Shown: one piece after another, positions 1 to 26,501 of the stretch
How the letters are laid out: each line of letters begins with the position of its first letter
Position numbering within the stretch: the first letter of the stretch is position 1
From: a virus
Reading direction: 5' to 3' (one strand)
Virus record (IMG/VR): IMGVR_UViG_3300050821_007732
Span: 1-26,501 of that record
DNA: 26,501 nt
Notes under the pieces: model-generated
The model's input: only the letters and a program-made list of their open reading frames with translations
Told to the model about the DNA's origin: nothing
The model's database searches: none
Program-made: the position numbers and the translations under genes

Positions 1-1
1 A

Positions 2-40
2 GAGATCGTGCGGCTGTTGCAGGAAACCCCTGGAGAATAG
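2..40 (+). CDS. C-terminal end of a gene cut by the window edge
   Basis: Only the last 12 codons are visible (EIVRLLQETPGE, then TAG). The frame is chosen because its TAG stop is fused to a Shine-Dalgarno sequence (TAGGAG) that serves the next gene's ATG at 48, the same junction style as the other genes of this plus-strand cassette. The product cannot be identified from so little sequence. Confidence 0.5.
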   Translation, partial: EIVRLLQETPGE

Positions 41-47
41 GAGCGTC

Positions 48-215
48 ATGACGACACCAGCAGAATGGAGAGAGCGCGGACAAATTCTGTTCGATGCTGC
101 GAACCGCCTTCAACAGAAAGCGGAAGATTTGAAGGCCGAGGCCGTCAGGCTTCGGGATGTCGCATGCCGATGCGGCGATGAAGCAATGCGCCTTGACGAT
201 TTAGAGCGGAAATAG
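48..215 (+). CDS. Small helical (coiled-coil) protein, 55 aa, unknown function
   Basis: The ATG follows a GGAG box fused to the preceding stop and gives a 55-residue protein ending in TAG. It is rich in Ala, Glu, Arg, Leu and Gln, with a regular hydrophobic spacing over residues 13-40 (FDAANRLQQKAEDLKAEAVRL), which is typical of one long amphipathic helix or short coiled coil. There is one Cys-Arg-Cys triplet (CRC) near residue 40 and no membrane segment or signal peptide. It lies between two genes on the same strand with gaps of 7 and 10 bases, so it is probably co-translated with them. I do not recognise the family. Short helical proteins of this kind are common in phage accessory cassettes. 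The reading frame is well supported by its ribosome binding site and junctions; the function is unknown. Confidence 0.65.
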   Translation: MTTPAEWRERGQILFDAANRLQQKAEDLKAEAVRLRDVACRCGDEAMRLDDLERK

Positions 216-225
216 GGAGCCAAAA

Positions 226-732
226 ATGTCTGCGGAGAAATTCACCCGCTGGATGGAATGCTTTCCATCTCGCAACTGGATACGCAAAGAGCCTTCGCGC
301 AACTACGGCATTTCAACCATGCGAATGGTTTTCTATGTCAAAGGTCCGAAAGGTGTTATCCAGTGGATGATCGGGACCGAATGGGGCATCAAGCCAGTCC
401 GCGACCATTTGGAGAATTTCGCGCACCATCGTCATGAATTTCGCGCGCCGACCGGCTGGGATTTGGGTTATCACTCCCTCACGCCACATTATGAGGGTCA
501 GACAATCCAGGACAAGGACTGCAAGGTTCTTGGTGCGCCTTGCTACTATGACGGCTCCGGGCTTAATGCTGACGATCTGATCGAAGGTTTCCTGGCGGGC
601 GGGACGGATTGGCTCTGGCCGAAGCTGGAAGAATACTACGCCTGCACTTTCGAGTGTGCGCCATATCCTGATTTCACCGCGCACTATCTCCCACACCCTG
701 ACGACAAACCCAAAACCGAAGCGGCAGAATAG
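226..732 (+). CDS. Hypothetical phage protein, 168 aa
   Basis: The gene starts at an ATG behind the box GGGAG, which overlaps the previous stop codon, and ends in TAG. The protein is soluble, rich in Trp, Tyr, His and Pro, and has no signal peptide or membrane helix. It contains a Gly/Trp-rich middle (WMIGTEWGIKPVRDH near residues 47-61), a DGSGLNADDLIEGFLAGG stretch near residue 109 and a Pro/Asp-rich acidic tail. A 195-codon open frame on the opposite strand covers the same DNA. I prefer the plus frame because its neighbours, spacing and ribosome binding site fit, and because its sequence looks like a folded protein. It sits just before the DUF4031 gene with a 12-base gap. I do not recognise the fold and assign no function. 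Confidence 0.72.
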   Translation: MSAEKFTRWMECFPSRNWIRKEPSRNYGISTMRMVFYVKGPKGVIQWMIGTEWGIKPVRDHLENFAHHRHEFRAPTGWDLGYHSLTPHYEGQTIQDKDCKVLGAPCYYDGSGLNADDLIEGFLAGGTDWLWPKLEEYYACTFECAPYPDFTAHYLPHPDDKPKTEAAE

Positions 733-744
733 GAGCGGTTTTCG

Positions 745-1047
745 ATGGGTGTTTATGTCGATGATACGGTCCACGGATACGGCAGAATGTTGATGTGCCA
801 TATGATTGCTGACACCGCTGCAGAACTTCACGACATGGCGCAGCGCATCGGCGTTGCGCGTCGGCACTATCAGTCGCCCATGAAGGCCAGCTTTCCGCAT
901 TACGATATTTGCAAATCAAAGCGGGCCTACGCTCTTAAGAGTGGCGCAATCGAAATCGACCGCCGTTATCTCGGTCAATACATGAAGAACACTAAACAGC
1001 GCCTTATTGCCCAGGGAAAGACCTGGGGCGATACGGATTGGTTTTAG
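745..1047 (+). CDS. DUF4031 family protein
   Basis: This 100-residue protein matches my memory of the DUF4031 family: a start of the form MxVYVDD, then MCHMIADTAAELHDMAQRIG, an HYDICKSKRAYAL motif and a C-terminal AIEIDRRYLGQY. DUF4031 proteins are small, widespread in bacteria and phages, and have no proven biochemical role. Length and motif order suggest a complete protein. The ATG lies 12 bases after the previous TAG, with a GGAG box in between (TAGGAGCGG). Downstream, the TAG is followed by AGGGAG, which serves the Phd-like gene. Its place in a cassette of small non-structural genes suggests an accessory or early function. The family call is confident; any function would be a guess. Confidence 0.85.
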   Translation: MGVYVDDTVHGYGRMLMCHMIADTAAELHDMAQRIGVARRHYQSPMKASFPHYDICKSKRAYALKSGAIEIDRRYLGQYMKNTKQRLIAQGKTWGDTDWF

Positions 1048-1059
1048 AAGGGAGCGTCT

Positions 1060-1335
1060 ATGCCAATTCCAAAACTAAGCTTTGTAGGCGAGACGGCCAC
1101 CGTCACCATGATGGAGCTTCGGTCGAACCCTGGCGAGATATTGGACCGCGTGAGCCGTGGCCTGGAAGTTCGGATCACAAAGCAGGGAAAGTGGATCGCC
1201 ACGATGAAGGCGCCGTCGCTGAGGTGCCCGGAATGTGACCCGATCATCGTTCGGCCAGACGGTACGACAGAAGACGGCCGCAAGCCTCTTACATTCAGAA
1301 TGAACCTTGGTGGCGAATACGCCGGGCCGAATTAG
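1060..1335 (+). CDS. Phd/YefM-like antitoxin-type protein with Cys-containing C-terminal extension (orphan)
   Basis: Residues about 10-50 (ATVTMMELRSNPGEILDRVS, then GLEVRITKQGKWIATM) follow the Phd/YefM antitoxin N-terminal pattern: a short strand, MxELRxNPGEILDRV helix, and a strand ending in TKxGKxxA. In that family this domain dimerises and binds operator DNA, and a flexible C-terminus neutralises a partner toxin. Here the last 40 residues instead contain RCPECDPIIVRPDG and a Gly-rich end, unlike the usual helical toxin-binding tail. No toxin-like frame (Doc, YoeB or PIN type) is next to it. It may be a repurposed DNA-binding regulator, an anti-defence antitoxin, or a decayed system. A GGGAG box lies ahead of the ATG, and the TAG stop is fused to another GGAG box. 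The family call rests on motif recognition only. Confidence 0.7.
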   Translation: MPIPKLSFVGETATVTMMELRSNPGEILDRVSRGLEVRITKQGKWIATMKAPSLRCPECDPIIVRPDGTTEDGRKPLTFRMNLGGEYAGPN

Positions 1336-1347
1336 GAGACAAAGGCC

Positions 1348-1779
1348 ATTGCACCGGATTAGTACATCACAAAGGACGGAGACCGGACTGTCTTCGCGCT
1401 CTATCTGCGCCACTACAGCAGCGCCAAGCGCCCAGCTGGAAAGCGGCAGCGGCAGTGTGTCGGGCCAGGAGAGCACATCGTCCTCCGCACCGACCCCGGA
1501 GACGCTGCCTTTGTTTGGAGAAAGCATTTCGACAAGACCATCCCGCACCAAGAAGGCGTCGAGTGCAGCCTGTACCGAAACGAAGGACAAATCCTGTCGA
1601 GTGAGCTTATCCGACAGGCTGACGCCATCGCTGATTTCTGCTGGCCTGGTCAAAGGCACTACACCAAAGTCGGTGCGGCAAACATTAGGTCAAGCAATCC
1701 GGGGTTCTGTTTTCTCGCTGCTGGATGGCGACGGTGCGGCATGACCAAGGGCGGCTTGCACATTTTGGAACGGAAATAA
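1348..1779 (+). pseudogene. Phage hypothetical gene with ATT at the start position and an in-frame amber codon (broken or unusually translated)
   Basis: From 1363 to the TAA at 1777 the frame is open for 138 codons and reads as a real protein: TVFALYLRHY, then VECSLYRNEG, SSELIRQADAIADFCWPGQR, HYTKV, SNPGFCF, AAGWRRCGMTKGGLHILE. I recall similar hypothetical proteins in phages and prophages; the NPGFCFxxAGWRxCG part is distinctive. The preceding TAG is fused to a good ribosome binding site (TAGGAG), and nine bases after it, where an ATG should stand, the codon is ATT (1348). Codons 2-4 are GCA CCG GAT, and codon 5 is TAG (1360-1362). No ATG, GTG or TTG lies in frame until near the end; the first CTG is at 1405. 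So either two substitutions killed an intact gene, or there are sequence errors, or translation starts atypically. The long intact body suggests recent damage. Confidence 0.6.
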
Positions 1780-1785
1780 GGAGCG

Positions 1786-2106
1786 TTATGCTGGCGTTGC
1801 AGGCTTCGGAAGCGAAGCCACATAGTCATGTGCCGCTTGAACCGCTGTCTCGATAAGTCCAAGGCCAGCAGTCTTGCCAGCGCTTGTAAGGGTGGAGGAG
1901 ACTGAGGTGACAGCGGCGCTCAATTTTTCTTGGCCGCTTATGACAGCCGGCGCCTGTGCCAAGACAGCATTAAGCGCCAAAGTTCCAAGCTCTGTGCTAG
2001 TAGCGAGAACAAGTGGCTTGAAGTATTGAGCAACTTTAACAATATCTGCCTCGAGCACTTTGGCTTCAGCGGCAATACTGGCTTCTAGATCGGTGAAAAA
2101 GCTCAT
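1786..2106 (-). CDS. Unknown 106-aa protein at the end of the lysis cassette
   Basis: The chosen ATG (MSFFTDLEASIAAEAKVLEA) has an AGGA box seven bases upstream; a start 33 bases further out is possible but lacks this. The protein is Ala/Ser/Thr/Leu-rich. It has an acidic helical N-terminus, a moderately hydrophobic centre (FKPLVLATSTELGTLALNAV, about residues 29-48), a Ser/Thr-rich helix and a Pro-rich tail. No convincing membrane helix is present. It overlaps the end of the Rz1-like gene by 4 bases (ATGA), so it is translationally coupled to the spanins. I have an impression of similar small proteins beside phage lysis genes but cannot name a family. It is the last minus-strand gene and its stop lies only six bases from the stop of the opposing plus-strand cassette. 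Confidence 0.72.
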   Translation of the reverse strand: MSFFTDLEASIAAEAKVLEADIVKVAQYFKPLVLATSTELGTLALNAVLAQAPAVISGQEKLSAAVTSVSSTLTSAGKTAGLGLIETAVQAAHDYVASLPKPATPA

Positions 2107-2351
2107 GGAATTTCCTTTATGGGTTGGGAAGATCGGCAAGTCTTTATGACGGTTTGATCGAAAGTGTCCACCTGACGCATTTCAGAGGCCGTCCAGCGGG
2201 TTCTGAAGCCGGCGTCAGGGATAATGAGGGTGAGCCAGGAACAGGCATCAGCCGTGGCCTGTGGAGCTGGAGGACTGGCGCAGCTTATCAAGGTCATCAG
2301 CGACGGCAGAATCAGACTTAGTCGCCACGCTTTCCCGGATAACCGCTGCAT
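2103..2351 (-). CDS. Rz1-like outer-membrane spanin lipoprotein (o-spanin)
   Basis: Starting at the ATG at 2351, the 82-residue product has a basic N-terminus (MQRLSGKAWR), a hydrophobic stretch, and a lipobox LISC with Cys24 as the likely lipidated residue, followed by Pro/Ala residues (ASPPAP). The mature part has the pattern DACSWL ... C seen in small phage lipoproteins encoded beside Rz. In Rz/Rz1 systems the o-spanin is anchored in the outer membrane and joins the inner-membrane spanin to fuse the membranes at the last step of lysis. The first 104 bases lie inside the preceding gene in another frame, which is the classical embedded arrangement. A longer form starting at 2432 would bury the signal sequence, so it is rejected. 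The assignment is strong from lipobox, position and overlap together. Confidence 0.82.
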   Translation of the reverse strand: MQRLSGKAWRLSLILPSLMTLISCASPPAPQATADACSWLTLIIPDAGFRTRWTASEMRQVDTFDQTVIKTCRSSQPIKEIP

Positions 2352-2505
2352 CTTTTGCCTGTTGAACGGAGGCCTGCAAATCGGCAGTATATTGCGCGGC
2401 CTTCCCCTGTGCAATGAGGTTTCGCTTCTCAAGCTCTTGGGAAATGAAGGAAAATAGCTGTTTCAGCAGCGAATCGGTTAGGGCTGAGATGATGGTGGCG
2501 AGCAT
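2248..2505 (-). CDS. Rz-like inner-membrane spanin candidate (i-spanin)
   Basis: The 85-residue product begins with a hydrophobic, partly amphipathic helix (MLATIISALTDSLLKQLFSF), followed by a long charged/Gln-rich helix (about residues 24-78, ELEKRNLIAQGKAAQYTADL onward) that could form a periplasmic coiled coil, and ends at VADDLDKLRQ. An out-of-frame lipoprotein gene begins within it, which is the hallmark of Rz. The N-terminal helix is weaker than a normal transmembrane anchor, so this may instead be a membrane-associated variant, with the single-pass protein just upstream as the true anchored partner. Its ATG lies one base after the TAA of that upstream gene; the ribosome binding site is poor, suggesting coupled translation. 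The call rests mainly on gene arrangement. Confidence 0.7.
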   Translation of the reverse strand: MLATIISALTDSLLKQLFSFISQELEKRNLIAQGKAAQYTADLQASVQQAKDAAVIRESVATKSDSAVADDLDKLRQSSSSTGHG

Positions 2506-2506
2506 T

Positions 2507-2818
2507 TTACTTTATGCCAATTGGCGGGATAACTGGATGGGGACAATTATCGGGAACTACCTGATCCTGATTTGCCCTCCATTCCTCGCATCCAGCTTGT
2601 GCCTTTAGGGCTGGCACAACCTTAGTCTGGACATCTTTGAGCTTCTTGGCCGTCTGTCCATATTGGTCGCTGACATGCTGCATGGCTTCTTGGGTGACAT
2701 GCCCATTTGCGACCCAAAGACCGCCGCAGGCTCCAATAAATAGCCCAGCTACGAAAGCGCGCTGAGTGGGGGTTATCCATGAAAGAAGGCTTGGCGATGA
2801 TTGACGCACGATCAACAT
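2507..2818 (-). CDS. Single-pass membrane protein of the lysis cassette (possible alternative i-spanin)
   Basis: This 103-residue protein has one clear transmembrane segment at about residues 21-40 (RAFVAGLFIGACGGLWVANG). A helical charged segment follows (QEAMQHVSDQYGQTAKKLKD), then a C-terminal part with two Cys residues and a Pro-rich end (CPHPVIPPIGIK). Topology is probably N-in with the C-terminus in the periplasm, where the cysteines could be oxidised. It starts with a good GAGGTGAAATA-ATG context and its start shares one base with the holin candidate's stop (TAATG). Lying between holin and spanin genes, it is probably a lysis protein: an i-spanin-type linker, an antiholin, or a signal-anchor accessory. 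The sequence alone does not decide. Confidence 0.7.
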   Translation of the reverse strand: MLIVRQSSPSLLSWITPTQRAFVAGLFIGACGGLWVANGHVTQEAMQHVSDQYGQTAKKLKDVQTKVVPALKAQAGCEEWRANQDQVVPDNCPHPVIPPIGIK

Positions 2819-3141
2819 TATTTCACCTCTATACCGAAACGCTTAAGGATGGTTCCCGCAACAGCTCTCAAAATAGGATCTGGACCTAACCAGCAGAGAA
2901 CGCCCGTCGCCATGATTTGATACCATGGATCAATACCCATTTTCAGCCCAATAGCCCGAATGACAGAGGCTAAAATCAGGCAAGTGGCTATGCCGCCTAT
3001 CAATAAAGACCAGATGACCTTTCCTGTCGCCCCATCCCTCCATTGAGTTGTTTTTGATATGGCGCCGACAACGGAAATGGCTGCAACACCACCAGTTGTA
3101 AGCATTCCAGAAGTATCGGGCGGTATTACTAGAGGTGCCAT
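2818..3141 (-). CDS. Holin candidate, 107 aa, two to three membrane segments
   Basis: The protein has three hydrophobic stretches: about residues 14-29 (LTTGGVAAISVVGAIS), 43-63 (VIWSLLIGGIATCLILASVI) and 74-99 (QIMATGVLCWLGPDPILRAVA region), with a short basic C-terminus (KRFGIEVK). The middle one is a clear membrane helix and the last contains a GPD turn often seen in phage holins. Holins collect in the cytoplasmic membrane and open it at a set time to release the endolysin. Size, topology and position directly after the endolysin (whose TAA abuts this ATG) support the call. Sequence similarity to a named holin family was not recognised, so the class is unassigned. Confidence 0.72.
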   Translation of the reverse strand: MAPLVIPPDTSGMLTTGGVAAISVVGAISKTTQWRDGATGKVIWSLLIGGIATCLILASVIRAIGLKMGIDPWYQIMATGVLCWLGPDPILRAVAGTILKRFGIEVK

Positions 3142-3564
3142 TTACGTCCCCAATGTTTCTGGTTTGGGTTGATCAGAATAAAAAGACTGGTGGCCGAACA
3201 TGCCACAAAAACGCATTGTCGCCGCCCAGCTTGGCGGAGCAGGCATTGAGTTAGCATAATAGAACAATGCTCCGCCAGTCGGGTCTATATTACTATCCAT
3301 GACGACTTGCATTACGCTCATCATGTGGGAAAGCGTTGCGTCATCGTCTGGAAGATCGCAGGCATAGGCAAAATTAGGGTCGCTTGGCACATACCATCCG
3401 CTGAATTGTGCGCGCCACAGACAGACGGAGGCCAGAGATTTCCCCCAGCGGTCAGATTCCAGACGGTTTTTGATGACGTAGGCCACCGCCTGCTGGCCAT
3501 CCAGCGGTTCGCCGCGGGCTTCCTGGCAAAGAGTACGGGCTGCGGTTTCGAGCGCCCAGCTCAT
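3142..3564 (-). CDS. SleB/CwlJ-type cell wall hydrolase (endolysin)
   Basis: The N-terminus carries the Hydrolase_2 (SleB/CwlJ) signature: ARTLCQEARGEPLDGQQAVAYVIKNRL at residues 9-35 (described here by its key residues Glu15 and Glu19), then SLASVCLWRAQFSGW and DPTGGALFYYANSM near residues 95-108. This family cuts peptidoglycan glycan strands, and Glu15 of the QEARGE motif fits the catalytic acid. At 140 residues it is a single-domain enzyme without signal peptide, so release would depend on the holin downstream. The start has a strong ribosome binding site (GGGAGG) inside the end of the O-antigen ligase-like gene, with a 4-base ATGA overlap. SleB-type lysins are common in phages of alphaproteobacteria. 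Family assignment is firm; the exact bond cleaved is not visible. Confidence 0.9.
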   Translation of the reverse strand: MSWALETAARTLCQEARGEPLDGQQAVAYVIKNRLESDRWGKSLASVCLWRAQFSGWYVPSDPNFAYACDLPDDDATLSHMMSVMQVVMDSNIDPTGGALFYYANSMPAPPSWAATMRFCGMFGHQSFYSDQPKPETLGT

Positions 3565-4661
3565 GCTATCCTCCCGGCCCAGCCGAGCGCTGTAAGCATA
3601 GGGATAATTGTGGTTATGCAGTCAGGCTCGACCATGAGCATTACCAGATAGGCGGCGAATATCGCCAGCGCGAAAGGTTTGCCCATCACGCTTTTGAATG
3701 CGTCGGCCAGAAACGCCAGATATGCGGCCAAGCCAAGAACCCCCGCGTCGGCCAGCGCCTGCAGTGCGAAATTATGAGAGCGGTCCCAATTCTCAGGCAT
3801 ACACAGCACATGCAAATTTTCCTGCCCGTATCCCAGCCATGGATGCTTCATGATCACGGAAAGTTCGTTCTGATAGCAGCCGAAACGGTAGGACAAATCG
3901 GCAAACATCGCCATGTGCCACGAACTTCCGATCTGCACCGCGAGCGCCAAGCCCAGCATCAGGATGGCCCATTTCAACTTGCCGGGGATAAGGCATATTG
4001 CCCCAATCATAGCCCCGGCCATTGCCGATCGGCTTCCTGTCATCAGCAGAACAGGAATTTGAAAAAGCAGCGCGGCAAGCCAAAGTTTTGAATCCTTCGC
4101 TGCCCAGAGCGTGAACAGGATCGTCAGCGCCAGATAGTCACCAAAGAACACCGGACTTCCCATCAGGCCATAGGCGCGCGGGACGGGATAATAGATCACT
4201 AGGAAATGCAGGCTCTGCAAAAGGCTGGCGAGAGAGACGACAACTCCCGATATCGCCCAGCCGCGCAGCAGCCACGTCCAGAATTTCTCGCCGCGCGGCA
4301 ATATCGTCAAAGCCACGAAATAAGCCAGATATGACGCCATGGCGACAAAGCCGTCAATCCGCATGTCTTCGCCCCAGAACGCCGTTTGTCTGTTCACAGC
4401 GACAGAATCGGCCAATGCGAGCGCGGCCACGAAGGCGCCATAGAGCCAAACCGTCGCGGGCATAGCGCGAAGATTGAACAGCAAGCACACGCACCAGCCC
4501 ATGCAGAGCCAGCGGAATATTTCCGTTTTGCCGGAAGCGTATGGGCTAAATGTTCCTGGCCATACCACCAGCGTCACCAACGGAACTGTCAGCAATGCAG
4601 CAGAGCCGATCCAGCGGGCCGCACCATCTATGTTGATCCGAGGAAGCGCAATCGCGGTCAT
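3561..4661 (-). CDS. O-antigen ligase/polymerase-like (Wzy_C/WaaL) membrane protein encoded in the phage late operon
   Basis: This 366-residue polytopic protein has roughly ten hydrophobic segments and the ordered motifs of the Wzy_C/O-antigen ligase superfamily: RAYGLMGSPVFFGDYLAL (162-179), TGSRSAMAG (208-216), a periplasmic loop with HPWLGYGQENL (273-283) and SHNFALQALADAGVLGLAAY (295-314) containing His296. Enzymes of this superfamily polymerise or transfer undecaprenyl-linked glycans on the periplasmic face of the inner membrane. Length is near the family's usual 370-450, slightly short. It overlaps the beta-helix gene before it and the endolysin gene after it by 4 bases each, so it belongs to the same transcript. 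In a phage it may alter host surface glycan (receptor masking or serotype change). It could act as ligase, polymerase or protein O-glycosylase; motifs do not separate these. Confidence 0.85.
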   Translation of the reverse strand: MTAIALPRINIDGAARWIGSAALLTVPLVTLVVWPGTFSPYASGKTEIFRWLCMGWCVCLLFNLRAMPATVWLYGAFVAALALADSVAVNRQTAFWGEDMRIDGFVAMASYLAYFVALTILPRGEKFWTWLLRGWAISGVVVSLASLLQSLHFLVIYYPVPRAYGLMGSPVFFGDYLALTILFTLWAAKDSKLWLAALLFQIPVLLMTGSRSAMAGAMIGAICLIPGKLKWAILMLGLALAVQIGSSWHMAMFADLSYRFGCYQNELSVIMKHPWLGYGQENLHVLCMPENWDRSHNFALQALADAGVLGLAAYLAFLADAFKSVMGKPFALAIFAAYLVMLMVEPDCITTIIPMLTALGWAGRIA

Positions 4662-6445
4662 GGCCCAAGAGCACCAATATTGACAGGATTAGTGCGTGCC
4701 GCCCCATTGGGATATGCTGGCTGCGAGAATGATGCGGTAGGTAATGTACCGTTGGCTATCGCCGGACTTCCCGCTATCGGATTAAAATTCCATAGCGGCG
4801 TTGAAAGATCAGCAGCCGTAAAAACGCCGCTATTCGCCGTGCTTGTTATCGTGTTCGTCGCACCACCGCCAAGAGCATAATTTCCAGCCGCACTATAAAC
4901 ATGCGCGGTACCAGAAACGGTCGCATCTATTGTGCCGTTCAGCAATATAAGATTGTGATCGATGGTCATGCTATTTGTGACCACATCCACAGTGCCATCA
5001 ATAGTAATGTTAGCGCAGATATTATTGCGTAGGGTGTCGCCGCTAGAGTTTGGCACGCCAGACTGATGTGCTACGCCAAGAATACTGCATCCTCCTCCAT
5101 CATTGGCATTCTGGACATATTTGAATGTGGTGTTGTTCTCGATTGTGCTGTTGGTTAGGCTATAAAACGCGATTGGACCATTCGTTGAACAGTTCGCGAC
5201 GATGTTATTCGTGATGACTGCGCCGTCGATCTGGTCATCAAACGAATCGATACCTTGCGCACCATTCATGTTGCATTGCTGATATAAAGGCAGTTGTGCG
5301 GCCGGCACGGTAAGTTCGTTGCCATAATTACCATCTATGACATCGCCCGTATCCTTGCAGAATGTTGCCGGACTGCAATTCCCAGCCTGATGCTGGATAT
5401 TGTCATTATGGTTGCCGTCAGCGACCGGAAACTGATTGGTGATTGTATTGCGCGCGATTTCGATATTTGCGCCAGCCCAATCAATTCCATCATCTGGCAG
5501 GATGTTGAGAATATTATCAGCCGCTAAAATATTATTCCCGACAAGCGACATCATGGTTTTGTCGCCGCCGCCTGCAGGATTGGCTCCTACAGCCTGAATA
5601 GTATTGTGCGTAATGGAAATGCAGAACACATTGGATGAAGCGTTCTGCCCGCTGATCGCAATAGCATCAGAGCGAGAATTTGCGTTCCACTGGGCGGCAT
5701 TCCATGTCAACGCCGTTGTCTTGTCGGTGGATTGGAAAGTGTTGTTATAAAGAATAATTTGGGTTGAGTTTGGTGAACCGTCGCTTTCGACGCCTATAAA
5801 TGGGGCATTACCATTCTGAAGTGCTTGGAACGTCAGATTTTCCCAAAGGATATTTTTGACATCCTTCAGGCGGTTCCAGCCCGCCAGAATGGGAGACGAT
5901 CCAGCCGCAGGTTGAACGCGAACGAAACCTGAGAACTGCGTTTGAAGCCCGGGACTGGCACCGCCAAAATCGGTCGGATATCCGGGATACGCTCCTCCGC
6001 TGTCCTGCACGTCGAGTGTATCGCCCGCAACCATAACGGTCCCGGCGCCGAGTGCTTTTGTAAATGATTTCCATGGGCTTCCGATGGTCCCAGGATTAGA
6101 ATCGTTGCCACCGGCATTGATGTAATATGTCGTTCCAGTCCAAGTTGACGGGGCTGGCGCGCACCCGGGATAAACCTGCGGGGAATTTGAGATCACGCTG
6201 CCGCCAGAAAATAGCGCAGCCATCTTCACGCCATCCCGAGCGATGGGCGGAGGATTTGGAATAGCAACAATCACATTCGATAGCATCGCCTCGATCAACT
6301 GAGGCTGGACCTCTACCGGGTCATGCTGGATCGCATGATAAATCTCTGGTGTAGGCGTATTGGCTTGCGGCGCGACATTGATATTGACGCAGGCATATGT
6401 AAACAATGCAGTGACAAAAGCGGCGGCTTTGAAAATACTATTCAA
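4658..6445 (-). CDS. Right-handed parallel beta-helix protein with N-terminal export signal (pectate-lyase-like fold)
   Basis: The 595-residue product begins with a Lys, a hydrophobic run and TYAC (Cys19), which looks like a Sec signal or weak lipobox. A Pro-rich linker follows (to about residue 100). From TTYYINAGGNDSNPGTIGSP (105-124) on it has the typical opening of secreted parallel beta-helix proteins, then many N-rich turns such as NNTFQS, HNTIQA, RNTITN, NNIVAN, ENNTTF, RNNICAN. Such folds form polysaccharide lyases, glycosidases and tailspikes; catalytic residues cannot be pointed out. At least eight Cys residues suit an exported protein. The start is TTG: an SD (GGAG) lies seven bases upstream inside the preceding gene, whose TGA it overlaps by 4 bases, and no ATG occurs before the signal. 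Roles to consider are a tailspike/depolymerase or an envelope-attached enzyme. Confidence 0.8.
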   Translation of the reverse strand: MNSIFKAAAFVTALFTYACVNINVAPQANTPTPEIYHAIQHDPVEVQPQLIEAMLSNVIVAIPNPPPIARDGVKMAALFSGGSVISNSPQVYPGCAPAPSTWTGTTYYINAGGNDSNPGTIGSPWKSFTKALGAGTVMVAGDTLDVQDSGGAYPGYPTDFGGASPGLQTQFSGFVRVQPAAGSSPILAGWNRLKDVKNILWENLTFQALQNGNAPFIGVESDGSPNSTQIILYNNTFQSTDKTTALTWNAAQWNANSRSDAIAISGQNASSNVFCISITHNTIQAVGANPAGGGDKTMMSLVGNNILAADNILNILPDDGIDWAGANIEIARNTITNQFPVADGNHNDNIQHQAGNCSPATFCKDTGDVIDGNYGNELTVPAAQLPLYQQCNMNGAQGIDSFDDQIDGAVITNNIVANCSTNGPIAFYSLTNSTIENNTTFKYVQNANDGGGCSILGVAHQSGVPNSSGDTLRNNICANITIDGTVDVVTNSMTIDHNLILLNGTIDATVSGTAHVYSAAGNYALGGGATNTITSTANSGVFTAADLSTPLWNFNPIAGSPAIANGTLPTASFSQPAYPNGAARTNPVNIGALGP

Positions 6446-7173
6446 TGGCCAGCTCCAAGTCCCATTGTCATCCCTCCGAAGGATGAACTACCACCAGCAG
6501 GAGAGCCACCAAAAGCGGCGGCATTCATACCCCATGCACCGCTGATGCAGTTGCTTATTGGCGTAACAGATACAGATGTTATTTGATATTCCGTGAAGAA
6601 ATATGGCAAACCGCTCTTGGAATTTACATTTCCGGAAAATCCTGCGCCAGCCGATTGTCCAGCGCCATCCGCCTCCACGATGGCGACAACTATCCCTGGA
6701 TTTGGCGGGGTAAGGGCTGCGGTCTGCGGCGCTGTGCTTGAGCCTGTGGCCTGCTGCGTCAAACCATGGTTATCCACTGTCCCCATGCCGCTAAATTGAT
6801 AAACAGCCACCGTAAAATAATTTGTCGTTGTGCCAGAGAAGGTTGCCGTCACGACATTAGCGGCATTTCCGATGATGTTGTAGCAATAGAAAAGTCCGAG
6901 ATAATGACCGCCTCGATTTAAATCAGTACCAATTTGAGTATAAATGTTTCCCGCCGTATCGGTGACGGTTATGGCGTTAACGATATCCCTGCTGACCATT
7001 ACCACCAGAAAATTTCCGGTCGTATGATTCGCCGCATCTGCTGATTGGCTATTGGTCGCTGAAACCAAGCCGCCATCGGTATAATTAATAAACGCAATAG
7101 CGGCCAGAGCCGGCTCGACCGATAAGATTATCGCCGCAGACGAAAGCAGCACAAGTAATCTGCGCCTATTCAT
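6442..7173 (-). CDS. Exported beta-sandwich protein with Sec signal peptide, 243 aa
   Basis: From the ATG at 7173 the protein opens with MNRRRLLVLL, a hydrophobic core and a cleavage site after VEPALA, a clear signal peptide. An alternative GTG at 7182 overlaps the previous stop (GTGA) and adds three residues. The mature part is rich in Thr, Asn, Gly and Val. It contains the pattern TDTAGNIYTQIG ... LGLFYCYNIIGNAANVVTAT ... FTVAVYQFSG, recalling small immunoglobulin-like or beta-sandwich modules of secreted proteins and phage receptor-binding proteins. It ends in a Gly/Ser-rich tail (GGSSSFGGMTMGLGAG). Cys residues are consistent with the periplasm or outside. It is coupled by overlap to the beta-helix gene. 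Function is unknown; an adhesin-like or virion-decorating role fits. Confidence 0.75.
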   Translation of the reverse strand: MNRRRLLVLLSSAAIILSVEPALAAIAFINYTDGGLVSATNSQSADAANHTTGNFLVVMVSRDIVNAITVTDTAGNIYTQIGTDLNRGGHYLGLFYCYNIIGNAANVVTATFSGTTTNYFTVAVYQFSGMGTVDNHGLTQQATGSSTAPQTAALTPPNPGIVVAIVEADGAGQSAGAGFSGNVNSKSGLPYFFTEYQITSVSVTPISNCISGAWGMNAAAFGGSPAGGSSSFGGMTMGLGAGH

Positions 7174-7178
7174 AGTGA

Positions 7179-8093
7179 TCACTTATAGAACACATTGATG
7201 ATATATTCGTCGGCAGTCGGAAGGCCTGTGCCTCCATAGACGGTTCCAACACATTGCGTGATCGCCGTTGTGAACGGAAGGCCAAATACATCTTCTCTGA
7301 TAATACCGGCACCAGAAGTGGAATTTGCCGGGATCATCGTATGATATTTGGCTGTGGCTGTAGCAGCACAAGATACAGAACCTTGGGCGGCATCATAATA
7401 GTTCACATAGAGAATGGTGGCGTTGTTGTTCACCATCTCTATGCCATAAAGCTGCCCAGGAGAGGCATCGATTGCCAACGCAGTATTATTGGCTGGAACA
7501 TATTGGCTTGAAATTGACAAGCCACCTGCCGTCGATGCCACATTGTCAATGCGCAAACTGCGATTATTTGGATCAAGGCTCATATAGCCCTGAGTACCAT
7601 TCGTTAACGCGCTGGCGGACGTTTCTGCCACGGCCGCCACGCCTGAATATTGCAGGCCAGTCTTGGATGTTCCATCCGTCGAGCCACTAATAACCGCAAG
7701 TGAAGTGGCCGTAACTGGAATACCGCCAGAAGTCGAAGCCCCATTAACCTGCGTTATATTGACTGGTAGACCCGTTCCAAGTCCCACATAACTTCCGCCG
7801 CCAGTTGTCGAATCAAAGACCGGCTGTACATAGGCCGCGCCAGCTTTCGAGGCCGTAGGGACTGCTGTAGCCGTGGCGATTGTGGGTAGCGTTGAAGTGA
7901 TAGTTACGGCGCTATTGCCTCCAGCGCCAGAACCGCCAGTCGTAGGGACATTACAATTCGCGGTTCCAACAGCGCAGAGAGTAAAGCTGCCATCTGCATT
8001 CGTAGACTGGACAATCACCAAGGATTGCGTCTGCGCGAAGGCTCCGCTTGATCCTAAAAGGATGGCTGCAAATGCAGCAAGAAATCTTTTCAT
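7179..8093 (-). CDS. Exported Gly/Thr/Ser-rich protein with Sec signal peptide, 304 aa
   Basis: The N-terminus MKRFLAAFAAILLGSSGAFA followed by QTQS is a textbook Sec signal peptide with AFA cleavage. The mature chain is low in charge and rich in Gly, Thr, Ser, Ala and Val. It has a Cys pair near the mature N-terminus (LCAVGTANC) and another in the C-terminal domain (SCAAT ... TQCVG). The last 90 residues (PGQLYGIEMVNNNATILYVN, then IPANSTSGAG and YIINVFYK) match a beta-rich domain I recall from phage structural clusters. A strong SD (TAGGAGAATATC-ATG) is fused to the fibre gene's stop. It heads a run of coupled genes (beta-sandwich, beta-helix, O-antigen ligase-like). A virion appendage protein with a signal peptide is unusual; an envelope protein is the alternative. 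Confidence 0.76.
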   Translation of the reverse strand: MKRFLAAFAAILLGSSGAFAQTQSLVIVQSTNADGSFTLCAVGTANCNVPTTGGSGAGGNSAVTITSTLPTIATATAVPTASKAGAAYVQPVFDSTTGGGSYVGLGTGLPVNITQVNGASTSGGIPVTATSLAVISGSTDGTSKTGLQYSGVAAVAETSASALTNGTQGYMSLDPNNRSLRIDNVASTAGGLSISSQYVPANNTALAIDASPGQLYGIEMVNNNATILYVNYYDAAQGSVSCAATATAKYHTMIPANSTSGAGIIREDVFGLPFTTAITQCVGTVYGGTGLPTADEYIINVFYK

Positions 8094-8102
8094 GATATTC
8101 TC

Positions 8103-8795
8103 CTAAACCGTTGGATAGAACACGCCTGAGAAACGGGTAAATCCATTACCCCCTATGACGCTATTACCTTTGCTACCCCCCTGGATGCGGATATTGAGTT
8201 GCGCTGTCTCAGATAGCGCAAGAGGGATCATATCGGAAATCGAGAATGATAATTGATTTGATGCCGATAGATTGACCGTATTCTGGTCATTGCTAATATA
8301 AATTCTCCCCCCACTTGTCTCTATGGCGCAATATGCTTCCGTGAAGCTGTTTGTCAGACTTCCGACTTGAACTCTCCCATTCACAAGAAGTTGTCCGGCA
8401 ACTGGTGCGGTGAATTTAGAACTCACAAGACTAAATCCACTTCCTACATTGAAATCGGCAGTATCGAATGTAACTTGATAATCCGTCCCATCGCCTGTCA
8501 CATTATTTTGCGTGGTTGAATTATAGACGGCAAATCTTATCCGCTGATATTGCTGATATGTGACGTAATCCCCGGTTGTCGTGGCAACAGCAGCTCCGGT
8601 ATGCTTATACCCGCCCATTGGAAGATTGGCAGTAGCAACGCCCTGACCATCTCGGGTTAGGCAGTTTCCAAAGCCATTCCCGGCCATATCCGTTTCCTGC
8701 GTATCCATGCGGGACGCAGTAATAGGAATTGCGTTCGCGGCATCGTTCTCCCAATTATAGGTGAGGTTAAATGTGCCTGTGCCGTTCCAACCCAT
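8103..8795 (-). CDS. Tail fibre protein with C1q-like C-terminal domain
   Basis: The N-terminal part contains RDGQGVATANLPMGGYKHTG and TTGDYVTYQQ (about residues 48-82), a recurrent linker pattern in phage tail fibres (xxNLPMGGxxxTGxAxxxxxGDYVxY). From about residue 88 the sequence FAVYNSTTQNNVTGDGTDYQ and onward, with alternating strands and SGFSLVSSKFTAPVAGQLLV, resembles the C1q/TNF-like jelly-roll that trimerises and often forms fibre tips. There is no signal peptide, in contrast to the next genes. Start context is good (AGGAAAAAGTCAA-ATG). It follows the ejection-protein genes and precedes the exported proteins, the usual place for receptor-binding genes. It probably attaches to the short tail and contacts the host surface. 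At 230 residues it is short and may be an adaptor or side fibre. Confidence 0.82.
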   Translation of the reverse strand: MGWNGTGTFNLTYNWENDAANAIPITASRMDTQETDMAGNGFGNCLTRDGQGVATANLPMGGYKHTGAAVATTTGDYVTYQQYQRIRFAVYNSTTQNNVTGDGTDYQVTFDTADFNVGSGFSLVSSKFTAPVAGQLLVNGRVQVGSLTNSFTEAYCAIETSGGRIYISNDQNTVNLSASNQLSFSISDMIPLALSETAQLNIRIQGGSKGNSVIGGNGFTRFSGVFYPTV

Positions 8796-8890
8796 TTGAC
8801 TTTTTCCTAATTCACATTATTTCTAGTGTTATGAACGAACCATGGCTATATCGCGCCATCGAAATTATCTGTGCCATAGCCTTTTGGTCC
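8796..8890 (-). other. Longest gap in the window: imperfect inverted repeat and micro-ORF, nothing firm
   Basis: These 95 bases separate the ejection-protein gene from the tail fibre gene. They hold a 6-base inverted repeat (8844-8849 with 8876-8881, GGCTAT/ATAGCC) 26 bases apart, a 21-codon minus-strand frame at 8812-8877, and the fibre gene's ribosome binding site. I see no good -35/-10 pair and no T-tract terminator. It could be a leader or a remnant gene. Confidence 0.3.
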
Positions 8891-10591
8891 TCAATTCGAA
8901 TTTTGTGTGAGAGCGGGAAGCAGCGCAGCAGACAGGGCCGGCGCTCCATTTCGCAGAAGCGAGCCGATCTGAGCAGCAGTTTGTGGGCCATATGGGCGTT
9001 TTGTTATTGCACCTCTGAGAAGTGCCTGAACTGGTTTGGTCGCACCAAGAGAAAGCCCGGCTCCGGTACTTAAAACTCCTAATCCAGTATCTCCTGTGGC
9101 CATATGCTCGCCTCCACCAGCAAGGGCAGCAGCAAGTAATCCAACCATATGCCTACCGGCAGTCCCACTATCTGGAACAGTTGCGGGAAGCACACTTTGG
9201 CCAGCCGTTGAAAGGTCTTGCATCAGAGAATTGCCCGCAGCATTTGTATATCTCGTTCCGCCGCCCTTCACAGCCTTTCCAAGCTGTGCTGGCGTGAACA
9301 TGCCGGTTATGGATTTATCCGCCGCGCCTTCCGCCCTGGCATAATTGGCATACCCAGTATTTATCGCTTTAAGTTGTGGTGCTTGTGCTGGATTTTGGCG
9401 CGCAATGAAATCATTGAACGTGTCCCGCGCATCAAAAAGTGCATCGCTGAGATTGCGCTGATCTGGGTCTGAACTTTTGGCGAAGTTCCGCGCCTGATAA
9501 CTCAGGTTTGATTGAATATCTTTGAGGGTGTCGCCATCATAAAATCCCTTGGCGCTCTTATTGACCTGAGAAGAAATGATGCTGGCAAGTTGCTGCTGTT
9601 TTGAAGCATTAAGCCCATAATCGCGAACTCCATTATTCACAAGATCAGTCATGTCTTGGGCGAGCTGTTGATCTTGTGTGGCGCTCATTGTTGGCAATAA
9701 CGAATCATATGCATTACCAAGTTTTTCTTGGGCATATTGAATCGCCGAATGTCCCGTTAGCCCATTTGGGAGTTTTTCCCCAACAGGCGCCAAGGACCGA
9801 TTTATTACTGCTGAATTAAGACCAGCTATAGCGTCACGCTGACGCGCTTTTACGATATCGCCAACAAAAGGAATTGATGTTGCTGAGTCTTCCAAAGTTC
9901 GCGCAGTGCCACCAAGGGTTTGCCCCACTGTAAGCGGAACCCTTGCGGCCAATAAAGTTCGAACATCTGGAGATAATGAAGGGTTTGCCATGCTTGCAAG
10001 AGCGTGGCCGCCAACGCCTAATGCCGCCCCAAGTCCGAGTTGTTTTGCCTTTTCTGTAGTATAGTCCTGTGAAGGATCAACTGGTGCCGTTGATCCATAG
10101 GCGGACCCTTTAAGAAGCGCATTTGCAAGTTTTCCAACTTTTCCTAAAGCGCTTATGCCCGCTGCCGGCAACTCCACTTCACTAGCCGCCATATTTGCCG
10201 GTGAAGCAATTTCACCGATGAATTTGCCAGGATTGGCCCCCACTGTTCCTGTCGCATCGCGCGCGCCTTCATAGGACTGAGTGCTTTGAGACGCCAAATT
10301 ACCCATTTGGTCGCCAGCATTGTTCAAATAATTGCTGACGGGATTGGGTGTATATCCGCCCAAAGAGGTAATGGCCGCACCGCCCTTATAAATATCCTGA
10401 TCCAGGCCATAAACGCCTTGCATAGCCCCTCCCATGGCCTGCCCGACAGGATTTGCCATCATCTTCTGGCGGAATGTTGGGGGTGCAGGCGGGGGCAATA
10501 ATCCTTGCTGACTAGCCATGGCTCCAACATCAGGATGCTGCTGCAAAAGCTGCAAAAGCTGCTCATCCGAAAGGGTGCTGAGATCGGCCAT
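8891..10591 (-). CDS. Ejection/internal virion protein candidate, 566 aa
   Basis: The protein begins with a short helix (LSDEQLLQLLQQ) and a Pro-rich linker (GLLPPPAPP). Long Ala/Gly-rich stretches follow, mixed with helices such as AKQLGLGAALGVGGHALASM and MVGLLAAALAGGGEHMATGD, and the chain ends in an Ala/Leu-rich segment. This mix of amphipathic helices and glycine-rich weakly hydrophobic segments is typical of podovirus DNA-ejection (pilot) proteins, which leave the virion with the genome and form a conduit through the envelope. It sits after three other ejection-type genes and before the fibre, the usual location. The ATG shares a base with the upstream stop (TAATG) and has an AAAGG box. 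No lytic domain was recognised. The role is inferred from composition and position. Confidence 0.75.
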   Translation of the reverse strand: MADLSTLSDEQLLQLLQQHPDVGAMASQQGLLPPPAPPTFRQKMMANPVGQAMGGAMQGVYGLDQDIYKGGAAITSLGGYTPNPVSNYLNNAGDQMGNLASQSTQSYEGARDATGTVGANPGKFIGEIASPANMAASEVELPAAGISALGKVGKLANALLKGSAYGSTAPVDPSQDYTTEKAKQLGLGAALGVGGHALASMANPSLSPDVRTLLAARVPLTVGQTLGGTARTLEDSATSIPFVGDIVKARQRDAIAGLNSAVINRSLAPVGEKLPNGLTGHSAIQYAQEKLGNAYDSLLPTMSATQDQQLAQDMTDLVNNGVRDYGLNASKQQQLASIISSQVNKSAKGFYDGDTLKDIQSNLSYQARNFAKSSDPDQRNLSDALFDARDTFNDFIARQNPAQAPQLKAINTGYANYARAEGAADKSITGMFTPAQLGKAVKGGGTRYTNAAGNSLMQDLSTAGQSVLPATVPDSGTAGRHMVGLLAAALAGGGEHMATGDTGLGVLSTGAGLSLGATKPVQALLRGAITKRPYGPQTAAQIGSLLRNGAPALSAALLPALTQNSN

Positions 10592-12195
10592 TATTTGACC
10601 TTTCCGCGTCGGCGCAGTTCATCAACAATTTCTTGCGCCGATGGATTATTTATAGCCGGATAGGATTGAGTCGGTGTGCGCGGAGGGTTGGCGGCATTTG
10701 GACTATTAAGATTGGCCGCAGTATTTTGCGCTGCCGCCCGATTATTAATCACCTCAGTTTTCAATGTCTGAAGCATTCTCAGGCGATCTGCGGCCGGTAC
10801 TTCTGCTGGGATGCCTCCGCCAGCCTGAATCTGCTTGACGATGGGAATGTCCACACGGCCAAGACCAAGATTTTTAATGCCCCCCAGGATACCAATGCTA
10901 TTCAGTTGCTGCCATTGAGCTAGCGCGCCAGCATCCCCTCTGAAGCCGGGAAGATTTGGCGCAACCTGATTTATCTCTGCCTTCCAATTTGGAGGAAGTA
11001 CAGTTCCGTCCGGAACATTGTTATTAATGGCAATCATACCATCAATCGCTTTTAGAAGCGCATCGGATGTAGCCTGAACATGGCCAGAATTTGCAGCGGC
11101 TGCACCGGCTGCTTTATTGATTTCAGCTTGTGCCACGCTCTGCCCGATTTGAGGTAGCCGAAGATTAAGGCCAGGAATAGGAGGGGATTGCTGCGACGGA
11201 TTTCCAGCTTGCTTATTCGCTGGGGCAGTTGGAGGTGGAGAAACTGGCTGTTTAGAGCCATAAGGAACCACGTCTCCTGCGCGCATGGGAATAACGCGGC
11301 CGTCCGAAAGTGTGACCTCAATCACCCGGTTCTGCTCTTTGGCAGCTTCGATTTGTCCGGCAGTACCAGCAGCGGCTTCCGCACCACCTTGGATCATGTG
11401 CGCGATTGGCTCATTATTCGGGCCAGTCGTATAATACACATTACTACTTTCATTGGGGCCATAAACGATTTGACCATTTGGCAAACGAATGAACCCCTCA
11501 GGACGAACCTCGATGCTGCCTGATTTACCAATAATGCCACCGATTGCCTGCTGTTGCGCTCCAGGATCATTAGGATTCGCAAAGGCAGCGTTTTTCATTT
11601 CTGGCGTTGGCCCTTTTGCAGCCGCCAAGGCCGTGAAATAGGTTTGGGGACTTTGAGAATAAGCTAACATTGAAGCCTCATGAGAAAGCCCGGGAAGGTC
11701 TGGAATCATCTGACCCATGGCGCCTGGGATGGTGCGTTGGCCTTGGGGCTGCGATTGCCATTGCTGTGGTTCTGAACTGCCATAACGCTGCTGCAAAACC
11801 TGCTGGCTCTGGGGATCAATTGGCTGGCCAGCCATCGGATTTTGAGCCTGCGGCTGAAGCTGTTGATTGGGCTGTGGGGTTTGCCCGTGTGCCATCATTG
11901 GGCCAGAACCGGGATTGTTGGAAATCTGGCTTTCGTTAGGTTGTCCCCAAGTGGGCTGGGATTGCTGCTGGGGAGCATAAAGATTCGCCATATCCTGATT
12001 AGCCCGCTTGGCCAGCATGGCCCCCAGGATGGCGTTTCCGGCGCTTCTGAGGCCTCCATAGCCGCCTTTGCCGGGTTCGCCTGTGCCCTGTTGCAAAAGG
12101 GCGTTTCCAAGCCCCTGGCGCTGCTGAATGGCGATCTGCTGGGCATATAGCTCGGGAGCGACTAAGGCGAGAGGGTTAAAACCGGAGCTGCTCAT
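10591..12195 (-). CDS. Glutamine-rich ejection/internal virion protein candidate, 534 aa
   Basis: I choose the ATG at 12195 (MSSSGFNPLALVAPELYAQQ), which overlaps the previous stop as ATGA; the frame is open 36 codons further but that part overlaps the upstream gene. Residues about 20-170 are extremely rich in Gln, Pro and Gly (for example QAQNPMAGQPIDPQSQQVLQ), a disordered tract. The C-terminal half is more ordered, with Ala-rich helices and an ending EIVDELRRRGKVK. Such proteins occur in podovirus clusters between the stabilisation protein and the fibre, and are usually regarded as minor virion proteins delivered with the DNA. It is co-translated with both neighbours. No enzyme motif is visible. 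Confidence 0.74.
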   Translation of the reverse strand: MSSSGFNPLALVAPELYAQQIAIQQRQGLGNALLQQGTGEPGKGGYGGLRSAGNAILGAMLAKRANQDMANLYAPQQQSQPTWGQPNESQISNNPGSGPMMAHGQTPQPNQQLQPQAQNPMAGQPIDPQSQQVLQQRYGSSEPQQWQSQPQGQRTIPGAMGQMIPDLPGLSHEASMLAYSQSPQTYFTALAAAKGPTPEMKNAAFANPNDPGAQQQAIGGIIGKSGSIEVRPEGFIRLPNGQIVYGPNESSNVYYTTGPNNEPIAHMIQGGAEAAAGTAGQIEAAKEQNRVIEVTLSDGRVIPMRAGDVVPYGSKQPVSPPPTAPANKQAGNPSQQSPPIPGLNLRLPQIGQSVAQAEINKAAGAAAANSGHVQATSDALLKAIDGMIAINNNVPDGTVLPPNWKAEINQVAPNLPGFRGDAGALAQWQQLNSIGILGGIKNLGLGRVDIPIVKQIQAGGGIPAEVPAADRLRMLQTLKTEVINNRAAAQNTAANLNSPNAANPPRTPTQSYPAINNPSAQEIVDELRRRGKVK

Positions 12196-12506
12196 GAACC
12201 GCCCATTCCGAATAGACCTTTGGCCCAATTTGCCGCGCGGCCTAAGCCGGTAGTACCTACTTGCGGAGTGACTTGGACCGGCGAAATGCCCTGAGCCGTC
12301 CATCTGGCATTATTGGCTATATTTCGATCCGCCAGCGCGCCCGCTATGGCGCTGCCGGCATTGGCAATACCGGAGTTCTGCCCTTGAGCCTGATTTCCCA
12401 TAAGAGCCTGCGCCATGGCTTGCCGGCGCTGCTGGTCCTGCAGCGCTTGCCATTGCTGCATAAGTTCTGGAGTCATTTGGGCGGTGGAAATGCCAGGATT
12501 GCTCAT
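12192..12506 (-). CDS. Small Gln/Ala-rich virion-type protein, 104 aa
   Basis: This 104-residue protein has a Gln-rich helix (PELMQQWQALQDQQRRQAMA, about residues 13-32), then an Ala/Gly/Asn-rich stretch (NSGIANAGSAIAGALADRNI) and a hydrophobic-glycine end (AKGLFGMGGS). The composition matches its two larger neighbours, suggesting all three belong to the same ejection assembly. It overlaps the gene before and after by 4 bases each (ATGA), so stoichiometry may be set by coupled translation; its own ribosome binding site is weak. There is no recognisable family. The reading frame is well supported by the overlaps; its role is inferred from context. Confidence 0.7.
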   Translation of the reverse strand: MSNPGISTAQMTPELMQQWQALQDQQRRQAMAQALMGNQAQGQNSGIANAGSAIAGALADRNIANNARWTAQGISPVQVTPQVGTTGLGRAANWAKGLFGMGGS

Positions 12507-13312
12507 GGTGCCAAGATAGCCGCTGCACCAAGCGACCCTCCAAGACCGAATAGATTGTTGATGCCTTGCTGCTGGGCATTATAGCCTGCGAGCTGGTTCT
12601 GATAGGCTTGATTAGTGATCCCAGCTATATCCGTTCCCTGCTGATTGACGCCGGGCACAGGATTGAAATTGGGCTGGGATACCTGAGAGCCTGAGGCCAA
12701 CGCACTATAGAGATTAAGCGGCTCGTTATATTGGGTAAGCGCCTGTCCAAATAGCTGCTGCTGCTCCTGATTTCCAGCCGTTATGGCCTGATTTTGTGCC
12801 CCTTGATAAGCCTGCTGTTTTCCCAAACCAAAGAGCTGCTGGGCATCGTTATAACCTTTGTCGCCAGTTTGTAACCCTTCATTAGCCAATTGCGTATTGA
12901 GAGTGTCTTGGCTCTTGGCAAATTGCGGATCGAGATATTGGGTCTGGGCATTATAGGCCGCGTCCTGAGCCTGCTTCTGCTGTGCGCCGAAGTTGCCAGG
13001 ATTGAAGCCCTGCGAATAGGTATTTCCCACATTCTGTAGGGAATTTAGTCCTATTTGACCAAGTTTTTGCTGCCCTTCTAAACCTTGATTGAAAAGCTGT
13101 TGCTCACCCGGAGAGAAGGAAGCTGTCTGGGAATATTGCGGGGTGCCATCTGGATTGGTGCCGTTAATATTATATTCAAGATTGCCATAAGGCGTATATT
13201 GATTGATGCGATTTAGGCCAGCATTAGCCGTCGCAGTCTGGATATTAGACTGGGTTTGCGCCGCAGCCGTTTGCGTAGGGTCTGGTGCCTGTGGCGCGCT
13301 TGGCTTGCTCAT
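12503..13312 (-). CDS. Podovirus virion/DNA-transfer type protein, 269 aa
   Basis: The start MSKPSAPQAPDPTQTAAAQT followed by NIQTATANAGLNRINQYTPYGNLEY is a pattern I recognise from many uncultured and cultured podoviruses: Pro-rich opening, xAQTxxNxxTAxxNAxLNxxNQxTPYG, then PQYSQTASFSPGEQQLF. These proteins are encoded just downstream of the stabilisation protein and are annotated as tail or DNA-transfer proteins without proven function. The remainder is Gln/Asn/Tyr-rich with repeated QAYQ/NQ motifs and ends in a short hydrophobic Ala/Gly/Leu helix. The ATG lies 68 bases inside the preceding GNAT gene in another frame; its match to the usual family start argues that this overlap is genuine. 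Role inferred: component of the ejection apparatus. Confidence 0.78.
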   Translation of the reverse strand: MSKPSAPQAPDPTQTAAAQTQSNIQTATANAGLNRINQYTPYGNLEYNINGTNPDGTPQYSQTASFSPGEQQLFNQGLEGQQKLGQIGLNSLQNVGNTYSQGFNPGNFGAQQKQAQDAAYNAQTQYLDPQFAKSQDTLNTQLANEGLQTGDKGYNDAQQLFGLGKQQAYQGAQNQAITAGNQEQQQLFGQALTQYNEPLNLYSALASGSQVSQPNFNPVPGVNQQGTDIAGITNQAYQNQLAGYNAQQQGINNLFGLGGSLGAAAILAP

Positions 13313-13748
13313 TAAATTCAGTTCCCAAAAAGCGGCATTCCCGCTTCAGCATTCCAAAAATCAATAAATCGACATCCTTGGTCACGCCTTCTCGAATCTC
13401 GCCCTCTTGCGTAAAGCCAAGATGCTTCGCAAAGCGGATGGATTTGGCGTTATCGGATGCAATCTTGAGAGTGACGCGCCGAAGGCCCCACTCGACAAAC
13501 GGGGCAAGGAACATGGCTCCCAAAAAGCTCCGCGTGAGCCTTGAGACCCGATCCAGCGCGATAGATGCGTCTACGCTGTTGCCCGGCCAGAAATTATTGT
13601 ACAGAACGACTGCCGTTATATTCCCGTCCCGCTCCAAAATCAAGGCACTGGCTTTTTCCCATGAACCACCCTCCGGAGGGTGAGGAAAGCGGGGAGCGGC
13701 CCATGCAATAGCCCTGTCCCGCTGATCGCCAATAATGCGCCAACTCAC
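13245..13748 (-). CDS. GNAT-like acetyltransferase fold protein of the structural cluster
   Basis: The 167-residue product starts at GTG, overlapping the previous stop as GTGA. Residues about 43-135 follow a GNAT layout: beta strand NITAVVLYNNF, a middle part with IALDRVSRLTRSFLGAMFLA, strand RRVTLKIA, then SDNAKSIRFAKHLGFTQEGE with Asn100 and the Ser103/Phe106/Leu110-Gly-Phe pattern of GNAT motif B. The acetyl-CoA loop (Q/RxxGxG/A) is not obvious, so catalysis is uncertain. GNAT-like genes are repeatedly found in podovirus tail/ejection regions; whether they act on virion or host proteins is unknown. The C-terminal 23 codons overlap the next gene, and the tail after CRFL looks unstructured. 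Confidence 0.75.
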   Translation of the reverse strand: MSWRIIGDQRDRAIAWAAPRFPHPPEGGSWEKASALILERDGNITAVVLYNNFWPGNSVDASIALDRVSRLTRSFLGAMFLAPFVEWGLRRVTLKIASDNAKSIRFAKHLGFTQEGEIREGVTKDVDLLIFGMLKRECRFLGTEFNEQAKRATGTRPYANGCGANPV

Positions 13749-15313
13749 AAAATTCCGCCTGGCTTGAAGGTGTAATCAAGGCTTAGGAGGTTGATAGTAG
13801 CTCCTGCCGTTGAAACTGTCATGTAAACCGAGGCCGCAAATCCTATTCCTGTCACGGTCTGCCAGCTTTTCTGGATAAAAGGTCCTGTCGCCCAAAAAGA
13901 AACATTCCAGAGCGCCACATTCCAAAGCGGGGTGGTAGTACCAGAAAATGTAGGAGATGTGGTAGGCGGATCGGAATTGAAATCGGTATTGAGTGCCAAG
14001 GCCGGCGTAAAATTGCCAGTAGTCTGCATAAGCGGCCTGACCATTGTGAACATTTTCTGCCGGTCTGTCTTGAAATAACTGAAGGCTGGCTGGATAGACC
14101 CGAATATCTGTTGTGTCCCAGCATCGGCCTGTCCGGTCTCGCATTTGGCTACAACGGTTGCTCCACCGAAATATATGCTATTTCCAAGGACGCAGAAGGT
14201 CGCTGCATTCCATGGCGATGCAATCAAGCCATAAGAACACCAGGAATCATTTACCGTGTTCATTACATATTGATGCTGCCGGGAATTTTCATTCTGCGGA
14301 ACATTGATGATGATCTTATTGCCGAATGGATAGACCGCGCCCTCCCATCCGAAATTTCCTGAATACATGGAAATATCGTCATTAATGAGGGTAAGGATCT
14401 TGTAGGAAACCGTGTCCTTGGGATTCTTGATGCCAACCGCGATAGCGCTGCTGGCTGAAACAAGCCCAGCCGCCGTAATGATAATGGCATCCGATCCAGT
14501 CTTGAACCAGCAGCGGCGCCCGATTGGCTTGCCGACGTAATAGGTACCTTGTATTTGAAAGGCGCCTGCTGTGTTGGGATCGGTGCCAGCATAGACAACC
14601 ATCTGGCCCTCGGTACTCAAGAAGGCAATGAAATCATCGAATGATGTGCTGGACGAAAGCGAGAATGTCAGGATCGTGAGGATCGATCCCCCAAGTGTAA
14701 ATTGCGTGCTGAGATCAAATGATGTGGCCGCTCCCCCGATTGATTGAGCCGGAAGATACCAAGCCAGATTGGTATTGTTCTGCACAAACCAGATGCGGTT
14801 CTTCCATACGGCAGGGCTTCGCAGCGTGGTTGTGGTAACGCCGGTAATGGCCGGCGAGCTTATGCCGGTGATCTTCGTCCAGTTTATGCCATCATAAAGT
14901 AAAGGTGTATCAACGCCATTTGCGGCATAAAGATAGGAACCGCCCGGCGCCGATGTATTGATGTATTCCCAACGGGCATTAGTAAGACCTGTGACAACCG
15001 CGGCGCCTACCGCGCCTTGTGCCGTGGCGTCATAGACTGAGGTATTGGAGATCGCGAAAAGCTTTTCGGTCCCTGTCAAGCCGGTATAACCCATCAGGGT
15101 TTCGACCCAATGGGTAAAGCCGGTAGTCCAATTTACATAGCCATTCCGAAGGGTGCAAAATGTGGTCTGTGGCACCCAATTATCCAGGACCACGGCATCG
15201 GTTGGAGGCATAGCTGCGATGGAATCGACGGCGTTAAGTCCGCCGATCGGAGCGGGAATGGTCTGGGTTACGGCAACGGCCCGTCCGCGCACCGCTGCAC
15301 CTCTGGCAGACAT
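13745..15313 (-). CDS. P22 gp10-like stabilisation/tail hub protein
   Basis: After a basic N-terminus the protein has IPAPIGGLNAVDSIAAMPPT and AVVLDNWVPQTTFCTLRNGY (about residues 19-58), which I recognise from podovirus packaged-DNA stabilisation/hub proteins: PxGGLNxxDxxAxMPxxDAxxLxNxxPxxxxxxxRxGY. The rest is beta-rich with repeated YxAANG/VDTPLLYDG and VWKNRIWFVQ elements suggesting a beta-propeller-like body. Length (522) is close to P22 gp10 (about 470). In P22, gp10 binds beneath gp4 and plugs the packaged head. Its ATG shares one base with the preceding gp4-like gene's stop (TAATG), fitting ordered assembly. Product identity is by motif and order, not alignment. Confidence 0.82.
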   Translation of the reverse strand: MSARGAAVRGRAVAVTQTIPAPIGGLNAVDSIAAMPPTDAVVLDNWVPQTTFCTLRNGYVNWTTGFTHWVETLMGYTGLTGTEKLFAISNTSVYDATAQGAVGAAVVTGLTNARWEYINTSAPGGSYLYAANGVDTPLLYDGINWTKITGISSPAITGVTTTTLRSPAVWKNRIWFVQNNTNLAWYLPAQSIGGAATSFDLSTQFTLGGSILTILTFSLSSSTSFDDFIAFLSTEGQMVVYAGTDPNTAGAFQIQGTYYVGKPIGRRCWFKTGSDAIIITAAGLVSASSAIAVGIKNPKDTVSYKILTLINDDISMYSGNFGWEGAVYPFGNKIIINVPQNENSRQHQYVMNTVNDSWCSYGLIASPWNAATFCVLGNSIYFGGATVVAKCETGQADAGTQQIFGSIQPAFSYFKTDRQKMFTMVRPLMQTTGNFTPALALNTDFNSDPPTTSPTFSGTTTPLWNVALWNVSFWATGPFIQKSWQTVTGIGFAASVYMTVSTAGATINLLSLDYTFKPGGIL

Positions 15314-16284
15314 TAGGGATGGCCCCCGCCAAATCCAGAATCGGGGATGTTGTCATAATTCAGGAAATGAATGCCGGTCGCCGTCGCATTCATTCTCAGG
15401 CTGCGGGATGCGCCAGAAGTTGAAAGCTGGAAATCCCGTGCCTCGCGCCAAGTTCTAAGTTCTTCGGTATAATCCAAGCCCTTCGCTCGCAGAAAGCGCC
15501 ACTTCACGCCATAGCGTTGTGTATCCTCGGGCCAGAGATAAACATCCGTATCGGCACCCCAACGACAAATGCCGCCAGCAGCCACGCGAGCGGCACCAGT
15601 AGCCGTCTGGCACCAAGCATTGCTCACATACTCATAGGCGATCTGATCGGTTTGGGACGTTCCAGGAAGTGGCTGGATGGTCATGAGATTATCTTGCACC
15701 CGAAATCGGATGCGGGGTCCTACTGGACTAATGCCAGATACAATAACCTGCCATTCGACCGGGCTTAAAGGGCCAAGCATAGGCCAGCGGAAATTGCGAT
15801 CCCATTGGGTTGCATTGATAAATGAACGAATATCTGCTGGCAGCGGATATTGGATCTGGCCGAAATTTATACTCGCATTATTAGTTGTTCCAGACGCTAC
15901 CGCGCTCATCGTGACGGTGGTTGATCCAATGGCTATGATGGTCGCGCTCTGATAGATATTGGAGCCTGACAATCCAAGCCCAATTCCACCGTTATAAGCG
16001 GCTTTTAGCGCATTGGTCGCTGCCGTGGAAAGCCCGGTAATGACATTGGAATTATAGGTCATATTGCCGGTGAAAGGACCATACGGAACGAGATTGAAGG
16101 TATAGGTCTTGTTTAGTTCAGGCCACCCTCCCCATGGACCTTGCAGTTTGCAGAACTCCTGGCCTTCAGCATTGGAAAGGGCAAGAAGTTGCGACACGCT
16201 GGGATCGGAATTGCCGATCACCATAGTAGGAATGGGCAGGCTTAATTCACTGCAGGCGTCCTGGATAATGGTAAGTAGCGACAC
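15313..16284 (-). CDS. P22 gp4-like head-completion/tail adaptor protein
   Basis: The opening MSLLTIIQDACSELSLPIPT, then GNSDPSVSQLLALSNAEGQE and FCKLQGPWGG, is the hallmark of P22 gp4-type head completion proteins found in many podoviruses (LxxIxDAxxELxLPxPxxVxGSxDxxxxQLLALAxxEGxE). The C-terminal part has PLPADIRSFINATQWDRN, a feature shared with these adaptors. The protein would bind the portal ring after packaging and provide the platform for the gp10-like protein encoded next. Length is 323 residues, longer than P22 gp4 (166), because a Gly/Asn/Ser-rich insert occupies about residues 65-145. The stop of the upstream gene overlaps its SD (TGAGG). No lytic motif was identified in this version. 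Confidence 0.83.
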   Translation of the reverse strand: MSLLTIIQDACSELSLPIPTMVIGNSDPSVSQLLALSNAEGQEFCKLQGPWGGWPELNKTYTFNLVPYGPFTGNMTYNSNVITGLSTAATNALKAAYNGGIGLGLSGSNIYQSATIIAIGSTTVTMSAVASGTTNNASINFGQIQYPLPADIRSFINATQWDRNFRWPMLGPLSPVEWQVIVSGISPVGPRIRFRVQDNLMTIQPLPGTSQTDQIAYEYVSNAWCQTATGAARVAAGGICRWGADTDVYLWPEDTQRYGVKWRFLRAKGLDYTEELRTWREARDFQLSTSGASRSLRMNATATGIHFLNYDNIPDSGFGGGHP

Positions 16285-16293
16285 ATCAAAACC

Positions 16294-16689
16294 TCAGGTG
16301 TTGGGGCCGCCGACGATAAACTTCAAGCCATCAATCGAGATCGCGCGAACACCGGTATGGGTAGCGATTGAAACGGTTCCGGTCGTGACCGTTCCGTTAT
16401 TCAATGAGCCGCCAGATGGCGGATAAAGCAGAAGGGTATTTGCATCTGCATTGAAAATATCCATGTAATCTCCAGGCTGCATGGAATCGCCTGAGCCGTT
16501 TCCCGGAGGAAGGCCGACACCGCTATTATTGGCAGCCGCGACAACCCAAATCACGCTGGTAAATGGCAATAGCGTAAAATTTGTATGATCTGTTCCGGCG
16601 CCAACTACGGTAGTTGTAACACCACCAATAATCGCACCAGCGGCGCCGGCTGATACGCCGGAACCCATCACATGAGCTTTAAACGGCAT
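16294..16689 (-). CDS. Small beta-rich virion protein candidate, 131 aa
   Basis: I choose the ATG at 16689 (MPFKAHVMGSGVSAGAAGAI) because AAGGAG lies seven bases upstream; an ATG six bases earlier is too close to that box. The start is 11 bases inside the preceding gene. The protein is Gly/Thr/Val/Ala-rich, with GDYMDIFNADANTLLLYPPS in the second half and an end GLKFIVGG. This resembles small beta-sandwich head proteins (decoration or head-fibre type) that I recall from phages with NADATTLLVYPPxGGxINNG motifs. Position between a coiled-coil protein and the gp4-like adaptor supports a head or neck role. The function is inferred from motif and context. Confidence 0.7.
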   Translation of the reverse strand: MPFKAHVMGSGVSAGAAGAIIGGVTTTVVGAGTDHTNFTLLPFTSVIWVVAAANNSGVGLPPGNGSGDSMQPGDYMDIFNADANTLLLYPPSGGSLNNGTVTTGTVSIATHTGVRAISIDGLKFIVGGPNT

Positions 16690-17368
16690 TTTCATTCTCC
16701 TTTTTGGGACGCCCAGGGCGGCGCCGAAGTCCTTGACCCTGAACTGCAATTTCTGGAACAGGCTGGCCAGTTTGATTTGCCAGCGCAGCGACCTGCTGAC
16801 GCAAGAGTTCAATTTCCGTCTTGAGCTCGTCGCGCTCTGCCGTCGCCTTGCTCAAAGCCTGCACTTTCTCGTCTTCAGAAATATATGCCTTGCAAAGCTC
16901 TTTCTCGCGCCGGGCGCCCATGCCTAAATTCTGAAGGATGGAATCCGGCAATTGGGCATATTGTTCGGCGGTAAAGATACGCTGGGCTTTCAACTCCATG
17001 ACCCGATGCTTGGCCATGAAAGCGCACATTTCCAAGGGCGTGCCATCGGCAACCTGTTCCTGCTGGGCCTGAAATTGCGCCCATTGACGCGTAAAGCGAT
17101 GGGGATGGCTTGGAACGTCCATCCTGTCTTCCATCTGAACTCGGGTAATATAATCTGTCTTGGCGCCTGGCGCGAAAATATGAACGAAATTCTGATCCTC
17201 GAAGATCGCCCGGCCAGCCGCGTTGCTCTTGGCTTCCATGTAAACCGGCTCGACAAAAAAGCGAACCATCAGGTTCTTGTCGCTGCCATGCGAAGTCATG
17301 GCGACAACATTATTACCAGCGAAAGCCGGAACTACAGGCGATGCAAGGGCAGAAGCAAGAGTCTCCAT
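16679..17368 (-). CDS. Head-cluster protein with coiled coil and C-terminal AT-hook-like motif
   Basis: This 229-residue protein has a mixed N-terminal domain (residues about 20-90, including NLMVRFFVEPVYMEAKSNAA and YITRVQMEDRMD). A central region with FTRQWAQFQAQQEQVADGTP follows, then a heptad-rich helix (VQALSKATAERDELKTEIEL, about residues 170-190). It ends in RRRPGRPKK (215-223), which fits the AT-hook core (GRP flanked by basic residues) that binds the minor groove of AT-rich DNA. The N-terminal architecture recalls an unnamed protein family of podovirus head modules. The SD is fused to the upstream stop (TAAGGAG). It could link DNA to the head interior or neck; this is inference. Confidence 0.72.
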   Translation of the reverse strand: METLASALASPVVPAFAGNNVVAMTSHGSDKNLMVRFFVEPVYMEAKSNAAGRAIFEDQNFVHIFAPGAKTDYITRVQMEDRMDVPSHPHRFTRQWAQFQAQQEQVADGTPLEMCAFMAKHRVMELKAQRIFTAEQYAQLPDSILQNLGMGARREKELCKAYISEDEKVQALSKATAERDELKTEIELLRQQVAALANQTGQPVPEIAVQGQGLRRRPGRPKKENENAV

Positions 17369-17378
17369 TCAATTCTCC

Positions 17379-18200
17379 TTAGTTCATCTGTTTTTCATGC
17401 GCCGCAGCGAACTCATCAGCTACAGCACGAAGCAGCCCATTTCCATAGACCGTCAATTCGCAGCCTTCGGAAAGTAGTTTTGGAATGATTACTACAAATT
17501 CCTCTGCTTGCGCGATCATCTGAATGGGGGAGCGGAAGTTCTTACCGCCGCACATCACGTCCAGAATTTCATGGTCATGGTCCTGCTCATAAGCGTGAAG
17601 CTCATTGCCATCCATGGAACAATCCAGGCCAAATAACCGAAAGCGGCGGTAACCGAGTTGATAGGCAAGTCCAAGCGCCCGCGTTCCTATAGTGGTCCCA
17701 CCCCCGACAAATGGCGGCCTAAGCTCGGGAAAAGCCGTTTCCAGCCCGACAATATAAGGTGTCCAGAGAATGCAATTTGGCGCTTTATCATGGACAGATG
17801 GATCGCATTGGCTGGAATAGAACCGAACCATGGGGATTTCCGGCTTTACCATATTGGCCACGCCGGGAAGGCTATCAAGCAGAACATGGCAATCCGGGGT
17901 GATGCCCTTATCCGACAAATAAGCCGGGACATTATTGACCGCGAACAGGATATCGCCCGAGGCTTGGCAAAACTTCATAAAGCAAAGGTCTGATTTCAGG
18001 GATGGCCCTCCCCCAGCAATGATAGCTGTTCCATCATGTGGTTCAAAACTCTCAAGCCAGCGAGCATCAGTGCGAGCCATGGCCGCCTTGAGATTATGTT
18101 CCAATGTCTCATAGGATATATTGGCGATAAATTCGAGGTCTCTAACCTCAAAATCCTTGTCTTCTGACCTGTTTTCGGGATCGCGAATGAACTTCAGCAT
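17379..18200 (-). CDS. DUF115/MptE-like family protein in the head module
   Basis: The 273-residue protein shows the DUF115 (6-hydroxymethylpterin pyrophosphokinase MptE-like, also in motility accessory factors) arrangement: AIIAGGGPSLKSDL (59-72), ILFAVNNVPAYL (84-95), TPDCHVLLDS (101-110), GGGTTIGTRALGLAYQLGY (166-184) and RFRLFGLDCSM (187-197). The GxGPSL loop binds a phosphate-containing ligand in this superfamily; bacterial members are linked to glycan modification of flagella, and phage members have no settled role. It starts 11 bases after an intrinsic terminator's stem, with a short AGGA box, and is followed by the AT-hook protein. It may modify a virion or host glycan. The family is recognised with good confidence, its activity is not. 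Confidence 0.8.
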   Translation of the reverse strand: MLKFIRDPENRSEDKDFEVRDLEFIANISYETLEHNLKAAMARTDARWLESFEPHDGTAIIAGGGPSLKSDLCFMKFCQASGDILFAVNNVPAYLSDKGITPDCHVLLDSLPGVANMVKPEIPMVRFYSSQCDPSVHDKAPNCILWTPYIVGLETAFPELRPPFVGGGTTIGTRALGLAYQLGYRRFRLFGLDCSMDGNELHAYEQDHDHEILDVMCGGKNFRSPIQMIAQAEEFVVIIPKLLSEGCELTVYGNGLLRAVADEFAAAHEKQMN

Positions 18201-18210
18201 GTCCTATCCG

Positions 18211-18240
18211 AAAAACAGGGAGGGTTTTACGCCTCCCTGG
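18211..18240 (-). terminator. Intrinsic terminator between decoration and DUF115 genes
   Basis: On the transcribed (minus) strand a perfect 8-bp stem CAGGGAGG / CCTCCCTG with an 8-base loop (18216-18239) is followed immediately by five T residues (18215-18211). This is a textbook rho-independent terminator. It lies after the 200-aa gene's stop and just before the DUF115 ATG, so it should end or reduce transcripts coming from portal, scaffold and capsid. Confidence 0.9.
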
Positions 18241-18259
18241 TTAGGTGGGTCAGAGGAGA

Positions 18260-18862
18260 CTAGATGCCAGGCCCGATATTTGGTCGATTGAGATAAACAA
18301 GTAGCGTCGAAACATTGGAAGCCACAGTCGCCACATTAGCCGAACGCAAGCCGATGATAGTGCGGAAGACAGAAGCCGTGGAACGAATGCGGCCAGCCGT
18401 CGCAGCAGAGACATAAAGCGGAATATTGGGCTGAACATTAAGGGTAGTAAAGGTCGAACGAAGCGCCGTGCCGCGTCCCTGCACCTGGAACCAGGTTGCC
18501 TGATTTGATGTGCCATTGGAGCTGACGGTATTGATCGCCAGCGCAATGGGGCGCCCTGAATTGGCCTGGGATGCCTGCGTAGTGGCAACCACAGCAATCT
18601 TGTAAGCGCCATCCCAGGTATAGAAGAGGCCGGGAGTGACAGTTGTGGAAGTCGGGATTTGAAGAAAGATGAACTCGCCGCCGCCGCCGACCGTGGTATC
18701 GGTGCTTTGGGCGGAAATGATCTGCCCGAACATTTCCTCGATAGCCGCAGACGGAAGAGGATTAACTGTTGCCGAAACCCAGGGAAAGCCAAGTAGCCCT
18801 GATGTATAGACTGCGTTCAGCCCGGCAACGCCGATTTGGGGAGTTGTAACGAAATAAGCCAT
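18260..18862 (-). CDS. Capsid decoration/structural protein candidate, 200 aa
   Basis: Located immediately after the major capsid gene (14-base gap, SD fused to its stop: TAAGGG) and followed by a strong terminator, this 200-residue protein is probably made in amounts similar to capsid protein. It is beta-rich, neutral, and heavy in Thr, Ser, Ala, Val and Gly. It begins MAYFVTTPQIGVAGLNAVYT, contains GGGGEFIFLQIPTSTTVTPG and TWDGAYKIAVVATTQASQAN, and ends in VSTLLVYLNRPNIGPGI. There is no signal peptide, coiled coil or enzyme motif. Position and composition point to a head decoration or minor capsid protein, as often found beside podovirus coat genes. I do not recognise the family by sequence. 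Confidence 0.75.
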   Translation of the reverse strand: MAYFVTTPQIGVAGLNAVYTSGLLGFPWVSATVNPLPSAAIEEMFGQIISAQSTDTTVGGGGEFIFLQIPTSTTVTPGLFYTWDGAYKIAVVATTQASQANSGRPIALAINTVSSNGTSNQATWFQVQGRGTALRSTFTTLNVQPNIPLYVSAATAGRIRSTASVFRTIIGLRSANVATVASNVSTLLVYLNRPNIGPGI

Positions 18863-18876
18863 GGTGTTTGTTTCCC

Positions 18877-19857
18877 TTAGTTGCCGTTAAGTACGCCCTG
18901 CAAAAACCGATTGCTCGTGGTCATATTGCCCGCGAAGCCGATCAGCTTGACCATGGCGTCCTGATTGACGGCGAAACGATCATCGCCCAATGGGACGAAA
19001 TTGCGCTCCGACGCGGGACGGAAGAAGATATATTCCGTATTGAGCATGTAGAGCGTGTTGGTGGGAGCCGAACCGCCATAACCTCCATCCAACACTACAT
19101 CGGCGCGCATATATTTCAAGCTATCGAATCCAGCCTCTGCCATTTCGTCAGAAGCAATGCGCTGGATCGCCTGAAGGCTTTCGAGATAAAGGCGATAGTA
19201 GTTGTTGTCCGCCGGCATGAGATCAGGTTTGTCATTGCCGCGCACCAGCTGAACCCAAAGGCGGTTCATATAGGACTGGATGTTGGCGGACGAAGCAGCT
19301 GATCCGCCCGTGGTGACAGACTGAAAAACCTTGTTCTGCCAGAAGGTATAGGTGGACCCGGAAATGCCGCCAACCGTATTGGTATTGGTATTGGCGACTA
19401 AGGCCTGAAGGCCATTGATCTGGCGGCCGCCATCTGCCGTCCCATCCGAATAAATATCGCCCGAGACGTTATTGGTCATCGTGCGTTCGGCATTCTTGAT
19501 GCGACCGGCCAGGAGATTGATAATCGCTTCCTCGCCCGAGTTCTGGATGCCTTCCAGGCCCGACATGGAAATCGCCACCGCAGACTGGGCATAATTGAAC
19601 TCGGCATAGGTGAAGACATCCGAAGGCTGGATATCCAGAGCCTCATAGCCGGAATAGCGCTTATAAGTGCCGTTTTCGGCATACTCAAGCTCCTGCATGA
19701 TGGTGCGTCCGCCCGTGACAGGCTTGACGTTACCCTTCTTGCGAAGCCGATTGAGAAGCGCAGTATTCTTGGTGACGTTATCCGCTGCTTTGCCAGTACG
19801 GCTTCGCAGGGTAGTGGTGACGATTTCGCCCGCTGTCTGCGGATTGGCCAAGCCCAT
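18877..19857 (-). CDS. Major capsid protein (podovirus coat, HK97-like fold presumed)
   Basis: The product of 326 residues begins MGLANPQTAGEIVTTTLRSR. It includes RLRKKGNVKPVTGGRTIMQE, YKRYSGYEALDIQPSDVFTY, a helix-rich spine-like region (EAIINLLAGRIKNAERTMTN), a GLQALVANTNTNTVGGI segment and a C-terminal VPLGDDRFAVNQDAMVKLIG. This pattern is familiar from podovirus major capsid proteins: N-arm, RTIxxELxYxENxTYxRYxGxE, GLQALV and a late P-domain strand. It follows the scaffold gene directly, the standard order. I use the ATG at 19857 rather than a TTG two codons upstream; a GAGG box lies ten bases ahead. Assignment by motif memory plus gene order is strong. Confidence 0.88.
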   Translation of the reverse strand: MGLANPQTAGEIVTTTLRSRTGKAADNVTKNTALLNRLRKKGNVKPVTGGRTIMQELEYAENGTYKRYSGYEALDIQPSDVFTYAEFNYAQSAVAISMSGLEGIQNSGEEAIINLLAGRIKNAERTMTNNVSGDIYSDGTADGGRQINGLQALVANTNTNTVGGISGSTYTFWQNKVFQSVTTGGSAASSANIQSYMNRLWVQLVRGNDKPDLMPADNNYYRLYLESLQAIQRIASDEMAEAGFDSLKYMRADVVLDGGYGGSAPTNTLYMLNTEYIFFRPASERNFVPLGDDRFAVNQDAMVKLIGFAGNMTTSNRFLQGVLNGN

Positions 19858-19886
19858 GTCCAAAAATCCTCATAAGGTTGAGGGCT

Positions 19887-21014
19887 TTAGACTCGGCCAG
19901 ATAAATCCCGAATCGAAGCCCGGATATCGTCCTCGATGCTGCTGGTGGGATTGGCGCTGCCGTTAAGCTTTTTAGTGCCCCCGGGTGCGCCAGTAATCGA
20001 ACCGGCAGCATTCCTTGCGGCGCTAGTCTTTGCGGTTTGGTCCGCTATCCGCTTTCCTTCTGCTTCCGATACTTTCGAAGCAATCAGGCTGGTACGGATT
20101 TCAGGATCAGCATAGACCGCCATTTCGTAAGCCTCATCCATCGTATTGGCCCTGCCGTTTTGCATGAGAATGCCCATTGTCTCGCGGACCTTCTCAAAGT
20201 GCTCATGACCTGGCTTGGACGAAAACTCAGCGATCTGGCTTTGGAAAGATGCTTGTTCCTGAAGCTGGCGCTGTTGGACTTCCTCTTGCTGCTGCCGCTC
20301 CATCCGGTCGAGTCGCTGTTGAAGCGTCTCGATGATCGGGTTGTATGCGGCGCCCGGCTGTTGGGGCGATCCGGAAGTACCATTACCACCCTGTAGAATG
20401 GAAAGCAAGACGTTTGGATCGACCTGAAATTGCCGCATGACATTGGCCACCATGCCAGCCTTTTGCATGGGCGTGCCCTGCCTAAGCGTATGGGCAGTTT
20501 GGAGCAAATCCCCGATGGCCTTTTCGGGAGTACCTCCTTCAGCACGAATAACCGGCAGATAAGGCGAAACTATCTCGTTAACCTTGCGGCCAAAACTGCG
20601 CTCATCATCCTGTTTGGAAAGGCCTTTGACGATATCCTGTTCGCGCCGGATGATTTCGGCCTGTACATCTGGCGGAAGCTCATTGAATTTAGGACGAATA
20701 GTTGCCTGCCAACTTGTCGGCGCATCAAATTTGATGGGCGCAGGGGTTTGATGCTGGGCAGCGGCAGGATCAGGCATTTCCACCGGCTTCTTGTCCGGCA
20801 ATGTCAAAACTTCGCGTGGTTTCTTTTCCGGCTCAGCCTCCTTTGGCCTCTCGACAAACTTGCCTTTGTCATCGCGCGGAACGGCGGATGATTTATCAAT
20901 GACAATCAACGCCTCTTTCGGCGTTTCTATCTTGAGATCTTCAATAGCCTTCCTCACATCATCTGCGGGATCGTCAATCTCATGTTCATTGATGATATTG
21001 TGTGCTTCGCTCAT
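19887..21014 (-). CDS. Scaffolding protein
   Basis: The 375-residue protein is highly charged and largely helical. It has an acidic N-terminus with Pro/Lys-rich linker (PKEAEPEKKPREVLTLPDKK), a middle with SWQATIRPKFNELPPDVQAE and IIRREQDIVKGLSKQDDERS, and then a Gln/Glu coiled coil (IIETLQQRLDRMERQQQEEV, about residues 230-249). The C-terminal helices have the pattern FSSKPGHEHFEKVRETMGIL and MDEAYEMAVYADPEIRTSLI. It ends in a basic/Ser-rich tail. These features match podovirus scaffolding proteins, which drive coat assembly and leave the procapsid. It lies directly before the coat gene. Its ATG overlaps the previous stop (TAATG) and has a GAGGAG box. No protease domain is present. Confidence 0.85.
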   Translation of the reverse strand: MSEAHNIINEHEIDDPADDVRKAIEDLKIETPKEALIVIDKSSAVPRDDKGKFVERPKEAEPEKKPREVLTLPDKKPVEMPDPAAAQHQTPAPIKFDAPTSWQATIRPKFNELPPDVQAEIIRREQDIVKGLSKQDDERSFGRKVNEIVSPYLPVIRAEGGTPEKAIGDLLQTAHTLRQGTPMQKAGMVANVMRQFQVDPNVLLSILQGGNGTSGSPQQPGAAYNPIIETLQQRLDRMERQQQEEVQQRQLQEQASFQSQIAEFSSKPGHEHFEKVRETMGILMQNGRANTMDEAYEMAVYADPEIRTSLIASKVSEAEGKRIADQTAKTSAARNAAGSITGAPGGTKKLNGSANPTSSIEDDIRASIRDLSGRV

Positions 21015-21307
21015 TACCGTCTCCTCATGACTTCATCTCGGGCGCGCTCTACATGCTGCGCCAGCTCGCGTTTATCGACTTCGGCATATTCTGCCTTGGG
21101 CGTGATCGGGGTATATTCGTGGTAGCCGTTGCGCTTAAGAAAGTTCTTGTGGTCGCGTCTGGAGCCTATGATAGGCCGTTTTCCTGTCGCTACATCGACG
21201 GCTACCGCTTTATAGGGATCAATATCACGGATGATTTGCACGCCGGCGCGAGCCGCCGCTTCTGATTTTGGGATGATCTTTCCGTCCCGGTAGACATAAG
21301 TTGTCAT
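21014..21307 (-). CDS. Small conserved-type phage protein, 97 aa, between portal and scaffold
   Basis: The sequence opens MTTYVYRDGKIIPKSEAAAR and continues QIIRDIDPYKAVAVDVATGK, RPIIGSRRDHKNFLKRNGYH, ending in a basic helix (DKRELAQHVERARDEVMRRR). The layout TYVYRxGxxxxK ... PYxS/A ... GRPIxSRxxHxxxLKxNGxxE is one I recall in small proteins encoded between portal and scaffold of podoviruses. No function is known to me. It is charged, soluble, and overlaps both neighbours (ATGA upstream, TAATG downstream), so it is part of the tightly coupled head-assembly block. A head-assembly accessory role is possible. Confidence 0.75.
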   Translation of the reverse strand: MTTYVYRDGKIIPKSEAAARAGVQIIRDIDPYKAVAVDVATGKRPIIGSRRDHKNFLKRNGYHEYTPITPKAEYAEVDKRELAQHVERARDEVMRRR

Positions 21308-21585
21308 AGTAGCATCAAAACCTCTGCGGTATCATCCTCGACATATTTTCGCCAAAGCCGCTTGATTTCCGAAATTTCCATCAATACTTTTTCCAAATCT
21401 ACAAAATCCTTGTCATTATTGACTTTTATTGCTTGAACGATGGTTTCGGCCTGCTCCAAGTTGATCTCTGGTTGACCAGGAATAGCTCTCTGAAAGGCAT
21501 TGATGAGCTGTTCTAGGATATCTTCCCGGTTATGACTTTCCGTTCTGCGGCACTGTCTCGATCCCCGATACCATGCCATTTCCAT
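21304..21585 (-). CDS. Small acidic helical protein, 93 aa, overlapping the portal end
   Basis: The frame is open from an ATG at 21585, inside the portal gene in another frame, to a TGA that overlaps the next start (ATGA). From about residue 20 the protein is helical and acidic (REDILEQLINAFQRAIPGQP, then AETIVQAIKVNNDKDFVDLE and EISEIKRLWRKYVED). The first 19 residues (MEMAWYRGSRQCRRTESHNR) look non-natural and merely fill the overlap, yet no ATG, GTG or TTG occurs between the portal stop and the helical body. So either the long overlap (56 bases) is used or an unusual start follows the portal TGA. The helical body and downstream coupling argue that the gene is real. Function unknown. Confidence 0.6.
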   Translation of the reverse strand: MEMAWYRGSRQCRRTESHNREDILEQLINAFQRAIPGQPEINLEQAETIVQAIKVNNDKDFVDLEKVLMEISEIKRLWRKYVEDDTAEVLMLL

Positions 21586-23980
21586 CGCGCACTACTCGCT
21601 TGGGCGCTGAAATAGTGGCCAGAGTTTTGTTCAGCCTATCCATTGCTTCATTATGCATGGCGGCAAAATCAGGAGTTTCAAGGTCTTTGCCAACTTCAGC
21701 CTCTGCGCCTTCCTGAGCTGCTGTGGCGGCCTGGGTTTTTGCCGATATTAGTGCAACTACAATGTCCTTTGCAGCGGCAAGCTGTGCGAGCCGCCATTGC
21801 ATATCGCTTTCAACCCCAACTTTATGAGCGGAAATACGCTCTTGCGCGGCAAGCTCGGCTTGTTCCCGCGCCATTTCCATCTGATTTTCTTGCTGGGCTT
21901 GCTGGGCCTGTGCGGCTTGCTGGCCCTGGGCAACCTGTAAATCAGCTTGTACTTTGGCATGCTGAACCGCAATATCGGCTTGGGCCTTGGCCTGTGCGGT
22001 CTGTTGCTCGCCCTGCTGCTGCGCCTGCTGAAGCTGAAGCTCGCCTTGCACTTTCATCATTTCTGGATTTGGCTTTGGCTGGGGATTAGCGGCTTCTCGT
22101 TCCTTCTTCTGGATATAGGTGGAAATGGCGCTTTCCAATTCCTTACCCACCGGAAAAGCGCGTACGCCAAATTGCAGCATGGCGCCCGCCAAAGGAACGA
22201 TATCCGGGTCTTGTGCGCCGGCTTGCATGGTCTTTTCCATGAAGTCAGAAAAGGCTTTGAGAAACTCGACCCGATCCTGCTTTTCCTGGCTCTCGTCTGA
22301 TTTGATGGTCGAATCCGTCTCAATATCCACGCGGAATGAGCGCATAGCATTGTCGCGTAAAAGCTGCTCGATATCCTCCCAGCTTGGAGATTGGAGCATT
22401 TCCTGCATTTGATCTGGCGTGATGCCAGTAGGCAATGGAGGCGGTTGGGGTGCCGGCTGTCCCGGCATCGGAGGGCCGCCATTATGGCCCATCATGGATT
22501 GCTGCTGGCTATAGACCTGCTTTTCCTGGTTGGTGAGCAACCTCACGCCGGAAATCTGCTTGATTGTCTCGATTTGGAAATGATTGCAAATGATATCGAC
22601 CATGATCCGGATGGTCTCGCGGACAAAGCGCTGCACTTCGCGTTGGCGGTCACCTATGCGCTGGTTGGCATATGAGGCTTTAAGCTTTTGAGCCGATGCT
22701 GTCTCGCCTGGATCAGTGGCGCCGCGCACGATATCAGCCATGCCAGTGATTTCGTCCAAATCGGCTTTGACCTTCTCCCGCGCCTCGTAACAGGCTAGGA
22801 GGGTCTCGGCGATCTGCTTGGTTTCCAGCATGGACATGGCGCCTTCGATGCCGCCGCCTTTTTCTTGGAAGTTCGCCCAATTCTGGATTGGGATAAGTTC
22901 GTTTTCGGTGCCTTCATTGAACATCCGGTTAAGACCTTCGACCGAAGCATCATAAACGCCAACTACCTTTAGGCAGCGTGTCATCATGGAAATGCGGGCC
23001 GTGAGCAAATCAAGCTCAGATGCTTGATCCTGATATTCCACATAATCAGGGGTAGGAATCAGGCTATCATTCGCCAGATTGGTCAGAAGCGGGCGCGGAC
23101 ACGGGAAGAAATCGTTAAGCCGAAGCGGATCGGGCCGATAGTCAAGAGCCTCAGGTATAGTCTTATGAAACCAAATGGCGCAGCGGCGAATCTTGTCCCA
23201 TGCCTCGTAGATAACCGATTTTGCCACACCATCATCAATGACTTTCCCGGTTAGATCCTGCTTCTTGTAATCGAGTGGCGGAAGATCACCCTTTTCCTTG
23301 CCGAACCGCTCCACAAGCTCTTTGCGCGTAAGATAGACAGCACGCCAAACGAGCCATACTTCATCCCATGTCCGGCAGATATTATGCCCAAAATCCTTTC
23401 TGTGGACATAATCGGGGATAACTTCCTCGTAATCTATAACTTGTGGCGCTTCGGCCCGATCCTCATTTTCATCACCTGGTCCAACATCATCGGTGATTTC
23501 CTGGCCTTCAACTTCGGCCGGTATGGGTGCATCTTTGAAATGAGGTACATAGCGCACCCATAAAGTACCACGCCCCACCAAGCTGTAATCGACAACACAT
23601 TGCTCATTGGTGCCGAAGAAATGATCAGTAGCCGTGAAAAAGCTCGCAGAGCGCTCCAGAACGTCACTTACAATCCTTCCAACGGGGTCATCATCCTTGA
23701 ACCGGCGCTGGATGTCAGGCTTGGGATTGCGCGCGTAAAGCTCAGGTTTGAGATTCTGGATTAGAGACCAGAGATAATTGAACCTGCGTTCTTGGCTCTC
23801 GACAGTGCCATCCCCACCACGGTCATCCTTATAGCGCCGGATAATGCGCTTGGCTTGGCGATCCCACTTTTGCGTCTCTTTGTCGTAAAGCTCAATTTCC
23901 TCGACATAGCGAGCAATCTTTTCTGGCCCATCGTCCTCATTTGTCTTGGCTTGAGTTGATCCTTCGCTATCGTCGGCCAT
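21530..23980 (-). CDS. Portal protein
   Basis: This 816-residue protein carries the podovirus portal pattern near its N-terminus: RRFNYLWSLIQNLKPELYAR followed by NPKPDIQRRF (about residues 65-94), VGRIVSDVLERSASFF and a DYSLVGRGTLWVRYVPHF strand (about 130-147). Later come DFGHNICRTWDEVWLVWRAV and ITGMADIVRGATDPGETASA, typical of portal stem/wing regions. From about residue 645 to 750 the chain is a Gln/Ala/Glu-rich coiled coil (QLQQAQQQGEQQTAQAKAQA and onward), as expected for the C-terminal barrel that projects into the head in P22-like portals. Twelve copies would form the DNA channel and terminase docking site. It lies directly downstream of TerL with a 9-base gap and an SD fused to its stop (TGAGG). 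Confidence 0.9.
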   Translation of the reverse strand: MADDSEGSTQAKTNEDDGPEKIARYVEEIELYDKETQKWDRQAKRIIRRYKDDRGGDGTVESQERRFNYLWSLIQNLKPELYARNPKPDIQRRFKDDDPVGRIVSDVLERSASFFTATDHFFGTNEQCVVDYSLVGRGTLWVRYVPHFKDAPIPAEVEGQEITDDVGPGDENEDRAEAPQVIDYEEVIPDYVHRKDFGHNICRTWDEVWLVWRAVYLTRKELVERFGKEKGDLPPLDYKKQDLTGKVIDDGVAKSVIYEAWDKIRRCAIWFHKTIPEALDYRPDPLRLNDFFPCPRPLLTNLANDSLIPTPDYVEYQDQASELDLLTARISMMTRCLKVVGVYDASVEGLNRMFNEGTENELIPIQNWANFQEKGGGIEGAMSMLETKQIAETLLACYEAREKVKADLDEITGMADIVRGATDPGETASAQKLKASYANQRIGDRQREVQRFVRETIRIMVDIICNHFQIETIKQISGVRLLTNQEKQVYSQQQSMMGHNGGPPMPGQPAPQPPPLPTGITPDQMQEMLQSPSWEDIEQLLRDNAMRSFRVDIETDSTIKSDESQEKQDRVEFLKAFSDFMEKTMQAGAQDPDIVPLAGAMLQFGVRAFPVGKELESAISTYIQKKEREAANPQPKPNPEMMKVQGELQLQQAQQQGEQQTAQAKAQADIAVQHAKVQADLQVAQGQQAAQAQQAQQENQMEMAREQAELAAQERISAHKVGVESDMQWRLAQLAAAKDIVVALISAKTQAATAAQEGAEAEVGKDLETPDFAAMHNEAMDRLNKTLATISAPKRVVRDGNGMVSGIETVPQNGKS

Positions 23981-23989
23981 TAAGCGGCC

Positions 23990-25459
23990 TCAGATGCGGT
24001 TGATGCGAGCCTTTGTCTTTTCGGGGAAAAATAGTTCTTTGGCTGTGAGGTCGCTGAGAAAGCGCGGCTTGGGGGCAAGTTGTGGTGATGGCCGAATATA
24101 GGGCCTGGACATGCAGGCATAGCGCCCCTCGTCCCCCGCATGATCTTCCATGTCGCTGTCAATATCTTCAACCCTGGCCTCATCATGCTGAAGTAAAGGA
24201 ATAGTTCTGATCGAATCGCGGCAAACCGTGAAGAAATAGAGCATGGGATGGCCATCTTCCCCAATCATCCTGGCCCGCATTTGGTCCCATCCGCCTAATG
24301 CCCCCTTCGAGCTGACGCGCGAATTATCTGCGCGCCGGAACTGGACCCTGTTGCCTGAACCTCGGTAAATACGCTCGGCAATGGATGGTCCACCATCGCT
24401 TGTGAACGCCGCTGGGTCCAGTACACCATATGCGACCTTTTCACCAGCTTCAAGGTGTAGAATGCCTTGGCCAACCTCTTCGGCCGGTAATTTTATGCCT
24501 GTGTTTGGATGGCGTACTGGGTCTTCGCACCCATACCATTCCCGATATTTGACCATTGCGCCTTTGGGGATGATTTGCATAGTGGGAAGCTGAAGGTCTT
24601 CGCTAGCCACGGTCCACCATCCGATTGAGAATGGCCTGGCTGATCCCCAATCCGCTGATCGAAAACGCAGCCAATGCTCGGGAATAGCAAAAGGCTGGAC
24701 AATCATTTTCTGAGACCAGCAGTTGAAGAAGGCGCCGGCAACGATATTCCAATCACCCTCAAGCCATGCTTTGCGAAGGGCTTCGTTGCCATATGTAGCG
24801 GCGAGGATGCGGGAGCGATAATCAGGATCGGCTTTGAGCAAGATTGTGTTGTCGCTCAGCCGCGACGGGATGAACATTCGCGTAAAGCCAGTCTCTGGAT
24901 CTTTGTAAGGCGTGCGGGCTGGCGCTATGTCGATGTATCTGCTTTTGACCCAACTATGCCCAACGCCTCCCGGATTCCCTGTAAGCCGAACAGTGCAAGG
25001 AACACCTGCAGCACTGCGGAGTGTTGAGAGCATCCTAAGTAAGCCTGACGGGGTTGCGTATTCGGTAACTTCGTCAAACGATATGCCAGTATATTGATGT
25101 CCGTGATATCGCCCATAGTCCCTCTCGTTCTCGATATAGCGCATCTTAACAGATGCTTTGTTAGGCCAATACCATGTGTTTGAAAACGGAAAATCGGCCG
25201 ATTGCGTGGATTTGAAGATGGCGCCAGTTGCGCTGAAAATCTCCATTGCCCGGCTTTGTAATTCTTCAAGCTCCGGATAGGTCTTGCGGAACATGATACC
25301 GCGCCAATGTTCGGCGTATCTGAGCGCACCATCTTCTTGATAGCCGAGCTGGAAATCTGACTTCCCGCCGCCGCGCTCCCCGCCATACATCAGCTCTTGG
25401 CACCAATCAGCCTCAAGCGCAGCGAGCTGCGGACCAAGCTGTGGAAACCATGGTTTCAT
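23990..25459 (-). CDS. terL: Terminase large subunit (TerL)
   Basis: The 489-residue protein has a Walker A loop GGERGGGKS (26-34), a Walker B region YTGISFDE (123-130, Asp129/Glu130) and a coupling-type segment VRLTGNPGG (157-165). The C-terminal nuclease domain shows acidic residues in FRSADWG (Asp270), YGVLDPA (Asp348) and MEDHAGDEGRY (Asp443). This is the standard two-domain packaging motor, ATPase plus RNase H-like nuclease, that cuts concatemeric DNA and pumps it through the portal. Length is normal for the family. The start has no good SD and lies within overlapping short palindromes, so translation may be coupled or damped. It follows a TerS-like gene and precedes the portal, the classical order. 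Confidence 0.95.
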   Translation of the reverse strand: MKPWFPQLGPQLAALEADWCQELMYGGERGGGKSDFQLGYQEDGALRYAEHWRGIMFRKTYPELEELQSRAMEIFSATGAIFKSTQSADFPFSNTWYWPNKASVKMRYIENERDYGRYHGHQYTGISFDEVTEYATPSGLLRMLSTLRSAAGVPCTVRLTGNPGGVGHSWVKSRYIDIAPARTPYKDPETGFTRMFIPSRLSDNTILLKADPDYRSRILAATYGNEALRKAWLEGDWNIVAGAFFNCWSQKMIVQPFAIPEHWLRFRSADWGSARPFSIGWWTVASEDLQLPTMQIIPKGAMVKYREWYGCEDPVRHPNTGIKLPAEEVGQGILHLEAGEKVAYGVLDPAAFTSDGGPSIAERIYRGSGNRVQFRRADNSRVSSKGALGGWDQMRARMIGEDGHPMLYFFTVCRDSIRTIPLLQHDEARVEDIDSDMEDHAGDEGRYACMSRPYIRPSPQLAPKPRFLSDLTAKELFFPEKTKARINRI

Positions 25460-25464
25460 GAAAC
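25444..25464 (-). promoter_or_regulatory. Overlapping palindromes at the terminase start codon
   Basis: Two perfect palindromes overlap here: GAAACCATGGTTTC (25444-25457) and GTTTCATGAAAC (25453-25464). In the mRNA they give three alternating 5-base arms, GUUUC / GAAAC / GUUUC. The last two can form a 5-bp hairpin with a CAUG loop covering the G of the start codon and codons 2-5. With the poor ribosome binding site this could limit TerL translation. It is small enough to be chance. Confidence 0.35.
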
Positions 25465-25507
25465 ATTGTTGTTTTCGTGCGGCGAGCGATGGACATAAAG
25501 TTTCAAG

Positions 25508-25786
25508 CTAATCCTCTGCCTGATGCAGTTTCAGCCATTCTTCCCGCGTCAAAGTAGGTCGCAAGCCTATTTCGTGTTGAATTGGAGGCAAATCAGTATC
25601 TTGTCCATGAGCTACGCTTGATAAATCAGGGGCGGTTTTCTTCAAAAGTCCAAGAGCCGCAGTCACTTGGGAAGGAACCATTTCGATTTTCCCATTCACA
25701 TGATCTTGCAAGCGGTTGATAAGCATACTGGTTTGGATTTTCTGCTTCCAACCTTCAGTCAAAGTGCGTGTTTTTCTAGCGGCCAT
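25508..25786 (-). CDS. Terminase small subunit-like protein, 92 aa
   Basis: I choose the ATG at 25786 (MAARKTRTLTEGWKQKIQTS), with an AGGA box ten bases upstream and one-base overlap with the HNH gene's TAA. The protein has a basic N-terminus, a helix MLINRLQDHVNGKIEMVPSQ (about residues 21-40), the segment VTAALGLLKKTAPDLSSV, and an acidic tail (LTREEWLKLHQAED). The pattern of a short DNA-binding helical domain with GKxEMxPxQVxAAxxLLKKxxPDL is what I recall from short terminase small subunits of podoviruses. Position right before TerL supports it. TerS recognises the packaging site and loads TerL. It is shorter than classical TerS, so similarity searching should confirm. Confidence 0.8.
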   Translation of the reverse strand: MAARKTRTLTEGWKQKIQTSMLINRLQDHVNGKIEMVPSQVTAALGLLKKTAPDLSSVAHGQDTDLPPIQHEIGLRPTLTREEWLKLHQAED

Positions 25787-26100
25787 TATGCAGATTTCCT
25801 GTGTTCTGCCATATGGCATTGGCGACAAAGCCATTCGACTAAAAGAGGCTTTGAATAATCGGAGTGATGCATTTGAGAATTTTGGTTACCACATTGCTGG
25901 CATGGAAGTTTTTGTAGCTTGCCGCGTCTTTTATAAACGCCGGCATACGATCTTGCAGTATCTTTTGCGCGCTGCTCGGCCGTCATTGGGTGAGATTTTC
26001 TCCATTCTCGCATATAGGCAGCGTGGCAGGAATTGCAGTAAGCGCGATGGCTCGGCCTAGGAAGACCGCATTTTGCGCAGCATTTAACTTCTGTTTCCAT
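25786..26100 (-). CDS. HNH-endonuclease-like zinc protein upstream of terminase
   Basis: The 104-residue protein has an N-terminal zinc finger (Cys7/Cys8 and Cys11, Cys22, Cys25 in KCCAKCG ... YCNSCHA). A basic linker follows (MREWRKSHPMTAEQRAKDTA), then an HNH-type module with CQQCG (67-71), MHHSDYSKPLLVEWLCRQCH (77-96) and His100. The HH ... D ... K ... LCxxCH ... H arrangement is that of small phage HNH proteins. HNH proteins next to terminase genes assist DNA cutting at packaging in several phages (known for HK97-type systems), while others are homing endonucleases. No SD precedes the ATG, but a -35/-10 pair ends five bases upstream, so the message may be leaderless. It overlaps the TerS start by one base. 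Confidence 0.82.
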   Translation of the reverse strand: METEVKCCAKCGLPRPSHRAYCNSCHAAYMREWRKSHPMTAEQRAKDTARSYAGVYKRRGKLQKLPCQQCGNQNSQMHHSDYSKPLLVEWLCRQCHMAEHRKSA

Positions 26101-26105
26101 GTAGT

Positions 26106-26134
26106 TTCATAATAAACTTTACGGAAACAGTCAA
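26106..26134 (-). promoter_or_regulatory. Sigma70-type promoter candidate for the packaging/structural operon
   Basis: On the minus strand, TTGACT (26134-26129) and TATGAA (26111-26106) are separated by exactly 17 bases. The -35 matches the consensus at five of six positions and the -10 at four of six. The expected start of transcription falls at or beside the A of the HNH ATG (26100), only five bases from the -10 box. The surrounding 35 bases contain no gene. This is sequence resemblance only. Confidence 0.45.
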
Positions 26135-26136
26135 CA

Positions 26137-26301
26137 TTATTTCTTCCTCAAAGCTGCGCCTAATTTCTTGGGATCAGGCTTTTTGATGCCTTCATGCGCG
26201 AGTTTTGCGGCAGTTTGTTGGGGAATGCCTTTGCTTTTAGCGATAGCCGGATCGTGTGCCGCAGCTTCGAAGAGGCGATGTTGCGCGGGATTCCAGGGCA
26301 T
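26137..26301 (-). CDS. Small conserved-type phage protein, 54 aa (PWNPAQHRLFEAAA family)
   Basis: This gene reads MPWNPAQHRLFEAAAHDPAI, then AKSKGIPQQTAAKLAHEGIK and a Lys-rich end KPDPKKLGAALRKK. I recognise the pattern PWNPxQHRLFEAAAHxPxIAxxxGIPxxxAxxxAxEGIK from many tiny phage and prophage proteins, usually near the late operon or DNA modification genes; no function is established to my knowledge. The protein is basic and probably helical. Its ATG has a GGAG box nine bases upstream, which overlaps the end of the preceding small gene. It is too short for common length cut-offs but the family pattern makes it convincing. Confidence 0.8.
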   Translation of the reverse strand: MPWNPAQHRLFEAAAHDPAIAKSKGIPQQTAAKLAHEGIKKPDPKKLGAALRKK

Positions 26302-26306
26302 TTAAT

Positions 26307-26417
26307 CTATCTCCAACCGTTTATTACCATATCGGCCATGAAGGCAATAGCCCCCCATAAAACTATCAAAACGATAATTGTCTCGGTACAGCCTAATGGC
26401 CGGCCTTCGTCGTCCAC
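26307..26417 (-). CDS. Small single-pass membrane peptide, 36 aa (42 aa from an alternative ATG)
   Basis: Starting from GTG at 26417 the peptide is DDEGRPLGCTE-like at the N-terminus, followed by a strongly hydrophobic helix TIIVLIVLWGAIAFMADMVI and a short NGWR end. GTG is favoured by an AAGGGAG box seven bases upstream and a one-base overlap with the upstream stop (TAGTG). An in-frame ATG at 26435 would add six residues (MEGSGI). One membrane helix with a negatively charged N-terminus suggests an inner-membrane micropeptide. Such genes are frequent in phages but rarely characterised. The coding call rests on ribosome binding site, overlap and clean hydrophobic helix. Confidence 0.6.
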   Translation of the reverse strand: MDDEGRPLGCTETIIVLIVLWGAIAFMADMVINGWR

Positions 26418-26500
26418 TATTCCACTCCCTTCCATGCTTTCCGGCGCGCCAATATACCGCCTATTCCAATTCCCACAAGCCTAACAGAAGGCCTAGAACG
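26417..26500 (-). CDS. C-terminal end of a gene cut by the window edge (27 codons)
   Basis: The frame ends in VRLVGIGIGGILARRKAWKGVE and a TAG that overlaps the GTG of the next small gene. The Gly/Ile stretch followed by RRK suggests the end of a membrane helix with cytoplasmic basic residues. A second minus-strand frame in the same stretch, ending at 26461 with VLGLLLGLWELE, is an alternative. Too little sequence is present to name a product. Confidence 0.4.
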   Translation of the reverse strand, partial: RSRPSVRLVGIGIGGILARRKAWKGVE

Positions 26501-26501
26501 G

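Follow-up and report, generated by a model that had tools for sequence, protein, structure and literature searches.

A soil phage contig of 26,501 nucleotides (IMG/VR record IMGVR_UViG_3300050821_007732, positions 1 to 26,501; hereafter the window) carries, straight behind the gene for its fibre-like protein FIB, three consecutive minus-strand genes whose products, P304, P243 and P595, bear predicted N-terminal export signals (Table 1). We propose, giving it about an even chance, that this trio and the adjoining gene WZY form a late-expressed, exported host-envelope cassette made of fibre-type domains. The three open reading frames lie exactly where a preliminary description had placed them, at 4658-8093. 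The N-terminus of FIB matches phrog_13989 (1.2e-27), and its first ~58-96 aa are kept in relatives, most of which show N-terminal matches. From P304 to the endolysin gene HYD, consecutive genes overlap or almost touch, with the start of WZY overlapping the end of the trio, and they are apparently co-translated with late genes. Since the FIB and HYD genes abut in the relative L084, with nothing between them, we count P304-P243-P595-WZY as an accessory block inserted at this junction. In another IMG/VR contig (L002) the same trio recurs at 99-100% identity, with P595 partial only; this contig and the window possibly share a site of origin.

Table 1. Features of the fibre-to-endolysin region of the window, with the evidence for each.
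Feature	Position	Strand	Evidence
FIB, 230-aa fibre-like structural protein without signal peptide	8103..8795	-	phrog_13989
P304, exported-type protein with C-terminal jelly-roll domain	7179..8093	-	sequence, model
P304 predicted Sec/SPase I signal peptide, cut between AFA and Q after residue 20	8034..8093	-	sequence, rule score
P304 C-terminal domain (residues 189-304), a jelly roll in the model, with the Cys242/Cys281 pair	7182..7529	-	AF2, alignment A3
P243, exported-type beta-sandwich protein	6442..7173	-	sequence, model
P243 predicted Sec/SPase I signal peptide, cut between ALA and A after residue 24	7102..7173	-	sequence, rule score, homologues
P595, large Asn-ladder (right-handed beta-helix-like) protein, TTG start	4658..6445	-	sequence look
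P595 hydrophobic signal ending TYA before C; possible lipoprotein signal (Cys19) or SPase I cut	6392..6445	-	PS00013
WZY, membrane protein resembling O-antigen polymerases/ligases; its gene closes the block	3561..4661	-	PF04932
HYD, cell-wall hydrolase/endolysin	3142..3564	-	PF07486 2.3e-15; phrog_938

Signals were called with an in-house rule combining a positive n-region, a hydrophobic core and an AxA or lipobox motif, which detected 7/8 E. coli Sec substrates and gave 1-2% false positives on shuffled mature sequence. The N-termini of P304 (MKRFLAAFAAILLGSSGAFA, predicted cut before Q) and P243 (MNRRRLLVLLSSAAIILSVEPALA, predicted cut before A) both display Sec/SPase I features, namely a positive n-region, a hydrophobic h-region and AxA near residue 20-25. 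The P304 ATG is preceded by a strong ribosome site, TAGGAG, and that of P243 lies at 7173, where a GTG 9 nt upstream (7182) would yield 246 aa. P595 begins with MNSIFKAAAFVTALFTYA, followed by C, at a TTG overlapping the preceding stop; its TYAC fits the old PS00013 lipobox rule but is not a canonical lipobox. By this rule, the export signals first proposed for all three products were recovered as Sec/SPase I signals in P304 and P243, and in weaker form, as a possible lipoprotein signal, in P595, whose signal is the weakest of the trio.

Across 80 related phages, 768 ORFs encode 180 aa or more, and only 10 of them satisfy the rule; some are evident false positives, and three constitute a single trio in a close relative, at another genomic site. 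Against this background, three adjacent signals are far beyond chance. Furthermore, none of the window's head and tail structural genes besides the trio combines a positive n-region with an equally hydrophobic core. The initial view that such signals are unusual for phage proteins is thus borne out in this clade (about 1%), although secreted late phage proteins were already known, among them lambda Lom and Bor, PBSX XepA and products of signal-peptide genes in Porphyromonas phages.

Relatives were not found by tblastn of each protein against 50,697 phage records, the trio had no match in Pfam (P304 none whatsoever), NCBIfam or PADLOC, and the PDB sequence search returned nothing useful. Against PHROGs, P304 gave only a weak match to phrog_11809, and neither it nor alignment A3 found relatives in genome contigs. 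The beta-helix fold of P595 was assigned by sequence look alone, from Asn-ladder motifs; the protein matched no lyase or hydrolase family, nor any other family or PDB entry by sequence, and no relatives in plasmids by tblastn. We describe it as signal-bearing and beta-helix-like, and perhaps as a lipoprotein.

The P304 model shows pLDDT of about 60-85 across residues 191-304, and fold searches of the PDB gave best Z values of 7.6 for P304 and 8.1 for P243, both inside the tool's background, so that neither fold is taken to indicate a known function. Homologues of the P304 C-terminal domain likewise bear signals in L115, L116, L117, L118 and L130, with AxA cut sites recurring in diverged relatives, and lack them in Caulobacter phage S2B (gp4), L120 and L136. 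The P243 family is present in at least 10 phage contigs, and most of its members lack a signal, their N-terminus corresponding to the mature N-terminus and domain start of P243. Because these homologues begin at the domain, and the first strand of the P243 model begins at residue 26, the P243 signal appears to be a precisely added module. The two domains also recur as an ordered pair, both signal-bearing (window, L130) or both signal-less (L136). Both are homologous to domains of proteins from phage structural regions, and minor tail proteins figure among the BFVD (viral structure) matches of P243. These sequences and models suggest that in P304 and P243 a cleavable Sec signal has been added as a module to fibre- or minor-tail-type beta domains.

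The preliminary description had also remarked on multiple cysteines in all three proteins, and the counts agree (4 in P304, 2 in P243 and 9 in P595). In mature signal-bearing proteins the Cys number is even in 18/18 cases, compared with 203 even and 255 odd (44% even) among Cys-containing controls (Fisher 7e-7; 1.5e-4 when only 11 count as independent), a parity that fits disulfides formed outside the cytoplasm. Cys242 and Cys281 of P304 are either both present or both missing among relatives, and they are missing in the signal-less ones; L118 has a signal and lacks this pair, its two Cys lying in the N-terminal part. An out-of-sample check of Cys parity was contaminated by probable SAR endolysins and was excluded as proof. 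Because P304 relatives carry signals in unrelated phages too, and because these signals lie precisely at domain boundaries and accompany even Cys numbers, the trio products are very probably exported from the cytoplasm.

A comparable set is found in the close relative L082 (86% identity in MCP), in which a signal-bearing trio lies between the portal and scaffold genes. It consists of a P304 homologue (38% identity), a 260-aa beta-rich protein and a 482-aa beta-helix-like protein with a TTG start. BLAST gave no significant match between P243 and the second gene, or between P595 and the third, for which the likeness is in kind only; we therefore call the two trios homologous for P304 alone. The suggested look for the same trio in relatives thus found one alike in make-up, at a different site. 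Phage records searched with the L116 Gly-rich and L118 fibre proteins gave no relatives.

WZY, the last gene of the block, matches PF04932 (Wzy_C) at 7.9e-14 (52.1 bits vs a cut-off of 31.7) and presents at least 7 hydrophobic segments and the motifs GSR209 and SHN295, that is, the above-cut-off domain, multi-TM topology and Arg and His motifs of Wzy/WaaL proteins. The WZY family was not found in 33 relatives. Arg and His residues are described as essential in Wzy-beta (PMC4815439), and those of GSR209 and SHN295 may correspond to them. Wzy-beta, like WZY a phage-coded protein of the Wzy_C O-antigen polymerase type, belongs to the serotype-converting unit of phage D3, which has three conversion genes; the abstract of that paper mentions no exported fibre-type trio (PMC4815439).

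Because the gene adjoining the trio encodes this Wzy_C O-antigen polymerase/ligase-like protein, envelope proteins altering the host surface are the best supported of the three roles originally proposed, ahead of released adhesins or depolymerases and of tail parts added outside the cytoplasm. We infer that the trio would be made late in infection and sent out through the host Sec system, would acquire disulfides in the periplasm, and would then remain in or on the envelope or be freed at lysis, while WZY would act at the periplasmic face, polymerising or ligating O-antigen. Together they would most likely remodel or mask the host surface and so prevent further binding by superinfecting phages or, on debris, by the progeny of the phage itself.

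Alternatively, the exported proteins could be appendages of the virion that mature in the periplasm by disulfide formation and trimerisation and join the particles only when the cell lyses. The P243 and P304 domains do match virion proteins elsewhere (minor tail proteins; S2B and L120, without signals), a 1486-aa signal-bearing fibre-like protein occupies the usual tail fibre place in L118, and L018 combines a signal with a Peptidase_S74 chaperone, as is typical of tailspikes. However, the window already has FIB as a fibre gene lacking a signal, the trio showed no domain for virion attachment, and the final gene of the cassette is Wzy-like, which leaves this alternative unlikely. Taken by itself, the L118 protein is easier to reconcile with a place in the virion than with one in the envelope. 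We know of no tailed phage that adds fibres following export, and no direct report of signal peptides on tail fibres was found in the literature titles and abstracts listed. It is rather unlikely, in our estimation, that some tailed phages build part of their host-binding apparatus outside the cytoplasm, with Sec-exported, disulfide-bonded, periplasm-folded fibre-type proteins joining particles only at lysis and with gain or loss of the signal switching the P304-P243 pair from a cytoplasmic to an exported form or back.

P595, perhaps with its partners, might instead be an exported polysaccharide-degrading beta-helix enzyme or adhesin, freed at lysis and clearing capsule or biofilm, as its beta-helix-like sequence, signal and late position near the endolysin would allow. 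XepA of PBSX (PDB 6i56) offers a precedent, as this late protein is exported while the phage develops and is missing from the particles (PMC6834076); it superposes on the P243 model with Z 7.0 (93 residues, rmsd 2.9), a level at which beta sandwiches commonly resemble one another. Yet catalytic residues were not identified in P595, which, as noted, matched no lyase or hydrolase family, and a lipoprotein anchor would oppose free release, so that we consider this also unlikely. A similar resemblance links the P304 C-terminal domain to the disulfide jelly-roll subunits of the Bacillus endospore appendage Ena1B (7a02; Z 7.5, 93 residues, rmsd 2.7), at a Z level shared with many unrelated jelly rolls; sequence similarity between P304 and Ena1B was not found. 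An Ena-like pilus, with polymerisation into fibres, is unsupported beyond the common jelly roll.

It is improbable that the genes are ordinary lysogenic-conversion morons that the lysogen expresses to alter host adhesion or fitness. Lambda Lom and Bor, the models for such genes, both bear export signals. They are envelope proteins from the late region, lom lying immediately right of tail gene J (PMC12656833); they differ in fold from the window's proteins, in which two fibre/tail-type domains carry an added signal within three consecutive genes plus a Wzy-like one. Among phage records, the portal is closest to that of a Bradyrhizobium phage, and because that record starts in a tRNA gene and has helix-turn-helix (repressor-like) genes, the wider group may include temperate phages. 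Against this, the overlaps from P304 to the endolysin suggest co-translation with late genes, and nothing in the window, itself a fragment, proves lysogeny. Finally, that the hydrophobic N-termini are uncleaved virion-protein parts or chance is very improbable: signal prediction depends solely on the rule, but its background is low, AxA cut sites persist despite sequence divergence, signal-less homologues begin at the mature end, and Cys parity opposes it.

Sec-signal proteins of unknown function are also described in phages of Porphyromonas gingivalis (Nixviridae), whose signals, in the part of PMC10367356 that treats them, are cut to leave Gln at +1, as is predicted for P304 and several L115 and L116 proteins. 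The hosts differ, and that part of the report is silent on which domains are involved, on any cassette arrangement and on the pattern of Cys (PMC10367356).

When phage accessory proteins leave the cytoplasm, each case is usually viewed as an isolated oddity. Here, the members of a cassette of fibre/tail-type domains bear signals jointly, across unrelated phages and with a fitting Cys signature. If export is true, phage binding domains would serve as secreted surface masks, or as virion parts completed outside the cytoplasm, and signal peptides together with Cys parity would provide a simple screen for further metagenomic cases.

The minus strand of the window (26,501 bases, an IMG/VR virus record that is itself a fragment) bears head, portal, terminase and tail genes. 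Among these, the genes encoding P304, P243 and P595, three proteins with export-type N-termini that are designated by their length in residues and referred to here as the trio, are consecutive and lie directly behind the fibre-like gene FIB, at exactly the coordinates (4658-8093) assigned to them in the preliminary description. The order after FIB is P304, P243, P595, WZY (an O-antigen polymerase/ligase-like gene) and HYD (the endolysin gene). FIB and P304 are separated by 9 bases, and downstream from P304 every gene start overlaps or almost touches the preceding stop, with recognisable ribosome sites at P304, P595 and HYD.

Genes of the trio region and two further genes in the window
Feature	Position	Strand	Description
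FIB	8103-8795	(-)	230-aa fibre-like protein; phrog_13989
P304	7179-8093	(-)	304 aa
P243	6442-7173	(-)	243 aa
P595	4658-6445	(-)	595 aa
WZY	3561-4661	(-)	Wzy_C, PF04932 (7.9e-14); between trio and endolysin gene
HYD	3142-3564	(-)	cell-wall hydrolase, PF07486
LISC gene	2103-2432	(-)	lysis region; small protein with lipobox-like LISC, from an internal start
MptE-like gene	17379-18200	(-)	MptE-like/DUF115, PF01973 (1.1e-17)

Elsewhere in the window, the LISC gene overlaps another small gene in an arrangement like that of Rz1-type spanins, and the MptE-like gene sits within the head/tail gene module; the MptE-like/DUF115 group includes sugar-transfer and flagellin-glycosylation proteins.

Export signals were scored with a simple in-house rule requiring a positive n-region, a hydrophobic core and either an AxA signal peptidase I site or a lipobox. 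Of 8 E. coli Sec substrates used as controls, the rule detects 7, and it passes 1-2% of shuffled mature sequences. Applied to 80 relatives gathered via the major head protein, it passes 10 of 768 ORFs of at least 180 aa, some of them plainly by chance. The preliminary description had placed export signals on all three proteins, and by this rule those of P304 and P243 are textbook examples. The predicted signal of P595 is the weakest of the three: the gene has a TTG start, and the hydrophobic stretch of its product ends in TYAC, which fits an old lipobox pattern.

The cysteine content of the mature proteins, counted with the presumed lipid-bearing cysteine left out, provides strong support for the export reading, albeit not a preregistered test, because the groups were picked in the course of the work. 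In each of the 18 signal-bearing proteins the cysteine count is even, against 203 even and 255 odd counts among cysteine-containing controls (Fisher p = 1.5e-4 with 11 proteins taken as independent, several of the 18 being related). Within the family defined by the P304 C-terminal domain, Cys242 and Cys281 are both present in five proteins and both absent in three, namely those of L118, which carries a signal, and of L120 and Caulobacter phage S2B, which do not.

This domain, comprising the last 115 residues of P304, is common to eight contigs (L115, L116, L117, L118, L119, L120, L130 and L136) and phage S2B. AlphaFold models it as a jelly roll with moderate confidence, and the P304 model (mean pLDDT 48) contains no reliable structure outside it. 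P243 belongs to a domain family that many phage contigs encode within their structural regions; it is modelled (mean pLDDT 58) as a beta sandwich beginning at residue 26, immediately past the signal, and minor tail proteins are among its viral structure matches. Compared with the PDB, the P304 and P243 models gave matches no better than background level, and P595 had no match in family libraries, phage records, plasmids or PDB sequences.

Signal presence, as predicted from sequence, tracks the individual protein and not the domain. The majority of P243 homologues start at the mature N-terminus, without a signal. The exception is L130, which encodes a P304-type and then a P243-type protein, both with signals; L136 has such a pair in the same order, with one gene between them and a signal on neither. 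In L115, L116 and L118, P304-type genes lie near more signal-bearing genes, glycine-rich or fibre-like. Between their head and tail genes, L115 (3594-10387) and L116 (7782-14043) have groups of four to five genes with signals, several of whose products contain glycine-rich domains (PF21722). At L018:4442-5929, a signal is joined to a protein that has a Peptidase_S74 intramolecular chaperone (PF13884, 4.4e-15) at its C-terminus.

The P304-P243-P595-WZY block looks like a clean insertion, since the fibre and endolysin genes of the related contig L084 overlap by four bases. No Wzy_C gene was detected in 33 related phage records, and the trio was not found behind their fibre genes. L082, whose head protein is 86% identical, carries a trio of like make-up between its portal and scaffold genes, with signals on all three proteins: the first is homologous to P304 (38% over 107 residues, 3e-11), the second is beta-rich (260 aa), and the third, beta-helix-like and 482 aa long, has a TTG start like that of P595. 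BLAST comparison of the two trios revealed homology for the first pair only, and none for P243 with the second protein or for P595 with the third. In other relatives the portal-scaffold site holds beta-rich cargo without signals. This variable site was seen in a minority of relatives (L003, L008, L019, L023, L045 and others); its beta-rich products, judged by eye, are LamG-like, SGNH-like or S74-like, and their C-termini frequently carry an acidic tail along with a GGH or GGM motif.

The trio proteins would be exported by Sec and subsequently oxidised in the periplasm, which is the best-supported step of the proposed mechanism and, in our judgement, very probable. Exported accessory phage proteins have precedents in XepA of PBSX (PMC6834076), in Porphyromonas phages (PMC10367356) and in lambda (PMC12656833). 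Because the linked WZY product is a Wzy-like enzyme, with its family-typical Arg and His motifs intact, the envelope task of the trio may well be remodelling of the host envelope and control of superinfection or readsorption; phage-coded Wzy is known from D3 (PMC4815439). It is less likely that the proteins take up a role in the virion after lysis, and the location of the L118 gene for a fibre-like protein with a signal leaves room for this; if true, that role would be the more surprising one.
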